Positions 1 to 64,000 of a DNA stretch of 64,000 nucleotides are shown here, piece after piece. The notes under the pieces are model-generated. The model saw only the letters and a program-made list of their open reading frames with translations. It ran no database searches and was not told the origin of the DNA. The position numbers and the translations under genes were made by a program. Source of the DNA: Planctomycetota bacterium (GTDB taxonomy: Bacteria > Planctomycetota > Phycisphaerae > Phycisphaerales > UBA1924); contig JAFEBP010000001.1 in assembly GCA_018242605.1 (NCBI GenBank), positions 12,118-76,117 of the forward strand, given 5' to 3'. How positions within the stretch are numbered: the first letter of the stretch is position 1; every line of letters begins with the position of its first letter.

Positions 1-1822
1 AGATCACCTCGTCCATCTTGCTGCCCGTGTCCACCAGCGCGGTGCCGATGATCGTGAGGCTGCCGCCCTTCTCGATCGCGCGGGCCGAGCCGAAGAACTT
101 CTTGGGCCGCTGCAGCGCGTTGCTGTCCAGGCCGCCGGTCATGATCTTGCCGCTGTGCGGCATCTCGGCGTTGTACGCGCGGGCCAGACGCGTGATCGAG
201 TCCAGCAGGATCACCACGTCATCCCCGAACTCCACCATGCGGCGGGCCTTCTCGATGACCATTTCGGCCACCTGCACGTGCCGGCCGCTGTTCTCGTCGA
301 ACGTGCTGGCCACCACCTCGACGTTGCTGGCACCGCAGTTGCGCTTGAAGTCCGTCACTTCCTCGGGCCGCTCGTCCACCAGCAGCACGATGATCCGCAC
401 GTTGGGGTTGTTCTTCGTGATCGCCTTGGTCATCTTCTGCATCAGCACCGTCTTGCCGGTGCGGGGCGGCGCGACGATCAGCATGCGCTGGCCCTTGCCG
501 ATGGGCGTCACCAGGTCGATCACGCGGCACTCGATCTCGTCGGGCGTCGTCTCCAGCACGAAACGCTTTTCGGGGTGCAGCGGAGTGAGGTCCTCGAAGT
601 TACGGATGTCGTGGGCCTTGGCGGGCTCGCGGTTGTTGATCTTGTCCACCCGCAACAGCGCGAAGTACCGCTCGGCCTCCTTGGGCGGGCGGACGATGCC
701 CCGCACGATCATGCCGCGCTTAAGGCCGTACCGACGCACCTGGGATGGCGACACGTAGATGTCGTCCGGGCCCGGCAGGTACGACTGGTCCGGGCTGCGC
801 AGGAACCCGAACCCGTCGGGCATAATCTCCAGAGAACCCTCGCCGATCATCAGGCCCTGCTTGGTCGCCTGAGCCTTGAGAATCTTGAAGATCAGGTCGT
901 GCTTGCTCAGCTGCTGGTAGTCCGTGAAGCCTTCGCGCTCCGCGGCCTTGAACAGCGAGTCATCGTCCATCGCCTGCAACTCGGCGATGCTCACAGCCTT
1001 CATCGTCTTGGGATCGGTTCCCGCGATGACGCGCTCGAGCTCCGCCGCCTCTCGCTCCAATTCCTCGTCGCTGGGCAGTTCGAAGTTGCGGACCATCGGC
1101 ATGCCGCCGATCTGGTTGTTGCCACCACCGCCTCCTCCGCCGCCGCCACCGCCCTTTCGGCGCTTCTTCTTCCGGCGGCCGAAGCGGTGCGGATCGTTCG
1201 GATCGTTGCCGCCGAAGGGCCGGTTCTGACCGCCCTGCTGCTGGCCTCCGAATCCGCCCTGCCCACCGCCTTGATTCTGGCCGCCCTGACCCTGACCTTG
1301 TCCGCCTCCTTGGCCACCGCCGGGTCCACCCATCGGCCGCTGCTCGCCGCCTTGACGCTGTTCGCCGCGGTTGTCAAACCCGCCCTGAGGCCGGTCCTGC
1401 CGGAAATCGGGCCGCCCGTCAGGCCGTCCTTCTTGAGGGCGGTTCTCGCGCTGGTCGGGACGTGGTTCCTGCCGCTGCTCGGGCCTTGGCTCCTGGCGCT
1501 GTTCCGGGCGCGGCTCGGACCGCATCTCGGGGCGCGGCTCGGGACGTGATTCGATACGGGGCTCCGGACGAGGCTCGGCCGGCGCTACCGGACGCGGTTC
1601 AGGCTTGGGAACCGGCTTGGCCTCGGGCTTGGGTTCCGCCTTGGGCTCGGGCCGCGCCTCGAACACTCGCGGGGGCAGATCGGCACGGCCGATCGGGCTC
1701 GCCGCCGGTTCCGGCGCGGCTTCGCGACGCGGTGCCCGGGCGCGGGGCTTGGAGGGGGTTTCGGCGGAGTCGGCGGCCTTCGCGGCCTTGGCGTCATCAG
1801 CGGTGTGAGAGGTCTTTGCCAT
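1..1822 (-). CDS. rho: Transcription termination factor Rho (3' end off the window)
   Basis: ATP-dependent RNA helicase that terminates transcription on unstructured RNA. The frame is open from the ATG at 1820-1822 ([10 protein letters not shown]) to the window edge, about 607 codons. Residues 1 to about 235 are low complexity: first A/P/E/R-rich with repeated RPEPRPE-type units, then G/Q/R-rich, ending in a KKK/RR and poly-Gly stretch. A Rho N-terminal and RNA-binding region follows at about 270-370 ([13 protein letters not shown]), then the ATPase with Walker A APPRTGKT near residue 455, Walker [13 protein letters not shown] and the late motif [15 protein letters not shown] at the edge. The core is full Rho; the extension is much longer than in E. 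coli Rho (419 aa). The C-terminal tail is outside the window. No clear ribosome binding site precedes the start. Confidence 0.96.
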
Positions 1823-2285
1823 TGTCAGGATTCGGTTGTTGAGTTGTCGCGATGTCGGAATGTGAGAAGGGGGGCCGGCGAACGGGCCGGAGGACGCCGC
1901 GGCGACTGAGATGGTGTGCCGCGGAAGTGACTTGGCTTGAGAGGTTCAGCGCCGTACCGGCGTGCGGGCCGTGGCGTGTGCTGTGTCTCCAAATCCGGGT
2001 CGTCGGGTCGTGCGCTTCAGGAGCGAAACGCCGGGTCGGCGCGGGCATCGGGGACCGAAGCATTGGCCCGGATTGCCCGGGCCGAAAACCTTTCTTCATA
2101 TCAACTGCTGAGCCGCTCGTGGTGTGCCCGCAGGGCCTTCCCCGGATCGGTTGGGCTGTACCACCAGTGTTCGGCGCATGAGTATAGCCGGTTCCATCCG
2201 GTCAAGGCGGGCTAACGAAAAGTCACGGGGCAGGTCTCGTCGGGTGGCCCACGCAGCGCAATCCCCCGGAACCGGAATGCGATGC
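1823..2285. other. Intergenic region between rho and the delta-prime gene
   Basis: This divergent gap of about 460 bases should hold the rho promoter and leader (minus strand). Short frames cross it on both strands but none has recognisable protein features. I found no convincing stem-loop, riboswitch or small RNA by eye. Confidence 0.5.
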
Positions 2286-2291
2286 TACGCT
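2286..2291 (+). promoter_or_regulatory. -10-like hexamer TACGCT before holB start
   Basis: TACGCT is followed by a 5-base spacer and then GTG at 2297. No Shine-Dalgarno sequence is visible. The spacing predicts a transcript that begins at or next to the GTG, which favours GTG 2297 over ATG 2282 as the true start. Confidence 0.5.
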
Positions 2292-2296
2292 GGCGC

Positions 2297-3448
2297 GTGG
2301 CGAAGAAACCCAGGGCACCCAGAGAGATCGAAGTCGCGCTTCCGGAGACTCCGCTGACGTTCCCGGCGCCGTTGCCGATGTCGCGCGTGGTCGGTCACTC
2401 GCGTGCCTTGGGCGTGCTCGACGATGCTCTCAAGAGCGAACGCATTCACCACTGCTGGATCTTTCACGGGCCCAAGGGCGTCGGAAAGTTCACCGCGGCC
2501 CTCGCCTTCGCCGCGCTCCTGCTCGACCCCACCACCCAGCAGACGTTTGGTGGAGCGTTCGAGGCCGACCCGCAGAGCCAGGTGCAGGCGATGCTGGCAG
2601 CGGGCTCTCACCCTGATCTGCAGATCATCGTCAAGGAACTCGCCGCGTACAGCGCTGACCCGATCATTCGCCGTTCCAAACAGACCACCATACCGGTGGA
2701 CGTGCTGCGCGAGTTCCTGCTCGCCCCGGCTTCGCTCGCGCCTTCGGTCCGCAACGCGTCACGCTCGGGCAAGGTGTTCATCATCGACGAGGCGGAGATG
2801 CTCGCGGGCGCTGGCCAGAACGCGCTCCTCAAGGTGCTTGAAGAGCCGCCCGCCCGAGTCACCCTGATCCTGGTGACCGAGAGCGAGGACAAGCTCCTGC
2901 CGACCATCCGCAGCCGCAGTCAGCGACTTTATTTCTCTCCGCTCACTCAGCCCGAGATGCACGAGTGGCTCAAGGGCGCGAAACTGGAACTCTCTTCCGA
3001 GCAAGAGAAGTGGCTGCTCGAGTTCTCCGGAGGTGCTCCCGGGATTCTCCTTGCCGCGCACACGCACCACCTGCACGAATGGTGGAAGCGCATCGGCCCC
3101 ATGATCGCCTCAGCAGAAAAGGGACAATACAGCGTCGAACTCGGGAACGCCATGTACGACCTGGCCGACAAGTGGGCCAAGGCTTGGGTGGAAGAACACG
3201 AAGGCGCGAGCAAGGTCGCCGCGAACCAGACGGCACAGGATTGGATGCTCCGCCTGGTGGGCACATACATCCAGCGACGTTTACGCGAGGCCGCGCGGCA
3301 GCCCGAACCCGGCCCCAAGTGCAAGCCGTATCTCACCATGCTCGACCGCCTGCGCGATGCCGAGGCGGAGCTGGGAGCGAATGTCAACGGGCAGTTCGTG
3401 ATGGAGAAACTTTCGGCGGAACTCTCGGCGGCGGCGGTGGGGGAGTAG
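2297..3448 (+). CDS. holB: DNA polymerase III delta-prime-like clamp-loader ATPase
   Basis: Predicted clamp-loader subunit that helps load the beta clamp during replication. The protein is about 383 aa from the GTG at 2297; an in-frame ATG lies 15 bases upstream at 2282, but it overlaps a -10-like hexamer. The N-terminal region reads VVGHSRALGVLDDAL and IHHCWIFHGPKGVGKFT (Walker A), as in delta-prime/DnaX-type AAA+ proteins. FIIDEAEMLAGAGQNALLK is the Walker B region and EEPPARVTLILVTES the sensor-1 region. The usual SRC motif reads RSRSQ, so its Cys is replaced by Ser. The zinc-binding cysteines of DnaX are absent, which supports delta-prime over gamma/tau. The next gene starts 20 bases downstream. 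Confidence 0.87.
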   Translation: MAKKPRAPREIEVALPETPLTFPAPLPMSRVVGHSRALGVLDDALKSERIHHCWIFHGPKGVGKFTAALAFAALLLDPTTQQTFGGAFEADPQSQVQAMLAAGSHPDLQIIVKELAAYSADPIIRRSKQTTIPVDVLREFLLAPASLAPSVRNASRSGKVFIIDEAEMLAGAGQNALLKVLEEPPARVTLILVTESEDKLLPTIRSRSQRLYFSPLTQPEMHEWLKGAKLELSSEQEKWLLEFSGGAPGILLAAHTHHLHEWWKRIGPMIASAEKGQYSVELGNAMYDLADKWAKAWVEEHEGASKVAANQTAQDWMLRLVGTYIQRRLREAARQPEPGPKCKPYLTMLDRLRDAEAELGANVNGQFVMEKLSAELSAAAVGE

Positions 3449-3468
3449 CGTAACGGTCGGAGGGAGCG

Positions 3469-4521
3469 ATGAGCCAGGCGAAGGAAGGGTTGGATTTGGT
3501 CACGGGTTTCTTCGGGGCGGTGTTCGAGAAGATCGGCACGGTATTTGACGTGTTCGATTTCTCGTTCCTTCTGTCGGGCTCGGTGGCGTTGACGGCCGCG
3601 TTATGCACCTACTCCCTTGCAGGCGGGCAACTTCCTGGTTCGATGAACGAGGGAGTACCGACGACGTGGGTATTGGCTGGGCTTGGCAGCGCGTACGTGT
3701 TGGGCTTTGTGGTGTTTGCGCTGGGAAGGCCGATGCGGGATCGATTCTTGCCGCCGACGGAAGGAAACGGGCTGACCTTGCCAGGTGGTTCAAAGGACGA
3801 TGCAGATGGCGGGCAGGCTCGAACGCCCGAACTTCTCACGGTCAATGCGATCGGCACCGACAAACTGAGGGAATGGGCGCAGGTTCACGGCTTGGACAGA
3901 GTTGAACAATACAAGAGGTACTTCGAGCTCAAAGATCCGAGCCAGTTCGACAAGTTTTACGATCGATTGTGGGCCGACGTTCGCCAGCGCAAGGAACTTG
4001 CGGATTCGTTCGTGCTCGTGAAGCGATACTGGACGTTCGCGGCGGCGTTCGACGGATTGCTGCTCGCGACTCAGTTCTGGTGCCTGCCGACCGGATGGTA
4101 CCTCTACAACCTTTTGAGCCGTCCGGACATTCTGCCGGCGTTTAAGCTGTTCAAGTTTGATGCGCTCTGGATCGGAGTCTTCACGTTGCTTGTGTGGATA
4201 TTCCCCGGCCAGCGGATCGCTCGCGAGTGCGCACGGCAGGCCCGTGACTACGGTCTCAAGCAAATGCGAGAGCTCTTTGCGACGACGGCGTTCTGGGTCG
4301 CCCTGCAAGAAGAAGCCGCGCCCACGAAGAAGGAAGAACTGCTTGCCAAGCGATTTGCGAATGATGTCACGCATATTTCCATCAACAAATCCGCTGCGGA
4401 GGTAAAAGAGCTGCGAGACACGCTGAAGGCAAAGACGGACAAGGCCGCAGCAGAAGCCCGCAAGGCAAGCGCCGACGCGGACTTCCGCGAAGCCGAGACG
4501 GTCAACGAGAGAAAGAAGTAG
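3469..4521 (+). CDS. Membrane protein with C-terminal coiled coil, unknown function
   Basis: Unrecognised 350 aa protein. A good ribosome binding site (GGAGGGAG) precedes the ATG. Four likely membrane segments are visible: about residues 27-46 (LLSGSVALTAALCTYSLAG), 64-82 (VLAGLGSAYVLGFVVFALG), 188-210 and 226-245 (WIGVFTLLVWIFPG). The region between the second and third segments is charged and probably cytoplasmic. The last 50 residues are Ala/Lys/Glu-rich with heptad character (AEVKELRDTLKAKTDKAAAE), suggesting a coiled coil. It lies 20 bases after holB and may be co-transcribed with it. No catalytic motif was seen. Confidence 0.75.
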   Translation: MSQAKEGLDLVTGFFGAVFEKIGTVFDVFDFSFLLSGSVALTAALCTYSLAGGQLPGSMNEGVPTTWVLAGLGSAYVLGFVVFALGRPMRDRFLPPTEGNGLTLPGGSKDDADGGQARTPELLTVNAIGTDKLREWAQVHGLDRVEQYKRYFELKDPSQFDKFYDRLWADVRQRKELADSFVLVKRYWTFAAAFDGLLLATQFWCLPTGWYLYNLLSRPDILPAFKLFKFDALWIGVFTLLVWIFPGQRIARECARQARDYGLKQMRELFATTAFWVALQEEAAPTKKEELLAKRFANDVTHISINKSAAEVKELRDTLKAKTDKAAAEARKASADADFREAETVNERKK

Positions 4522-4622
4522 TCGCCGCGGCGACCCCGTCCGCCGATCAACGCCGGCCGCACTACCGGCGCATCGTTCAGTCTCGTGCCATCACGCCTGA
4601 CGAGTTGGGCACTACGCCCGCT

Positions 4623-5675
4623 TCACCCGTGCTCCCACGCGATGAAGAACGCCTGCACGTCGTTCCCATCCACGCCGCCGTCCATGTTAAAGTCCGCGAT
4701 GCCGTCGCCCGCCTCCCACGCGACGAAGAACGCCTCGATATCCGCCCCGTCGATACCGCCGTCAAGGTTGAAGTCCGCGCCCGGGTACGCCGCGACGCTC
4801 AAGTCCATGTGCACGGCGTATCCCAGCAGCTGCGCCGTCGCGTTCTCCTTCGTGAAGAACGCGGGGTAGTTCGGGTCACCCGTGCCCCCGCCGGGGCCGC
4901 CGCTGGCCGGGTTCAGCGATGTGATGATCAGCGGCACACGCCCGCTGTTGAAAGCACGTGAGAAATACGCCTGAGCGATCGGGTCGCTCGCGTCGATGTC
5001 AAACGTGAACATCGCGCCCGCAGGGACCAGTTCGCCCGGTTGCACGGCGTCGGTCTGGCCAACCGCCAGCGGATGCGCTTCAAACTTTTGCCGCACCTGA
5101 CGGCTCACATCCGTCGCAACTCCCGCTGCGTCGTACAGCGCCGGAAACGCACTGCGGACGCCTTCGCGCGGGGGGAAGGGCGGGTACGGACTGAACGGCG
5201 AATTTTCCTGAAATGTCACCCCGGTCCACCCGTTGCGGAAGCCGACGGCGAACAGTTCCATTGGCTTACCGGTGTCACCGTCCGGAAGATACTGCGGGTC
5301 GGCCGGGTCGTACGACGTGCGCACGGAATCAAACGTCGGGTCGTACGCGAATCGGTTGTCCACGCTGATCCACGCCGTGACGCGGACGCTACCCACCAGG
5401 TAGCGGTCGTTGCCGTACCCGGCCGGGATTGTCCCCGAAGTATCGAACGTGAACAAGAACTGTCCGTCGCGGTCGTCGAATCCAGCTTGATTGAGCGCCG
5501 CGAAGATCGGCACCGACGGTTCTGCTCCTGGCTGCGACGAGAACGGATAGTTCCATCGGTCAAGCGCCGGTTGAGTCAGGGTGCCAGAGATTGTTTGGGC
5601 GTGAGCGAGCGTTCCACACCCGACCGCCAGAACAAGGGATGAGACGGTGAAACGGGACAGTTTGAAAATCATCAT
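4623..5675 (-). CDS. Secreted GC-type dockerin-domain protein
   Basis: Exported protein of 350 aa. A signal peptide is clear (LVLAVGCGTLAHA, cleavage before QTISG). The C-terminus carries two dockerin-like calcium loops, DFNLDGGIDGADIEAFF and DFNMDGGVDGNDVQAFF, the duplicated type I dockerin pattern seen in many planctomycete exported proteins. The body is Asp/Pro/Gly-rich with no recognised enzymatic domain. GGAG precedes the start by 7 bases. In Phycisphaerae such domains are usually thought to act as anchoring or sorting modules rather than true cellulosomal dockerins; that role is inferred. It is divergent from the prepilin-like gene. Confidence 0.85.
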   Translation of the reverse strand: MMIFKLSRFTVSSLVLAVGCGTLAHAQTISGTLTQPALDRWNYPFSSQPGAEPSVPIFAALNQAGFDDRDGQFLFTFDTSGTIPAGYGNDRYLVGSVRVTAWISVDNRFAYDPTFDSVRTSYDPADPQYLPDGDTGKPMELFAVGFRNGWTGVTFQENSPFSPYPPFPPREGVRSAFPALYDAAGVATDVSRQVRQKFEAHPLAVGQTDAVQPGELVPAGAMFTFDIDASDPIAQAYFSRAFNSGRVPLIITSLNPASGGPGGGTGDPNYPAFFTKENATAQLLGYAVHMDLSVAAYPGADFNLDGGIDGADIEAFFVAWEAGDGIADFNMDGGVDGNDVQAFFIAWEHG

Positions 5676-5970
5676 GGCGTCTCCGATCTCCGATCATCAG
5701 GGAAGCATGGTCGCCTTATCAGGACGTTGGGACCAACGTCCGAAAAATCTTGCAGAACGGCAACCGTTGCTGTTTTGCAGGAGTATACGCTTAGGCCAAG
5801 TTTCGGTTTGCCCCAAAATGACCCCAAAAAAGCCCACATTATCCCTGTCCCTGAGCGCCGCTGAACCGGCATCCCGGTTCGCGATGTGGGGGGCGGTGCA
5901 CGCGCTGTTGGCCGCATCGATCGGGGGAAGCACGAACGAATCTCCCGCGACTGTGTCGCGCTGCCCGGTC
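5676..5970. other. Divergent intergenic region, dockerin and prepilin-like genes
   Basis: About 295 bases that must carry promoters for both flanking genes. It contains AT-richer patches around 5740-5850. No clear -35/-10 pair or operator could be assigned. An upstream in-frame ATG at 5647 could lengthen the rightward frame, but that extension has no protein-like character and overlaps the dockerin gene. Confidence 0.4.
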
Positions 5971-6867
5971 ATGAGGACGTGGAGCAGGGTTCGTAGCATG
6001 ACAGCGACCGGGTTCACGCTCATCGAGCTGCTGGTCGTCATCGCCATCATCGGCTTGTTGATTTCGATTCTGCTGCCCTCATTGGGCAAGGCCCGCGCTC
6101 TGGGCCGTCAAACCCGCGAACTCGCAGCCGCGAGCCAGCAGGTGACCGCGTTCACGATGTACTCGGACGCGAGCAAGGGGATCGTGCTTCCCGGTTACCC
6201 GCCGCGAGATTGGGTCAATGGCCCGATCGTCGTGCAGGATCAGGACGGAACCCGCCTGTTCAACGAAGACGCCCAACGCTACCCGTGGCGTCTCGCGCCG
6301 TTCATCGATTACAACTTCCGCGGCCTGTACCAGAGCGACAAACTCCTCGCCGATGTGCGCGACAACCAGGCCGAGTACAGCCAATACGGCGTTGATTACA
6401 ACTACGTGATCAGCCTCTACCCCTCGCTGGGCATGAACATCGCCTTCATCGGTGGCAGTGATCGCCACCAGGAATACGACCGTCTGTTCCGCCAGACATT
6501 CGGCCGGGTCTACATCGAGCGGCTCGATCAGGCCCTCCGTCCAAGCGGTGTGCTCGCCTTCGTTTCCGCTCGCGCCGAAGCCCAGCCCTCGGTGCCGGTG
6601 CTGGGAAGGCCCGAAGGGTTCTTCCGCGTCGACCCGCCGCGGTTTTCGGCGACGGGTTCGCCTCAGTGGCAATCGTCATATGACGCCAACGCCGCGACAC
6701 CGGGATTGAATAGCGGATTCGTCTCGCTTCGCCACGGCGGCAAGGCGGTCTCCGCTCATCTGGATGCGCACGCCCAGATGCTCGGTTGGGATGAACTCAA
6801 CGACATGCGCCGCTGGGCCGACCAGGCCACGAGCCCCGAGTGGGGAATCTCTCCGACGCCGCGTTAA
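5971..6867 (+). CDS. Prepilin-like protein with N-terminal methylation motif
   Basis: Type II secretion/type IV pilin-like protein, about 298 aa. The hallmark is FTLIELLVVIAIIGLLISI after a Gly, the prepilin peptidase site, followed by LLPSLGKARALGRQ, the ending usual in Phycisphaerae. From ATG 5971 the leader is MRTWSRVRSMTATG, a basic 14-residue leader of normal form. An alternative ATG at 5998 has an AGGG ribosome binding site but gives only a 5-residue uncharged leader. The rest is probably a periplasmic or surface domain; the segment VSLRHGGKAVSAHLDAHAQ near the C-terminus resembles the H-X-domain of the DUF1559-type family. Function in secretion or surface assembly is inferred. Confidence 0.83.
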   Translation: MRTWSRVRSMTATGFTLIELLVVIAIIGLLISILLPSLGKARALGRQTRELAAASQQVTAFTMYSDASKGIVLPGYPPRDWVNGPIVVQDQDGTRLFNEDAQRYPWRLAPFIDYNFRGLYQSDKLLADVRDNQAEYSQYGVDYNYVISLYPSLGMNIAFIGGSDRHQEYDRLFRQTFGRVYIERLDQALRPSGVLAFVSARAEAQPSVPVLGRPEGFFRVDPPRFSATGSPQWQSSYDANAATPGLNSGFVSLRHGGKAVSAHLDAHAQMLGWDELNDMRRWADQATSPEWGISPTPR

Positions 6868-8099
6868 CCACCGCGTTTGGCGGCACGCTTTTGGTCGCCG
6901 CCGCCGGCTGGCCGCTCAGTGCGCGGCATCCCCTTGACTCTCAGCCACGCTTCCTGCACCCGCTTCTCGAGCGTGGCCTCGTCGCCATCATTCACAATCG
7001 TCAGCGTGGAACGGGCCTTCTTGTCTTCCAGCGGCAACTGGGCCTTTTCACGCCGCGCGAGCTCCGCTTCGCTCCAACCGCGGCTCTTGATTCTCTGTAG
7101 CCGCACCTCACGTGGAGCGTCGACAAACAGCACCACGTCGCACTCCTTGTCGCTCTCGGCCTCGAACAGCAGCGGCGCGTCGATCACCACGCCCGGCCTG
7201 CGCTCGAGCGTGGCGCGCTCGATCACCTGCGTCCGTTGCGACTTGATGATCGGGTGCACGAGTTCTTCGAGGCGGGTGCGTTGCGTGGGGTCCGCGAACA
7301 CGATGGCCGCCACCGCCTTGCGATCGACTCGCCCGTCATCACCGATGATCTTCTTGCCCCACCAACGCACCAGTTGCTCGCGCACCGCGTTGGTGTCGAG
7401 CACGGCCTTGGCGTCTCGGTCAGAGTCCACCACGATGCACCCCAGCGACGCGAGCATGCCAGCGACCCGGCTCTTGCCGGCGCCGATGCCCCCGACCAAC
7501 CCGATCACCACCGGCCGCTGGGGCTTGTCGGGATCCTCCGTCAGCCAGACCGGCATCGGGCGTGCCGCGTCCATCGCAGACTTGATCTCTTCCACGCGCC
7601 GATGCGGGTGAGTCACAGCTACCCACGCCAGGTCGATCGTCTGAGAGCCCGCCGTGGTGATGCAGATTGTGCCAAGCCCCAGCATCCGCTCCGCGATAGT
7701 CCGGTCAACGACGATCTGCTGGATGTTGCGCAGCGGCACGACGGTTTGTGTTCGCCGAAGCACACCGGTACGGGCGGCGGCGTGCGTCTGAGTGATCTCG
7801 TACCGCCGGAACCACCAACCCAGCGTGTGCTTCACGATCGCCCACGTGGCCCACGCCGTCAGCGAAACCGCGACCACTGAGTTGATACCCGAGAGCACCG
7901 CCGCGGGGTCACCGCCGATGAGAGCCTGCGCTTGCTCTGACAGAACGCTTCCCCACGTGGATAAAGCCCACTTCCAGGCGGCGTACAGGATGACCGCCCA
8001 CATCACAACGGGCATGGCGCGGATCGCGATCAACGCGATGCCGGGACGAAACACGGTGCTGGAACTGCTTCGGGGCTGGATGCCGGGAGCGTATGACAC
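6864..8099 (-). CDS. coaE: Membrane bPH2-domain / dephospho-CoA kinase fusion
   Basis: Continuous 411 aa frame joining two families. Residues about 20-48 and 70-95 are hydrophobic segments, followed by a YdbS-like bPH2 domain (RRYEITQTHAAARTGVL, VVPLRNIQQIVVDR, LGLGTICITTAG). After a linker near residue 195 comes a complete dephospho-CoA kinase: P-loop GLVGGIGAGKS, VDSDRDAK, APLLFEAESDKECDVVLFVD, and RREKAQLPLEDKKARS. CoaE phosphorylates the ribose 3'-OH of dephospho-CoA, the last step of CoA synthesis, and is normally a soluble protein of about 200 aa. Start is GTG at 8097-8099. The fusion predicts a membrane-tethered CoaE. It is 3'-overlapping by 4 bases with the prepilin-like gene. Confidence 0.9.
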   Translation of the reverse strand: MSYAPGIQPRSSSSTVFRPGIALIAIRAMPVVMWAVILYAAWKWALSTWGSVLSEQAQALIGGDPAAVLSGINSVVAVSLTAWATWAIVKHTLGWWFRRYEITQTHAAARTGVLRRTQTVVPLRNIQQIVVDRTIAERMLGLGTICITTAGSQTIDLAWVAVTHPHRRVEEIKSAMDAARPMPVWLTEDPDKPQRPVVIGLVGGIGAGKSRVAGMLASLGCIVVDSDRDAKAVLDTNAVREQLVRWWGKKIIGDDGRVDRKAVAAIVFADPTQRTRLEELVHPIIKSQRTQVIERATLERRPGVVIDAPLLFEAESDKECDVVLFVDAPREVRLQRIKSRGWSEAELARREKAQLPLEDKKARSTLTIVNDGDEATLEKRVQEAWLRVKGMPRTERPAGGGDQKRAAKRGG

Positions 8100-8416
8100 T
8101 TCCCGCGTTTGATGCGCCGGGCTGCCGGGCGGTTCCGAGCGATTGCCGCGAATTCAGCCTGCCATCATCTCACTCCTGCACCCGATGCCGCGCTGATCCC
8201 GGGGGGTGTATTCGCTTCGCCCGCTTCCGGCGGTCCGGCGGATTCCAAATGAGCGCGATTTCTGCGCACGGCCGAGTCGCACACATCCCGGGGACTGCGG
8301 CGAGTCGGCGGGGTTCCGTCAACTCCTCAACGAAAACGCCCGATGCCGACAGCACCCGTCTGTTCTCGTGCGGAGTCGGCGTGTTGTCCGATGAGGCCGA
8401 GCGCCGGAGATCCGCC
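8100..8416. other. Intergenic region before the TolB-like lipoprotein
   Basis: About 317 bases. The rightward frame is open across it from 8093, but that extension has no domain and the lipoprotein signal peptide begins only at 8417, so I read it as upstream DNA. No repeat or stem-loop of note was seen. Confidence 0.45.
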
Positions 8417-9700
8417 ATGAGCAAGAACAACTGCATTCGCGCCCGCCGCTTGTCCACCACCGTCCTGTACCACGGCGCGGGGGTCATTCTGGCCGCCGCG
8501 GCGTTGCCGGGGTGCGGGACCACCTCCTCGAACTCGGTGGCGAACAAGGAGCCAACGGACTCGGTCGCGACGACCGCCACCTCGCCGCAGACATCCGGTT
8601 CCTCGTCAACCGCGGCAGCGAATCAGACTCCCGGCGCTTCAATGACCACAGCGCAGACGGAGACCGCGACGCCCACCTCGCTCGCGATGCTCGGCGCCAC
8701 CACGAATCTGCGCCGCGTGACGTTCGCAGAAGAAGGCGCCGACTTTGACCCCAGCATTTCCGCCGACGGCACCCGACTGGTCTTCGCGAGCACGCAGCAC
8801 CGGCCCACCTCCGACATTTACATCAAAAGCACCGACAGCCGCGTGGTGACGCAGCTCACCAACGACCCCGCCGACGACGCGATGCCGGCGCTGAGCCCCG
8901 ACGGGAGCAAGATCGCGTTCGCGAGCAACCGGTCCGGAAACTGGGATCTTTACGTCATGCCCGCCACCGGCGGCAAGGCCGTGCAGGTCACGTCCGACTC
9001 AGCCGACGAGGTGCAGCCCTCCTGGTCGCCCGACGGCACGCAGTTGGTGTTCGCGAGGGCCGGCGCTTCCAGCGGTCGCTGGGAACTGTGGGTGACGAGC
9101 CTGCAGAGCACCGCCACGCCCAGTTTCATCGGCTTCGGTATGCACCCGCGCTGGTGCCCCCTGGCCGGCACCGGGGCCGAAGGGTCCGACAAGATCCTCT
9201 TCCAACTCGGGCGCGAGCGGGGCCGCCGATCCTTCGGCGTCTGGACGCTCGATTACGCGAGCGGCGGAGCCTCCAATCTCACAGAGATCGCAGGGAGTGC
9301 AACGACCGCGCTCATCAACCCGACCTGGAGCCCCGACGGTCACTGGATCGCGTTCGCCGAGACGCCCGTCACCGACGCGCCCGCCACCGCCACTCCCTCG
9401 GCGGCGTCGCTCTGGATGGTCGGAGTGGAAGGAGAAGGCCGCGTACGCCTCACCTCCGACACCGCCGCATCCTTCAGCCCCGTCTGGACCAAGTCCGGAC
9501 GAATTTACTTCGCAAGCAACATGAGTGGTTCACAGAATATCTGGTCCGTCGATGCCGCCGGCGCCGTCGCCGCGGCGATGACGACGCTCCCGTCGACCAC
9601 GCCCGCCACCGCGTCGGCATCGCACGAGGCCGCGCACGAAACTCCCCACGACTCGGTTGCCAATGTGCCCGAGCCAGGTCAGGCTCACGAGCAACACTAA
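8417..9700 (+). CDS. Lipoprotein with TolB-like PD40 beta-propeller
   Basis: 427 aa from ATG 8417, chosen because it gives a basic N-terminus, a hydrophobic stretch and the lipobox LPGC about 33 residues in, and has GGAG 7 bases upstream. After a Ser/Thr-rich linker come five or so repeats of the WD40-like PD40 type: DFDPSISADGTRLVFAST, DAMPALSPDGSKIAFASN, VQPSWSPDGTQLVFARA, INPTWSPDGHWIAFAE and FSPVWTKSGRIYFASN. This is the TolB propeller pattern. A lipid-anchored periplasmic propeller is likely; TolB itself is soluble, and no tolA/pal genes lie nearby, so I would not call it tolB. A second lipoprotein follows 51 bases downstream. Confidence 0.86.
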   Translation: MSKNNCIRARRLSTTVLYHGAGVILAAAALPGCGTTSSNSVANKEPTDSVATTATSPQTSGSSSTAAANQTPGASMTTAQTETATPTSLAMLGATTNLRRVTFAEEGADFDPSISADGTRLVFASTQHRPTSDIYIKSTDSRVVTQLTNDPADDAMPALSPDGSKIAFASNRSGNWDLYVMPATGGKAVQVTSDSADEVQPSWSPDGTQLVFARAGASSGRWELWVTSLQSTATPSFIGFGMHPRWCPLAGTGAEGSDKILFQLGRERGRRSFGVWTLDYASGGASNLTEIAGSATTALINPTWSPDGHWIAFAETPVTDAPATATPSAASLWMVGVEGEGRVRLTSDTAASFSPVWTKSGRIYFASNMSGSQNIWSVDAAGAVAAAMTTLPSTTPATASASHEAAHETPHDSVANVPEPGQAHEQH

Positions 9701-9751
9701 TCGCATCATCGGCCGGTGGAACCCGGCCCGCCTCTTGCGGCAGGAAGCCCC

Positions 9752-10552
9752 ATGCCTCGGAAACTCACTCTCGCGTGTCGCCTTTTCGCCGTACTTTCAA
9801 GCTACGTGGCGCTCACTGGCTGCACTCCGTCCAACAAAGACGGACTGATGCCGCCCCAGCCCACACTCGCGCCGTACAACACCTCGCGCGGTGAGGTGCT
9901 CTGGGCCGTCGCTCCGCCACGCAACGAGTCGGGCACGACGTTTCTGGATGTGCTGGCGGTGGGGGACGCACTCGTTACCGCCGCCGAAGAAGTCCGCGGC
10001 GTCCGGTGCGTCCCGCTCAATCGCACGCTGGAGGCCATGCAGGCTTTGAAGATGGAGTACGTGGCGACCCCCGCCGACGCCCGTCGCTTGGCACAGGCGA
10101 TGCAGGTTGACGCCGTCGTGGTGTCGTCGGTGACCGCGTACGACCCGTACAAGCCCTCCATCGGCCTCGGTGCCGCCTTGTACGCCCGGCCCGGCGCACT
10201 CGAAACTGGCGCTCCGTCCACCACAGACTCCCGAAAGCTCGCCACCATGACAACAGATTCGGCACCTGTCACCCAAACGGGTGGAGATCGCCCGCTGGCG
10301 ACCACATCGGAGCATTTTGATTCGCGAAACAACCAAGTTCTGGCTGACGTCAAGACATATGCGGAAGGACGACAGAAGCGTGAATCCGCGCTCGGGTGGC
10401 GTTCGTATGCAGCCTCGGCGGAGCGGTTCACAGAGTTCGCGAGTTATAGGACGATTCAATCGTTGGTTCAGCAAGAGTGGATTCGACATACCCTAGGTCA
10501 AACTCCGGTTACAACAAAACCCGATAACAAGCCCGTGGCGTCGCGTAACTGA
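9752..10552 (+). CDS. Lipoprotein, unknown function
   Basis: 266 aa. Start ATG 9752 gives a signal peptide ending in lipobox LTGC; AGGA lies 9 bases before it. The region EVLWAVAPPRNESGTT followed by DALVTAAEEVRGVRCVPL and AQAMQVDAVVVSSVTAYDPY resembles the nucleotide-independent alpha/beta fold of LpoB/FlgO/CsgG-like lipoproteins, but the match is weak. The C-terminal third is Ser/Thr-rich and poorly structured. It follows the TolB-like lipoprotein on the same strand and may share its transcript. Cell-envelope location is the only firm inference. Confidence 0.75.
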   Translation: MPRKLTLACRLFAVLSSYVALTGCTPSNKDGLMPPQPTLAPYNTSRGEVLWAVAPPRNESGTTFLDVLAVGDALVTAAEEVRGVRCVPLNRTLEAMQALKMEYVATPADARRLAQAMQVDAVVVSSVTAYDPYKPSIGLGAALYARPGALETGAPSTTDSRKLATMTTDSAPVTQTGGDRPLATTSEHFDSRNNQVLADVKTYAEGRQKRESALGWRSYAASAERFTEFASYRTIQSLVQQEWIRHTLGQTPVTTKPDNKPVASRN

Positions 10553-10854
10553 ACCAAGTGCTTTCGCGACAAGTACATACGAGGTAGACCGAGAAAGTGG
10601 ATGCCCCCAATAACCTGCCCCACCTCGCCGAATAATTGCAAAATCCCCGAACCGGGGGCTTCCGTTAGGACGAACAGGTTATTGGAGGGTCGAGATGATC
10701 TGACGGCGGTTTGGCCGTCCTCTGACCTTGGGCGAGATTGTGCAAATCGGAACGTTGTGTGAAGGGCCTTCCCGCAACGTCCGAAGTATCAGTGTGATAA
10801 TCGCGCGCCCATCCGGCCGCGTGCAGAGTTCGAAATAAGGTCAGGAGCGTTCAC
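10553..10854. other. Intergenic region before the Xer-like gene
   Basis: About 300 bases. It contains the inverted-repeat element at 10604-10689. Near 10795 lies GATAAT, a plausible -10 for the recombinase gene, and AGGAG near 10843 is its ribosome binding site. No protein is evident. Confidence 0.45.
10604..10689 (+). other. Structured intergenic element (long inverted repeat with inner hairpin)
   Basis: CCAATAACCTG at 10607-10617 is exactly complementary to CAGGTTATTGG at 10675-10685. Inside lies a separate hairpin, CCCCG (10645-10649) with CGGGG (10653-10657) and a 3-base loop. There is no T-tract, so a simple terminator is unlikely. It sits between a lipoprotein gene and the recombinase gene. 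It could be a folded RNA or a DNA element; neither is proven. Confidence 0.5.
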
Positions 10855-11865
10855 ATGTCGATTCTTCCCATCACCGATGCGTTCACGCGGTACTTGGCAG
10901 ACGAGCGCCATTTCAGCCCGTACACGGCCCGCTGCTACGGAGCCGACTTGCGCCAGTTCGTCGAGTTTCTCGCCAAGGACCACCGCCTGGAGGTCGACGC
11001 GGCCAAGGAGAAGGAGGCGTTCGAACGCGATCCCTCCAAGCGCTCGCCCGACATCGCCGGCACGATCGGCGCACGGACGATCACGGACCTGATCCGGTCC
11101 GCCAACCCCGAACTCATCCGCTCGTTCCTGACCCACCTGGGCACGCAGCAGTACTCCGCCGCCACCATGGCCCGGAAGATCGCGACGCTTCGTTCGTTCT
11201 TCAAGTGGGGCGAGAAGCGCGGCCACTGCGCTCTGAACCCCATGACCAGCATCCGCACGCCCCGCCAGGCCAAGCGGCTCCCCAAGGCGATCACCATCGA
11301 CCAGGTGGAGCGCCTGCTCGCCGCGCCCGGCGACGCCGACATGCTTGGCCGCCGCGATCGCGCGATGCTCGAGACTCTTTATTCCACCGGCATCCGCGTC
11401 AGCGAACTGGTGGGCCTGAACTCCGAGGACATCGATCTCGCGGGCGAATCGCTCCGCGTCCGCGGCAAGGGAAAGAAGGAACGCATCGTCCCGCTGGGCA
11501 GCCACGCGGTAGGGGCCATCAAGCGCTATATCGATCTGCTCCGCACCGATCCCAAGTTCGCCAACGGAACCCCCGCCGGCGGGCCTCTCTTCGTCAACAA
11601 GCACGGCGGCCGGCTCTCCAGTCGTTCGGTCCGCCGCAAGCTCGATAAGTACTTGAAGCAGGTTGGCCTGGATCCTTCCATCAGCCCCCACACCCTGCGG
11701 CACAGCTTCGCCACCCATCTGCTCGACAACGGCGCCGATCTCCGCACCGTCCAGGAGATGCTGGGCCACCAGAGCCTTTCGACCACGCAGGTCTACACCC
11801 ACCTGACGAGCTCCCGCATGCAGGACGCGTACAACCGCGCTCACCCGCGGGCCCAGGCGAGCTGA
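10855..11865 (+). CDS. Tyrosine recombinase XerC/XerD type
   Basis: 336 aa site-specific recombinase, most likely the chromosome-dimer resolvase acting at dif. The N-terminal SAM-like domain (AFTRYLADERHFSPYTARCYGADLRQF split across residues 8-35) carries an insertion of roughly 35 residues compared with E. coli XerC/XerD (about 300 aa). Catalytic residues are in place: Arg in STGIRVSELVGL, Lys in RGKGKKERIVPLG, HTLRHSFATHLL (HxxR), GHQSLSTTQVYTH (His/Trp-position His and Tyr nucleophile). AGGAG lies 7-11 bases before ATG 10855. A strong terminator follows. No mobile genes are adjacent, which argues for the housekeeping enzyme; XerC versus XerD cannot be told from this alone. Confidence 0.93.
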   Translation: MSILPITDAFTRYLADERHFSPYTARCYGADLRQFVEFLAKDHRLEVDAAKEKEAFERDPSKRSPDIAGTIGARTITDLIRSANPELIRSFLTHLGTQQYSAATMARKIATLRSFFKWGEKRGHCALNPMTSIRTPRQAKRLPKAITIDQVERLLAAPGDADMLGRRDRAMLETLYSTGIRVSELVGLNSEDIDLAGESLRVRGKGKKERIVPLGSHAVGAIKRYIDLLRTDPKFANGTPAGGPLFVNKHGGRLSSRSVRRKLDKYLKQVGLDPSISPHTLRHSFATHLLDNGADLRTVQEMLGHQSLSTTQVYTHLTSSRMQDAYNRAHPRAQAS

Positions 11866-11891
11866 TCGCCACACTCAGTTGCAAGAACTCA

Positions 11892-11925
11892 CGCCGCGGC
11901 GCACAGCGCCGCGGCGTTTTCTTTT
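11892..11925 (+). terminator. Rho-independent terminator after the recombinase gene
   Basis: CGCCGCGGCG at 11892-11901 pairs perfectly with the same palindromic sequence at 11907-11916 over a CACAG loop, followed by TTTTCTTTT. It lies 27 bases after the stop codon. Confidence 0.9.
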
Positions 11926-11980
11926 GACTCTCGCGCGACAGAATCACTCCGGCGTCGCCGCCCACGTTCAAGCCTCAAAC

Positions 11981-12409
11981 TCAGCGCAACTGCAAGGCCG
12001 TGAACGTGCACAGCGCGATGATCCCCGCCAGTGAGGCGCCCGCAAGAATCCTCCGCACTCGGGGATCCCAGCGGCGGAACTTCTTGGCGATGATCAGCCA
12101 GACCAACAGCCCCGGCCACGTGATGACCATCCCCAGGTAGAATGACCAGAACCGCAGCGGAGGCCCCGATCCAGTCAGTCTTGCCAGCGGGACGAAGATC
12201 CCGTACAGCCCGAAACCCGCGCTCCACGCCACCAGCCCGGTGAGCCACTCCACGCGCCGCGACGATTCACCGCGCAGCGTGAGTTCCAACGGTTCGCCGC
12301 ACTCGGGGCACTTGGCATGAAGCAACCCGTTGAGCGAGTACGAGCAAATCGGGCAGAGCTTGCCCCCTCGCGCCACGAACTGCATGAGAAGCTCGTCGGT
12401 GCCATCCAT
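11981..12409 (-). CDS. Zinc-ribbon membrane protein, unknown function
   Basis: 142 aa from ATG 12407-12409. The N-terminus has a zinc ribbon, CPIC(SYSLNGLLHA)KCPECG, then likely membrane segments at about 60-80 (GLVAWSAGFGLYGIFVPLA), 87-107 (FWSFYLGMVITWPGLLVWLII) and 122-142. The same ribbon-plus-membrane design recurs at 36903-38081 and, more loosely, at 35735-36460. A TTG further upstream (12466) is in frame, but ATG 12409 is preceded by a -10-like TATTAT at exactly the leaderless spacing. Divergent from prfB. Confidence 0.75.
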   Translation of the reverse strand: MDGTDELLMQFVARGGKLCPICSYSLNGLLHAKCPECGEPLELTLRGESSRRVEWLTGLVAWSAGFGLYGIFVPLARLTGSGPPLRFWSFYLGMVITWPGLLVWLIIAKKFRRWDPRVRRILAGASLAGIIALCTFTALQLR

Positions 12410-12415
12410 GGGCGA

Positions 12416-12421
12416 ATAATA
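12416..12421 (-). promoter_or_regulatory. -10-like hexamer TATTAT before the zinc-ribbon gene
   Basis: On the minus strand TATTAT is followed by a 6-base spacer (TCGCCC) and ATG 12409. No Shine-Dalgarno sequence is present. The spacing fits leaderless transcription. Confidence 0.5.
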
Positions 12422-12483
12422 CTCAAAGCGTGCGGAATACACCCGGGCCGGCTCACGGGGTATCAACCAGTGCCCCGCCCTCC

Positions 12484-12489
12484 TACCCT
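12484..12489 (+). promoter_or_regulatory. -10-like hexamer TACCCT before prfB
   Basis: TACCCT, then the 6-base spacer CGCCCC, then ATG 12496. There is no Shine-Dalgarno sequence. The identical hexamer precedes pheT. Confidence 0.5.
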
Positions 12490-12495
12490 CGCCCC

Positions 12496-13618
12496 ATGCA
12501 TTTCGACGCTCACCAGCCAGTCATCAACGACCTTGAGGCGCGGATTTTGACAATCCGCGACTCTCTTTAACTACCCGTCCAAAGTTCAACAAATCAAGGA
12601 CCTGGAAGCCGAGATGGGCTCCGACACCTTCTGGAACAGCCAGGAGCGTGCCCAGCGGGTCGTCAACTCCATCAAGTCGCTCAAGGCTCAGGTCGACCTG
12701 CTGACCGGGGTCATCAAGGACTTTGAGGACGCCAAGCTGGCGTACGAGATGTCCCGCGAAGCCGGCGACAAGGACCTGCTCGCCGAGGCCGATGAGCAGC
12801 TCTTCCGCCTCCAGTCCCGCATGGAGAAGGTCGAGCTCCGCTCTCTGCTCTCCGGCCCGCACGACAACAAGAACTGCTTCCTCATGATCTCCGCCGGCGT
12901 CGGCGGCACCGAGGCCAACGACTGGGCCGACATGCTCTACCGCATGTACATCTTCTACTGCGAGAAGATGGGCTTCGAGATCGAAGAGGTCGACCGCGGC
13001 TTTGGCGCAGAGGTGGGCATCGACTCCGTGACCCTGCACGTCAAAGGCCCCTTCGCCTTTGGTTACCTCAAGTGCGAGCGTGGCACCCACCGGCTCGCCC
13101 GGGTCTCGCCTTTCAACGCTCAGGGCAAGCGTCAGACCTCCTTCGCCACGGTCGAAGTCACCCCCGAGTTCGATGAGGTCGACATCACGATCCCCGAGAC
13201 CGACATCGAGGTCACGCCCTTCGTCCGCGCCTCGGGCCCAGGCGGGCAGAACGTCAACAAGGTCGCCAGCGCCATCCGCCTGGTCCACAAGCCCACCGGC
13301 ATCCAGGTGGTCGCCAGCACCTACCGCGACCAGCCCCAGAACAAGAAGCAGGCCTTGTCGGTCCTGCAGGCCAAGCTGCAGCAGATGGCCGAAGACAAGC
13401 GCGAGAAGGAAATCAGCGCCGCCCAGGGCGGAAGCCTTGAGCAGGGGTGGGGCACCCAGATCCGTTCATACGTGTTTTACGACAACCGCGTCAAGGACCA
13501 CCGCACCGGCTACGAGGAGACCGACTACGAGGCCGTTCTCCGAGGCGAGCTTGCTCCGTTCATCGATGCCGAGCTCAAACGCCGCCGCGCCGAGAAGGAA
13601 AAGACCAAGAAGTCCTGA
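12496..13618 (+). CDS. prfB: Peptide chain release factor 2 with +1 programmed frameshift
   Basis: RF2 releases finished peptides at UGA and UAA codons. The zero frame from ATG 12496 reads MHFDAHQPVINDLEARILTI..RDSL and stops at TAA (12568-12570) after 24 codons. Slipping +1 at CTT TAA C (12565-12571) continues as NYPSKVQQIKDLEAEMGSDT to 13618, giving about 373 aa, normal for RF2. The RF2-type codon-recognition motif SPF is in ARVSPFNAQGK, and GGQ is in RASGPGGQNVNK. This is the classic prfB autoregulatory frameshift, but the stop is UAA rather than the usual UGA and no AGGGGG-like stimulator is seen just upstream. DedA-like gene follows 21 bases later. Confidence 0.95.
12565..12571 (+). promoter_or_regulatory. 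prfB: prfB +1 recoding site CTTTAAC
   Basis: CTT TAA C matches the known slippery pattern CUU URA C with A in place of the usual G. The downstream +1 frame encodes all of the remaining RF2. An in-frame stop at codon 25 is at the position conserved across bacteria. Confidence 0.88.
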
Positions 13619-13639
13619 TCCGCTCCTCTCAAGTTCCAC

Positions 13640-14326
13640 ATGGACGCACCGACTCCTCCCGAACTCGTCGCGCCCCGCAAGCCGGGCCTTCACCGTCGTC
13701 TCTACGACTGGACGCTGTCGCTCGCGGGCCGGCCCAACGCCACATGGGCCCTCGCGTTCATCAGCTTCTCCGAATCGATCTGGTTCCCTCTCCCGCCGGA
13801 CATCCTGCAGATCCCGCTCACGCTCGGCAAGCCCCGTCGCGCCATGTGGTATGCGCTTGTGAACTCGGCCTCCAACGTCGCGGGCGGCGTCGCCGGGTAT
13901 GCCGTGGGCTACTTCCTGCGTTCCATGGTGGCGGGGTTGTTCGGCGAGCACGCCTTCGACGCCCTCGCGCCCTACACCAGCAACCTCTGGCTGCTCACCG
14001 CCGGCGCCCTGGTGGTCCATCCGTACAAGATCTTCACCATCGGCGCCGGATTCCTGGGCGTTGACCTCTTCACGTACACACTCGCTTCGATCATCGGGCG
14101 TGCACCCCGGTTCTTCATCATCGGCGTCCTGCTCTACTACTTCGGCGAGACCGCCAAACGTCTCATCGACAAGTACTTCAATCTCCTCACCATACTGTTG
14201 GGGCTGGCCATCGTTGCGGTGATCGCCGGCATGGTGTTCTTCAAGCCCAAGCACGACGCCGGCCACGATTCCGCTCCAACCCCCGCCGCGTCGCCGACAC
14301 CTCCCCACGCGGTGGCTCCGAAGTAA
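13640..14326 (+). CDS. DedA/SNARE-associated (YqaA-like) membrane protein
   Basis: 228 aa integral membrane protein. The region WALAFISFSESIWFPLPPDI and the Pro/Gly segments PYKIFTIGAGFLG and NSASNVAGGVAGYAVGY match the VTT/DedA superfamily, YqaA branch, whose members have been linked to lipid scrambling or flipping. About five hydrophobic segments are visible, and the C-terminus is a short Pro/Ala/His tail. The gene starts 21 bases after prfB and has no strong ribosome binding site, so it is probably expressed with prfB. Substrate unknown. Confidence 0.82.
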   Translation: MDAPTPPELVAPRKPGLHRRLYDWTLSLAGRPNATWALAFISFSESIWFPLPPDILQIPLTLGKPRRAMWYALVNSASNVAGGVAGYAVGYFLRSMVAGLFGEHAFDALAPYTSNLWLLTAGALVVHPYKIFTIGAGFLGVDLFTYTLASIIGRAPRFFIIGVLLYYFGETAKRLIDKYFNLLTILLGLAIVAVIAGMVFFKPKHDAGHDSAPTPAASPTPPHAVAPK

Positions 14327-14332
14327 CTCCGC

Positions 14333-17300
14333 CTACCGCTGCGTCAGCGTTTCGTGCAGGCTGATCAGCCCGCTCGCCGCCATCGTCCACGAGGCCAACT
14401 CCGCGGCGTCCTGCGTCTTGGCCGCCGCTGCGAGTTTCTCCGCCGATGCTGTGTCCGCGCGGTAGCGATCGCGGAACGCGTTGAGCGATCCGATCATCAC
14501 ATTGAGTTCCGCTTCTTCGGGCACTCGCGCCGTACACCGCCGGAAGAGCCACGCGGCCCGCTGGGCATCGCTCCCGGACTGGGCCATCGCCGTGCTCGCA
14601 AGCGTCCGCGCCGCCTCCACGAACTGCTCATCGTTCCACAACGCCAGCGCTTGCAGCGGCGTGTTGGTGTTCGCACGCCTGATGACGCACGATTCGCGCG
14701 TCGGCGCATCAAACGCCTGCATCGTCGGCGGCGGGCACGCCCGCTTCCAATATGTGTACAGGCTGCGCCGGTGCACGTCGTCACCCATGCCGGCGATGTA
14801 CTCCTTCGTGTTGCTGGCGGGCATCGCCACTTCCTGCCACAACCCGGGAGGCTGCGGAGGTTTCACCGATGGGCCCCCGACCCGTTCCACTAGCAATCCT
14901 GACACGCTCAGCGCCAGGTCACGGACTTGCTCTGCCGCCAACCGCCGCCGCGGATACCTCGTCAGCAACCGATTCTCCGGGTCTCGCTCCGCCAACTCCG
15001 GGCGGAACTTCGAGTCCTGCCGGTAGGTCGCGCTCGTCACGATGTCGCGGATCAATCGCTTCAGGTCCCATCTGTTCTCGCGGAACGTGACCGCCAGGTA
15101 GTCAAGCAGCTCCGGATGGCTCGGCCATTCTCCCTGCAGCCCGAAGTCCTCGCTCGTCTTGACGATCCCCACGCCAAAGAGCAACTCCCACACGCGATTC
15201 ACCGCGATCCGGGCCGTGAGCGGATTCGTCGGTGACGTGAGCCACTGCGCCAGCCCCAAACGGTTCTGCGGCGCGCCTTCGGGCAAGGCGCCAAGCACCG
15301 TGGGCGGTCGGCGCGTCACGGGCCGGGCCTTGTCCGGCTGGTCGTACTGCCCGCGTGACAGCACGAACGTCGGCCGCGGCGTCGCCAACTCCTTCATCAC
15401 CATCGTCCGCGGCACCGCCGCCTCGATCTCCCGCTGCTTCGCGCCCAACTCGGCGAGTTGCTTCGCGGCCTCACGATACCTGGGAGAATGCACCGTTCCC
15501 CAAGCCGTCGCCACGCGCGACTTGAGTTCCGGCGACACCGCGTCCGGGGGCAGAATCGCCGCGACCAGATCTCCCGCGAGTTCGGGGCTTTCCTCCATCC
15601 GCAGGTAACTGCCCGAGTCGCCGCCGGTGTTCACGATCTTGAGCACTAACCCGTTCGGCCCGGCCGGGAACTCCGCCGTCGCCTTGTCCTGATCGGCTTG
15701 CACACTCCGCTCGGTCCTGTTCTCCGCGACCCGCTGGCCCGCGATGTACAACTGGAAACCGTCGTCGCTGCCGAGAGAGAACCGCACCTGGCGCCGCGAG
15801 GGCGCGTACACCATCTTGCCGGTGTAGATCGCCCCGTTGCCGGAAGCGAGCGGATTGACCCGCCCGTCAGCAAGGTCGGGCGCGAACTGCCAGTACTGAT
15901 TTCCGAACCCGAAGTTGCGCTTCAGGTCCAGCACCTGCCCCTCCTCGGGCCCGAAGACCTTGTCGTACCGATCCTGATCCGTCGAGAACGGGAACGGCCC
16001 GGCGATCCGCCAGCGCGACGACGCGAGCGGCAACTTCTCCAACGCCGCGTCGCTGATGGTGCCCAGCCGGATCCGCACCCGCGCCAGCGAGTGCCCGGTA
16101 TACCGCGAATCGTTTTTCAGCGTGATCTTGACACTGGCGCCCGCCGAGTTTCCGAACGCCTCGCCCGCGAGGAACAACGCCACTCGCCCGCCCGGCACGT
16201 TGTGCGCGTTCAGGGCCCATCCCCGATCATCCCCGCCGTTGAGGGCGTTGGTGATGTCGAAGTCTCCGTTCATCTGCGAGTGATCCGCCCACGCCCACAC
16301 CAGCGGCACCTCGTGGCCCGGCGACTGCGGATCCCCCGCAGGCGAAACGCTGACCGAGATGCCCGTGAGCACCGCGTTGCCGTTGCCGAACCTCCCCGGC
16401 TTGCCGGTCTGCGGATCAGGCAGCGCCTCCAGCAGCACCAGACGCAGTCCGGCGCCGTTCGTCGTCAGCGTGATCTCCTGCTGCTCTCTATCGGGGTTTT
16501 TGCCCGTGAACCGCACCGAGTCGTCGCTCCCGATCTCCGCGGTCGCTCCGCCCTGCGACGCCGCGCCCACCACGCGCGATTCGGCCCACGCCACCCCCGC
16601 CTCCCGCGCCGCGCCCGCGACAAACGATTCTTGTGCCGTTCGCTCCGCCGGGTCCGGGTGGGTCAACTGCTCCCTCGCCGCCTCGCTCTTCCGCGAGATT
16701 TCCTCCAGCAACTCGCGCTGCCGCGGCGTCGGCACCGAGATAAACGGCTCGAACGCCCGGTTGGAATCCGGCAACTGCGAATACAGCCCCGGCTCCTCGA
16801 TCGAGTTGAAGAACGCCGTCAGCGAATAGAAATCCTCGGTCGTGATCGGGTCAAACTTGTGGTCGTGGCACCGAGCGCACCCGACCGTCAGCCCCAGGAA
16901 CACCGACGACATCGTCATCGTTCTGTCCGCCGCATATTCGGCGAGATACTCCTCGGGGATCGCCCCGCCCTCGTCAGTCATCACGTGGTTTCTGCAGAAC
17001 CCCGTAGCGATCTTCTGGGATTCGCTCGCGTTTTCGATCAGATCGCCCGCGAGTTGCTCGGTGATGAAACGGTCAAAGGGCATTCCGTCGCGGAACGCTT
17101 CGAGCACCCAATCCCGCCACAGCCACATCTGCCGTCCAGCATCCGTGTGGATGCCGTTGGTGTCTCCATACCTCGCCGCGTCGCACCAGGGCGACGCCAA
17201 CCGCTCCGCCATCCGTGAGCGATAGGGCTCCTGCGTCAGAATGCGATCCACCCACTTGTCATACGCATCCGCCGATGTGTCCGCCAGGAACGCGTCAAGT

Positions 17301-17917
17301 TCCTCCGGCGTGGGCGGCAGGCCTGTCAGATCAAGCAGCACCCGTCGCAGCAGAGTCGCCTTGTCCGCCTCGGGGCTGGGCGACACCTTGGATTGCTCCA
17401 TTCTCGCGAGGATGAACCGATCGATCTCGTTCCGAGGCCATGCCCCATCCGCCACCGCCGGCACCGCGCCCTTGACCGGCGCAACGAATGACCAGTGCGG
17501 CTCGTACTCGGCGCCCTGAGCGATCCACCGCCGGATGAGTTCCTGCTCCTCCTGGGAAAGCGGCCGCTTGTGGCTCGAGGGCGGCGGCATCACTTCATCG
17601 TCGTGCGTGCTCGTGATGCGCCGAATGAGCTCGCTCTCTCCCGGATCGCCGGGCACGATCGCGAACGCTCCGCCCAGGTCCCGCAGCGCTTCCTCGCGCA
17701 GGTCCAGCCGCAACTCCGCGCGGCGTTTCGCCGGATCCGGCCCGTGGCATTGAAAACATCGATCCGAGAGAATCGGCCGAATGTCCCGATCGAACCGCAC
17801 ATCCGATGCCTTCGCATCAGGCGGTGTCGGTTCCCGCCAACTCCCCCCAAAGCACAACGCCGCACCGCTGGCCGCGGCGGCACCAACAAACGCAATGAGC
17901 CGGCGTGCAAGGATCAT
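14333..17917 (-). CDS. Planctomycete cytochrome-type DUF1549/DUF1553 protein (PSD1 family)
   Basis: 1194 aa exported protein. ATG 17917 gives a signal segment (LIAFVGAAAASGAALCF). A PSCyt1-type haem motif CFQCHG lies near residue 55 with VPGDPGESELIRRI and MPPP after it. DUF1549 follows (WIAQGAEYEPHWSFVAP, RYGDTNGIH, and a second CARCHDHKFDPI), then a middle beta-rich carbohydrate-binding-like insert, and DUF1553 at the C-terminus (AVNRVWELLFGVGIVKTSEDF, FDAPTRESCVIRRANTNTPLQ). The family is almost confined to Planctomycetes/Verrucomicrobia and usually sits beside a DUF1501 sulfatase-like gene; none is present here. Biochemical function is unknown, though extracellular redox or polymer processing has been proposed. 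Confidence 0.92.
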   Translation of the reverse strand: MILARRLIAFVGAAAASGAALCFGGSWREPTPPDAKASDVRFDRDIRPILSDRCFQCHGPDPAKRRAELRLDLREEALRDLGGAFAIVPGDPGESELIRRITSTHDDEVMPPPSSHKRPLSQEEQELIRRWIAQGAEYEPHWSFVAPVKGAVPAVADGAWPRNEIDRFILARMEQSKVSPSPEADKATLLRRVLLDLTGLPPTPEELDAFLADTSADAYDKWVDRILTQEPYRSRMAERLASPWCDAARYGDTNGIHTDAGRQMWLWRDWVLEAFRDGMPFDRFITEQLAGDLIENASESQKIATGFCRNHVMTDEGGAIPEEYLAEYAADRTMTMSSVFLGLTVGCARCHDHKFDPITTEDFYSLTAFFNSIEEPGLYSQLPDSNRAFEPFISVPTPRQRELLEEISRKSEAAREQLTHPDPAERTAQESFVAGAAREAGVAWAESRVVGAASQGGATAEIGSDDSVRFTGKNPDREQQEITLTTNGAGLRLVLLEALPDPQTGKPGRFGNGNAVLTGISVSVSPAGDPQSPGHEVPLVWAWADHSQMNGDFDITNALNGGDDRGWALNAHNVPGGRVALFLAGEAFGNSAGASVKITLKNDSRYTGHSLARVRIRLGTISDAALEKLPLASSRWRIAGPFPFSTDQDRYDKVFGPEEGQVLDLKRNFGFGNQYWQFAPDLADGRVNPLASGNGAIYTGKMVYAPSRRQVRFSLGSDDGFQLYIAGQRVAENRTERSVQADQDKATAEFPAGPNGLVLKIVNTGGDSGSYLRMEESPELAGDLVAAILPPDAVSPELKSRVATAWGTVHSPRYREAAKQLAELGAKQREIEAAVPRTMVMKELATPRPTFVLSRGQYDQPDKARPVTRRPPTVLGALPEGAPQNRLGLAQWLTSPTNPLTARIAVNRVWELLFGVGIVKTSEDFGLQGEWPSHPELLDYLAVTFRENRWDLKRLIRDIVTSATYRQDSKFRPELAERDPENRLLTRYPRRRLAAEQVRDLALSVSGLLVERVGGPSVKPPQPPGLWQEVAMPASNTKEYIAGMGDDVHRRSLYTYWKRACPPPTMQAFDAPTRESCVIRRANTNTPLQALALWNDEQFVEAARTLASTAMAQSGSDAQRAAWLFRRCTARVPEEAELNVMIGSLNAFRDRYRADTASAEKLAAAAKTQDAAELASWTMAASGLISLHETLTQR

Positions 17918-18092
17918 GACCAGTCGCAGAAGCCTCAGTCTAGCGTGACCGAGGCGTCGGCATCGGCCCGTTCCACCCTGACTTCCCCCTTCCCGGCGAT
18001 TGCCGCCAGCCATCGGATTCCCGAGTGCCTCAAACTGCTGTCAGTCGCCTTGCCCGCGTATCATCTTGGCCCGACACATTCGGGACCCGTTC

Positions 18093-18165
18093 GAGGGCGT
18101 AGCTCAGTCGGTAGAGCAGCGGCCTTTTAAGCCGTAGGTCCGGGGTTCGAGTCCCCGCGCCCTCA
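18093..18165 (+). tRNA. tRNA-Lys (anticodon UUU)
   Basis: 73-base cloverleaf. Acceptor GAGGGCG pairs with CGCCCTC, D stem GCTC/GAGC, anticodon stem GCGGC/GCCGT with loop CTTTTAA (anticodon TTT), T arm CGGGG-TTCGAGT-CCCCG, discriminator A. CCA is not encoded. Confidence 0.97.
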
Positions 18166-18170
18166 TTCCC

Positions 18171-18190
18171 CCCGCCGAAACCCCGGCGGG
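18171..18190 (+). terminator. GC hairpin after tRNA-Lys
   Basis: CCCGCCG (18171-18177) pairs with CGGCGGG (18184-18190) over a 6-base loop, 5 bases after the tRNA. There is no T-tract, so it could be a terminator or a 3' processing hairpin. Confidence 0.55.
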
Positions 18191-18210
18191 CCACCCATGG
18201 AACGATTCCG

Positions 18211-21200
18211 TTGACACACGTCCTGCACGCGAACTGGCGACACGGGCTCCTCCACCTTTGGATGGAGTCCGAGGAGATGCTGGCCGCCAACGCCGAGGCG
18301 CCGCGCCTGGCCCCGGGCGTCTGGTCCCACCCCTTCACCGCCCTGTCCGCCGCGGTCGCCGCGGCGTTGCCCGCCTTCAAGGCCGATCCCGGCACGATCC
18401 GCGTGCGCCTGCCCGCCATCGATAACCGCCCCCTTCCCAGCAGCACCCTTGCCCGGGCCACCGGTCGCCTGTGGGCGGGCGAGAGCGAAGACGGGCTCCC
18501 CCCGGCCCCGCCCGTCATCCAGACGTTTGAAGTCCCCACCCTCGCCCTGACCGCGACCGACGCCGCCAACGTCGTCCCCATGCTCTCCGAAATGCTCGAG
18601 GGCGAGGCCGAACTGAGCACCGACGAGGCCGAACCTCACCCCGCACGCTATCCCGTCGCCGGTGCATCGTTTCAGTACTTCGCCGCCGCGATCCGCCTCG
18701 CTCGCCACCTGTTGGTCCAGCAGCGATTCGTTCCTTCCCTCGTGCAGACCGCCGCGGGCGAACTCCGCGGAGCCTGGCAGGGCTGGATGAGCGACGAGGC
18801 CACCGCGTACCGACTCTCCGGACTCGTCAGTTCCATGCCCGTGAGCGCTCGCTGCGCCGAGGATCACAACCGTCACGACGGCGGCGCGATCACGCAGGAG
18901 TTCGTGCACGCGATCGTGGACGCCCAGTGCCGCGCCACGCTCGAGTCCGATGGCTTCCCCGATTCCATCAGCGAGCGCGACCCCGCCGCCGACCCGCACG
19001 TCGCGTGGTTGGGCGGCCTGCTCTCCGCCAACGAATCCGTCAAGGCCGGCGCTGCCGTGCGCCAGGAAATGGTCCGGCGCGTGCGCGGGTGGATCGGTGT
19101 TCTCGAAGAGCGAGGAGCTTCCTCCGCCTGGCGTTTGCTCATGCGTCTGCGCGAGCCCGAGGTCGCCGGTTTGGCGCCCAACGCCGCGCCCGACCCCAAC
19201 GACGCAGTCTGGATCGTCACGTTTCACCTTCAGGCCGTGGAGCAGCCATCGCTGGTCATCGATGCCGTCGATGTCTGGCAGGTCAGCGGCGATTCCGTGA
19301 CCATTATGGGCCGCCGCCTGGATCAGCCCACCGAACTGTTGTTGGGCGAACTCGGCCGCGCTTCCCGTCTGTACAAACGCCTCGAAGACGCCTTGGAAGA
19401 GAGCGAGCCCTCCTCGCTGGCGCTCACCACGAAGCAGGCGTACGAGTTCCTGCGCGAAGTGCGCCCGGTGCTGGTCGAGCAGGGCTTCGCCGTCGTCGCT
19501 CCGGATTGGTGGGAGTCTCCCGCCGCGCGGGTGGGCGCGAAACTGCGTCTGGAGTCTGACGCCGTCAACCCCTTCGACCGCGCCCGCGGCGGCCTCACCA
19601 ATGCCGCCAAGGCCCAGATCGGCCTGGCCGCGCTCATTGGCTACAAGTGGGAGATCGCCGTCGGCGACACCATGCTCTCGCTGCACGAGTTCGAGCAGCT
19701 CGCCGCCCGCAAGACGCCGCTCGTGCGTGTGAACGGCCGCTGGGTCGAGATCCGCCCCGAAGACGTCCAAGCCGCCGTCAAGTTCATCCGCGAGCATCCC
19801 GGCGGGCAGGTCAAGCTTGGCGAAGCGCTCCGCATGGCCTTCGCCGCCGACTCCGACGACACCGGCATCCCGGTCGTCGGTCTCGAAGCCACCGGCTGGC
19901 TCAACGCATTCCTCAATAGCGAGTCATCGTCCAAGCAGATCACGATGCTCGCCACCCCCGATTCCTTCAAGGGCACGCTCCGCCCCTACCAGGCCCGCGG
20001 CGTTTCCTGGATGGCCTTCCAGGAACACCTGGGCTTTGGCATTTGCCTCGCCGACGACATGGGCCTGGGCAAGACGATCCAGTTGCTCGCGCTCCTCGCG
20101 TGGGAACGCGAACTCGACGCGCCCGCGCCCAGCCTCACCGAGAACCCACCCGAGTCTTCCGCGGCTCCCGCGGTCGCATCGGCCCCCACGCCAACTCCCG
20201 CGCCAACCCCGACCCCGTCCGCCGAGGTCTCCGCGGCACCGGCCGCCCAATCCGTGGCGGTTGATCCAACGCTTCTTCTCGTGCCCATGTCCGTCGTCGG
20301 CAACTGGATCCACGAGACCGCCCGCTTCTGCCCGCACCTGCGGGTGCTCGTGCACCACGGCCCCACGCGCCCGCTCGGCGATGCGTTCGTGGAGCGCGCC
20401 GGGCAGAGCGATCTGGTCATCACCACCTATGCCCTCGCCAATCGCGACAAGGAGACCATCGCCCGCGTGAAGTGGGGACGCGTGGTGCTCGACGAAGCCC
20501 AGTACGTCAAGAATCCCGCCGCCAAGCAGAGCCGCGCCGTGCGGACATTCAACTCCGATCGCCGCGTGGCTCTCACCGGTACGCCCGTCGAGAACCGGCT
20601 CACAGAACTCTGGTCGATCATGGATTTCCTCAACCCAGGCTACCTGGGGTCGGCGGGATCATTCCGCCAGAAGTTCGCCGTGCCGATCGAGCGCTACCAC
20701 GACAAGATCCGCGGCGAGCAACTCAGAGGTCTCATCCGTCCATTCGTGCTCCGCCGCCTCAAGACCGACCCCACCGTCGTGGCAGATCTGCCCGAAAAGG
20801 TCGAGAGCCGCGAGTTCAGCCATCTCACCAGCGAGCAGGCCGCGCTCTACGAGAACTGTGTCAAACGCACGCTCAGCGACGTGGACGAGGCAGACGGCAT
20901 GCAGCGCCGCGGCCTGGTCCTTTCGGCCCTCGTGCGCCTCAAGCAGATCTGCAATCACCCGCTCTTGGCGCTCAAGGGCATCGAAGACCCCACGGGCAAG
21001 CTCGTGGACCCCACGCGATCCGGAAAGTGCATCCGCCTGTTGGAAATGCTCGACGAAGTGATCGCCGAGGGCGACTCCTCGCTCGTTTTCACCCAGTTCC
21101 GTGAGATGGGCAAGCTTCTCGAGTCCATGATCGCTCACCGGTTCCAGAAGGATGTGCTGTTCATCCACGGCGGCACGACCCAGCCCCAGCGTCAGGCAAT

Positions 21201-21567
21201 TATCGATCGATTCCAGCGCTCGGACGGCACTTCTCCGGTGCTCATCCTGAGTCTTCGCGCGGGCGGCGTCGGCCTCAACCTCACCGCCGCGACGCACGTC
21301 TTCCACTTTGACCGCTGGTGGAACCCCGCCGTCGAGAATCAGGCCACCGACCGCGCGTACCGCATCGGCCAGACCCGCACCGTGCAGGTCCACAAGTTCG
21401 TCGTCCGCGGCACCCTCGAAGAGCGAATCGACCAGATGATCGAGAGCAAGACCGAGCTCGCCGAGAACATCATCGGCAGCGGCGAACAGTGGATCAGCGA
21501 GATGTCCACCGAACAGCTCCGCGACATCCTGACGCTTCGCAACGACGCCGTTGACGACGAACCCTGA
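18211..21567 (+). CDS. SNF2-family DEAD/DEAH-type helicase
   Basis: 1118 aa SWI2/SNF2 ATPase, a DNA translocase family. TTG 18211 is taken as start because the product then begins with THVLHANWRHGLLHLWMES, the usual opening of bacterial SNF2 proteins (hydrophobic pattern then acid). Residues to about 585 form the bacterial N-terminal SNF2_assoc region. The motor follows: Q/I region LRPYQARGVSWMAF, Walker A DDMGLGKTIQ, a Pro/Thr/Ala-rich insert, DExx box VVLDEAQYVKNP, TGTPVENRLTELWSI, HGGTTQPQRQAIIDRF, SLRAGGVGLNLTAA and ATDRAYRIGQTRTVQVHK (motif VI). No N-terminal SWIM zinc finger was seen. Role in bacteria is not settled; transcription or DNA repair are candidates. Confidence 0.93.
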   Translation: MTHVLHANWRHGLLHLWMESEEMLAANAEAPRLAPGVWSHPFTALSAAVAAALPAFKADPGTIRVRLPAIDNRPLPSSTLARATGRLWAGESEDGLPPAPPVIQTFEVPTLALTATDAANVVPMLSEMLEGEAELSTDEAEPHPARYPVAGASFQYFAAAIRLARHLLVQQRFVPSLVQTAAGELRGAWQGWMSDEATAYRLSGLVSSMPVSARCAEDHNRHDGGAITQEFVHAIVDAQCRATLESDGFPDSISERDPAADPHVAWLGGLLSANESVKAGAAVRQEMVRRVRGWIGVLEERGASSAWRLLMRLREPEVAGLAPNAAPDPNDAVWIVTFHLQAVEQPSLVIDAVDVWQVSGDSVTIMGRRLDQPTELLLGELGRASRLYKRLEDALEESEPSSLALTTKQAYEFLREVRPVLVEQGFAVVAPDWWESPAARVGAKLRLESDAVNPFDRARGGLTNAAKAQIGLAALIGYKWEIAVGDTMLSLHEFEQLAARKTPLVRVNGRWVEIRPEDVQAAVKFIREHPGGQVKLGEALRMAFAADSDDTGIPVVGLEATGWLNAFLNSESSSKQITMLATPDSFKGTLRPYQARGVSWMAFQEHLGFGICLADDMGLGKTIQLLALLAWERELDAPAPSLTENPPESSAAPAVASAPTPTPAPTPTPSAEVSAAPAAQSVAVDPTLLLVPMSVVGNWIHETARFCPHLRVLVHHGPTRPLGDAFVERAGQSDLVITTYALANRDKETIARVKWGRVVLDEAQYVKNPAAKQSRAVRTFNSDRRVALTGTPVENRLTELWSIMDFLNPGYLGSAGSFRQKFAVPIERYHDKIRGEQLRGLIRPFVLRRLKTDPTVVADLPEKVESREFSHLTSEQAALYENCVKRTLSDVDEADGMQRRGLVLSALVRLKQICNHPLLALKGIEDPTGKLVDPTRSGKCIRLLEMLDEVIAEGDSSLVFTQFREMGKLLESMIAHRFQKDVLFIHGGTTQPQRQAIIDRFQRSDGTSPVLILSLRAGGVGLNLTAATHVFHFDRWWNPAVENQATDRAYRIGQTRTVQVHKFVVRGTLEERIDQMIESKTELAENIIGSGEQWISEMSTEQLRDILTLRNDAVDDEP

Positions 21568-21574
21568 AGTGGCT

Positions 21575-21620
21575 TGGCCGTCCCGGCCATTGCTTCTTCT
21601 GTGGTTCGGCCGTCCCGGCC
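21575..21620. repeat. Two copies of a GGCCG-TCC-CGGCC hairpin repeat
   Basis: TGGCCGTCCCGGCCA (21575-21589) and a near-copy, GGCCGTCCCGGCCA starting at 21608, each form a 5-6 bp stem over TCC. They lie between convergent genes (SNF2 helicase and moaB), where transcription should end from both sides. No T-tract follows. Confidence 0.6.
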
Positions 21621-21690
21621 ATCTGCGATTCCGTTTCTTCCCGGTCCCGGCCGCGGCAGGCGCACAGCAGCCAGCCTACGCACACATCCC

Positions 21691-22182
21691 TCAGTGCGCC
21701 GAACTCTCACCGCGCAAAACTCCCACGGCGTGCGGCAACAACTCCGCGATCGCCGCGAGCTGTTCCGTCGCTCCCTTCGGCGACCCCGGTAGCGTCACGA
21801 TCAATGTGCGTCCCGCCGCGCCGGCCACGCCCCTCGACAGGTACGCCTTCGCATTCGCGGCCCCCGTGCGAGCCCGCGCCAGTTCCATCAGCCCCGGGTG
21901 GGCGCGTTCGATCACCCGCAGCGCCGCCTCCGGTGTCACATCCCGCGCCGAGAGCCCTGTCCCTCCCGTGCTCACGATCAGATCCACGTCCGCCGCGATC
22001 CACTCGCGGAATTTCGCCTCCAGCGCCGCGAGATCGTCCGGCACGCAGACGCTCGACAAGATTTGCGCCCCCAGCCGCTCTCGCAGCATCGCCGCCACCG
22101 CCGGGCCGGAGAGATCCTCCGATTGCCCCGCCGCGCACCGATCCGAACTCGTGAGCACCGCCGCTCGGATCGGTCGGTTCAT
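21691..22182 (-). CDS. moaB: Molybdopterin adenylyltransferase-like (MoaB/MogA) protein
   Basis: 163 aa protein of the MoaB/MogA fold that activates molybdopterin by adenylylation for metal insertion. AAVLTSSDRCAAGQSEDLSG is the N-terminal strand and loop; STGGTGLSARDVTPEA is the family signature, and TLPGSPKGATEQL the C-terminal motif. The ATG overlaps the moaC stop by four bases (ATGA), so translation is probably coupled. MoaB and MogA cannot be separated by sequence alone here. Confidence 0.92.
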   Translation of the reverse strand: MNRPIRAAVLTSSDRCAAGQSEDLSGPAVAAMLRERLGAQILSSVCVPDDLAALEAKFREWIAADVDLIVSTGGTGLSARDVTPEAALRVIERAHPGLMELARARTGAANAKAYLSRGVAGAAGRTLIVTLPGSPKGATEQLAAIAELLPHAVGVLRGESSAH

Positions 22183-22673
22183 GCCCCGCCCTCCGCGTGG
22201 TAGTCCCCGCTGCGTCCGCCGCGTTTCTCGATCACGCGCAGGCCCTCGATCACCATCCCCTTATCCAACGCCTTGCCCATGTCGATGATGGTGAGAGCCG
22301 CCACCGCCACCGCGGTCAACGCTTCCATCTCAACGCCCGTCTTCGCGTGCGTTCGTGCGCTCGCCATCACCCGAACCCGACCGTTGAGTAACTCCACCTC
22401 AACATCCACCTTGTCCAGAGGCAACTGGTGGCACAGCGGGATCAACTCATCCGTGCGTTTCGCGGCTTGAACTCCCGCGATCCGCGCGACCGCGAACAGA
22501 TCGCCCTTCGCCAGAGAGTTCGATCGGATCGCCCCCGCCAACGCCTCGTTGACCCGGACGAACGCCTCCGCCACCGCCACCCGGGCCGTGACTGGCTTGT
22601 CTCCCACGTCGACCATGTTCGCTTCGCCCCGCGTGTTGATGTGCGAGAGGCCCGGCGTTTTCTGTTCGCTCAT
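22179..22673 (-). CDS. moaC: Cyclic pyranopterin monophosphate synthase MoaC
   Basis: 164 aa enzyme converting 3',8-cH2GTP made by MoaA into cyclic pyranopterin monophosphate. SHINTRGEANMVDVGDKPVT is the family N-terminus, followed by KGDLFAVARIAGVQAAKRT, IPLCHQLPLDKVDVEVEL (catalytic region with conserved His/Leu) and TGVEMEALTAVAVAALTIID. ATG 22673 is preferred over a start 17 codons upstream, which lies inside the shared promoter region. moaB follows with overlap. Confidence 0.95.
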   Translation of the reverse strand: MSEQKTPGLSHINTRGEANMVDVGDKPVTARVAVAEAFVRVNEALAGAIRSNSLAKGDLFAVARIAGVQAAKRTDELIPLCHQLPLDKVDVEVELLNGRVRVMASARTHAKTGVEMEALTAVAVAALTIIDMGKALDKGMVIEGLRVIEKRGGRSGDYHAEGGA

Positions 22674-22680
22674 GCAGCCA

Positions 22681-22686
22681 ACTGTA
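22681..22686 (-). promoter_or_regulatory. -10-like hexamer TACAGT before moaC
   Basis: Minus-strand TACAGT, 7-base spacer, ATG 22673, no Shine-Dalgarno. It lies 14 bases from the opposing moaD hexamer. Confidence 0.5.
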
Positions 22687-22700
22687 TCAGCCGCGGCGTG

Positions 22701-22706
22701 TACACT
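22701..22706 (+). promoter_or_regulatory. -10-like hexamer TACACT before moaD
   Basis: TACACT, 6-base spacer TCGCCG, ATG 22713, no Shine-Dalgarno. Together with the moaC hexamer it makes a 39-base divergent start region. Confidence 0.5.
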
Positions 22707-22712
22707 TCGCCG

Positions 22713-22958
22713 ATGATCGTTCAAGTCCTGCTCTTCGGCCCCGAGCGAACCGCCGTGGGCGCTTCCAGCGTTGACGTAGTGCTCGACGGCGCCCGCACCT
22801 GCGCCGCCCTGCGACAGCGGCTCGCTTCTCAGGCGCCGGCTCTGGCGCCGAGCCTGCGCAGCGCTCGCTTTGCCGTCAACTCTCGATTCGCCGATGACAG
22901 CAGCGAGATCTCCCCCGGCGACGAGGTCGCCCTCATCGGCATGGTGTCCGGCGGATGA
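22713..22958 (+). CDS. moaD: Molybdopterin synthase sulfur carrier subunit MoaD
   Basis: 81 aa ubiquitin-like sulfur carrier. VQVLLFGPERTAVGASS is the first beta hairpin, and the C-terminus ends EVALIGMVSGG, the Gly-Gly tail that is adenylated and thiocarboxylated. Length is normal for the family. Its stop overlaps the moaE start by four bases (ATGA). Confidence 0.92.
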   Translation: MIVQVLLFGPERTAVGASSVDVVLDGARTCAALRQRLASQAPALAPSLRSARFAVNSRFADDSSEISPGDEVALIGMVSGG

Positions 22959-23329
22959 ACATCACTGTCGAAATCGTGGACGGCCCCGTACCGCACGCGC
23001 CACCGCCCCCGGTGCCCGGTGCCGGCGCGGTGTTGGAGTTCGATGGCATTGTCCGCCCCCTCGAGGCAGGCCGCACCATCACCGCGCTGCACTACCAGAC
23101 TTACGAGCCGATGGCCCAGCACATGCTCCGCGAAGCCGCCGAGAGTGTCGCGGCCCGCCACGGACTGTTGTACCTGTCCGTGGTCCACAGCCGCGGCGAA
23201 GTGTCCGTCGGCGCCTGCTCACTGCGGGTCATCGTGGCCGCGCCGCACCGCGCCGAGGCACTGGCCGCGATGGCCGAGTACATCGATCGGTTGAAACGCG
23301 ATGTGCCGATCTGGAAGTCCGCTCCCTGA
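22955..23329 (+). CDS. moaE: Molybdopterin synthase catalytic subunit MoaE
   Basis: 124 aa. With MoaD it puts two sulfurs on cyclic pyranopterin monophosphate. GAVLEFDGIVRPLEAGRTI, LHYQTYEPMAQHML, LSVVHSRGEVSVGACSL and the C-terminal LKRDVPIWK (with the two lysines expected at the active site) match MoaE. Its stop directly abuts the stop of convergent moaA at TGATCA (23327-23332). Confidence 0.93.
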   Translation: MNITVEIVDGPVPHAPPPPVPGAGAVLEFDGIVRPLEAGRTITALHYQTYEPMAQHMLREAAESVAARHGLLYLSVVHSRGEVSVGACSLRVIVAAPHRAEALAAMAEYIDRLKRDVPIWKSAP

Positions 23330-24379
23330 TCACCCGCCGATGGCCGACATGGGGCGCTCCGGCTGCGTGAACCCCGGCGCCGAAATGCCGTGCCCGGCCT
23401 GTTTGGTCCACGTGCAGTCGATCAGGAAGTCCGCGAGTTCTTCATCGCTCGCGTTGCTACGCAGCAGTGGTCGGATGTCCCATTCGTTCAGGCTGAACAG
23501 GCACGGGCGGACCTTGCCGTCGGCGGTGATGCGCAGCCGGCTGCACGCGCCGCAGAACGCTCGCGTCACCGGCGCGATCACCCCGACCCGTCCGGGCGCC
23601 CCGTCGGCGAACCGGAAGTTCAGAGAGGTGCTCGAGTCTTCGTCGCGACCCACCGGTTCCAGCGCATACGCCCCGCCGATCCGCTCGATGATCTCGGCGG
23701 CCGGGACGAGCTTGTCGGGCTGCCACGTGCGCCCCGAATCCAGAGGCATGAACTCGATGAAACGAACATCAATGTCATGATCGCGTGCCAGCCGCGTGAG
23801 GGGCACCACCTGATCGTCGTTCATCCCGCGGATGATGACCGCGTTCACCTTGACGGGGTTGAATCCGGCGTTCTGCGCGGCCGTGATCGCCGCGATGACG
23901 GTCGCCACGGGTGTGGCCGAGCGTGTGACCGCCGCGAACCTCGCATCGTCTATCCCGTCGATGCTGATCGTGACGCGGTTGAGCCCGGCCCGTTTCCACG
24001 CCGCCGCCGACGCAGCGTCCGTCAGCGAACCGTTGGTCGTGATCGCCACGTCGATGTCGCCCAGCGCGGCCACCCCCGCGATGATGTCGGTGAGTTGCGG
24101 GTGCAGCGTTGGCTCACCCCCGGTGATCCGCACCTTGTTCACTCCCAGGCCGACGCACACTCTCGCCAGCCGGACGTACTCCGAAGGCGCAAGCAACTGG
24201 TCGCGGTCCATGAAGCGCACGTTCGGCTCCATGCAATAGACGCACCGGAAGTTGCACCGATCGGTGATCGACAGCCGCAGGTCCCGGATGGTCCGACCGT
24301 GTGAGTCGATCAGGCGCCGCGTCCGCTCCGGCGACGGCGGGGGTGTCGGCGCGAGGGCGGTCGAGCCGGCGGCTAAAAT
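23330..24379 (-). CDS. moaA: GTP 3',8-cyclase MoaA, non-canonical start
   Basis: Radical-SAM enzyme starting molybdopterin synthesis from GTP. The frame reads RLIDSHGRTIRDLRLSITDR then CNFRCVYC, the essential SAM 4Fe-4S triad (24233-24256), continuing MEPNVRF, VRITGGEPTLHPQL, and the second cluster CGACSRLRITADGKVRPC. The first in-frame ATG (24232) lies immediately after the triad, and there is no ATG, GTG or TTG between it and the stop at 24461. Start must therefore be a rare codon; ATT at 24377-24379 is used here, CTG codons at 24383 and 24440 are alternatives. About 349 aa from ATT. Lies downstream of the aminotransferase on the same strand. Confidence 0.85.
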   Translation of the reverse strand: MLAAGSTALAPTPPPSPERTRRLIDSHGRTIRDLRLSITDRCNFRCVYCMEPNVRFMDRDQLLAPSEYVRLARVCVGLGVNKVRITGGEPTLHPQLTDIIAGVAALGDIDVAITTNGSLTDAASAAAWKRAGLNRVTISIDGIDDARFAAVTRSATPVATVIAAITAAQNAGFNPVKVNAVIIRGMNDDQVVPLTRLARDHDIDVRFIEFMPLDSGRTWQPDKLVPAAEIIERIGGAYALEPVGRDEDSSTSLNFRFADGAPGRVGVIAPVTRAFCGACSRLRITADGKVRPCLFSLNEWDIRPLLRSNASDEELADFLIDCTWTKQAGHGISAPGFTQPERPMSAIGG

Positions 24380-24438
24380 GGGCAGGGCGAGGCCGATGAG
24401 GATGATACGGACCGGCGCGTGGCCGGGATTGCAGCGAC

Positions 24439-25677
24439 TCAGCGGAACTTTTTGACCATTTCACCCAGCCTCGACAGCCCCGCGACCAGATTCTGCTCCG
24501 GCGGTCCGAAACTGAACCGAACGAAGTGGCGCAGCCGGCTTTCTCCCGGCCGGTGTTTTCCGGGGTTCACGTCGAAGAACTCGCCGGGCACCGTCAGCAC
24601 CTGGTGCTTGAAGCCTTCGTTCATGAACCCTTCGCCGGTGTTGATGGGCGCCGGCAGTCCGGAAACATCGCCGTACACATAGAACGTGCTCCGCGATGCC
24701 GCGGGAAAACGCACGCCCATGGCAGTGAGCGAATCGAGCGTCAGCCGCTGCTTGCGAGCGAACACGGTCCGGACCGCCTTGGTCTCCTGGTCGGCCCGGG
24801 CAGGCTCGAGCACGCGGATCGCTCCGCGTTGCACCGGGCGGGACGTGCCGCCGTCCAGGAACGAACCCGCCGCTGTGATCTTCTGTATCACCGCCGACGG
24901 CGCCACCACCCAGCCCAGCCGCCAGCCCGGATATCGGAAGCACTTGGTTAATCCGTCGATCAGAACGACCGGGTCGCGCTCGACATCCTCCACATACGCC
25001 GCGGCGGAGACGGGACCGTTTCCGATCTCGCCGTACGTGAAGTGCGAGTAGAACTCATCCAGGATCAGCGTGCAGTTGTGCTTGCGGCTCAGGTTGAGCC
25101 AGGCGACCAACTCGTCTCCGGCGATGCACACGCCCGTGGGGTTGCACGGATTGCTGATCAAGAGCGTGCTCAGTGCGTCTCCCTTGACGCGGTGTTCCAA
25201 CTCATCGGGTTCGATGCGGAATCCCTTGGCCTCGTCCAGCCCGATGTGTACCGGTTGCACGCGAGTGAACGTATTGAGTGCATCCTCGTACGCCGTGTAA
25301 TCAGGCGTGAAGTAGCCCAAGCGAAGGTTGTCCAGGGCGGCGAAGACCCGTGTCAGCGCCGCTCGCCCCCCCGGCGCCACAGCCACATTGGCGGCGGTGT
25401 ACTGGCTCGCCTTCCCGCGTCGGTACAGGCGGTTGTAATGCGCCGCCACTGCCTCGCGCAACTCCGGCACACCTTCCACCGGGCCGTACGCATGATCGGC
25501 CGGGTCGATCGGCAGATCACTGATCCGCGGCGGCGCGCCCGCCATCTCGCCCACTTCGGGCTGGCCTTGCCCGAGGTTGCTCCACGCCGGATCGCCCATG
25601 CGCCAACCCGCCTTCATCGCGGCGTTGTTAACGCGGATCACACCCATGAACGGAAGGTCGCGAAAGGTCTGTGACAT
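24439..25677 (-). CDS. Class I/II pyridoxal-phosphate aminotransferase
   Basis: 412 aa PLP enzyme of fold type I. ATG 25677 is chosen over one ten codons upstream because of a -10-like hexamer at leaderless spacing. AYGPVEGVPELREAVAAHYN, LLISNPCNPTG, ILDEFYSHFTY (PLP-binding Asp/Tyr) and LIDGLTKCFRYPGWRLGWV (Schiff-base Lys) are the family motifs, with RLRHFVRFSFG near the C-terminus as the carboxylate-binding Arg region. Substrate cannot be told. Its last 25 bases overlap the long moaA reading frame, although no usual moaA start lies there. The GH35-like gene lies 87 bases upstream on the same strand. Confidence 0.93.
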   Translation of the reverse strand: MSQTFRDLPFMGVIRVNNAAMKAGWRMGDPAWSNLGQGQPEVGEMAGAPPRISDLPIDPADHAYGPVEGVPELREAVAAHYNRLYRRGKASQYTAANVAVAPGGRAALTRVFAALDNLRLGYFTPDYTAYEDALNTFTRVQPVHIGLDEAKGFRIEPDELEHRVKGDALSTLLISNPCNPTGVCIAGDELVAWLNLSRKHNCTLILDEFYSHFTYGEIGNGPVSAAAYVEDVERDPVVLIDGLTKCFRYPGWRLGWVVAPSAVIQKITAAGSFLDGGTSRPVQRGAIRVLEPARADQETKAVRTVFARKQRLTLDSLTAMGVRFPAASRSTFYVYGDVSGLPAPINTGEGFMNEGFKHQVLTVPGEFFDVNPGKHRPGESRLRHFVRFSFGPPEQNLVAGLSRLGEMVKKFR

Positions 25678-25684
25678 AGGCCCA

Positions 25685-25690
25685 AACGTA
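25685..25690 (-). promoter_or_regulatory. -10-like hexamer TACGTT before the aminotransferase
   Basis: Minus-strand TACGTT, 7-base spacer TGGGCCT, ATG 25677. No Shine-Dalgarno sequence. Confidence 0.45.
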
Positions 25691-25764
25691 GGGCGGCAAC
25701 GCGACAAGGCTCCGGCTCAATGACCCCGAGTGAGTCGCGAAACTCAGAATACCATGCCAGACCG

Positions 25765-28545
25765 TTACAGCGCGAGCTTGCACTTGGACGGGTTGCCGCC
25801 GTGCTCGTCGAAAAGCGTCAGTTCGTTCTGCCCGGCCACCAGCCACGCTCCGGGGAGGAAGTAGCGGGTCTGGGGCGGAACGCTGACACCCTCTGCCGTG
25901 GTCATCCAATAGCGGCTCACGTGCCGACCGTTGAGGTAGAGCTGGCCTTTGGTCATGCCCCAGGGTTCCAGGAACAAACCCGCCACCTTGTCGGCGTTGA
26001 AGGTGGTGCGCCACCAGATCGGGCCGTTGGGCACCTTGGCGCCCTTGGGGGCCGGGCTGAACTGCGTCGGCGCGGGCGTTTCCCACTTGGCGAACGCCAT
26101 CTCTACACCGTCGGTGATGCACTCCACGCCCTCGCGCACCTCGATTCCGGCCTCGGCGAGTTCCTGGAGGTCGGCCTCCGGGTCGGCGGAGTTCAGGAGC
26201 GCGAACTGCAGCGTCGCGGTGCCCTTGTCGAGCTGCTCAAAGGGGATCACGATCTGGTCGGGGCCGCTGCGGTCCACGTACATGATCGGGTTGTCGTTGA
26301 GCACCAGCAGGGCCGACGGCGGCGGCTTGGGGATCGTGACAATGAGCGGAGTCTTGCGCTTGTGGTGCACGACCCATGTGAGTCTGTCGGGGAGCGTCGA
26401 ATCGCCGCTGCGCACTTCCCAGAGCGGGGTGCGGAACGACAGTGCCTCGATCGGTCGGCCGCTGACAACCTTGGGTGCACCCACCTTGATCGGCGCCGCC
26501 TCATAGGCCGGGCCGTGCAGACCCTTGCGCTCGCCGAGATTGACACCCTCGTAATAGCGGCCCAGATTTTCCGCCAGCACCACGAGCGACTGCGGGCCCT
26601 TCTTGAAGGGAACCGTTGCCTCCGGCTCCGCGCCCGGGCCCACGCCCACCACGCCGATCGCCTTGCCGTCATGGAACATGTGCAGACGGTCGCCCGCATT
26701 CGGGAAGACCAGGCGCGATTTGCGGTTCGCCGCCGCCTCGAACGACATGCGGTACCAGCCGTAGCCGAATGGGCTGCCGAGTTTGTTCAGGTCCGCGGGT
26801 CCCGCGATCTTCGCGTACCGCGCGCTGGAGCCATCGGTGTAATCCGTAAGCGTTGCGCACGTCCACGAGCCCAGCGATGGGGCCGACGCGGCCGTCTTCT
26901 CGGCGGGAGCCTTGGCCTTCAGAACGTCGACCGTCTTGGACTTGCCGTTGGGACCGACGACGATGTACTGCTTGGAACCCGGCAGCGGAATGACCGTGCC
27001 ATCGGGCGTGAGCCCGGCGACGCCGATCAGCACAGTCTCGTCCTGGAAGAAGACGTGGTCGACCAGTTCCTGGCTGACGAAAATGATCGATAGCCCTTCG
27101 TGTTCCACGATCGCCGGTTTGTCGGAAGGAATGTCCACCTCGACCGGCGAGCCGTTCACCGAGAGCATCGCCCGCGAGCCGGCCAGGCCGAAGCACACGA
27201 GGTTGGGGCCCACAGCGCCGAACGGAGAGACGTTGGTGTAGTCCAGCTTGCAGCGGCCGTTGATGTTCACATCGAACAGGAGCCACGCCACGCCCTCGGG
27301 CGGCAGCGTCACAGGCAGCGTCCATCCGTCGGAGAGCATCAGCGTGGCCTGCTGAGTGACAGGCTTGCCCTCGCCGTGCGGCTCATCGCCGAACAGGAAG
27401 ACCACGCTGCCCTGCGAGCCCACGGCGTGCATCACTGCCACGCCTTCGCGTGAGGCGCCCTTGACCTTCTTGGCGCCCTCGACCGCTGTCAACGCTTCTT
27501 CACCCTGTGGGCACAGGCTCACGGGCCGGTATCCCGGATCAAGATTAGCCAGCACCCGGCCGAAACGCGACGCGAACGTCGCCACGCGGCGAACCGCGGC
27601 GAACGCACCGCGCGGCTGGCCCGTCTCGCTGATCAACGCGTGCGGGTCGGACGCGGCGGTGATGAACATCGCCGTGCCCCGCGAGGAACGTCCGCCGCTG
27701 AAGCCCGGGTTCAGCCCCGCGCACAACGACTGGATGGTGAACTGTCCCGCCGCGGCGAGCACTTCGGCCGCACGCCGCAACGCGGCCCACGGCTGGATCG
27801 GCCCGGTCGTGGGTTGGCCCCACGTGTCCATCGGCGCCGCTAGGAGATCGACCACGTAACGAGGCTGATCCGGGCGCACCACCGCCAACTGGCGGATCTG
27901 CTCCAACGAGCCCGCGGTGTCGGTCCAACCGTCGATCTGTCCCTCAACCCCGGCCCACAACTGGTTGCTGTTGATGATCGGCACCGTGATGCCCGACTCA
28001 CGGATGTAGCGGGTGAGTTCGCCCAGGTACGTTGACGCGAGATCGTCCTGTCCGCAGGTCCAGTCGCTCTCGCACTGCACCATGATGATCGGTCCTCCCG
28101 AACCCGGCGCCGTCACCTGCCAGCCGCGCACCTGGTCGGTGAGCGCCGTGATGAAACGAGACGCGGCTTCAAGGAACGGCCCGCCGGTGGTGCGCAGCCT
28201 GATGCCCATCTGGTCGTTCAACCACGAAGGCAAGCCGCCCATGTCCCAGCCCGCGCCGACATACGGTCCGATCCCCAGGATGCAGTACATCCCGGCCTTG
28301 CCTACCAAGTCAACGAAGTAACGAAGGTCGTTGTCGCCTTGAAAGTCAAACTTGCCCGGGCGTGGTTCGTGACGATTCCAGAAGACCGGAGTCTCGATCG
28401 TGTTAAAGCCTGCGCTCTTCGCCGCGTGTATCCTCTCCGCCCACGATTCGCGCGGAAGCCTTGCGTATGGCACGCGCCCTGCGACCAGCCAGATGCGACG
28501 ACCGTCAATCAGAAAACTTCTTGCGTCGTGGGTTACCGAAGGCAT
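25765..28545 (-). CDS. GH35-like protein with altered catalytic residues
   Basis: 926 aa. The N-terminal third is clearly a GH35 (beta-galactosidase) barrel: VAGRVPYARLPRESW, GFNTIETPVFWNRHEPRPG, FDFQGDNDLRYFV, GPYVGAGWDMGGLPSWL. The acid/base motif normally reads VQVENE; here it is VQCESD (residues 156-161), so the Glu aligns with Asp161. The nucleophile region normally reads like SEYYTGWLDHWG; here it is VDLLAAPMDTWG, with Asp233 for Glu. The Glu of the usual AEW also becomes Gly. The rest is beta-rich, with a jelly-roll ending in WWRTTFNADK and YFLPGAWLVAGQNELTLF. No signal peptide is visible, though an upstream start may be missed. Not a standard beta-galactosidase. Confidence 0.85.
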   Translation of the reverse strand: MPSVTHDARSFLIDGRRIWLVAGRVPYARLPRESWAERIHAAKSAGFNTIETPVFWNRHEPRPGKFDFQGDNDLRYFVDLVGKAGMYCILGIGPYVGAGWDMGGLPSWLNDQMGIRLRTTGGPFLEAASRFITALTDQVRGWQVTAPGSGGPIIMVQCESDWTCGQDDLASTYLGELTRYIRESGITVPIINSNQLWAGVEGQIDGWTDTAGSLEQIRQLAVVRPDQPRYVVDLLAAPMDTWGQPTTGPIQPWAALRRAAEVLAAAGQFTIQSLCAGLNPGFSGGRSSRGTAMFITAASDPHALISETGQPRGAFAAVRRVATFASRFGRVLANLDPGYRPVSLCPQGEEALTAVEGAKKVKGASREGVAVMHAVGSQGSVVFLFGDEPHGEGKPVTQQATLMLSDGWTLPVTLPPEGVAWLLFDVNINGRCKLDYTNVSPFGAVGPNLVCFGLAGSRAMLSVNGSPVEVDIPSDKPAIVEHEGLSIIFVSQELVDHVFFQDETVLIGVAGLTPDGTVIPLPGSKQYIVVGPNGKSKTVDVLKAKAPAEKTAASAPSLGSWTCATLTDYTDGSSARYAKIAGPADLNKLGSPFGYGWYRMSFEAAANRKSRLVFPNAGDRLHMFHDGKAIGVVGVGPGAEPEATVPFKKGPQSLVVLAENLGRYYEGVNLGERKGLHGPAYEAAPIKVGAPKVVSGRPIEALSFRTPLWEVRSGDSTLPDRLTWVVHHKRKTPLIVTIPKPPPSALLVLNDNPIMYVDRSGPDQIVIPFEQLDKGTATLQFALLNSADPEADLQELAEAGIEVREGVECITDGVEMAFAKWETPAPTQFSPAPKGAKVPNGPIWWRTTFNADKVAGLFLEPWGMTKGQLYLNGRHVSRYWMTTAEGVSVPPQTRYFLPGAWLVAGQNELTLFDEHGGNPSKCKLAL

Positions 28546-28753
28546 CGGCGGAGCGACTCCCCATCACAAGGATTACCAAACAGGATGCGATTAGAATTCC
28601 TAACCGCGGACGGGACCCGGGTCCAATGTGGACAGCGCCGGATAAGCTTGAAGGATAGGTCCGATGTGCACGAATGACCACACGAACAGAAAAAGTTAGG
28701 ATTCTTGACGGATCATCACACTCTCTGCATCCGGTTGAAAACCCGAACTGCCA
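28546..28753. other. Divergent region, GH35-like gene and TolC-like gene
   Basis: 208 bases, AT-richer than its surroundings. TTGACG near 28713 could be a -35 for the TolC-like gene, but no good -10 follows at the usual distance. No other structure assigned. Confidence 0.35.
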
Positions 28754-30604
28754 ATGAACAAGTCCAACAAAATCGCGCATTTGTTCGCTCAACGATCGGA
28801 TTTTGATCGATCCTCGGCGATTTGGGGAAACGTAACATCATTGGCGATTCTCGCGACGCTTGCCGGTTGCTACTCCAATCCCCTATCGGTAGACGAACAA
28901 ATTAATCATCTGATTCACTCTGGCTCCAAGTCGGTCGGGGGAGACACACTGAGCCCCAAGCCGCCAGCGCGGGACATCGCGAACGAAACTTCCAAGACTC
29001 AGGATGAAAAGCAGCCCTCTTCGGTGAACCTGCCCGCTGCACTGCTGACCTATTCACCGGCTGACGAGAAACGCGACGTCACCGAACGCCTGCGTCGCTA
29101 CGCGCTCGCGGAGGGTCTCACGATCGAGAACGCGGAGCACGCGGCCGAAGCGCTCCTCGCTCCCAATCCGCAGATCACGACGCTGGGCATCCGCGACGCG
29201 TTCCGCACCGCGCAAGCCTCCGGGCGCGAGTACCGCAACGCCGAGGATGATTTCGTGATCTCGGCGATCCGCCTGCTCATCGAGCGGCACCTGTGGGGGC
29301 CGCGGCTCTTCAACGACACCACGCTCGGTATCGTCGGCAACGGAGTCGGCGGACGATTCGATCACACGCTCGACGTAGTGAACAAGCTCAAAGCGACGCA
29401 GCAGCTCCCGTACGGCGGAAGTCTCGAAGCGGCGTGGATCGTTCGCGCCACCGATCAGCTGCGCGAATCGGCGACCCAGGGATACAACTCATCTTCCAGT
29501 CTTGCCCTCTCGGGCAACATCCCGCTGCTCCGCGGCGCCGGGCTGGTGGCGCAGGAGGACCTGATCCAGGCCGAACGCAATCTCATTTACGCAGCGCGCG
29601 ATTTCGAGCGGTTCCGCCGCGACTTCCTCGTGAGCATCGCCTCGGATTATTTCGGGCTGCTCCAGGACCGCGCGCTGATCGCCAACCAGTTGCGTCAGAT
29701 CTGGAGCCTGCAGGAACTCGAGCGATCCACCGACGCGAAGGTGAAAGCCGGCCGCGTCGAGGAGTTTGAACTCGGCATCGCCAGCAACCGCGTGCAGAGC
29801 GCGCGTTCATCGCTCTTGAGCTTGATCGACCGCTACATCTTCGCGATCGAGCGGTTCAAGATCCGACTCGGACTCCCGCTCGACCAGGCCATCGCCATCT
29901 CCGACGAGATGATCGACTTGCCCGATCCCGAGGTGGACCAGACGCGGGCCGCGGAACTCGCGCTGCAATACCGGCTCGATCTGCAGAACCGGCGCGACGC
30001 GCTCGACGATTACCGGCGCGGCGTGGCGAACGCGCGCAACGGTCTTCTTCCCGACCTCAATCTCGCCGGCACGGTGACCATGCCGACCGCTTCCGGCGAC
30101 GCCACCGGCGGCCTGGCGATCCAGCCCGATGAAGTCAACTACGCCGCGAGCGCGACGCTGAGCCTGCCGCTGGACCGAAGGATCGAGCGTTTGAATCTCC
30201 GCACCGCCATGATCAATCTCGAACGCCAGTCTCGCGACTATGCAGTCGCCCGCGACAATGTCGTCGCGCAGGTGCGAGATTCGCTCCGCGCCGTCGACAC
30301 GGCGCGGCTGCAGTTGCGGCTCGCCGAGGAGCAGGTCAAGATCAACCGCCGCCGCCTGGTGGGTCTGGAACTTCAGAAGGACACGATCGACGCGCAGACG
30401 CGGGTCGACGCCGAGAACGATCTGCTGGTGTCGGAGAACGACCGCGACCGATCGATCACGTCGCTGCGCAACGCCGTGCTCAACTACCTGCTCGCGAGCG
30501 ATCAGTTGCGCGTGACCAACGATGGCGATTTCCAGCCGTTGCCCGGCATGCCGGGAGCGGCATCCACGCCCGCGCCTGCCGCGCCCGAAGAACCCAAGCC
30601 TTAA
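28754..30604 (+). CDS. TolC-family outer membrane lipoprotein
   Basis: 616 aa. A lipobox LAGC follows a hydrophobic stretch (NVTSLAILATLAGC, residues 26-39), then a Pro/Ser-rich linker. The body is the alpha-helical TolC/OEP fold: DTTLGIVGNGVGGRFDHT, NIPLLRGAG, RNLIYAARDFERFRRDFL, LKAGRVEEFELGIAS region, YRLDLQNRRDALDDYRRGVANAR and LNLRTAMINLERQSRDYAVA. Such proteins form the outer membrane channel of tripartite efflux or type I secretion systems. No HlyD-type adaptor or ABC/RND pump gene is adjacent here, so the partner is unknown. The C-terminus is Pro/Ala-rich. The stop overlaps a convergent frame. Confidence 0.9.
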   Translation: MNKSNKIAHLFAQRSDFDRSSAIWGNVTSLAILATLAGCYSNPLSVDEQINHLIHSGSKSVGGDTLSPKPPARDIANETSKTQDEKQPSSVNLPAALLTYSPADEKRDVTERLRRYALAEGLTIENAEHAAEALLAPNPQITTLGIRDAFRTAQASGREYRNAEDDFVISAIRLLIERHLWGPRLFNDTTLGIVGNGVGGRFDHTLDVVNKLKATQQLPYGGSLEAAWIVRATDQLRESATQGYNSSSSLALSGNIPLLRGAGLVAQEDLIQAERNLIYAARDFERFRRDFLVSIASDYFGLLQDRALIANQLRQIWSLQELERSTDAKVKAGRVEEFELGIASNRVQSARSSLLSLIDRYIFAIERFKIRLGLPLDQAIAISDEMIDLPDPEVDQTRAAELALQYRLDLQNRRDALDDYRRGVANARNGLLPDLNLAGTVTMPTASGDATGGLAIQPDEVNYAASATLSLPLDRRIERLNLRTAMINLERQSRDYAVARDNVVAQVRDSLRAVDTARLQLRLAEEQVKINRRRLVGLELQKDTIDAQTRVDAENDLLVSENDRDRSITSLRNAVLNYLLASDQLRVTNDGDFQPLPGMPGAASTPAPAAPEEPKP

Positions 30605-31059
30605 GGCGACTCATCCGTGAACCGAAGTGCGGACGCGGTTGTGGCCGGCTGCGCACCTTGTCTTGGCCACGCCGACATCCGCGGCGAGTGATCGCCCGGG
30701 ACCGGATCGACCACGATGGATCGCGATACGTAGTAATGCTCGCGCGGGCCCGGCGTGAACGCGCACCCCGTCGGCGCCGTGGCCATCGCCGCCAGGATCA
30801 ATGCCGCGACGAAGCACGGCCGGATCGCGCCGGCACGCTTTCGCTCGATACACGCCGCGCGGTCTGTGCGGTCATTCCATGCGACCAGCGCGCCGTGCGC
30901 GTCGCTTGCTCCGACTGGCGGGCCGTCGCTGTGCAGCCCCAATACGACAGGGCATCTGTCTGGTTTGATCTCCAGGAGGTCGAGCCGTTCGACATCTCGA
31001 GGCCGAAAACGAAACGTCATGGTCGGGTCTCCGGGCCCCCGCATCGGGCCGTATTCCAC
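30601..31059 (-). CDS. Possible small membrane or lipoprotein gene
   Basis: 152-residue frame, or 139 from an internal ATG at 31020 (MTFRFRPRDVERLDLLEI). It contains a hydrophobic segment CFVAALILAAMATAPTGC ending in a lipobox-like APTGC, but about 75 residues precede it, unusual for a lipoprotein. The C-terminal part (YYVSRSIVVDPVPGDH) looks like ordinary protein sequence. The stop overlaps the TolC-like stop in the palindrome TTAA. No homology recognised; a real gene is more likely than not, but start and function are unclear. Confidence 0.4.
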   Translation of the reverse strand: MEYGPMRGPGDPTMTFRFRPRDVERLDLLEIKPDRCPVVLGLHSDGPPVGASDAHGALVAWNDRTDRAACIERKRAGAIRPCFVAALILAAMATAPTGCAFTPGPREHYYVSRSIVVDPVPGDHSPRMSAWPRQGAQPATTASALRFTDESP

Positions 31060-31218
31060 GCCACCGCCCGTATCGGCGGTGGGGCGGTGAGGTCTTCACC
31101 CATCCGAGTCATTCTCCCGAGTTCTTCGCGCACGACTCCGAAGAGTTCGGCGGAATCGGTTGATTCCATCACTCCGCCGCGTCCGAATGGTCCGGCTGAA
31201 ACGCCTGCGCAGCCGGGA

Positions 31219-31224
31219 TAATCT
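31219..31224 (+). promoter_or_regulatory. -10-like hexamer TAATCT before xseA
   Basis: TAATCT, 6-base spacer CTGTTC, then GTG 31231. No Shine-Dalgarno sequence. Confidence 0.45.
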
Positions 31225-31230
31225 CTGTTC

Positions 31231-32790
31231 GTGTCCAGGTTGCCGTTCGATCCCCGGAAGATGGCCGCGGCGAAGTCCGCCGCGAAAGAAGAGGCGCTCG
31301 CCCGCCACGGCGGGACGCCACTGACGGTTTCCCAGCTGGCGAGCCGGATCATGTCCGCGCTCGCGGCGGGGTTCCCGGTCGCGGTGCGTTTCGTCGGCGA
31401 GGTCAGCGGGTTCCGCGATCGCACGCACTGGTACTTTGATCTCAAGGACGCCAGCGCGGTCGTGAACTGCGTGATGTTCCAGTCGGCGGCGAAGCGTCTG
31501 GGCTTCACGCCGGCGAACGGTCAGCAGATCGTCGCGACCGGCAAGGTGGAGTTCTACGCGCCCGGCGGCAAGGTCTCGATCATCATCGAGAAGATCGAAC
31601 CTGTGGGCGCGGGGTCGCTCGAGATGGCGTACCGCGCGCTGTGCGAGGAGTTGCGAGGTCTGGGGTGGTTCGCGTCGGAGCGCAAACGCAAGCCCCCGAT
31701 GTTCCCACGACGCGTCGCGGTGGTCACCAGCCGGACGGGCGCGGCGCTGCAGGACGTGCTCGTCACGATGCGGCGGAGGTGCCCCGCGGTGGACGTGCTG
31801 GTGGTGGATTGCCGCGTGCAGGGCGCCGCGGCGGCGCCGGAGGTTGCCAAGGCGGTTGCGTACCTGAGCGAGAACGCCGAACGACTCGGGATCGATGCGG
31901 TGCTCGTGACGCGCGGCGGGGGATCGATGGAGGATCTGTGGGCGTTCAACGATCGCGCCGTGGCGCAGGCGATCGTTTCGAGCAGCGTGCCTGTGGTCGC
32001 GGCGATCGGGCACGAAACCGACACGACGATCGCCGAGTTCGTGGCGGATGAACGCTGCGCGACACCCACGCAGGCCGCGATGCGGCTCACGCCGGATGCC
32101 GCGGCGCTCACGCGGCAGGTGCAATCGATCGCGGGTCGGTTCCGGATCATCGTGTCGCGGCTGCTCGATGCGCATCGGCACCGGGTGCGTTCGATCGCTT
32201 CGCGTCCGATCTTCACGGCTCCGGCGCGGGCGCTGGCCGGCCCGGCGACGGCGCTGGACGGTCTGGAGCGGCGGATGGATCACGCGATCCGCGGCACGCT
32301 GATGTCGCGCCACACACGGCTCGAGCGCATCGCGACGCGGCTGGAGCGGCAGCGTCCGGCGGCGGTGCAGGGGCGGATGCTGTCGCGGCTGGAGGCGGCG
32401 CGGGTGTCTCTGATCGCCGCGGCGAGGGGGATCGTGAATCCGGCGCCGCTCAACTCGCTGAGCGACCGGCTTCACCGGGCGGCGAGCGTGTGCGTGCGCG
32501 AGGAGCGGGCGGGGGTCGAATCGCTGGAACGGCAGCTCGCGGCGGTGGGGCCGATGCAGGTGCTCGAGCGCGGGTACTCGCTGACGACGAGCGCGGACGG
32601 TTCGCTCGTGCGGTCGCCCCAAGATGTTGCGCCCGGAGATCGGATCACGACGCGGCTGGCGGCGGGTTCGATCAACTCGGTGGTGGGCGATTCAAAGGGC
32701 GAGCAGTCGCCGACCGTGACGCGGTTGCCGCCGCGGGCGAAACGCAAACCCGCGCCACCGGACGCGGCCCCGGGGCTCTTCGGCGGGTGA
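31231..32790 (+). CDS. xseA: Exodeoxyribonuclease VII large subunit
   Basis: 519 aa subunit of ExoVII, which degrades single-stranded DNA into acid-soluble oligonucleotides. GTG start at 31231. LTVSQLASRIMSAL and FPVAVRFVGEVSGFRDRT with THWYFDLKDASAVVNCVMF form the OB domain. The catalytic core shows MFPRRVAVVTSRTGAALQDV, VLVTRGGGSMEDLWAFND and PVVAAIGHETDTTIAEFVAD, then a long helical region and C-terminal LERGYSLTTSADGSLVRS. Length is slightly above the usual 450-ish because of a Lys/Arg/Pro tail. The small subunit xseB is not adjacent in this window. Ends 10 bases from a convergent gene. Confidence 0.95.
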   Translation: MSRLPFDPRKMAAAKSAAKEEALARHGGTPLTVSQLASRIMSALAAGFPVAVRFVGEVSGFRDRTHWYFDLKDASAVVNCVMFQSAAKRLGFTPANGQQIVATGKVEFYAPGGKVSIIIEKIEPVGAGSLEMAYRALCEELRGLGWFASERKRKPPMFPRRVAVVTSRTGAALQDVLVTMRRRCPAVDVLVVDCRVQGAAAAPEVAKAVAYLSENAERLGIDAVLVTRGGGSMEDLWAFNDRAVAQAIVSSSVPVVAAIGHETDTTIAEFVADERCATPTQAAMRLTPDAAALTRQVQSIAGRFRIIVSRLLDAHRHRVRSIASRPIFTAPARALAGPATALDGLERRMDHAIRGTLMSRHTRLERIATRLERQRPAAVQGRMLSRLEAARVSLIAAARGIVNPAPLNSLSDRLHRAASVCVREERAGVESLERQLAAVGPMQVLERGYSLTTSADGSLVRSPQDVAPGDRITTRLAAGSINSVVGDSKGEQSPTVTRLPPRAKRKPAPPDAAPGLFGG

Positions 32791-32800
32791 GCGATTGAGA

Positions 32801-34213
32801 TCAGTTTTCCTTGGGCGATTCCGCGTCTGCTGCGGCGGGAGGCGGGGTCGTGGTGGCGGGAGCGGTCGGCGCCGCGGCGGGCGGGGCCGGGGGCGCTTCG
32901 GTCGTGGGGCGGAGCACATCCACGCGCACCGGCGTGATGATGTTGAGCATGAGCGAGCGGTCGAGTTGGGCGTCGCCGATCACGCCGACGACCGCGCCGA
33001 TGCGGCCCTTGAACTTGAACTGCTCGTCGTCCTTGAGGTAACCCAGCGTCTTGGGGGCGGTGGGGCCGACAGACACGACGCGGTACATCAACGGCAGCTT
33101 CTGGCCGTCGTAGACCGTGCTAGGCTGCAACTGGCCGACGATCGTGTAGACGCGGCCCTTTTCGGCGAGCGACAACTGCTCGTTCACCGCGCCGCGGTTG
33201 GCTTCCATGGCGGCCTTCGCGGCGTCCTGTTCGCGGGCCTTGTTGCGCAGGTCGATGCGGAGCTTCAAGGCGCTGATGCGGCCCTGGATCTGCGACTGGA
33301 TGCGGTTGTCGTTGGGATCGACCTTGGCGAGGGAACGCTCGTGCTCGGCGAGCAGTTCGTCCAACTCGGCTTCCATCATCGGCTGACGCCAGACGGTTTT
33401 GAAGGTGCGGTCCAGATCGGCCCACTCGTTGACGGGCCGGGGCACGGCGACGGGGGTCGCGGCGGGCGGGGTCGTCGGCTGGGGCGCGGGGGTCTGGTTG
33501 ATCGTCGTGATCGGGGCCGCGGGCGTGGTGGCCGGGGTCGCCGGCGTCTTCATCGGTTCGGCGAGATTGGTGCCGGCGGGCTTCTCATCGGGCTTGGCGG
33601 GAGTCGCCGCGGGTGCGGCGGCGGGCGTCGTCGCGGGGGCGGCGGGTGTTCCGGTGGCGGGCTTGGGCGCGGGCTCGGCGGGCTTGGGGGCTTCGCCTTC
33701 CACCTTCTTGAGGAGCCGCGCTTCGACGAAGGCGCGCGCCTGTTCGGGGGGAGCGACGCGGTAGGCCACGATCGGGCCTTCGCCTTCCTTGATGGTCTCG
33801 ATGACCTTGAGTTCGGTACCGGAGGCCAGGGGCTGGGCGAGCAGAGCCTTCCAACTGCCCGAGAAGCCGGTGGCGACGTTGACGGCCACGAGGCGGCTGG
33901 CTTTGGTGAGCTTCGCGGTCGTGCCTTGAACGTCCACTTCCTCGGCCTTCACGAAGACGGAGAGCGTGGAGGGGTAGGTGACGCGGGCCCAGGCGTCGGC
34001 TTCGCCGTCCATGGTGAGCGCGGTGCCGGCGGGGATTTCGCCGACCTTGTAAAAGTTCTCTCCCTCGCCGCAGCGGAGGAAGGCCTTCTCCTTCGTCACC
34101 ATCTTGACGGGGTCGACTGTCTTGACCTGCCCGAACGCGGGGAGGACGGTGACACAAGCCGCGGCGACCAACGCGGCGGGAACAACGCGATCCATCGACG
34201 AAAATCCGAACAT
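32801..34213 (-). CDS. Exported protein with N-terminal SH3-like domain
   Basis: 470 aa. ATG 34213 is preceded by GGAG 9 bases upstream and gives a signal peptide (VVPAALVAAACVTVLPAFG, residues 8-26). Residues about 30-95 (KAFLRCGEGENFYKVGEIPAGTALTM split, ARVTYPSTLSVFVKAEEV) look like a bacterial SH3 domain. A second beta region follows, then a Pro/Ala/Thr-rich linker of about 90 residues and a C-terminal domain with coiled-coil helix (MEAELDELLAEHERSLAKVD) and a beta strand-rich end. The linker suggests a periplasmic or wall-spanning protein. Specific function not recognised. Confidence 0.8.
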   Translation of the reverse strand: MFGFSSMDRVVPAALVAAACVTVLPAFGQVKTVDPVKMVTKEKAFLRCGEGENFYKVGEIPAGTALTMDGEADAWARVTYPSTLSVFVKAEEVDVQGTTAKLTKASRLVAVNVATGFSGSWKALLAQPLASGTELKVIETIKEGEGPIVAYRVAPPEQARAFVEARLLKKVEGEAPKPAEPAPKPATGTPAAPATTPAAAPAATPAKPDEKPAGTNLAEPMKTPATPATTPAAPITTINQTPAPQPTTPPAATPVAVPRPVNEWADLDRTFKTVWRQPMMEAELDELLAEHERSLAKVDPNDNRIQSQIQGRISALKLRIDLRNKAREQDAAKAAMEANRGAVNEQLSLAEKGRVYTIVGQLQPSTVYDGQKLPLMYRVVSVGPTAPKTLGYLKDDEQFKFKGRIGAVVGVIGDAQLDRSLMLNIITPVRVDVLRPTTEAPPAPPAAAPTAPATTTPPPAAADAESPKEN

Positions 34214-34459
34214 GGACAGGGGCTCCAGATAAAGCGGTAGGTGTCGCGGCCGGGTGTTCCCGCCGCGGGATGCGATGGTATGCGCCGTTGCGGGCGGGTT
34301 CACTGAAATCAACGACGACGGGGCCGGGACCCTTTCATGGCTCGGGCCTGCGGTCGAAGGGCTGGCGGATGACTTGAAGAGGGTGTGTCGGATCAATGGC
34401 GCAGTGACAACGGGTTCCAGATTTTGCGGAACTTGCCGCGATGGTCAATGGCGGGTTGA

Positions 34460-35482
34460 TCAGGGGCGCTCGGGGGGAGCCGGGCTTGTCCATGAGTGCT
34501 GTCTGCGTGCGGACTTGGAGAGCCACGCGGGTCGTTGGCGCGTGGGGGGCTGGGCGTCGGAGCGGCGTGTGTCGGCGCGGTCGTGTAGTTGCGGACGGCG
34601 GCTGCAACGACCGTTCGGCGAAATGTACGCGTGGCCTTGTGGCCGGACGGAAGCATGATCCGGGGCGGCTCGGCCAGGTATGCGGCGCGGGCTTGGCTGG
34701 TGCGTGTGATTGGCGGGAACCGGTGACGTCGGGTCGGATTCTTCCACGACGTTCGAGGGGGCGACCTCAACCGGGAGTTCCTGCCGCGGCTGTGCTGGCG
34801 CGGTTGGTGTCGGTGTTGCGGGCGCAGTTTGAGTTGGCGCCGCGGCTGTCGACAATGATTGGAATCTGCTCAGGGCGAGTTGAACGAGGGAGGCGAGCGC
34901 AGGGGACGGCCGGCGCGGGGCCTGGGGTGCTCTGCGTTGGTAGGTGTTCGCGTTTGCGCGAATGAGCGTTGACCAGTTGGGCAAGCGTGCAGCGCGGAGG
35001 ATGAACGTGGCCGCGCGCTGGGCCATTTCGGCGGAGGGGCGTTCCAGCGGCTTCGCGGCAGATTGCGATTGGCGCGGTGGAGGAGTCTTCGAGACACCGA
35101 TGGGGGCCGTCGCACCATCCAAGGCGGCGGTGGTAGGCCGCGATACTTGATTGCTCGTTGCTTCGGTCGAGGGCTGGGGAGCGGCGATTCGCTGGTTGAG
35201 GAAGGCCGCGAGGATCGCGGCGTTCACTCGCAGGGCTTGCGGCAGGTACCTGGTGGCGACGAGGCGGGTGTGCGCGATGGAGGCTTGGGCGAGAGCATCG
35301 AATCGAGCCTTGATGTCGGGGCGGTCGAGCCAGGAGACGAGCGCGGAGAGTGTGACGCGGTGGTGATGGGCGACGTCACGCAACGTGGACTGGTGATCGG
35401 TGAGTTGATCGAGGATGAGATCGATCTGGTCGTGCGGCGGGGCGAAGACCAGGGCCACCTCGGATTGGACGCCGACGTCCAT
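34460..35482 (-). CDS. Helix-turn-helix-like protein with disordered C-terminus
   Basis: 340 aa, unrecognised by name. Residues about 20-60 (QLTDHQSTLRDVAHHHRVTL then SALVSWLDRPDIKARFDAL) have the spacing of a helix-turn-helix of the terminase-small-subunit/phage type, followed by helices to about residue 100. The remaining 240 residues are Ala/Pro/Arg/Ser-rich and probably disordered. ATG 35482 is supported by a strong promoter at leaderless spacing, overlapped by an operator-like repeat. A DNA-binding regulator that represses itself is a reasonable inference. The C-terminal 70 residues are so Arg/Pro-rich that a frameshift there cannot be excluded. Confidence 0.6.
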   Translation of the reverse strand: MDVGVQSEVALVFAPPHDQIDLILDQLTDHQSTLRDVAHHHRVTLSALVSWLDRPDIKARFDALAQASIAHTRLVATRYLPQALRVNAAILAAFLNQRIAAPQPSTEATSNQVSRPTTAALDGATAPIGVSKTPPPRQSQSAAKPLERPSAEMAQRAATFILRAARLPNWSTLIRANANTYQRRAPQAPRRPSPALASLVQLALSRFQSLSTAAAPTQTAPATPTPTAPAQPRQELPVEVAPSNVVEESDPTSPVPANHTHQPSPRRIPGRAAPDHASVRPQGHAYISPNGRCSRRPQLHDRADTRRSDAQPPTRQRPAWLSKSARRQHSWTSPAPPERP

Positions 35483-35490
35483 ACCTCAGC

Positions 35491-35519
35491 AATATACGGA
35501 TTTTGGACGGGTATTGCAA
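35491..35519 (-). promoter_or_regulatory. Promoter of the helix-turn-helix gene
   Basis: Minus strand: -35 TTGCAA (35514-35519), 17-base spacer, -10 TATATT (35491-35496), then 8 bases to ATG 35482. This is the best sigma70-like promoter in the window and predicts a leaderless or near-leaderless mRNA. Confidence 0.7.
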
Positions 35520-35539
35520 GTCATTTGTACGGTTTTTGG
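35495..35539. promoter_or_regulatory. Operator-like direct repeat over the promoter
   Basis: TACGGATTTTGG (35495-35506) and TACGGTTTTTGG (35528-35539) differ at one base and start 33 bases apart, about three helical turns. The first copy lies between -35 and -10, the second just upstream of -35. This placement fits a repressor site, possibly for the product of the gene itself. Confidence 0.55.
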
Positions 35540-35734
35540 TCAGATTGTTGTGTAAGTGGTGGAAAACACACGAGTTAAAGAGTCAGTTTGGGGAGTTTCG
35601 GAAGGGGGAACGGGGCGAGAATTCCGCCTGCGGGGGCCAAGTTGGTGCACGACCACTCGGCGGGGCTTTTTGAACCGATACTTGACGTAACGGTGCGCAT
35701 TACATTCCTTCAATCTCCACGCGCCCAAGGCAGA
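35540..35734. other. Divergent region, helix-turn-helix gene and ribbon membrane gene
   Basis: Lower GC than the neighbours around 35540-35580. TTGACG near 35681 and TACATT near 35700 are promoter-like for the rightward gene, but their 13-base spacing is too short for a normal sigma70 promoter. Nothing else assigned. Confidence 0.35.
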
Positions 35735-36460
35735 ATGCTGGTCGTTCTGGCCGGACTGTTGTGCGCTCTTGTCATGGGGATACTCGTGAGGGGGCGTCCG
35801 ATTGGTGTGGACCCGTTCGAAGAGACGACGAGCGAGTCGGTGTCTCGGTCGTTCATCATCGCGCATTACTTTGAGACGGCGTGGACGCGTGTGGAGGCTC
35901 GCAGCGCGGATGGCCGTGATGGTGGCGGGGGGAGACTGGAACCCGGCTACGTGGGCCTCAAGCACGTTGACATCAAGATCGTGGCGCGATTGCCCGACGA
36001 TTCGTGGAGGTTCCCGGTTCCCTTCTACGGGAACGTGCCCTTCCGTGGCAAGTTCACGACCACCGTCGTGATCAAGGACCGACCCGGGGCGGCGACCTCG
36101 CTCACCGCGCCGGATCGGTACGCGTGCGGAAAGTTGCCGGGTGTGGATCGATCGTGGCTGCTGCGGGACTGGGTGGCCAACGGGGAGCGCAACGGTGTGC
36201 ACTGGTATTGGCCGGGCATTGAAGCGATTGCGATCTGCGCGGCCAACTTTGTGGCGTGTGTTGTGTTGGCGGGCGCGCTGTTGATTCAGGCCTTTGTGGT
36301 CTGGCGGCGGGCCACGCGGCTCCGCCGCGGAGACTGCGAGGCGTGCGGGACGCGCGGAATCCGCAGGGGCGATCCGTGTTCCCGGTGCGGGCGTGTCATC
36401 GCGGGCGCCGGAGCGGCTCGCGCGGGCGGGGCGGTGGCGCTCGCGGCGAAGGCGCGATGA
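35735..36460 (+). CDS. Membrane protein with C-terminal zinc ribbon, unknown function
   Basis: 241 aa from ATG 35735, with AAGG 6 bases upstream; a TTG start at 35588 is in frame but adds unconvincing sequence. Membrane segments are at about 1-20 (LVVLAGLLCALVMGILV) and 165-190 (GIEAIAICAANFVACVVLAGALLIQAF). Between them lies a roughly 140-residue domain, probably outside the membrane. The C-terminus is CEACGTRGIRRGDPCSRCG, a zinc ribbon. It resembles in architecture the ribbon-membrane proteins at 11981 and 36903, with the ribbon at the other end. No enzymatic motif. Confidence 0.65.
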   Translation: MLVVLAGLLCALVMGILVRGRPIGVDPFEETTSESVSRSFIIAHYFETAWTRVEARSADGRDGGGGRLEPGYVGLKHVDIKIVARLPDDSWRFPVPFYGNVPFRGKFTTTVVIKDRPGAATSLTAPDRYACGKLPGVDRSWLLRDWVANGERNGVHWYWPGIEAIAICAANFVACVVLAGALLIQAFVVWRRATRLRRGDCEACGTRGIRRGDPCSRCGRVIAGAGAARAGGAVALAAKAR

Positions 36461-36902
36461 TGGTGGAAGGCCCGGTGGTGGAGCACGGGGCATCAGCAAG
36501 GGCCATTCACGCGGCTGCTGGAGGCCAACGCGTGGAAGAGTGGTTCAGCGGCGGTTGAGTGCCGGAGCGACGCGGCCATGATCTTGGGCATCGCGATCGC
36601 GCCGTGAGGTTTGCGGCGACCATTGGATTCGCCGCGTGGCTCAAGCGCCAGCGCTCTTGGGTCGCGGCGAAACGTGAGCGGGGCCTTCTCAGACACGAAC
36701 TGCGATTGGTGTGATGCGGCCGAGCCCGTGGGAGTTCGGCGTTCCGGGAGGCGCACGCCGCGCGGGGGACGGCCTTCAAGTCAATGCAATAGAACATTTC
36801 GAGTGTCCGTAATATGGTTGTGGGGGGGTTCCTCATGCCCGTGCGGACTCACTGGCATGCCACTCGGAAGGACAGGAAGGCGACGGATCGGAGGATCGCG
36901 GC
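36461..36902. other. Intergenic region, no gene recognised
   Basis: 442 bases between two same-strand membrane protein genes. Short frames occur on both strands but none has a hydrophobic segment, motif or credible start. GGAGG near 36890 is the ribosome binding site of the next gene. No hairpin or repeat stood out. Confidence 0.45.
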
Positions 36903-38081
36903 ATGGCGTTGGGCGCTTTGGTCAATCAATTCGCTGCGCATTTGCAGATGGTGGGCGCGGTGGTGGGCGTGTTGGGCGCGATGGTGATGTGGCTGGGCCT
37001 TCGCGGGCGGGTGATCGGCGTGGGGCCGGTGTGCCGCGCGTGCGGGTTCAGCTTGGAGGGGTTGATCGCGGGCGCGGCGAAGGAGGGGCAGGCTTGCCCG
37101 GAGTGCGGAGCGGCGTTGAACGAAAAAGGTGCGGTGCGCGAGGGGCTGCGTCGTCGGCGACCGGTGGTGATCGCGGTGGGGGGCTTATTGCTGCTGATGG
37201 CGGCGGCGACGATGATGCCGGCGGCTCGGCGGCTGGGAACGCCCTCTGGTTGGATGCCTTGGATGCCGGTGGGCGTGGTGAGCAACCTGGTGGAAACGGC
37301 GGACGGAGAGTTGTTTGCGGCGGCCGTGAACGAGGCGGACGCCAGAGCCGCGGCGGGTGGCATCAGCGTTACTGCGCTGGGCACGCTCGCGCGGGGAGCG
37401 CTGGCGCGGCAAGCGGGGACGATGCCTTGGGATCCATTGCTGGGGTCGTTGATTGAGCGGGCGTTTGACGCGGGGGCGATTACTCCGGCGGAGGGCGCGG
37501 CGTTTCTGAAAAGGACACTGACCGTGAGCGCGTTACCTCGCGCAGCGAGTCAGCCGGCGACGGCGGAGTGGAGTGTTGAACTCTCCACATCGCGAGCGGG
37601 CCCGAATCAGTGGGGGATGAAGCCTGGATACGAATCCGTGAGGTTACGGACGGTGCCGGTGTTGGTACGCCTCAAGAAAGTTGAGTTGAACGGCGAGACG
37701 CTGCCAGTGCGCCGCACACCGGGGCCTGGGGGCGATCAAGTGTTGTACTCCTTTGCCGTTCTCAATCCGCGGGAATCCGGCAGAATCGGGACGTCGGAAT
37801 CTGTCGCGGTTCCCGCGGCGGGTGCGGAGGGGACGTTGCGGGTCACGTATGAACTACGGTTCGACGAGTCGATTTGGAATACCAGACTGAAGAACCATCC
37901 AAGGGACAGGCCGTTCATGAGCGTTACTACTGGTTGGCCGCCATTCCCGGAGCCGGGAACGACCGGTGTGGTGAGTCAGACCTGGACAGAGACCTTGACG
38001 ATTCCGTTTGAACCAGGTGCGATACAGAGGGAGTTGCCGCGGGCTGGCTCGCCTGAAGAGTCGAAGGAAGAATCCAAGTAG
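36903..38081 (+). CDS. Zinc-ribbon membrane protein, unknown function
   Basis: 392 aa with GGAGG 8-12 bases before ATG 36903. Residues 13-32 (HLQMVGAVVGVLGAMVMWLGL) are a membrane segment, followed by a zinc ribbon CRACGFSLEGLIAG...ACPECG and a second membrane segment (VVIAVGGLLLLMAAATMM) near residue 85. About 290 residues after it are probably extracytoplasmic, with a beta-rich portion (LRTVPVLVRLKKVELNGETLPV, TLRVTYELRFDES). The ribbon motif CxxCG(F/Y)SLxGL is shared with the gene at 11981-12409. Function not recognised. Confidence 0.75.
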   Translation: MALGALVNQFAAHLQMVGAVVGVLGAMVMWLGLRGRVIGVGPVCRACGFSLEGLIAGAAKEGQACPECGAALNEKGAVREGLRRRRPVVIAVGGLLLLMAAATMMPAARRLGTPSGWMPWMPVGVVSNLVETADGELFAAAVNEADARAAAGGISVTALGTLARGALARQAGTMPWDPLLGSLIERAFDAGAITPAEGAAFLKRTLTVSALPRAASQPATAEWSVELSTSRAGPNQWGMKPGYESVRLRTVPVLVRLKKVELNGETLPVRRTPGPGGDQVLYSFAVLNPRESGRIGTSESVAVPAAGAEGTLRVTYELRFDESIWNTRLKNHPRDRPFMSVTTGWPPFPEPGTTGVVSQTWTETLTIPFEPGAIQRELPRAGSPEESKEESK

Positions 38082-38213
38082 GTGCCCCCAAGCCGTGTGC
38101 TGCGAGTAGACAGTGCTTTGATTGGACGTCGGTGGCGTAGCCAATGCCCATGCAGTAGGGGAGATTCATACACCTCTGGAGCATGGTCTCGCTGCAGCGA
38201 CGGAGTCAGGCAC

Positions 38214-39194
38214 TCAGGGCATGGCGTCGTTCCACCAGGCGTCGAGGGCGGCGGGGTCGAGGTTGATGAGGGCGTCGCGGGGTGAGGACTTCGCCGCGGC
38301 GGGGGCGAGTTCCTGCATGCGATCGACGATTGGTCCGCGAGATTCGCGGGGCACGCGCTGGAGCACGTGCCAGAGGGTCATGGCGTCGCGGGGGCGGGCG
38401 GCCTTGAGGACCGACTCGAGGGCGACGGTGGTGTCGCGGGGGTCGGATTTTTCGCCGGCGTATGCGCTGTCGATGACGGCGAGCGACTTGGCCAGGATTC
38501 CGGGGGCGTCGTAATACCGGGGCGTGGCTGCGGAGCCGTCGGGGGCGAGTTCGCAGCGTGCTTCGGCGGGCACGCGTACTCGTTGACCCTTGCCGAACAT
38601 GATGATGGCGTTTCCTGTCTTGAGGGTGAGCGTGGCGCCGCGTTCGTTGGTGGCGAGTTGAGCCGCGGCGTGAGGGGATAGCGTGGCGCGGGCGCCGGCG
38701 AACGCCAGGGACAGGGCTCCGTCTTGAGATCCGGTCTGGAGGAAGATGGAGCCGTGCTCCAGGGAGATTTCGTCACCGCTCGCGGCGAGCACGAAGCGGG
38801 CGGAATCGCCGGCGGAGATGCGCCTTGCCTGCGGACCGGTGAGTTCCGCCTTGGCGCCCGCGTCCATTGCGATGAGCAGGGAGCCGGGCTGTGACTTCAC
38901 TGGGCTCGTGGTGATGGGTCCGGTGTGCGAGGAGATGGTCCAGCCGCCGGGGATGGGCGGGGTGGAGGAGCGGGTCAAGATGAAGAGTGCGGCGGCGAGC
39001 AGGAGGGAGGCGGCGAGCGCGAGCCACCACGCGCGGCGCGCGGGCTTGGCGGGTGGGACGAAGAGGGCGGTCGAGGGCGCGGCGAGTGCGGCGAGGGGTT
39101 GTTCCATGGCGGCGACCTGCGGGGCGACGGGCGCGGCGGTGTCCCAGAGGTAGTCTTCCACGCCGGAGGGCAGGTTGGGTGCTTGGTCGTTCAT
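38214..39194 (-). CDS. FecR-like anti-sigma factor
   Basis: 326 aa single-pass membrane protein. The first 50 residues are cytoplasmic and Pro/Ala-rich, a membrane segment is at about 53-71 (WWLALAASLLLAAALFILT), and the remainder is a periplasmic FecR-type beta domain (TGPITTSPVKSQPGSLLIAM split, GDEISLEHGSIFLQTGSQDG, AGARATLSPHAAAQL). Its ATG overlaps the stop of the upstream sigma factor (ATGA), so the two are likely translated together and act as a sigma/anti-sigma pair. The zinc-binding anti-sigma motif HxxxCxxC is absent. Confidence 0.72.
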   Translation of the reverse strand: MNDQAPNLPSGVEDYLWDTAAPVAPQVAAMEQPLAALAAPSTALFVPPAKPARRAWWLALAASLLLAAALFILTRSSTPPIPGGWTISSHTGPITTSPVKSQPGSLLIAMDAGAKAELTGPQARRISAGDSARFVLAASGDEISLEHGSIFLQTGSQDGALSLAFAGARATLSPHAAAQLATNERGATLTLKTGNAIIMFGKGQRVRVPAEARCELAPDGSAATPRYYDAPGILAKSLAVIDSAYAGEKSDPRDTTVALESVLKAARPRDAMTLWHVLQRVPRESRGPIVDRMQELAPAAAKSSPRDALINLDPAALDAWWNDAMP

Positions 39195-39796
39195 GGCTGT
39201 GCCCCCAAAGGGCCCGGGGCGCTGCGGGCGAGTTGTTGAGTGAGCAGCGCGAACCCGCGGGTGAGGTTGACGCGGACGGAGCCGTGCGTCATATCCAACG
39301 CCGCGGCGATCTGCGGGCCGGACATGCGCTCGACGAGACGGAGCACCAGGGGTTCGTGGTACGGCAGCGGGAGGGAGCGGATGGCGTCAAGAATGCGCAG
39401 GGCTTGGTCGTGAACTTCGTCGGGGGCCGGCCTGGCGGGCGCGGGTGGGTCGGTCTCGAGCGGGGCGGCGGGCTTGTGGCGGCGGAGCGTGGTGACGGCG
39501 TGGTTGCGGGCGATCTCGCAGAGCCAGGGGGCGAATTTGGCGGGATCGCGGAGGGTGGCTAGACGCGTCCACCCGGCGAGGAAGACCTCCTGCACGGCGT
39601 CGTCCGCGTCGGAGGGGCCGAGGCGCGCGAACAGGATGCCGTGGACGGCGCCGACCAATCGGGCGTGCAGACGCGAGAACGCCGCTCGGTCGCCGCGGCG
39701 TGCGGCGATGACGAGCGGCGCGAGGTCGCTCTCGTGCTGGGTTGGAGAAGGCTGGATCACCGCGAGGATCGGCTCCTGCATGCGGGTGCAACTCAT
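39191..39796 (-). CDS. ECF RNA polymerase sigma factor
   Basis: 201 aa from ATG 39796; another ATG at 39781 is possible. Region 2 is LVIAARRGDRAAFSRLHARL and DADDAVQEVFLAGWTRLA, with FAPWLCEIARNHAVTTLRR; region 4 is SLPLPYHEPLVLRLVERMSG and QIAAALDMTHGSVRVNLTRG. It overlaps the FecR-like anti-sigma gene by 4 bases, the normal organisation for an ECF pair. Target regulon unknown. A promoter of the form usually autoregulated by ECF factors was not identified. Confidence 0.85.
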   Translation of the reverse strand: MSCTRMQEPILAVIQPSPTQHESDLAPLVIAARRGDRAAFSRLHARLVGAVHGILFARLGPSDADDAVQEVFLAGWTRLATLRDPAKFAPWLCEIARNHAVTTLRRHKPAAPLETDPPAPARPAPDEVHDQALRILDAIRSLPLPYHEPLVLRLVERMSGPQIAAALDMTHGSVRVNLTRGFALLTQQLARSAPGPLGAQP

Positions 39797-39843
39797 GGGG
39801 CACGCGTGGGCACGCGCGGGCACACGATAGTCCGGGGCGTGGA

Positions 39844-40527
39844 TCACTTCGCGGCGGTGCGGACGGCCTCGATCGATCCGCCCCAACGCTGGAAGTGGGC
39901 AATGAGGTTCTTGTCAAGCAGCGAACCGGATGGTGCGCCCTGCACGGCCTTGCGCAGGTGCTGGTCGTAGATGTCCGTCCCCATGCCGGGCTTTTCGGGG
40001 TTCTGCATGCCGGATCGCATGACGGGGTGGGTCATGAGGGCGGCGCCGAAGTGCATGGCGGCGACCTGATCCCCGGTAGCGTTGGCGAGGGCTCGCTTCA
40101 TGAGGCCGTAGCCGCGGACACCGTCGACGGAGGAGAGATCGACGCCCAGATCGGCGCCGTATTGGTTGAGGCAGCCGATGTAGTACGCGAGGTCGAAGAG
40201 GGCGGGCGACTGGGCGGGGGCGTCGGTGTCCAGGGCGCGCAGGCTGAGACCGGCGATGAGGCGGGTGTTCTCGTGGCCGGTGCCGATGATCATGGCGGCG
40301 CGGCGTATGGCCTCCATGTGGGCGAGGATGGAGGGCTCCTTGCCGAGAAACGCAAGCGTCGCGTCGACGGTCTTGGCGGGGCTGGGCTTGGCGCTCGCGT
40401 CGGCGGGCATGCCGGGCAGGTTCCCGGCGTCGATCTCGACGCAGATCATCGGCGGGCCCAGGTGTGCGCCGAGTCCGGCGGCGAGGGAAGTGAGGCAGAC
40501 GGCGGCGAGGGTGACGATTCTGTTCAT
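39844..40527 (-). CDS. Exported protein of unknown function
   Basis: 227 aa. ATG 40527, with GGAGAA 5-10 bases upstream, gives a signal peptide (NRIVTLAAVCLTSLAAGLGA). The mature part is helical with MICVEIDAGNLPGMPADA, then HENTRLIAGLSLRALDT and ALMTHPVMRSGMQNPEKPG. No known domain recognised. It lies 47 bases upstream of the ECF sigma gene on the same strand and could be a ligand-sensing or target protein of that system, though this is only positional. Divergent from the acetyltransferase. Confidence 0.7.
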   Translation of the reverse strand: MNRIVTLAAVCLTSLAAGLGAHLGPPMICVEIDAGNLPGMPADASAKPSPAKTVDATLAFLGKEPSILAHMEAIRRAAMIIGTGHENTRLIAGLSLRALDTDAPAQSPALFDLAYYIGCLNQYGADLGVDLSSVDGVRGYGLMKRALANATGDQVAAMHFGAALMTHPVMRSGMQNPEKPGMGTDIYDQHLRKAVQGAPSGSLLDKNLIAHFQRWGGSIEAVRTAAK

Positions 40528-40640
40528 GGGGGTTCTCCGTGCCGCGGGCGGGTTGGTGCGCTCCGGCAAGAAAGGAGACGCGCGCCAGGGGCGGAGTGTT
40601 AGCGGGGGCGGCGTGGATTCACCCGCGCGGGGATGTCTAC

Positions 40641-40646
40641 TACCGT
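40641..40646 (+). promoter_or_regulatory. -10-like hexamer TACCGT before the Eis-like gene
   Basis: TACCGT, 6-base spacer TGGGCC, ATG 40653. No Shine-Dalgarno sequence. Confidence 0.45.
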
Positions 40647-40652
40647 TGGGCC

Positions 40653-41864
40653 ATGCCGCTCGTTTATACAAGTGCGAATCCCGAACAGGATACCGAGGCC
40701 GTGGTGCGCGTGCTGGTGCATGCGTTCGCGGGGACGGCGGAAGGGGTGCGCGAATGGCTGGCGAAGTCGGGTTGGGAGAATCTGCGCGTGGTGAGGGATG
40801 GTGAGGGAGCGACGCCGATCGCGACGCTGCTGCGCATCCCGATGGCGCACTACTACGGCGGCAAGCCGGTGAAGACGGTGGGGATCGCGGCGGTGGGTGT
40901 CGCGCCCGAAGCGCGGGGGCGGGGCGTGGCGAAGTTCCTGATGAGCGAGGGGCTGCGGGAGATCGCGCGGGATCGGTGTGCGCTGTCGTCGTTGTATCCG
41001 GCGACGACGACGCTGTACAGGCGGGTGGGGTACGAGCAGGCGGGGACGAACTTCGAGCATCAGTACCCGGTGGACAGTATCGCGGTGAAGGGGGACAACC
41101 TGGCGATCCGCGCGAGCACGGCGGCGGACCTGCCGGCGATCAAGGCGTGCTACGAGGCGTTCGCGAGGAATCGGGATGGGGCGCTGGACCGGGGGGAGTA
41201 CATCTGGAACAGGAAGATGACGCCGCGGGACGGGCCTTGCAGCGGGTTCGTGGTGGAAGAGGATGCGCCGATTCCCGATGCGTGCGACGGTCGGCGGATC
41301 ACGGGGTACGTATTTCTGCGGCAGGACCGCAACCCGGTGAGCGGGCGGCACGCGGTGCTGGTGTCGGACATCGCGGCGGTGACGACGCGGGCGGCGCGGC
41401 GGCTGCTGGCGTTCATCGGGGAGTTCGGGTCGATGGCGGAGAACATGACGTTTCTGTGCGGGCAGATTCATCCGTTGTTCCCACTCTTGGATGAGCCGCG
41501 GGGGCTCACGGTGAAGTTCAAGGAATACTGGATGCTGCGAGTGACGGATGTGGCCGCGGCGGTGGCGGAGCGGGGGTATCACCCCGGGCTGTCGGCGGAA
41601 GTGCACATTGACGTTGCGGACGAGGTGTTGCCGCAGAACTCGGGGCGGTGGGTGCTGCGGGTCAAGGGCGGGGTGGGGAGCGCGGAGCGGGGCGGGCGGG
41701 GGGATCTGTGCTGCGACACGCGCGGACTGGCGGCGGCGTTCGGGGGGCTGCTGACGGCGACGAACCTGCGCATGCTGGGGTTGCTGGGGGGATCGGACGA
41801 CGCGGTGGCGGCGTTGCAGGCGATCTTCCCGGGGAACCCGGTGGGGCATTGCGATTTCTTCTGA
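40653..41864 (+). CDS. Eis-like GNAT N-acetyltransferase
   Basis: 403 aa, the size of the Eis family (two GNAT domains plus a sterol-carrier-like domain). VGVAPEARGRGVAKFLM is the acetyl-CoA loop, and ALSSLYPATTTLYRRVGYE the usual Eis sequence after it. A second GNAT domain follows with YVFLRQDR and RAARRLLAFIGEFGSMAENM. The sterol-carrier-like region is near 300-390 and the C-terminus ends PVGHCDFF, as the C-terminal carboxylate of Eis enzymes acts in catalysis. Eis proteins acetylate amines, including aminoglycosides in mycobacteria; substrate here is unknown and resistance should not be assumed. Confidence 0.88.
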   Translation: MPLVYTSANPEQDTEAVVRVLVHAFAGTAEGVREWLAKSGWENLRVVRDGEGATPIATLLRIPMAHYYGGKPVKTVGIAAVGVAPEARGRGVAKFLMSEGLREIARDRCALSSLYPATTTLYRRVGYEQAGTNFEHQYPVDSIAVKGDNLAIRASTAADLPAIKACYEAFARNRDGALDRGEYIWNRKMTPRDGPCSGFVVEEDAPIPDACDGRRITGYVFLRQDRNPVSGRHAVLVSDIAAVTTRAARRLLAFIGEFGSMAENMTFLCGQIHPLFPLLDEPRGLTVKFKEYWMLRVTDVAAAVAERGYHPGLSAEVHIDVADEVLPQNSGRWVLRVKGGVGSAERGGRGDLCCDTRGLAAAFGGLLTATNLRMLGLLGGSDDAVAALQAIFPGNPVGHCDFF

Positions 41865-41897
41865 GCGGGGAATCTCGCGGGGCGGTGTGAAACCGTG

Positions 41898-41903
41898 TAC
41901 GCT
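41898..41903 (+). promoter_or_regulatory. -10-like hexamer TACGCT before the SDR gene
   Basis: TACGCT, 8-base spacer TGCGGCAC, ATG 41912. No Shine-Dalgarno sequence. Confidence 0.45.
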
Positions 41904-41911
41904 TGCGGCAC

Positions 41912-42706
41912 ATGGCACACACAGAACTGGGCGGCAGGATCGCGGTTGTCACGGGCGCTTCGGCGGGCATCGGTGAGGCGATCGCGCGCGATTTGGCGGC
42001 GCGAGGGGCGAAGGTGGTGGTCAACGCGCGGCGGGCGGATCGGCTGGCGGCGCTGGTGAGTTCGCTGGGGGAGGCGAACGCCGCGGCGGTGGCGGGGGAT
42101 GCTTCCGAGCCGGCGGTGGTGGATCGGATGCTGGATGTGGCGCGGGAGCGGTTCGGCGCGGGGACGCGCGAGGCGGACCTGGTGGTGGTGAACGCGGGGC
42201 GGGGGTTGGCGGGGTCGGTGGTGACATCGGACGTGACGCAGTGGGAGCAGATGGTGCGCACCAACGTGCTGGGGGCGGCGCATCTGATCCGCGCGGCGGG
42301 CCGGCGGATGCTGAAGCGCACCGAGGGGAAAACGGGGCACGATGTGCTTTCGGGCGGGTCGCAGGACATCGTGATCATTGGGTCGAACGTGGGGCGGCAC
42401 ATTTCGCCGTTCTCGTCGATGTACGGATCGACAAAGTTCGCGGTGAACTCGATGGCGGAAGCGGTGCGGCGCGAACTGGGGCCGCGGGGGATCCGGGTGA
42501 CGCTGATCGCGCCGGGGTTCGTGACGAGCGAGTTCCAGGGCGTGGCGGGTTACGAGACGGCGTGGTTTGAAGAGGTGAAGCAGCGGATCGGGCCCACGCT
42601 GACACCCGAGGATGTGGCGAGGACGATCGGGTTCGTGGTGTCGCAGCCGGCGAGCGTGCATCTGTGCGATGTGCTGATCCGGCCGACGCGGCAGGATTAC
42701 CCATAA
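41912..42706 (+). CDS. Short-chain dehydrogenase/reductase
   Basis: 264 aa classical SDR. Cofactor motif TGASAGIG (residues 16-23), NAG in VVVNAGRG, catalytic Ser region IGSNVGRHISPFSSMYGSTKF with Tyr-x-x-x-Lys (YGSTK), and PGFVTSEF. ARR at the end of the second strand suggests NADP(H). The catalytic Ser is expected one helix-turn before the Tyr; SNVGRH fits. A conventional start upstream is TTG 41903, but ATG 41912 has a hexamer at leaderless spacing. Substrate unknown. The aminotransferase gene follows 60 bases later. Confidence 0.88.
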   Translation: MAHTELGGRIAVVTGASAGIGEAIARDLAARGAKVVVNARRADRLAALVSSLGEANAAAVAGDASEPAVVDRMLDVARERFGAGTREADLVVVNAGRGLAGSVVTSDVTQWEQMVRTNVLGAAHLIRAAGRRMLKRTEGKTGHDVLSGGSQDIVIIGSNVGRHISPFSSMYGSTKFAVNSMAEAVRRELGPRGIRVTLIAPGFVTSEFQGVAGYETAWFEEVKQRIGPTLTPEDVARTIGFVVSQPASVHLCDVLIRPTRQDYP

Positions 42707-42752
42707 CACCCCGGTTTGGCGTGGGAGCGCCTGCGAGGGGCCGGGGAATCAC

Positions 42753-42758
42753 TACAAT
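42753..42758 (+). promoter_or_regulatory. -10-like hexamer TACAAT before the class V aminotransferase
   Basis: TACAAT, 8-base spacer CACGACCG, ATG 42767. No Shine-Dalgarno sequence. Among the most consensus-like -10 in this set. Confidence 0.55.
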
Positions 42759-42766
42759 CACGACCG

Positions 42767-44011
42767 ATGAGCGAGCCTCGACGCCTGTACCTGGATAACG
42801 CCGCCACGAGCTTTCCGAAGCCGCCGGGCGTGTACGCCGCGATGATGGATTACGGGCAGCGGGTGGGCGCATCGCCCGGGCGCGGGCATTACGCGGAATC
42901 GCGGGAGGGGGCGAGGCTGATCCGCCGCTGCCGCGAGCGGATCAATCAGTTGTTCAACGGCGAGTCGGCGGATCATGTGGTGATGGCGCTGAACACGAGC
43001 GACGCGCTGAACCTGGCGATCAAGGGGATCGTGCGGCATCGGCGGCTGGAGGGCGGGCCGGTGCATGTGGTGACGACGGCGATGGACCACAACTCGGTGC
43101 TGCGGCCGTTCTCGGCGCTGGCGGGCGAGGGCGTGCAGGTGACGCACGTCGGAGCGGATGAGCAGACGGGGTATGTGGAGGCGGGGGCGGTCGCGGCGGC
43201 GATCCGTCCGGAGACGGCGCTGGTGGCGGTGAACATGGCGAGCAATGTGAGCGGGGTGATTCAGCCGGTGGCGGAGATCGGCGCTGTGTGCAGGCGCGCG
43301 GGCGTGGTGTACCTGGTGGATGCGGCGCAGGCGGCGGGGCACGTGCCGATTGATGTGAGGGCGATGCAGATTGATCTGCTGGCGTTCCCGGGGCACAAGG
43401 GGTTGATGGGCCCGCAGGGGACGGGGGGGTTGTACATCCGGCCGGGGGTGGAGAAGATCCTGGCGACGACGCGCGAGGGCGGGACGGGGTCGTGGTCGGA
43501 GAGTGATTCGCAGCCGGCATCGATGCCGGAGAAGTACGAGGCGGGTTCGCACAACACGATCGGGATCGTGGGGTTGAGCGAGGCGGTGGCGTACATCCTG
43601 GCGCGGGGGATTCACGCGATGCGGGCGCACGAGTTGGAACTGTGCGGCGCGATGTTGCGGGGGCTGCGCGAGCGGGGCGTGCGGATGTGCGACGGGACGG
43701 GCGGCGAGGGGCCGCTGGCGGGGTTGCGGCTGATCGGGCCGACGGAGCCGGAGAGGCGCGTGGGCGTGTTCTCGCTGGTGCACGACACGTTGGCGCCGGC
43801 GGAGATGGCGGTGATGCTGGAGCAGGGGTTCGGGATTCTGGCGAGGACGGGCATCACGTGTGCGCCCAAGGCGCACGAAACGTTCGGCACAAGCGGCGCG
43901 CTGCGGCTGAGCGTGGGGGCGTTCAACACGCCGGAGGACGTCGCGGCGGCGGTGGAGGCGCTGGTGCGGGTGTGCGCTGGGGTGGGGTGCCACATGGCGA
44001 ACAGCAAGTAG
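42767..44011 (+). CDS. Class V aminotransferase, cysteine desulfurase family
   Basis: 414 aa PLP protein. YLDNAATSFPKPPGVY is the N-terminus of the family, TTAMDHNSVLRP, VDAAQAAGHVPIDV and FPGHKGLMGPQGTGGLY (Schiff-base Lys in HKG) follow, and GILARTGITCAPKAHETFG includes the Cys of the catalytic-loop position. It could supply sulfur for iron-sulfur clusters or for MoaD/thiolation, but no suf or isc genes are nearby. Cysteine desulfurase versus related selenocysteine lyase or isopenicillin-epimerase-type enzyme is not resolved. Confidence 0.87.
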   Translation: MSEPRRLYLDNAATSFPKPPGVYAAMMDYGQRVGASPGRGHYAESREGARLIRRCRERINQLFNGESADHVVMALNTSDALNLAIKGIVRHRRLEGGPVHVVTTAMDHNSVLRPFSALAGEGVQVTHVGADEQTGYVEAGAVAAAIRPETALVAVNMASNVSGVIQPVAEIGAVCRRAGVVYLVDAAQAAGHVPIDVRAMQIDLLAFPGHKGLMGPQGTGGLYIRPGVEKILATTREGGTGSWSESDSQPASMPEKYEAGSHNTIGIVGLSEAVAYILARGIHAMRAHELELCGAMLRGLRERGVRMCDGTGGEGPLAGLRLIGPTEPERRVGVFSLVHDTLAPAEMAVMLEQGFGILARTGITCAPKAHETFGTSGALRLSVGAFNTPEDVAAAVEALVRVCAGVGCHMANSK

Positions 44012-44077
44012 CTGGATTCCGGCGAGCCCATCGCGGTCAAGGGCGGCTTGCGGGTTCCTGAGCGGCTGCGATCTTCC

Positions 44078-44083
44078 TACCCT
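44078..44083 (+). promoter_or_regulatory. -10-like hexamer TACCCT before pheT
   Basis: TACCCT, 8-base spacer GTGGCCCC, ATG 44092. No Shine-Dalgarno sequence; same hexamer as for prfB. Confidence 0.5.
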
Positions 44084-44091
44084 GTGGCCCC

Positions 44092-46170
44092 ATGAATATC
44101 AGCCTTCGCTGGCTCAATCGCTATCTCAACCCCGGGGATGTTTCCGCGTCGGTCGCGGAGTCGGATCTCATGTACGCGGGGTTTCCGACCGAGTCCGTCA
44201 CGGCGTTGCCGGGTGGGGATACGTGCCTTGATATCGAGGTGACGAGCAACCGCGGCGATGTGCTGTGCCACGTGGGCATGGCCCGAGAACTGGCGGCCAA
44301 GTCGGGCCGCAGGCTGGTGATGCCGGTGTCGGAGCCGCCCCGGACAGGGACGGCGGAGGCTTCGGTGGCGTTGCGTCTGACGAACCAGACTCCGCAGGCG
44401 TGCCCGCTGTTCACGGCGCGGGTGATCCGGGGAGTGAAGGTGGGGCCGAGCCCGGCGTGGCTGCGCGAGGCGCTGGAGGCGGTGGGGCAGCGGTCGATCT
44501 CGAACGTGGTGGACGTCACGAACTACGTGCTGTTCGAGTTGGGCAATCCGTGCCATGTGTTCGATCTCGCCAGGCTCGCGGGTGGGGCGTTGGTGGTTCG
44601 GTTCGCGAGAGAGAAGGAAGAACTGACGACGCTGGACGGCAAGAAGCGGGTGCTGAGTTCGCAGGACCTGGTGGTCGCGGACGCGGAGCGGGCGCAGAGC
44701 CTGGCGGGGGTGATGGGCGGCGCGGATTCCCAGGTGAGCGAGGAGACGGTGGACGTGGTGCTGGAGATGGCGACGTGGGATCCGGCGACGGTGCGCCGCA
44801 CGGCGCGGCGGCACATGGTCCGCACGGATGCGTCGCACCGGTTCGAGCGGTATGTGGATGCGAGAACGATCGCGGCGGCCGCGGATCGCGCGGCGGCGCT
44901 GATCGTGGAGGTGGCGGGGGGCACGCTGCTCAAGGGGCAGGTGTCGGAGGGGGCGCCCCTAGCGGCGCCGATGACGGTGCGGCTGCGGCCGGAGCGGTGT
45001 GCGGCGTTGCTGGGATTGCAGGTGGGTGTTGAAGAGATATCGGCGATTCTGCGGCGCCTGGAGATCGACGTGGGCCCGCTGGGGCGGGGCGGGGACGACC
45101 TGCTGTGCACGATTCCGCCGTGGCGACCGGACCTGACCCGGGAAGTGGACCTGATCGAGGAAGTGGCGCGGATCACCGGGTTGTGCGCGCTGCCTTCGTC
45201 GCCGGTGTTGGCGGTGAGGCCCAAGGCGCCGCAGACGACGGAGCTGGCGCGGCGCGAGGTGGGTTCGGTGCTGACGGGGCTGGGGTTCTATGAAACGGTG
45301 ACGTTCAGCTTCACGTCGCGTGCGGCGGCGGCGGCGTTCGGGTTGCCGGGGCAGCAGACGGTGGCGGTGAACGAGGAGCGTCGCGCGGCGGAGCCGGTGT
45401 GCCGGCCGAGCATCGTGCCGGGGCTGCTTACATGCCGGCGTGCGAACCGGGCGGCGGGCGAATCGCAGCCGGGGGGCGTGCGGCTGTTCGAGGTGGCGTC
45501 GGTGTTCGGGCAGCGACCTGATCTGACGCTGGTGGAGCAGCAGAACCTGTGTCTGCTGATGGATGTGCCGATGGAGGGCGCGAACCCGACGATCAACGAG
45601 TTGAACGGCGCGGTGAGGCAGATGCGCGGGACCATCGAGGCGGTGGCGCGCGCGGTGGCGGGGCTGGCGATCACGTGCGAAGCGGCGTCGCCGCACGCGC
45701 CGGGGTTCGACAGCGCGGCGTACGCGAAGGTGCTGCTGGGTGGAACTCCCATCGGGTACCTGGCGCTGGTGAGCGGCGAGCAACTCAAGGCGCACGACCT
45801 GACACAGCCGGTGGTGGCGGCGGAGATTGCGCTTGCGCCGATGCTGGCGGCGTACCCGCCGAAGGCGACGCTGGAGCCGCTGCCGGTGTTCCCGGGCATT
45901 CACCGCGACGTGACCTTCGACGTGCCGGAGGCGACATCGTGGGAGACGGTGTCGCGGACGATCCGCGAGAACGCTCCCGCGCCGTACGTGGGTCACACGT
46001 TCGTGCTGACGTACCGCGGCAAGCAGGCAGGGGCTGGCAAAAAGAGCGTGACGGTTCGGGTGCAGTACCGCGACCCGTCGCGCACGCTGCGCAACGAGGA
46101 GATTGATGCGCCGGAGGCAGCGCTCAAGGTGGTGATGAAGGAGAAGTTGGGGGCGACGGTGCGGGGGTAG
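44092..46170 (+). CDS. pheT: Phenylalanyl-tRNA synthetase beta chain, short form
   Basis: 692 aa against about 800 in E. coli. MNISLRWLNRYLNPGDVS is the B1 start, but LDIEVTSNRGDVLCHVGMAR follows about 35 residues later, so the EMAP/OB (B2) domain is missing. The B3/B4 core (ITRRVNSG-like, SISNVVDVTNYVLFELGNPCH), B5 (PPWRPDLTREVDLIEEVARI), B6/B7 (GFYETVTFSFTSRAA) and the C-terminal anticodon-binding FDX-ACB domain (LPVFPGIHRDVTFDVPEATS) are present. PheT edits mischarged Tyr-tRNA-Phe and pairs with PheS. No pheS lies in this window, unlike the usual pheST operon. Confidence 0.92.
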   Translation: MNISLRWLNRYLNPGDVSASVAESDLMYAGFPTESVTALPGGDTCLDIEVTSNRGDVLCHVGMARELAAKSGRRLVMPVSEPPRTGTAEASVALRLTNQTPQACPLFTARVIRGVKVGPSPAWLREALEAVGQRSISNVVDVTNYVLFELGNPCHVFDLARLAGGALVVRFAREKEELTTLDGKKRVLSSQDLVVADAERAQSLAGVMGGADSQVSEETVDVVLEMATWDPATVRRTARRHMVRTDASHRFERYVDARTIAAAADRAAALIVEVAGGTLLKGQVSEGAPLAAPMTVRLRPERCAALLGLQVGVEEISAILRRLEIDVGPLGRGGDDLLCTIPPWRPDLTREVDLIEEVARITGLCALPSSPVLAVRPKAPQTTELARREVGSVLTGLGFYETVTFSFTSRAAAAAFGLPGQQTVAVNEERRAAEPVCRPSIVPGLLTCRRANRAAGESQPGGVRLFEVASVFGQRPDLTLVEQQNLCLLMDVPMEGANPTINELNGAVRQMRGTIEAVARAVAGLAITCEAASPHAPGFDSAAYAKVLLGGTPIGYLALVSGEQLKAHDLTQPVVAAEIALAPMLAAYPPKATLEPLPVFPGIHRDVTFDVPEATSWETVSRTIRENAPAPYVGHTFVLTYRGKQAGAGKKSVTVRVQYRDPSRTLRNEEIDAPEAALKVVMKEKLGATVRG

Positions 46171-46180
46171 TGGGTATGCG

Positions 46181-46212
46181 AAAAAACCCATGGACTGCGG
46201 TCCATGGGTTTT
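46181..46212. terminator. Bidirectional terminator between pheT and ccoS
   Basis: AAAACCCATGGAC (46183-46195) pairs perfectly with GTCCATGGGTTTT (46200-46212) over loop TGCG, flanked by A-tract and T-tract. It lies between convergent pheT and the oxidase operon and can serve both. Confidence 0.92.
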
Positions 46213-46280
46213 CACGTTGGTGGCGGGAGTGGAGGTTCTGAAGCGGCTGTTCGACCGCGCTGTGTGCCATCGGGGGCGGG

Positions 46281-46418
46281 TCAGTCGTCCTGGATGGCGC
46301 GGTGGGCGGGGGTGTCTACGTCGTCGAACTGGCCGCCCTTGACGGCCCAGATGAATGCGCCGACGGCGCAGCCGGCGAGCAGGACGGCGAGGGGGACCAC
46401 GATGTAGAGCACTGTCAT
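46281..46418 (-). CDS. ccoS: cbb3 oxidase assembly protein CcoS
   Basis: 45 aa. One membrane segment (LYIVVPLAVLLAGCAVGAF) followed by the conserved IWAVKGGQFDDVDTPAHR, typical of CcoS. It assists haem and copper incorporation into cbb3 oxidase. Its ATG overlaps the ccoI stop (ATGA). Last gene of the oxidase operon, before a terminator. Confidence 0.92.
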   Translation of the reverse strand: MTVLYIVVPLAVLLAGCAVGAFIWAVKGGQFDDVDTPAHRAIQDD

Positions 46419-48874
46419 GGGCGGCCTCCGAAGCTGCGGGACTTGAACGACAGGGCGAGCACGGTCAGGGAACTGACGGGCATGATGACCGCGGCGGCGA
46501 TCGGGTTGATGTAGCCGGTGGCGGCCATCACGGCGGCGCTGACATTGTAGAAGAGGGACGCGACGAGGTTGCGCTTGACGATGCCCATGGAGCGTTCGCA
46601 GCCGATGATGAGGTCGACGACGCGGGAAAGGCCGGGCTTGGCGATGTGGACATCCGCGGCGGCGAGGCTAGCTTCGGCGCCGCCGTGGACGGCGATGCCG
46701 ACATCGGCGGCGGCGAGTGCCGCGGCGTCGTTGACGCCGTCGCCGACCATGACGACTCCGGTTCCGGCGGCGGCGAGTTGACGAACGGCTTCGAGCTTGT
46801 CTTCGGGGCGCTGGCCGCCCTTGGCGTCGGCGATGCCGAGCTGGCGGGCGATGGCGCTGACGACGTCGGGGTGATCGCCGGAGAGGATGCGCGGCGTCCA
46901 GCCCTTGGCGCGGAGGCGGGCGACCATCTCGCCGGCGTCGGGGCGGAGGACGTCGCCGAGCCCGGCGACGGCCGAGCAGACGCCGTCGACGGCGATCATG
47001 ATGGGCGTGAGGCCCTGGCGGGCGAACTCGTTGGCTGATTGGGCCAGATGCTCGCTGGCCGGGACACGTGACTCGACGAAGGCCGGGGAGCCGGCGATGA
47101 TCTGCTGCCCGTCGACGATGCCGCGGATGCCGCCGCCGGTGGTCTGCTCGACCTCGCGGACGGAGTTCTCGAAGATGCCCTTGAGGTCGCGGGCGATGGC
47201 GACGGCGATGGGGTGGGTTGACTGCTGCTCGAGCGCGGCGACGAGGGGTTTGGCGGATTCGTCGCCGGCCCACGCCGCGACGTGCATTTTGCCCACGGTG
47301 AGCGTGCCGGTCTTATCGAGCAGGATAACGCCGGGCTTGGAGAGGCGCTGCACGGCGTCGGAGCTCTTGATGAGGAGGCCTTCGCGGGCGGCACGGCCGA
47401 GGGCGACGGTGAGGGCCAAGGGCGTCGCGAGGCCCAGCGCGCAGGGGCAGGTGACGATGAGCAGCGCGACCGCGTGGTTCACCGCTTCGTTGGGGTCCAG
47501 GTAGAGCCAGGCGGCGAGCGTGCCGGCGCTGAGCACCAACATGCCGATGACGAACCAGCCCGAGGCGCGGTCGGCGAGGCGGACGATGCGGGCCCGGCCG
47601 GCGGCACCTTGCTCGACCATGCGCATGAGCTTGGCGATGCGGGTGTGTTCGCCCGCGGCGGTGACCCTGGCCTGGACGAGCGATCCGGTGTTGACGGTGC
47701 CGGCGTGCACCTGCGATCCGACGGCGATGGCGACGGGGCGCGATTCGCCGGTGAGGACGGATTCGTCGGCGTAGGAATCGCCCCAGGCGATCTGGCCGTC
47801 GGCGGGGAAGGAGTCGCCGGCGCGGACCTCAACGAGGTCGCCGTCGCGCAGGGCTTCGGAGGGGCATTCACGCACGCCTTTTTCCGAGACGACACGGGCG
47901 ACGGTGGGGGTGATGGAGAAGAGGAGTTCGACGGCGTCGCCCGCCCAACGTTGTTGGCGGTGCTGGATGAAGCGGCCCACGAGCAGTGCGAAGACCAAGA
48001 CGCTGAGGGAGTCAAAGTAGATCTCGCCCGCGCCGCGGATGGTGCTCAACACGCTCCAGACGAGCCCGGCGAGGAGCGCGAGGGCGATGGGCACGTCCAG
48101 GTGCACGGCGCGGGCGCGCAGAGCGCCGATGGCGCTGCGGAAGAAGACCGAGCCGGGCCAGAGGAGGCAGACGAGTGTGACGGCCATGCTGCCCCAACGG
48201 AAGAAGGTGCGGTACTGGGGCTCCATCACGGAGAATGCGCCCGCGTACAGGGCGAAGGCGAAGAGCATCGCGTTGCCGGCGCACGCGCCGGCGACGGCGA
48301 GGCGCATGAGCATCTTGCGGTCTTCCTCGCGGCGGAGGGTGCGGGCCTTGGCGTCGCGGGCGGGGTGCGGGGGGTAGCCGATGGAATCCAGCAGCCGTGC
48401 GATGCGGGAGAGGACGGCGTCGGGTTCCTTCCAGACGACGCGCACGATGGCGCGGCGGAGGTCCAGGCGTGCTTCCACCACGCCGGGCATCAGTGTCGGC
48501 AGGCGCTCCACGAGCCAGACGCACGCGGAGCAGTGCACGCCGCGCAGGAAGAGGTCGCACATCCAGAGTCCGCCGGGCATCGGGCGGACGTAGAGGCCCC
48601 GGAAAACGGGATCATCGAAATCGGCGTAGGTGCGGCCGGTGGTGGCGGCGGGTTCCTGTGCCGCGTCGCGAAGCGCGTAGTAACGGTCCAGGCCGCAGGA
48701 GGTGATGATGCCGAAGGCAGTCTCGCATCCGTGGCAGCAGAACTGGTTGGCCTGGTCCTCGCGTGCGAGGCCGGGCGGGACGGGTTGGCCGCAGTGAGAG
48801 CACGGGGCGATGGCGGCCGCGTTGGGCGCAGCATCGGACCACGCGGCCTGGTTTGTCACTGCATCAGCGATCAT
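46415..48874 (-). CDS. ccoI: Copper-exporting P1B ATPase, CcoI/FixI type
   Basis: 819 aa ATPase that provides copper for cbb3 oxidase assembly. N-terminal zinc-ribbon-like CSHCGQPVPPG and FCCHGCETAFGI, then an HMA domain with GVHCSACVWLVERLP (CxxC), membrane segments, TGESRPVAIAVG (actuator), CPCALGLATPLAL (the CPC metal motif), DKTGTLTVGKM phosphorylation site, HPIAVAIARD (HP motif) and MVGDGVNDAAALAAADVGIAV. The N-terminal DUF2318/YHS-like cysteines plus HMA are the CcoI arrangement. Start overlaps the TauE/SafE gene by 11 bases. Confidence 0.94.
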   Translation of the reverse strand: MIADAVTNQAAWSDAAPNAAAIAPCSHCGQPVPPGLAREDQANQFCCHGCETAFGIITSCGLDRYYALRDAAQEPAATTGRTYADFDDPVFRGLYVRPMPGGLWMCDLFLRGVHCSACVWLVERLPTLMPGVVEARLDLRRAIVRVVWKEPDAVLSRIARLLDSIGYPPHPARDAKARTLRREEDRKMLMRLAVAGACAGNAMLFAFALYAGAFSVMEPQYRTFFRWGSMAVTLVCLLWPGSVFFRSAIGALRARAVHLDVPIALALLAGLVWSVLSTIRGAGEIYFDSLSVLVFALLVGRFIQHRQQRWAGDAVELLFSITPTVARVVSEKGVRECPSEALRDGDLVEVRAGDSFPADGQIAWGDSYADESVLTGESRPVAIAVGSQVHAGTVNTGSLVQARVTAAGEHTRIAKLMRMVEQGAAGRARIVRLADRASGWFVIGMLVLSAGTLAAWLYLDPNEAVNHAVALLIVTCPCALGLATPLALTVALGRAAREGLLIKSSDAVQRLSKPGVILLDKTGTLTVGKMHVAAWAGDESAKPLVAALEQQSTHPIAVAIARDLKGIFENSVREVEQTTGGGIRGIVDGQQIIAGSPAFVESRVPASEHLAQSANEFARQGLTPIMIAVDGVCSAVAGLGDVLRPDAGEMVARLRAKGWTPRILSGDHPDVVSAIARQLGIADAKGGQRPEDKLEAVRQLAAAGTGVVMVGDGVNDAAALAAADVGIAVHGGAEASLAAADVHIAKPGLSRVVDLIIGCERSMGIVKRNLVASLFYNVSAAVMAATGYINPIAAAVIMPVSSLTVLALSFKSRSFGGRP

Positions 48875-49595
48875 TGCAGATCACCTCGCGGGCGAGCAGG
48901 GGGTTTGCGGCTTCGTGGCACGCGGCGGGGGACGTGATCTTGCCGGCGATGGCGAGCATCCCGACGACGACCATCGCCATGGCGGTGGCCAGGGGCAGGC
49001 CTTGACGCATGGGGCCGGCGAGGCGCTGGGCGCCCGCGCCGATCACGGTGAGGGCCGGGAGGGTGCCGAGCCAGAAAGCGGCCATGGTGACGGCCCCGAG
49101 CGGCGCGCTGCCGGTGCCCGCGGCGGTGGTGGCGAAGGTGTAGAGCCAGCCGCAGGGGAGCAGCGTGGTGAGCAGGCCCAGCGTCGCGGCGCGGGCGGCG
49201 GGGTGCCACTCGAAGACGACGCCATAGGCGCTTCGGACGAGGCGGGTGAGGAAGCCGGGCAGCGGAGCGCGGGGCACCGAGAGCCCGCCGATGCGGGCGA
49301 GGGTCGCGAGACCGAAGATGATCATTACAGCGCCGGCGAGGATCGCCGCGGCGTGCTGGATGCCCACGAGCATGCCGCCCTGGTTGAGCGTCTGGCCGAG
49401 CAGACCGGCCATGGCGCCCAGCACGACGTACACCACGAGGCGGCCGAGGTGGTACGAGGCGAGCAGGCGGGCGCGGGAGACCTCGACGATGTGCGCGGGC
49501 GTGGCGGCGATCGCGACGAACGCGCCGCACATGCCGACACAGTGGAGGCTGCCCAGGAGGCTCGCCGCCAGGGTTGTGGCGATGAGCACGAACAT
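48864..49595 (-). CDS. TauE/SafE (UreH-domain)-like membrane protein
   Basis: 243 aa. SLHCVGMCGAFVAIAATP is the signature of the sulfite-exporter TauE/SafE family members that occur in cbb3 operons. About six membrane segments are visible, among them LVVYVVLGAMAGLLGQTL and AILAGAVMIIFGLATLA. A second LLTTLLPCGWLYTFATTAAG carries a Cys that could bind copper. It begins one base into the ccoH stop, so it is part of the operon. Role in copper delivery is inferred from context; the family name should not be taken as sulfite export. Confidence 0.82.
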   Translation of the reverse strand: MFVLIATTLAASLLGSLHCVGMCGAFVAIAATPAHIVEVSRARLLASYHLGRLVVYVVLGAMAGLLGQTLNQGGMLVGIQHAAAILAGAVMIIFGLATLARIGGLSVPRAPLPGFLTRLVRSAYGVVFEWHPAARAATLGLLTTLLPCGWLYTFATTAAGTGSAPLGAVTMAAFWLGTLPALTVIGAGAQRLAGPMRQGLPLATAMAMVVVGMLAIAGKITSPAACHEAANPLLAREVICNDR

Positions 49596-50074
49596 CAGGC
49601 GCCGCCCCCGGTGCGGACGAGCTTGCGTTCGAGTGTCGTGGTGTACTGGTTGCCCTTGGCGTCGGAGGCTTCGACGCGGAAGGTCCAGAGGCCCTCGCGG
49701 AAGTCCGCGAGCTTCGCGGTGAACTTGCCGGGTTCGGCGGTGGGAGCGAACTGAAGGGTCTGCCGCGAGGCGGCGTGGGCGTTGTGGAATGCGATCGCCT
49801 GCAGCTTGACGCCGTCGATGACGTTTCCTGCCGAGTTGCGCAGGTCAACCTGAACGACGCCGGCGGATTCGGAGAGATCGAGTTTCCATTCCAGGGCGCG
49901 GCTCGCGGCGTCCCGGCGGATGGTCTGTTCGAAGTTCTGTGCCTTTTCGTCGTAGGAGGGCTCCACGATATAGCCACCGTCGGCGTTGGCGAAGTAGACC
50001 GTGATGGCCACGATCAGCATGTTGGCGCCGATGAACACGACGGGCACGAACCGCCATTTCTGGTTAGTGGTCAC
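49595..50074 (-). CDS. ccoH: FixH/CcoH family protein
   Basis: 159 aa from GTG 50074, with a perfect AAGGAGGAAC ahead. A membrane segment is at residues 9-27 (VPVVFIGANMLIVAITVYF), then a periplasmic immunoglobulin-like domain (EWKLDLSESAGVVQVDLRN, FHNAHAASRQTLQFAPTAE, WTFRVEASDAKGNQY), as in FixH. CcoH helps assembly or stability of cbb3 oxidase. A longer frame to 50170 exists but the ribosome binding site settles GTG 50074. It overlaps the ccoG end. Confidence 0.88.
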   Translation of the reverse strand: MTTNQKWRFVPVVFIGANMLIVAITVYFANADGGYIVEPSYDEKAQNFEQTIRRDAASRALEWKLDLSESAGVVQVDLRNSAGNVIDGVKLQAIAFHNAHAASRQTLQFAPTAEPGKFTAKLADFREGLWTFRVEASDAKGNQYTTTLERKLVRTGGGA

Positions 50075-51608
50075 GGTGTTCCTCCTTGGCGTCGGGCGTG
50101 TGATCGTCGCCGGGCTTGTGGTGGTCGGCGTCGTGGTCTTGCGTCGGGGCGGGGCCGCCGGGGCCGACAAGGCGGAAGGGCTCGGAATCGAGCTGCTCGG
50201 CGCCCTTGGCGACGGTGACGCGGACGTCGATGCCGCCTCCGGCGAAAGCGCTGCGGGGCGCGACGATCATGGCGGGCACTGTCTTGGTTTCACCGGGGGC
50301 GAGGCGGACGGGGTTTTCCTGCGATCGCAGCGTGGCGCCCTGGGTGCCGGCGACGGCGAGGGAGTACTCCGCGGCGGCATCCAGGCGGTTGACGAGCTTC
50401 ACCTTGACGTTGTTGCCGATGAGATGGTCGTCGGTCTCGACGAAGGGCGCGCCGCGCGAACGCAGCACGGTGACGTCGACGGGGCCCTTGAGGCCCAGCA
50501 CGAGGGTGAACGCGGTGGCGACGATCATCAGCACCAGCGTGTAGATGACGGTCCTGGCGCGGATGCGTTTGCGGGGCTCGCCCGCGAGGGCGGCCTGGGA
50601 GGCGTAGCGGATGAGGCCCAGGGGCCGCTTGAGCTTGGCCATCACTGCGTCGCAGGCGTCGATGCACTGGGCGCAGTGGATGCACTCCATCTGCAGGCCG
50701 TTGCGGATGTCGATGCCGGTGGGGCAGGTGGTGACGCACATGTTGCACGAGACGCAGTCACCCTCGGCGCGGGTGTCGGCGGGCAGCACGGTGAGGGCGA
50801 GGTCGCGCTTAGCGCCGCGGCGGGGTTCGCCGCGGACGCGGTCGTACGAGACGATGAGCGACTGACGGTCGAGCATGACGCTCTGGAAGCGGCCGTAGGG
50901 GCAGGCGACGATGCAGGTCTGCTCGCGGAAGAAGCCGAAGTCAAAGAGCATCAGGGCCGTGACGCTGGCCATGATGAGGAAAGAGGCGGGGTGCTCGAAG
51001 GGGGAGCGGGTGACCCATTCGCGGAGGCGGTCCACACCGACGAAGTACGCGAGGAAGGTGTGGGCGAGGAAGCAGGCAACGAAGAAGTAGATACCGAACT
51101 TGATGGTCTTGGCGAGGGGGGAGCCCTTGAAGTCGCCCTGGTTCTTTCGGCCGGGGATCCCTTCGAGCAGACGCTCGATGGGGCGGAAGACGAACTCCAT
51201 GTAGACGGTCTGGGGGCACATCCACCCGCACCAGACGCGGCCCAGCAGTGCGGTGGTGAGGAAGATGCTGATGAAGACGCCCACTCCGAAGAGGGCGAGC
51301 AGGAGCGTGTCGGTGGGGAGAAAGGTGTAGCCGAGGATGGTGAAGTGGCGTGTGGCGAGGTCCAGCAGCACGAGGGGCTTATCGCCGACGCGGATGTAGG
51401 GGATGAGGGTGAAGATCGCGATGAGCAGGTATGCGACGGCGCGGCGGGCGCTCAGCCACTTGCCGGGGCTGGGACGCGGCGAGATCCAGCGACGCGAGCC
51501 ATCCTCGTTCAGAGTGGACAGCACCGAGGGCGGGGTCGCGGTGTTGGGGTTCTCGGCGGCCGCGGGCATGATGAATGGTGACCGGGTTGTGATGTCTGCG
51601 GAGTTCAC
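50064..51608 (-). CDS. ccoG: Cytochrome oxidase accessory protein CcoG (FixG)
   Basis: 514 aa membrane ferredoxin-like protein that reduces copper for cbb3 assembly. Start GTG 51608 (ATG 51569 also possible). Membrane segments include AVAYLLIAIFTLIPYIRVGD and TLLLALFGVGVFISIFLTTALL; WCGWMCPQTVYMEFVF is the family motif. The 2x4Fe-4S block is CVSCNMCVTTCPTGIDI and CIHCAQCIDACDAV. A C-terminal immunoglobulin-like FixG domain follows and the tail is His/Asp-rich (HDADHHKPGDDH), possibly metal binding. Confidence 0.93.
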   Translation of the reverse strand: MNSADITTRSPFIMPAAAENPNTATPPSVLSTLNEDGSRRWISPRPSPGKWLSARRAVAYLLIAIFTLIPYIRVGDKPLVLLDLATRHFTILGYTFLPTDTLLLALFGVGVFISIFLTTALLGRVWCGWMCPQTVYMEFVFRPIERLLEGIPGRKNQGDFKGSPLAKTIKFGIYFFVACFLAHTFLAYFVGVDRLREWVTRSPFEHPASFLIMASVTALMLFDFGFFREQTCIVACPYGRFQSVMLDRQSLIVSYDRVRGEPRRGAKRDLALTVLPADTRAEGDCVSCNMCVTTCPTGIDIRNGLQMECIHCAQCIDACDAVMAKLKRPLGLIRYASQAALAGEPRKRIRARTVIYTLVLMIVATAFTLVLGLKGPVDVTVLRSRGAPFVETDDHLIGNNVKVKLVNRLDAAAEYSLAVAGTQGATLRSQENPVRLAPGETKTVPAMIVAPRSAFAGGGIDVRVTVAKGAEQLDSEPFRLVGPGGPAPTQDHDADHHKPGDDHTPDAKEEHRDH

Positions 51609-51651
51609 GGTATTCTCGATCTGCCGCGATCATGGCGGCGGGGCGGCTTCG

Positions 51652-52230
51652 TCACTGGGCCTTGGGCCACGGGGGGATCTGCTCACCCTCGGGTGCCTTG
51701 GGGCTGGCGGGCTTGGTGCCTCGGAGGGATGCGACGTACGCGGCGAGCAGGACTCGCTCGTTGTCCGAGAAGGCGCTCTTCCAGGAGGGCATGGCGCCGT
51801 TGTTGGCACCGTTGGTAATTGTTTTGTAGAGGTCCTCGATGGTCTTGACGTTCTTGTAGTGATCGTCGGTGAGGTTGACGCCGTTGATGCCGCCGCCGTC
51901 TTTGGCGTGGCATTGAGCGCAGTTGAGAGTGAAAGTGCTCTGGGCGATGGCCATCATGTCGGGCTTGCCCATCATGGAGAGAATGGTCGCCTGATCGGGC
52001 TTGAGGTCGCCCATCTTGCCGAAGATGCGCTTGTACTCGGCGACCTGGGCCTTCTTCCATGTGTCGTGGATGGACCAGGAAAGGTCGCTGTGATCCCAGA
52101 AGACGAAGTACACGGCGGAAAAAAGCACCGAGCCGACGAAGATGGCGTGCCACCAACCCGGGGTGGGGTTGTCGTATTCCTGGATGCCGTCGTACTCGTG
52201 TGAGGTAAGCGGGGGTTGATTGGGTGTCAT
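51652..52230 (-). CDS. ccoP: cbb3 oxidase subunit CcoP, one-haem form
   Basis: 192 aa against about 290-310 for a di-haem CcoP. EYDNPTPGWWHAIFVGSVLF is the conserved N-terminal membrane anchor of CcoP and HSDLSWSIHDTW follows. Only one haem motif, CAQCH, is present (about residue 108), with MPSW as the axial Met region. A second CxxCH is absent, so one cytochrome c domain has been lost or never acquired. Start ATG 52230 overlaps the ccoQ stop by 4 bases. Confidence 0.9.
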   Translation of the reverse strand: MTPNQPPLTSHEYDGIQEYDNPTPGWWHAIFVGSVLFSAVYFVFWDHSDLSWSIHDTWKKAQVAEYKRIFGKMGDLKPDQATILSMMGKPDMMAIAQSTFTLNCAQCHAKDGGGINGVNLTDDHYKNVKTIEDLYKTITNGANNGAMPSWKSAFSDNERVLLAAYVASLRGTKPASPKAPEGEQIPPWPKAQ

Positions 52231-52421
52231 GGAGTGTTCTCGCGTGAAGCGGGAGTCGGCTGGTCGTCCTGGAGGGGGAGCATGGCGGGGTCTTCGGCGT
52301 GACGCTCGCGCCGCAGAAGCGTGCGCCAGCAGATCCCGATGAAGACCGCGAGGAAGAGCACCAGCGCCACCTGCGGGTAGAAGGAGAGATCGAAGGAACT
52401 CATGAGGTCGCTGAGTCGCAC
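52227..52421 (-). CDS. ccoQ: CcoQ-like small cbb3 subunit
   Basis: 64 aa with one membrane segment (FYPQVALVLFLAVFIGICW) and a polar C-terminal tail (RRERHAEDPAMLPLQDD), as in CcoQ. It begins 3 bases after the ccoNO stop and overlaps ccoP. CcoQ stabilises the oxidase. Confidence 0.8.
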   Translation of the reverse strand: MRLSDLMSSFDLSFYPQVALVLFLAVFIGICWRTLLRRERHAEDPAMLPLQDDQPTPASRENTP

Positions 52422-52424
52422 GGG

Positions 52425-54770
52425 TCAGTTTCCTCCGGCTGTCGCCACGGCCGACGCGGGCGCGGGCTTGCTGATGTCGGTGCCCAGGCGCTGGAGGTAC
52501 GCCACCAGCGCGATGACCTTCTTGTTTTCCAGGTTGGGATAGCCGCCCTGAGCCACCAGGTCCGCGGCGATCTTGTTTGACTGTTCGCGGGCCATTTCCT
52601 CCGCCTTGCCGGGCTTGACGGCCTCGCCGTACGGCACGCCGAGCATCGCCATCGCGTCGACGCGCTTCTGGATGCCGGGCATGTCGAGATCGTCCTTGAG
52701 GAGGTGCGTGTACGCGGGCATGATCGACTGCGGGATCAGCTGGCGCGGGTTCTCGAGGTGGCGTACGTGCCAGTCGTGGCTCTGGCGGCCGCCTTCGCGG
52801 GCCAGGTCGGGGCCGATGCGGCGGCTGCCCCACTGGAACGGATGGTCGTAGACGAACTCGCCGGGCTTGCTGTACTCGCCGTATCGCTTGGTCTCGGCCC
52901 AGATGGGGCGGATCATCTGCGAGTGGCAGTTGTAGCAGCCCTCGGCGATGTAGATCTCGCGACCGGCGAGTTCGAGCGGGGTGTAGGGCTGAACGCTGGC
53001 GATGCTGGGGACGTTGCTGCGGATGAGGAAGGTGGGGATCATCTCGAAGAGCGAGGCGACCACCACGGCGATGAATGTCCAGACCGTGAAACGCAGGGGC
53101 CGGCCTTCCCAGATGCGGTGGAACCAGCCCTGGAGGATCTTGGAGTCGACCGCCTGAGCGAACTGGGGGTTCGTGGAGAGGAGGCTGGCCGGGGGCGCGT
53201 CTTCGACGAAGGTGGTGGAGAGGGCCGGGGCGCGCTGGATGGGCTCGGCGTAGACGGCGGGGCGGGCCATCCAGGTCATGATGGCGTTGTAGAGGCAGAG
53301 GATGCCGCCCACGAGGAACATCGTGCCGCCGAGCACGCGGATCCAGTACATGGGCATGAGGCGCATCACGGTTTCAACGAAGTCGGGGTACTGCAGACGG
53401 CCGGCTTCATCGAAGGCCCGCCACATCAGGCCCTGCGTGATTCCCGCGGCGTAGATCGGGATGACGTAGAGCAGGATGCCGATGGTGCCCAGCCAGAAGT
53501 GGGCGGACATGAGCTTTCGGCTCCACAGTTCCGTCTGGAAGAGGCGGGGCAGGAGCCAGTAGACCATGCCGAAGGTCATGAAGCCGTTCCAGCCCAGAGC
53601 GCCGGCGTGCACGTGGGCGATGGTCCAGTCGGTGTAGTGGGAGAGCGAGTTGACGCTCTTGATCGAGAGCATCGGCCCCTCAAACGTGGACATCCCGTAG
53701 AAAGTGATGCCCACGACGAAGAACTTGAGGATGGGATCGGCGGCCACCTTCGACCAGGCTCCACGCAGGGTGAGCAGGCCGTTGATCATGCCGCCCCAAC
53801 TGGGCATCCAGAGCATGAGGGAGAAGAGCATGCCAAGGCTGCTGGCCCAACTGGGCAGCGCTGTGTAGTGCAGGTGGTGGGGGCCGGCCCAGATATAGAT
53901 GAACACCAGGCTCCAGAAGTGAACGATGGAGAGGCGGTATGAATAGACGGGGCGTTCGGCGGCCTTGGGCAGGAAGTAGTACATCAGCCCCAGGAAGGGG
54001 GTGGTGAGGAAGAAGGCCACGGCGTTGTGGCCGTACCACCACTGCATGAATGCGTCCTGGACGCCGGCGTACACGCTGTAGCTCTTGCCCAGGGTGACGG
54101 GGATGGCGAGGCTGTTGAATACGTGCAGAAGGGCGACGGTGACGATGGTGGCGATGTAGAACCACAGGGCCACGTACATGTGCCGCTCGCGGCGGCGGGC
54201 GAGGGTTCCGAAGAAGTTGACGCCGAAGAAGCCGACCCACACGACGGCGATCGCCAGGTCGATGGGCCATTCGAGCTCGGCGTATTCCTTGCCCTGGGTG
54301 ATGCCCAAGGGCAGAGTGATCGCCGCCGCGACGATGATGGCTTGCCAGCCCCAGAAGTGCAGGTTGCTGAGCGTGTCGCTGAACAGGCGCGCTTTGCAGA
54401 GGCGCTGTGTGGAGTAATAGACGGCGGCGAATACCGCGTTGCCGGCGAAAGCGAAGATCGCGGCGTTGGTGTGCAGGGGCCGCAACCGTCCGAAAGACAG
54501 GAACCAGGTGTTGGTCAGGAAGGACAGCCAGCCGAAGGGGCGCACCCCCGCGACGGTCCATTGCATGGCGGAGGGGATGACCAGCTCAAGGGCGACGATG
54601 AGCCCGACCAGGAATGCGACCACACCGAAGACGAGGCTGGCGAGAACGAACTTCCTGACGATGGCGTCGTCATAGACGAACTCTTCCATCAGTCCTCGCG
54701 CCGCGTGGGGATCCGCGGGGAGATCATGCCGGCTGGCGGCGGAAAGGGAACGTGAGTCGGCGGCACTCAT
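52425..54770 (-). CDS. ccoNO: Fused cbb3 oxidase subunits CcoN-CcoO
   Basis: 781 aa, combining the catalytic subunit (residues to about 500) and the mono-haem cytochrome c subunit. CcoN signatures are [15 protein letters not shown] and [13 protein letters not shown] (His ligands), [15 protein letters not shown] (CuB histidines) and [17 protein letters not shown] (low- and high-spin haem ligands). The CcoO part has [21 protein letters not shown] (haem c) and [16 protein letters not shown] 54770 has GGAG 9 bases ahead; a TTG five codons upstream is weaker. Such fusions are known from planctomycetes and other lineages. First gene of the operon. Confidence 0.95.
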
Positions 54771-54823
54771 GCGGCTTTGCTCCAAAATTCAAGGAGACGC
54801 AGAACACGGTGAAAGGGAGTAAG

Positions 54824-54852
54824 ATGCTACAATCAGTTGACCAACAGATCAA
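54824..54852 (-). promoter_or_regulatory. Possible promoter of the oxidase operon
   Basis: Minus strand: TTGATC (54847-54852), 17-base spacer, TAGCAT (54824-54829), then about 54 bases to ATG 54770. The -35 overlaps TTGA-N8-TCAA, which is similar to but not spaced as an FNR/ANR site (TTGAT-N4-ATCAA). Confidence 0.4.
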
Positions 54853-54903
54853 GATATCGTCTGATTTTTCTCGCGGCACCATGTCGGAACTCAAGCGTAG
54901 TCC

Positions 54904-54978
54904 TATAATGAACTGAATGAACTGTTTGAATCGTACTTCGAAAAGGTGATTGGAAGTTTCAATCAAAAGCACTTGATT
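54904..54978 (+). promoter_or_regulatory. Rrf2 gene -10 and downstream palindrome
   Basis: TATAAT at 54904-54909 is a perfect -10, though no -35 is clear. AATCAA (54961-54966) and TTGATT (54973-54978) form a palindrome with a 6-base spacer in the likely leader of the Rrf2 gene, a possible operator. Confidence 0.45.
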
Positions 54979-55023
54979 TTTCGACCAACTAATCGTACAA
55001 AGATAGGCTACGTAGGATTACTT

Positions 55024-55479
55024 ATGCTCAGCCAAGCGGTTGGATATGCCGTACTCGCGCTTGCCCACATTGCTGCGGCGGGTGGTCGGCCAGTCTTGGT
55101 GAAAGACATGGCGGAGGCGGCCACGATCCCAGGTCCATATCTGGCGAAGATCATTCACTTGTTGGGCCGCCGCGGAATAGTGGCGACCCAGCGGGGCGTC
55201 GGTGGTGGCGTCACATTGGCGCGACCCGCGACCGATATTACGCTGCTGGATTTGTGCGAGGCGTTGGGTGACCCGATTGTGGAGCCCCGATGCATGCTGG
55301 GGACGGCTCAGTGCTCCGATGACCGGGCGTGCCCGGCGCACAAGTTTTGGACGTCGCACCGGGCCAAGACGATCGAGTTCCTTCAGGGCACCTGCGTGGC
55401 CGATGTGGCCGCGTTCGAGACCCGGCGCAGGTGGAAACTCGCGGTCGGTAAGGCGGGGCCTGAAGCCCCGGCCGTGTAG
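55024..55479 (+). CDS. Rrf2-family (IscR-like) iron-sulfur transcription regulator
   Basis: 151 aa from ATG 55024, with AGGA ahead; an upstream ATG 54946 is in frame but adds poorly conserved sequence. The winged helix reads MLSQAVGYAVLALAHIAAAG, GPYLAKIIHLLGRRGIVATQRG and GVTLARPATDITLLDLCEAL. Three cysteines (C90, C97, C103, in RCMLGTAQCSDDRACPAH) match the IscR/RirA/NsrR cluster ligands. It is divergent from the cbb3 operon across an AT-rich gap, so it probably controls it in response to oxygen, NO or cluster status. Which signal is not visible. Confidence 0.87.
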   Translation: MLSQAVGYAVLALAHIAAAGGRPVLVKDMAEAATIPGPYLAKIIHLLGRRGIVATQRGVGGGVTLARPATDITLLDLCEALGDPIVEPRCMLGTAQCSDDRACPAHKFWTSHRAKTIEFLQGTCVADVAAFETRRRWKLAVGKAGPEAPAV

Positions 55480-55510
55480 GCATTTTCTTCGTTCGCTGCG
55501 GTTCAAACTC

Positions 55511-55933
55511 ATGACCAACAAGTCCCTTGAAGCACGCGTTGCGGAACTGGAACGTGAACTGATCGCGTGGCGTCAGGGCGTCGTAGAGGCCACTGAAGTT
55601 CGCCTGGTGGATCGATCGGGGCGGACTCGGGCGTTACTCACGATGGGGTCGAAGGGGCCGCGGTTCGTGCTGATTGACGCGGACGGGAAAGAGCGGGCAG
55701 AGTTGTTCGCGGCGGCGGCGGGACCGGGGCTGAAACTGGCCGACGACCGGCAGCAGACGCGGGTCTTCCTGGGCTCCACGGCCAAGTCGGCCAAAATGGG
55801 CATTGCCGACGACCAAGGCAAGCCGCGAGCGTTCATCGGTGTGGGTGCTCGCGGGGCCAAGGTCAGTCTATATGACCAGAAGCAGCGGACGGTCTGGACG
55901 GCGGGCGCGACGCGGCGCAAGAAAGAGGATTGA
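55511..55933 (+). CDS. Small beta-repeat protein, unknown function
   Basis: 140 aa from ATG 55511. A short coiled-coil start (LEARVAELERELIAWRQG) precedes about four repeats of the form L.L.D..G..R..L (VRLVDRSGRTRALLTM, FVLIDADGKERAELFA, LKLADDRQQTRVFLGS, MGIADDQGKPRAFIGV), ending SLYDQKQRTVWTA. This resembles beta-solenoid-like repeats seen as lone proteins in several phyla. It follows the Rrf2 gene by 31 bases with no ribosome binding site. Function not known. Confidence 0.7.
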   Translation: MTNKSLEARVAELERELIAWRQGVVEATEVRLVDRSGRTRALLTMGSKGPRFVLIDADGKERAELFAAAAGPGLKLADDRQQTRVFLGSTAKSAKMGIADDQGKPRAFIGVGARGAKVSLYDQKQRTVWTAGATRRKKED

Positions 55934-56148
55934 CCGCGACCGACAATCGGCCGACCGCTGCGACAGGGGATCGCGGCGATCCCGGCCGGCTACACATCCT
56001 GCAAGACCGCTTCGCGCGGCCCGATATCCACGGTGCGGCTGAACGCAGCCGGTCTGGATGGCCGACCTACAGTCAACGCCAACGTGGAGCACGTCGCCGC
56101 GAGCGAGAGATGTGAAGATCGGGGCGTGCGGGATAGAAAGTCAGACTT

Positions 56149-56754
56149 ATGTCCGAAGCCGCGACCCACCAAGTGACGCAGATCCTTGCCCGGATATCCG
56201 AGGGCGATGTGCAGGCGGCGGAGAGCCTGCTCCCGCTGGTGTACGAGGAACTGCGCAAGCTCGCCCACGCGCGGATGGCCAAGGAACGTGCGGACCACAC
56301 GCTGGAGCCCACGGCGCTCGTGCACGAAGCGTACATGCGGCTCATCGGGTCCGACGGCGGGCAGGCGGACAAGCCCTGGGACGGGCGGGCGCACTTTTTC
56401 GGGGCGGCGGCGATCGCGATGCGGCGGATCCTGGTGGAGCGTGCTCGGGCGGCGGCGTCGCTCAAGCGGGGCGGCGACCGGACGCGCGTGCAACTGAGCG
56501 AGGAGCCGGTGGCGGTGGCGCTGGCGCCCGACGAGATGGACATGGTCGCGCTGGACAACGCGATGAGTAAGCTCAAGACGCACGACGCCCGCAAGCACGA
56601 CGTGGTGATGCTGCGGTATTTCGCGGGTCTCACGATCGAGGAGACCGCGCTGGCGATGAGCCTTTCGCCCGCGACGATCAAGAATGAGTGGACCTTTGCG
56701 CGTGCGTGGCTGCACCGCGAGATGGCCAAGGAGGGATCCGGAGTTCGCTCTTGA
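56149..56754 (+). CDS. ECF-like sigma factor of the TIGR02999 type
   Basis: 201 aa. LLPLVYEELRKLAHARMAKE, TLEPTALVHEAYMRLI and ARAHFFGAAAIAMRRILVER-like sequence (GRAHFFGAAAIAMRRILVE) are the region 2 pattern of the sigma factors paired with kinases in planctomycetes and acidobacteria. Region 4 is MLRYFAGLTIEETALAM and SPATIKNEWTFARAWLHRE. Its stop overlaps the TTG start of the kinase gene (TTGA), so the pair is translationally linked. Confidence 0.92.
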   Translation: MSEAATHQVTQILARISEGDVQAAESLLPLVYEELRKLAHARMAKERADHTLEPTALVHEAYMRLIGSDGGQADKPWDGRAHFFGAAAIAMRRILVERARAAASLKRGGDRTRVQLSEEPVAVALAPDEMDMVALDNAMSKLKTHDARKHDVVMLRYFAGLTIEETALAMSLSPATIKNEWTFARAWLHREMAKEGSGVRS

Positions 56755-59700
56755 GCACGGCCCGCGGACATCGCGCCGAGGATCTTTTTTTGGAGTTGGC
56801 CGACGCCGGGCCGCAGACACGACGCTATCGACTCGACCAGGAGTGCCGCGACAACGCGACGTTGCGCGAAGAGGTGGAGAGTCTGCTGAGCCACCACGAC
56901 GCGGCGAATACGGGGGGCCGGACGGCGTTCCTGGACAGCAAGTTCGTGCGTTCGATGGCCGGGGCGACCGCGGCGGACGAGCCGCCCTTGCCGAAGGAGA
57001 CCCGCATCGGCGGGTACACGATCCTGGGCGTGGTGGGCCAGGGCGGGATGGGCGTTGTGTACAAGGCCCGTCAGGAAAAGCCGCGAAGGACGGTGGCACT
57101 CAAGGTGATCCGCCGGATGTCGGCATCGGGCTCGATGCTCCGACGGTTCGAGCACGAGGCAGAGATATTGGGGCGGCTGCAGCACCCGGGCATCGCGCAG
57201 ATCTACGAGGCGGGGCAGGCGGACACCGGGCTTGGGCCGCAGCCCTTCATCGCGATGGAACTGATCGACGGCCTGCCGCTGGGGGAGTTTGCCCGCCGCA
57301 ACAAGCTTGATTTCCGGGGCCGCATGGCCATCATCGCGTCGGTGTGCGACGCGGTGCAGCACGCGCACCAGCGGGGCATCATCCACCGGGACATCAAGCC
57401 CTCGAACATTCTCGTGGACAGCCATGGGCGATCGAAGGTGCTGGACTTCGGTGTGGCGCGTGCGGCCGACCCCGCGGGCCAGGGGATCACGCAGCACACG
57501 GGCGTGGGCGAGCTGGTGGGGACGCTGCCGTACATGAGCCCGGAGCAGGTGTGCGGGAATCCGGACAGCATCGACACCCGCACCGACGTGTACTCGCTGG
57601 GGGTGGTGCTCTTCGAGCTTCTGGCGGAACGCCTGCCGCACGACCTGTCGGGGTTGTCGCTGCCGGAGGCGGCGCGCCGGGTGCGGGAATCGGACCCGGC
57701 GAGGCTCTCATCGGTGAGCCGGCTGCTGCGGGGTGACGTCGACACGATCGTGAGCAAGGCGCTGGAGAAGGACATTTCGAGGCGTTACCAGTCGGCCGCG
57801 GAGCTGGGGGCGGATATCCGCCGCTATCTCGCGGGCGAGGCGATCATGGCGAAGGCCGACTCGGCGATGTACATCCTGCGCAAGCAGATGAAGCGGTACC
57901 GCGGGGTGGTGGCGGCGGCGGGGCTGTCGTTCGCCGCGCTGCTGGGGTTTTCGTACTCGCTGTTCCAGAAGTCGCGGGAGAACGAGCGGCTGGTGCTCGC
58001 GGAGCGCGACGCGGCACGCCAGACGACGGTGCTGTACAACTCTGTCAAGCTCGCGAAGGCCGAGGCGGAGAAGGCCAAGGACGAGGCGGTGGCGGAACTG
58101 GCGGTGAGCAACATCGAGCGTGGCCGGCTGTTCTCGCGCGCGGGGAATGTCGATCAGGCCGAGCAGTTGATCTGGCGTCAGCACCTGCAGGACCCCGCGT
58201 CGCCGTACTCGTACTGGGCGCTGAATGAGGTGTACTCGCGGACGCCGTGCCGCGCGGCGTTCACGGCGCACGCCAAAGACCTCAAGCAACTGGCGATGGT
58301 GCCGGGCGAGAACGCGGTGGCGAGCTGCTCGTCGACCGAGCCGTTCGTGCGGATCTTTGACCTGGCGACGACGAGGGAGCGGTCTTCGGTGCGGGGGGGC
58401 GACAACGGCGTGTGGGCGTTCGGCTTCAGCCCCGACGGGGACCGGCTCGTGACGCTGTCGGACATCGGGATTCTGCGGCTGTGGCGCACGAGCGACTGGA
58501 CGCAGCTGGAATGCTGGTCGAGCGGGAGAATCACGGGCGACAGTGTGGTGTTCAGCCCGGGCGGGGAGCTGGTGGCGGTGGGGCTCAACAACGGCTCGGT
58601 GTGGACGTTTGATTCGCGCGACCTGACGCCGTTGACGCACGTGTCGGCGCACCGGGCCTCGATCTCGAGACTGCGGTTCACGCCGGACGGGGGGAGCATC
58701 GTGTCGGCAGGCCGGGACTCGATCGTGAAGGTGCTGCGCACCCATGATTTGTCCACCAGCGTGGTGTTCAACTCTCATCAGGGGAACGTGCTGGCCGCGG
58801 CGGTCTCGCCGGACGGTTCGCGTGTCGTGACGACTGGGATCGACCGGTCGATGTACGTGTGGGACACCGAGACCTCGCGGGTGCGGACGAATCTGCAGTC
58901 GCCCAACGGCTTTGTCAATGGGCTGGAGTGGTCGACCAAAGCGCTGTACAGCCTGGGTTGGGTCACGCTTGATACGTGGAATCCGTGGGTGGAGACGCCG
59001 CGGTCGTACGAACGGGTGGGGGCGATCCCGATGCGGATCGGGGCGAGGTGTCTGGTGGTGCCGCCGGACGAGTCGAGGTTGATCGTCGGTCTGACGTCGG
59101 GTGAGGTATCGGTGTGGGATACGGCGCCGATGGGGGACCGCGTGCTGTATTCCGGCGGCCAGGACCGGATGACGGCGGCGATCTCGCCGAGCGGGCGGGT
59201 GATCGCGACGGGCGACAACGAGGGCGTGGTGAGGTTGATCGACACGGCGACCGGGAAGAACCTGGCGGTGCTGCCGGCGCACGCGGGGCGGGTGCGCAAT
59301 GTGGCGTTCCAGCCCGGCGGGACTCTGCTGGCCACCGGCGGGAGCGACAAGAAGATGCGGCTGTGGGACATGCGGACGGGGGCGATGGTCCGCGAGTCGG
59401 ACGGATTCCACGACGCGACGGTGGGTTCACTCTCGTTCTCCGCGGATGGCTCGAAGATCGTGATGTGCACGGAGCTGCCGGGGTTCAGGGTGGAGGATGC
59501 CGTGAGCGGGCAGGCCCTGGCACGGTCGGCACGCATGCCGGCGGAGTCGATCTCCGCGACCTACGCGGCCGACGGCAAGACGATTGTCACGGTGACGCGT
59601 GGACGCAGCCTCAATATCCGCGATGAATCGATGAAAGTACTCGAGACGATCCAAATCAGCGATACCCCATGGACGGCGGCGTTCAACGCCGACGGCACCG

Positions 59701-59906
59701 TGATGGCGGTGGGCAACTGGGGCCGCACGATCGAGTTACGGTCGGCGAATGACTACAAACTCATCGGCGTGCTGACCGGGCACAATGCGCTGCCGGTCTC
59801 GATCGCGTTTCATCCGACGGACCCCAACCTGATTGCGTCCGCTTCTTTCGACGGCACCATGCGGCTGTGGGATATCCGCACGAAGCGGTGCCTGACGACC
59901 TATTAG
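56751..59906 (+). CDS. Membrane Ser/Thr protein kinase with WD40 repeats (interrupted 3' end)
   Basis: 1051 aa as read. TTG 56751 overlaps the sigma-factor stop (TTGA) and has GGAG upstream; other start codons lie within the sigma gene. Kinase domain: VVGQGGMGVVYKAR (Gly loop), VALKVIRRM (Lys), IIHRDIKPSNILVDSHGR (catalytic Asp), KVLDFGVARA, MSPEQVCGN and TRTDVYSLGVVLFELL. A membrane segment is near residues 385-405 (VVAAAGLSFAALLGFSYSLF), then WD40 repeats such as GFSPDGDRLVTLSDIGILRLW and MRLWDMRTGAMV. The stop is TAG at 59904-59906; in-frame WD40 sequence continues beyond it. Confidence 0.93.
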   Translation: MSTARGHRAEDLFLELADAGPQTRRYRLDQECRDNATLREEVESLLSHHDAANTGGRTAFLDSKFVRSMAGATAADEPPLPKETRIGGYTILGVVGQGGMGVVYKARQEKPRRTVALKVIRRMSASGSMLRRFEHEAEILGRLQHPGIAQIYEAGQADTGLGPQPFIAMELIDGLPLGEFARRNKLDFRGRMAIIASVCDAVQHAHQRGIIHRDIKPSNILVDSHGRSKVLDFGVARAADPAGQGITQHTGVGELVGTLPYMSPEQVCGNPDSIDTRTDVYSLGVVLFELLAERLPHDLSGLSLPEAARRVRESDPARLSSVSRLLRGDVDTIVSKALEKDISRRYQSAAELGADIRRYLAGEAIMAKADSAMYILRKQMKRYRGVVAAAGLSFAALLGFSYSLFQKSRENERLVLAERDAARQTTVLYNSVKLAKAEAEKAKDEAVAELAVSNIERGRLFSRAGNVDQAEQLIWRQHLQDPASPYSYWALNEVYSRTPCRAAFTAHAKDLKQLAMVPGENAVASCSSTEPFVRIFDLATTRERSSVRGGDNGVWAFGFSPDGDRLVTLSDIGILRLWRTSDWTQLECWSSGRITGDSVVFSPGGELVAVGLNNGSVWTFDSRDLTPLTHVSAHRASISRLRFTPDGGSIVSAGRDSIVKVLRTHDLSTSVVFNSHQGNVLAAAVSPDGSRVVTTGIDRSMYVWDTETSRVRTNLQSPNGFVNGLEWSTKALYSLGWVTLDTWNPWVETPRSYERVGAIPMRIGARCLVVPPDESRLIVGLTSGEVSVWDTAPMGDRVLYSGGQDRMTAAISPSGRVIATGDNEGVVRLIDTATGKNLAVLPAHAGRVRNVAFQPGGTLLATGGSDKKMRLWDMRTGAMVRESDGFHDATVGSLSFSADGSKIVMCTELPGFRVEDAVSGQALARSARMPAESISATYAADGKTIVTVTRGRSLNIRDESMKVLETIQISDTPWTAAFNADGTVMAVGNWGRTIELRSANDYKLIGVLTGHNALPVSIAFHPTDPNLIASASFDGTMRLWDIRTKRCLTTY

Positions 59907-60224
59907 TCGTTCAGCGGATGGGAAACTCTGGCGCTGAGCTTCACTGGGGACGGTCGCAAGATCGCCGTCTCAGATGCTTTGGGCGGTGTGACGTTGATCG
60001 ATCTGGAGTACTACCGGCCGCACATCGCCGGGAACGCGAGAAACCAGTGCCAGAGATTCGCGTCAGAACTGGGCTCGAAGATCAAAAGGCATGATCTGCT
60101 GGAATGGGCCGACGGCGTGCTGGCGCCGCAGGAGGCGGCGGACCCGGTCTCGGACCAGTTCGACCCGGCGATGATCGCGTCGTGGAGCAGTTTGACGTTT
60201 GGTCCGCCGCGGTCAGGCCAGTAG
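59907..60224 (+). pseudogene. Remainder of the WD40 kinase beyond an in-frame amber codon
   Basis: 105 codons in the same frame as the kinase, from just after TAG 59904-59906 to TAG 60222-60224. It begins SFSGWETLALSFTGDGRKIA then VSDALGGVTLIDLEYYRP, a WD40 blade in the style of the preceding ones, and then a hydrophilic tail. There is no frameshift, just one stop. Either the kinase is truncated by a single-base change, or the stop is read through, or this is an assembly error. It ends 12 bases into the convergent peptidase gene. Confidence 0.8.
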
Positions 60225-61388
60225 CACGATGTCGTCCTGCACACAGCTGGTGATCACGGGGCCCTTGGCGGGGTCCACGTACATGTCAATCTCGAGGCGG
60301 ACGCCGAAGTCCGGGAAGTACGCGCCGGGTTCGATCGTGAAACCCACGCCCGGGAGCAACTCTCGGGTGTCATGAGTCTCGAGATTGTCGATGTTGACGC
60401 CCATGCCGTGGACCTTGGGTCCGGCGCTCAAGCTGTGACCGGTGCGGTGGCGGATGCCGTCGCCGAAGCCCGCCTTGACGATCTGTTCTCTCGAGGCTTC
60501 ATCGACCTGCCAGCCCTGGACAGGGCGCTTGTCTGACCATCCCTTCTGGGCACACGCGACGCCGGCGTCGCGTGCGGCCTTGACGGCGTTGAACACGGCG
60601 CGGTGACGGGCGGGGACGTCGCGACCGGCGAAGCCGACCCAGGTGATGTCGGAGAAGATGTTCTCCTCCCCGGGGAGGCGGGCCCAGAGGTCGATGAGAA
60701 CCCAGTCGCCGGGCTTGATGAGCGAAGAGTCGGTCTGGCTGACTTCGAAATGCGGGTCGCCGGCGTGGCCGTTGACGCCCACGATGGGGGCGTCGGCGGT
60801 CTCGAGCCCCTCGGACTTGAAACGTCCTTCGATGTGGGCCTGGACCTGGCGTTCGTTGATCGGTGTCTTGCTCGCGAGATTGGAGCGGATGAGGGCCCAG
60901 GCGCTCTGCATGATGTCCGCGCATTTGGCGGAGGCGATCGCGTGGCCCTTGACCGCCTCGGCGGACCAGACCGCGACACTGACCTGGATGAGGTTGGCCG
61001 AGGTGACGACATCGGCGCCGAAGGAGCGGACGAGTTCGACGGTGCCGGCATCGGCGATGCCCACGACGGGCAACGAACCGCCGGGGGCGTATTCCATGGC
61101 GACGCGACCGACGCCTTCCAGATGACGCGCGATCCAGGCCCGCAGATCCTGCCACGAGAGATACAGGTCGTGCGCGACGGTGCACCCTTTGAACTGGCCG
61201 GAGTCGATGTGATGGATCAGAAGTCTCGGCTCGCCCCGGGCTGGGATCATGAGCAATACGCGGCGGGTGGTCCAGCGCTTTCCGGGGAGGAGCGCGGCGA
61301 GAACGGGGTTGTTGCCGCGAAAGTCGTAGACGAGCCAGGCGTCGATCCGCTGGTCGCGCATGTACTGTTGAACCGCGTCGAAATTCAT
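60213..61388 (-). CDS. M24-family aminopeptidase P-like metallopeptidase
   Basis: 391 aa from ATG 61388. N-terminal creatinase-like domain (DAWLVYDFRGNNPVLAALLPG), then the pita-bread fold: DAPIVGVNGHAGDPHFEVSQ, DWVLIDLWARLPGE and NIFSDITWVGF (metal Asp), HRTGHSLS (His), FTIEPGAYFPDFGVRLEIDMYV (Glu ligands). DLWA rather than the commoner DxG at the first metal Asp is seen in a branch of the family. It cleaves Xaa-Pro or related peptides; exact specificity unknown. Followed upstream by the DUF3299-like gene. Confidence 0.87.
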   Translation of the reverse strand: MNFDAVQQYMRDQRIDAWLVYDFRGNNPVLAALLPGKRWTTRRVLLMIPARGEPRLLIHHIDSGQFKGCTVAHDLYLSWQDLRAWIARHLEGVGRVAMEYAPGGSLPVVGIADAGTVELVRSFGADVVTSANLIQVSVAVWSAEAVKGHAIASAKCADIMQSAWALIRSNLASKTPINERQVQAHIEGRFKSEGLETADAPIVGVNGHAGDPHFEVSQTDSSLIKPGDWVLIDLWARLPGEENIFSDITWVGFAGRDVPARHRAVFNAVKAARDAGVACAQKGWSDKRPVQGWQVDEASREQIVKAGFGDGIRHRTGHSLSAGPKVHGMGVNIDNLETHDTRELLPGVGFTIEPGAYFPDFGVRLEIDMYVDPAKGPVITSCVQDDIVLLA

Positions 61389-61423
61389 GAAGGTCCTTGT
61401 GGCTGAGAGTGGTGGACTGGTGA

Positions 61424-62533
61424 TCAACTGCCGCCGCCGGAGAAGCCCTTGGGGTTCAGGTCGCCCCGGTCCATGAGGTACAGGCCCACGAGCCAATCGC
61501 CGACCACGTACGGCTTGACGCCGAACTTGCCGACGAGGCTGCCGGTGACGGCGAAGCGTTCTTCGCCGACGATGACCTTGTTCAGCGTGACCTCGATGGC
61601 GTCGTAGGGCGTGGGGGGCACGCCGATGCAGCAACCGTCCCACTGGTTGAGCATGAGCAGGAGTTCCTTGGGCTGCTGCACCGCGAGGGGGAAGGAGATC
61701 CAGCCGCTCAGCGAGACGTACTTGTCGTTGAGCATCGCCAATCGCTGCGGGATGCGCTTCTTGCCGGAGTGGGGGTCAAAGTCCTGCTCGACCGAGGTGA
61801 GCAGTTCCCAGGTGATCTCGTAGGGCTTCTCGGCGGTGCCTTCACCCTTGATCGTGAAGCGGTCGTCGACCAGCATCGAGCCGTCGGCGTTCTTGACGAT
61901 TTTGGAAGGGGAGACATCGAAGACGCCGATCTTTTCGCCCGTTGTGGGCCCGGCGTCTGCTTTGGGTGGAGCGGGCGGGCCAACGAAATCCGCGGCGGCT
62001 GCAGCGACCGCGGGAGCGGGCGTTGCGGCCGTGGCGGCGGTTGGCGCGATTGACGCGGCGGGTGCCGCGGGTGAGGAGATGGTGTTTACGGGTGTCGGGG
62101 CTGGCGGAGCGGCGGGTGGCCGTGAATCGGGGCTGGCCGGACCGGAAGCTGCGGAATTGGTCTGGGGCTTGATTTCGGCGTTAACGTCGGTCTTGAGTTC
62201 GGGCTTGGTTTCGACGTTCGCCTCGGTCGCGGTCGACTGTGGCGGAGCATTTGAGGGGGACGCTGCGGAGGCTGTTGCCGGTTCGTGGGCCAACGGTTGT
62301 ACGGCGGGCGCGGCGCCGGATTGCGGCTGAGCCGGCACGGCGGGGGCTGCCTTTGCGGGTGGCGGGGTAGTCGATTCGAGTTTCGGTGTTGCCGGCGGAG
62401 CAGGCTTTGCGGTGTTCGCGGCGGCGATGGGCTTGGGAGCGGTGGCGTTCGGAACTGCGGAGCGGCCGCCGATCGCGAGGTACGCGATCGCGGCGATCAG
62501 CAAGGCTCCGACGAAAATCCAGAACAGACGCAT
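61424..62533 (-). CDS. Membrane-anchored DUF3299-like protein
   Basis: 369 aa from ATG 62533, with GGAG 9-12 bases upstream. One N-terminal membrane segment (LFWIFVGALLIAAIAYLAI), then about 165 residues of Ala/Pro/Thr/Lys linker. The C-terminal domain reads KRIPQRLAMLNDKYVSLSGW, ISFPLAVQQPKELLLMLNQW and DGCCIGVPPTPYDAIEVTL, similar to DUF3299 (a small beta-domain with a Cys-Val-Pro-Pro motif seen in secreted or periplasmic proteins). Function unknown. It lies 35 bases upstream of the peptidase gene, same strand. Confidence 0.75.
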   Translation of the reverse strand: MRLFWIFVGALLIAAIAYLAIGGRSAVPNATAPKPIAAANTAKPAPPATPKLESTTPPPAKAAPAVPAQPQSGAAPAVQPLAHEPATASAASPSNAPPQSTATEANVETKPELKTDVNAEIKPQTNSAASGPASPDSRPPAAPPAPTPVNTISSPAAPAASIAPTAATAATPAPAVAAAAADFVGPPAPPKADAGPTTGEKIGVFDVSPSKIVKNADGSMLVDDRFTIKGEGTAEKPYEITWELLTSVEQDFDPHSGKKRIPQRLAMLNDKYVSLSGWISFPLAVQQPKELLLMLNQWDGCCIGVPPTPYDAIEVTLNKVIVGEERFAVTGSLVGKFGVKPYVVGDWLVGLYLMDRGDLNPKGFSGGGS

Positions 62534-62700
62534 GAGTGATCTCCGGCCTTGAGGCATGTCAAGGCGGCTGAGCCGCGACGCGGGGGAATGTTGATTATTC
62601 GCGTGCTATCGCCTCGGCGTGAGGACATCCGCAACGGACGAACGGAGCAACAATTGATACCAGGCCGCCCCACCGCAACGGCCTCAACAAGGAGATCAAA
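62534..62700. other. Divergent region, DUF3299-like gene and secreted protein gene
   Basis: 167 bases. AAGGAG at about 62688 is the ribosome binding site of the rightward gene. No promoter assigned with confidence. Confidence 0.4.
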
Positions 62701-64000
62701 ATGCTCACTTCCACGAGAATGATGGTGACAGCTTGCGCTTTCGCCGCCGCGGCCGTGGCGACGGCTCAAACAACCGACTTCGCGGAGAACAACGCATCAC
62801 AGTGGGGGGTGTTCGCGTCGGACAACGCGGCGGCGAGCGTGGCGAACAGCACCGAACACCTCAAGGACGGGTCGGGGGCGATCCTGTTCACGACGAACAG
62901 CGGGTTTGACACGGGCGTCAAGTACCCGGCGACGGCGACGCTCAATCTCAACGCCGCGGTGTACAACACGCTGGTATTCTGGGAGTACCCCGAAAACACC
63001 ACGCCCATCGGCTGGCAGGATAATCAGCCGATCGTGGTGATTCGCACCGCGACGGGCACGATCCGGCTTGCGCCGGATTCGCAGATCACTCCCAATTTTG
63101 CGTGGCGCTTGTTCAAAGCGCCCCTGGCGGGCGGGAACGGATGGACGCGAACGACCACGGGCACGCCCAACCTCGCGAGCGTGCGTCAGATCGAGATTCA
63201 CCATGACACGTGGGACTACGGCTTCAGGATCTGGTTCGACGGCGTGCGGTTCATGAACCTGGACCCCAACGAGCTGCCTCCTCCGGGGCCGCCGCCGCCT
63301 CCGGGCGTGGACCCGGATGCGATCCATTCCAAGGTGCTGCTGTACGTGCTCGATCCGATCATGGAGAACTTCGGGGGGTTGCGGATGCACGAGGTGTACG
63401 GGTGGCAGGACCCGGTCGCACTCACGGATCAGGTTCGGCAGGATTTTCTGACGTCCAGCCATGGGCGAGCGGTGTTTGACATCGTGGAGACGGTGTTGGC
63501 CGACGAGTATCCGATCTTTCAGGATGGCTTCCAGCATAACGACGAGACTTTCGCTTCGGACTGGGACAACCGCGTTTTCCACAACAGCACGTTTGACTAC
63601 GTCCGTTTCTGCGACGAGCGGGGCATCGGCGAGCGGGTGGATGCGGGCGAGATCGATGAGTTGTGGCTTTATGCGCCGCCGATCGGGGGTATGTGGGAAT
63701 CGTGCATGGCCGGGCGGGGGGCGTACTGGATCAACGGGCCCACGTACCCGGACGCGGGCCGCGAGAAGGCGTTTGTGATCATGGGATGGAACTTCGAACG
63801 CGGCGTCGGTGAGGCGATTCACTCGTTCGGGCATCGGGCCGAGGGCACGATGGTGCATTCGTACGGATCATGGGAGCCCAACCGCGGCAACACCTGGAGC
63901 CGCTTCGCACTGCTCGACAGAGATGCGCCAGGGTTGGGCGGCGTGGGCAATGTGCACTTTCCCGTCAACGGGGAATCCGATTACGACTACGCCAACGAGC
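62701..64000 (+). CDS. Secreted protein, unknown function (3' end off the window)
   Basis: Open from ATG 62701 to the edge, at least 433 codons. AAGGAG precedes the start by 8 bases. Signal peptide MVTACAFAAAAVATAQ, then a beta-rich domain (FAENNASQWGVFASDNAA, VYNTLVFWEYPENTTPIG, IEIHHDTWDYGFRIWFDGV) like a carbohydrate-binding jelly roll, a Pro-rich linker near residue 195, then HSKVLLYVLDPIMENFGGLR and GEIDELWLYAPPIGGMWES with WNFERGVGEAIHSFGHRAEG. The last part resembles a metal-dependent enzyme region with His and Glu but no family was recognised. The end is missing. Confidence 0.82.
   Translation, partial: MLTSTRMMVTACAFAAAAVATAQTTDFAENNASQWGVFASDNAAASVANSTEHLKDGSGAILFTTNSGFDTGVKYPATATLNLNAAVYNTLVFWEYPENTTPIGWQDNQPIVVIRTATGTIRLAPDSQITPNFAWRLFKAPLAGGNGWTRTTTGTPNLASVRQIEIHHDTWDYGFRIWFDGVRFMNLDPNELPPPGPPPPPGVDPDAIHSKVLLYVLDPIMENFGGLRMHEVYGWQDPVALTDQVRQDFLTSSHGRAVFDIVETVLADEYPIFQDGFQHNDETFASDWDNRVFHNSTFDYVRFCDERGIGERVDAGEIDELWLYAPPIGGMWESCMAGRGAYWINGPTYPDAGREKAFVIMGWNFERGVGEAIHSFGHRAEGTMVHSYGSWEPNRGNTWSRFALLDRDAPGLGGVGNVHFPVNGESDYDYANE

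Follow-up and report, generated by a model that had tools for sequence, protein, structure and literature searches.

The window, that is, the whole 64,000-nt stretch of DNA analyzed here, from a planctomycete of the class Phycisphaerae, carries prfB, the gene for release factor 2 (RF2), on its forward strand in two frames. The zero-frame open reading frame (12496–12570, +) starts at the ATG at 12496 and runs for 24 codons, encoding the peptide MHFDAHQPVINDLEARILTIRDSL, before it ends at a TAA; both the start and the peptide are kept in relatives. The +1 frame (12569–13618, +) reads NYPSKVQQIKDLE from 12569 onwards, provides 349 post-shift residues that include the SPF and GGQ motifs, and stops at 13616–13618. 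Between them lies the slippery stop site CTT TAA C (12565–12571, +), with CTT as codon 24 (12565–12567), TAA at 12568–12570 and C at 12571, where the P-site tRNA would slip by +1 from CUU to UUU. The locus therefore has a short zero-frame ORF ahead of an RF2-encoding +1 ORF, and a CUU followed by a stop codon that RF2 can read and then by a C. The +1-frame product scored 400 bits against the TIGR00020 prfB profile (cut-off 370). Because a TGA at 12548 closes the RF2 frame upstream, and no start codon occurs from there to the ATG at 12614, the N-terminal part of RF2 requires the frameshift. Coordinates, frames and profile score thus agree with an earlier sequence-only reading, which had proposed that RF2 needs a +1 slip at CTT TAA C after codon 24. 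The upstream neighbor of prfB (10855–11865) looks like a XerC/D-type tyrosine recombinase and the downstream neighbor (13640–14326) like a small YqaA/DedA-like membrane protein, both named from reading the sequence only.

UAA and UGA alternate at the recoding site

Relatives were sampled by protein search (30 genes) and then across the class, and 60 further loci were read. Most sampled relatives share the prfB frameshift site; with few exceptions it reads CTT TAA C or CTT TGA C, and it never contains TAG. We also noted loci in which A or G replaces the C after the stop (CTT TGA A/G in L097, L294, L296 and L298). In the set of genes selected by protein, the stop is TAA in 24 of the 28 genomes from the window's family and in 34 of the 47 from its order, with TGA in the remainder and TAG in none. 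Broken down by rank, the counts from this set were 4 TAA out of 4 for the window's genome and genus, 20 TAA and 4 TGA for the family outside the genus, 10 TAA and 9 TGA for the order outside the family, and 3 TAA, 53 TGA and no TAG for the class outside the order. The UAA that the sequence-only reading had reported is therefore also the stop of most family relatives, and the relatives' prfB genes, to which that reading had looked for a check, are far from uniformly UGA. A sequencing error is ruled out by conservation of the site in more than 190 class genes, and an assembly error by its retention across the order and class, single-contig genomes included.

Since the stop at this site has switched at least 21 times on the RF2 tree, and close relatives have a UGA site with the same upstream hairpin (see below), UAA and UGA seem to substitute for each other almost freely here. 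A 2025 survey puts UAA prfB sites at 1.4% of the 8,164 genomes that carry the frameshift and reports no broad fixation in particular clades (PMC12421855).

The genome encodes one RF2, an RF1 with the PAT motif, and RF3 (636 bits). RF1 scored 347 bits, which is under NCBI's cut-off, yet its best match is RF1; with such a gene in the genome, RF1 loss or recoding is ruled out. The suggestion that UAA might imply unusual RF1 levels found nothing in its favor, given this RF1 gene. Stop usage was estimated from the ORFs of the window and of the relatives' loci. TGA ends more ORFs than any other stop, with 26 of 42 in the window and 53 of 77 in the same-family loci, so RF2 is probably the main factor. 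These counts suggest, but do not prove, that RF2 has the larger share of the work and would remain dominant at UAA, in which case the site would still report on RF2.

The Shine-Dalgarno-like element is missing and the mRNA is probably leaderless

The textbook example of an internal Shine-Dalgarno (SD) sequence that acts on an elongating ribosome, by pairing with 16S rRNA beside the E site, comes from RF2 frameshifting. The SD is described as a highly conserved upstream stimulator of RF2 frameshifting in two accounts (PMC5009743, PMC12421855). Such sites characteristically, though not by definition, have an SD-like stimulator some 3 nt ahead of CUU. The window has none: the duplex with CCUCCUUU is predicted at +0.4 kcal/mol here versus −8.8 kcal/mol for the E. 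coli sequence. The earlier observation that no AGGGGG-like element precedes the site was thus correct, and the median for the class TAA sites is also +0.4 kcal/mol. A degenerate anti-SD is ruled out as the reason, as the relatives have an intact, canonical GGATCACCTCCTTTCT; the anti-SD was read from relatives, the window's own assembly being without a 16S gene.

The spacer ACTCT (12560–12564, +) directly precedes CTT; with CTT in the P site, its TCT is in the E site. TCT occupies this position in 174 of 193 class sites and TGG in 8; UCU is one of the known favorable, typical spacer codons (PMC13245932). At the other end of the ORF, a probable −10 promoter box, TACCCT (12484–12489, +), matches TANNNT and ends 7 nt before the ATG. 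Such a box ends 5–9 nt before the ATG in 26 of 46 order relatives and in 0–2 at other positions, and scanning with the consensus gave no complete sigma-70 promoter. Because of the recurrent placement of the box, the prfB mRNA is probably leaderless, which lends indirect support to the sequence-only reading on this point.

A covarying hairpin lies at the position of the Shine-Dalgarno element

Upstream of the spacer, at 12539–12559, we found a hairpin that the sequence-only reading had not mentioned. On the basis of the predicted fold and of pair counts, its 5' arm is CGCGGATT (12539–12546, +), the first seven positions of which are the conserved stem columns, and its 3' arm is AATCCGCG (12552–12559, +), which ends 5 nt before the slippery CTT. 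The hairpin, CGCGGAT-loop-ATCCGCG, folds at −11.8 kcal/mol, with a z-score of −4.0 against dinucleotide shuffles. Members of the order share the pattern CGCGGAT-N7-ATCCGCG-ACTCT-CTT, so that the nucleotides are kept and not the residues alone, and the rest of the class has mostly CCCGGAT-N7-ATCCGGG. All seven pairs can form in 87 of 102 class frameshift genes and at least six in 97 of 102, versus mostly one to three in 29 sites gathered outside the class. A search of Rfam returned no relevant family match at E up to 1. In a pattern scan of 84,980 species' genomes, 77 of the 80 matches examined, among the matches listed, fell in prfB; loci fetched by DNA pattern, which are biased toward intact stems, were excluded from the 87 of 102 figure and from the codon-choice comparison below (49 of 63).

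The stem and the CTCTCTTT that follows it could instead be an intrinsic terminator or attenuator early in prfB, with the frameshift proceeding without a stimulator, and a scan did flag stem and tail as terminator-like. We consider this improbable. The tail is a poor, late-starting U-tract (AC, then TCTCTTT), and eight class members that have most or all of the hairpin carry GACTGGCTTTGAC or GAGTGGCTTTGAC in its place (GACTGGCTTT-type tails). Moreover, the pyrimidines are part of the slippery cassette, and SD-type planctomycetes that have no hairpin also have TCTCTTTGAC.

The pattern at silent sites might also reflect nothing beyond protein conservation (A-R-I-x-x-x-I-R-D) and codon bias, with the slippery stop and the E-site codon sufficing for the shift. 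The residues themselves do permit complementary codons, and about 8% of synonymous versions of the window's protein would form such a stem by chance; for this reason, the case for the hairpin rests on comparison and not on one sequence. We took 63 non-redundant genes, picked by protein alone, and drew synonymous codons for the same residues: 49 genes have full seven-pair stems, where the draws predict 4.6. Covariation pointed the same way. The stem pair −28/−10 joins the silent third positions of an Ala and an Arg codon and changes between G-C and C-G with the protein unchanged. It ranks first in pairing above expectation among 6786 column pairs (−45 to +74), and again among 2346 column pairs in the protein-selected set. 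In the 63 genes, this pair is GC in 26, CG in 27, TA in two, AT in one and GU in four, and unpaired in three; pair −25/−13 is variable as well (G-C, A-U, C-G and G-U). When the whole helix was scored with the structure given, 91% of cells were paired, a level reached by none of 500 shuffles, and controls in which the partner was slid by 1–3 columns gave 15–50%. The independent silent G-C/C-G swaps number about three to five, not enough for a sign test to reach significance, and both sides change together in all or nearly all of them. Protein constraint on its own is thus very unlikely to account for the excess of full stems and for a top covariation signal that falls on two paired silent positions.

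The locus, in short, has a stable, E-site-adjacent stem that is conserved as RNA structure. With a covarying hairpin at the SD position, the view that the site has no stimulator at all is not upheld. An apparent link between UAA and the CGCG type of stem (G-C at −28/−10 in 66 of the 73 UAA sites) was unsupported after allowing for relatedness. A weak SD-like GGGA (median duplex energy −4.0) persists in the 3' arm, CCGGGAC, of many class members with UGA, and in these genes the hairpin and the GGGA may act together; the weak element is gone in the window's order (+0.4).

The hairpin accompanies the frameshift within the class

Within the Phycisphaerae, prfB has lost the frameshift several times, and the hairpin was lost in each case: the class members with a single-frame gene (L050, L051, L053, L054, L056, L057 and L104) have no such stem. 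Several single-frame, stemless class genes encode similar residues. Two class members, L092 and L099, have the shift without the hairpin, and both carry AAGGAC at the SD place. In the sister class and in other planctomycetes, we found SD-like AAGGAG, GGAG, GGGGAC or GGGAC, and the hairpin is absent, with one partial exception (L155, described at the end). A general planctomycete feature is thereby ruled out, since other classes are mostly SD-like and hairpin-free.

This distribution also bears on the idea that the inverted repeat is an intragenic DNA operator bound by a protein. The arms are palindromic and the gap between them is constant at seven bases, as an operator would have it. Nevertheless, the repeat occurs only once in the 4.98 Mb genome, its spacing to CTT is fixed across the class, it is lost together with the frameshift, and it tolerates G-U pairs in the mRNA strand, all of which makes an operator hard to credit. 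Least credible of all is RNA polymerase slippage on a short T run beside a nascent hairpin (cf. Roseiflexus IS630), yielding a frame-corrected mRNA: a nascent stem loop beside the slippage run is known for T5C5 (PMC5009743), but here the C is followed by only three T, and a conserved stop at the shift together with the C at +4 is the translational signature.

Proposed mechanism and relation to known systems

We conclude that this is probably an otherwise ordinary RF2 autoregulation in which a hairpin that refolds upstream of the site takes the place of the SD as +1 stimulator. Once the ribosome has moved past codons 15–21 and holds CUU in its P site and UAA in its A site, the 7–8 bp hairpin would refold on the exit side of the ribosome and end 5 nt before CUU. 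By jamming against, or pulling on, the mRNA exit side, the duplex would then help the E-site tRNA to leave and the Leu-tRNA to slip forward by one base, from CUU to UUU. With release factor abundant, UAA would be read as a stop and the 24-residue peptide released; with release factor scarce, the slip would win and RF2 would be made. Exit-side refolding is proposed on account of the stem's position, 5 nt before CUU, together with data on engineered hairpins (PMC6321510). In those constructs, upstream hairpins stimulated +1 and weakened −1 frameshifting, and in a 70S extract a stable hairpin upstream of CUUUGA mimicked the internal SD with about 60% of its effect (PMC6321510).

The site shares with E. 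coli-type prfB (AGGGGG UAU CUU UGA C) the gene, the CUU, a stop in the A site, the C at +4, an early position (codon 24 here versus 26), an E-site codon of the preferred class and an obligatory +1 shift. It differs in that the window has a covarying hairpin in place of the SD-like stimulator, in the UAA of most of the window's family, and in an mRNA that is probably leaderless here. The duplex lies at almost the same distance in both, the hairpin ending 5 nt before CUU and the E. coli SD 3 nt before. Like the hairpin proposed here, the synthetic hairpins placed at CUUUGA are E-site-adjacent, lie upstream of a CUU-stop and are proposed to be functional mimics of the SD duplex, but they are engineered 12 bp stems assayed in vitro, whereas the present one is natural, 7–8 bp long and conserved across a class (PMC6321510). 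The UAA prfB sites in PMC12421855 likewise read CTTTAA and can be read by RF2 and RF1; those are reported to lack broad fixation in particular clades, whereas here UAA is found in 24 of 28 genomes of one family and goes with a hairpin in place of an SD. A 5' stem loop behind the ribosome is also thought to aid forward movement in the bypassing of phage T4 gene 60, as reviewed in PMC5009743, although that is a 50-nt bypass with a nascent-peptide signal and not a one-base shift.

On the evolutionary side, an SD-like CGGGAC may have become one arm of a CCCGG/CCGGG stem; the arms could later have swapped to CGCGG/CCGCG in the window's order and some others, so that the SD likeness was lost and the stem kept. 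Overall, it seems reasonably probable that the whole class has swapped an rRNA-pairing stimulator for an mRNA hairpin, with the window's order doing without an SD and its UAA switch sensing RF2 and RF1 together. If true, an upstream hairpin would here, for the first time to our knowledge, drive a natural +1 frameshift in bacteria. A hairpin stimulator is likely, though not certain, to be new: the passages of PMC5009743 and PMC12421855 that were examined contain no mention of a hairpin as an upstream stimulator of RF2 frameshifting, and in the non-subscription literature we found no paper that describes prfB frameshifting in Phycisphaerae or other planctomycetes. According to the survey, which covers 12,753 genomes, nearly all frameshift-using bacteria share the same mechanism (PMC12421855). 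On sequence evidence, this clade goes against both that statement and the one that UAA is not broadly fixed. The clade also offers a natural experiment on the role of the SD, in that if any E-site-adjacent duplex suffices, the effect would be mechanical and not specific to pairing with rRNA. UAA and UGA variants side by side further provide a system for studying how RF1 shares control.

Two further observations concern individual records. In L155 (= L300), a planctomycete outside the class, a 5-bp CGCGC/GCGCG stem closes an 11-nt loop and has the same end point, and there is no SD-like element; this stem is a possible second origin of the hairpin stimulator, and sampling of its class gave no further hairpin case. 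Lastly, five public MAG records labelled Actinomycetota, Leptolyngbya or Singulisphaera (L218, L239, L156, L188 and L224) contain a Phycisphaerae-type prfB with the hairpin, and are probably mislabelled or mixed bins.
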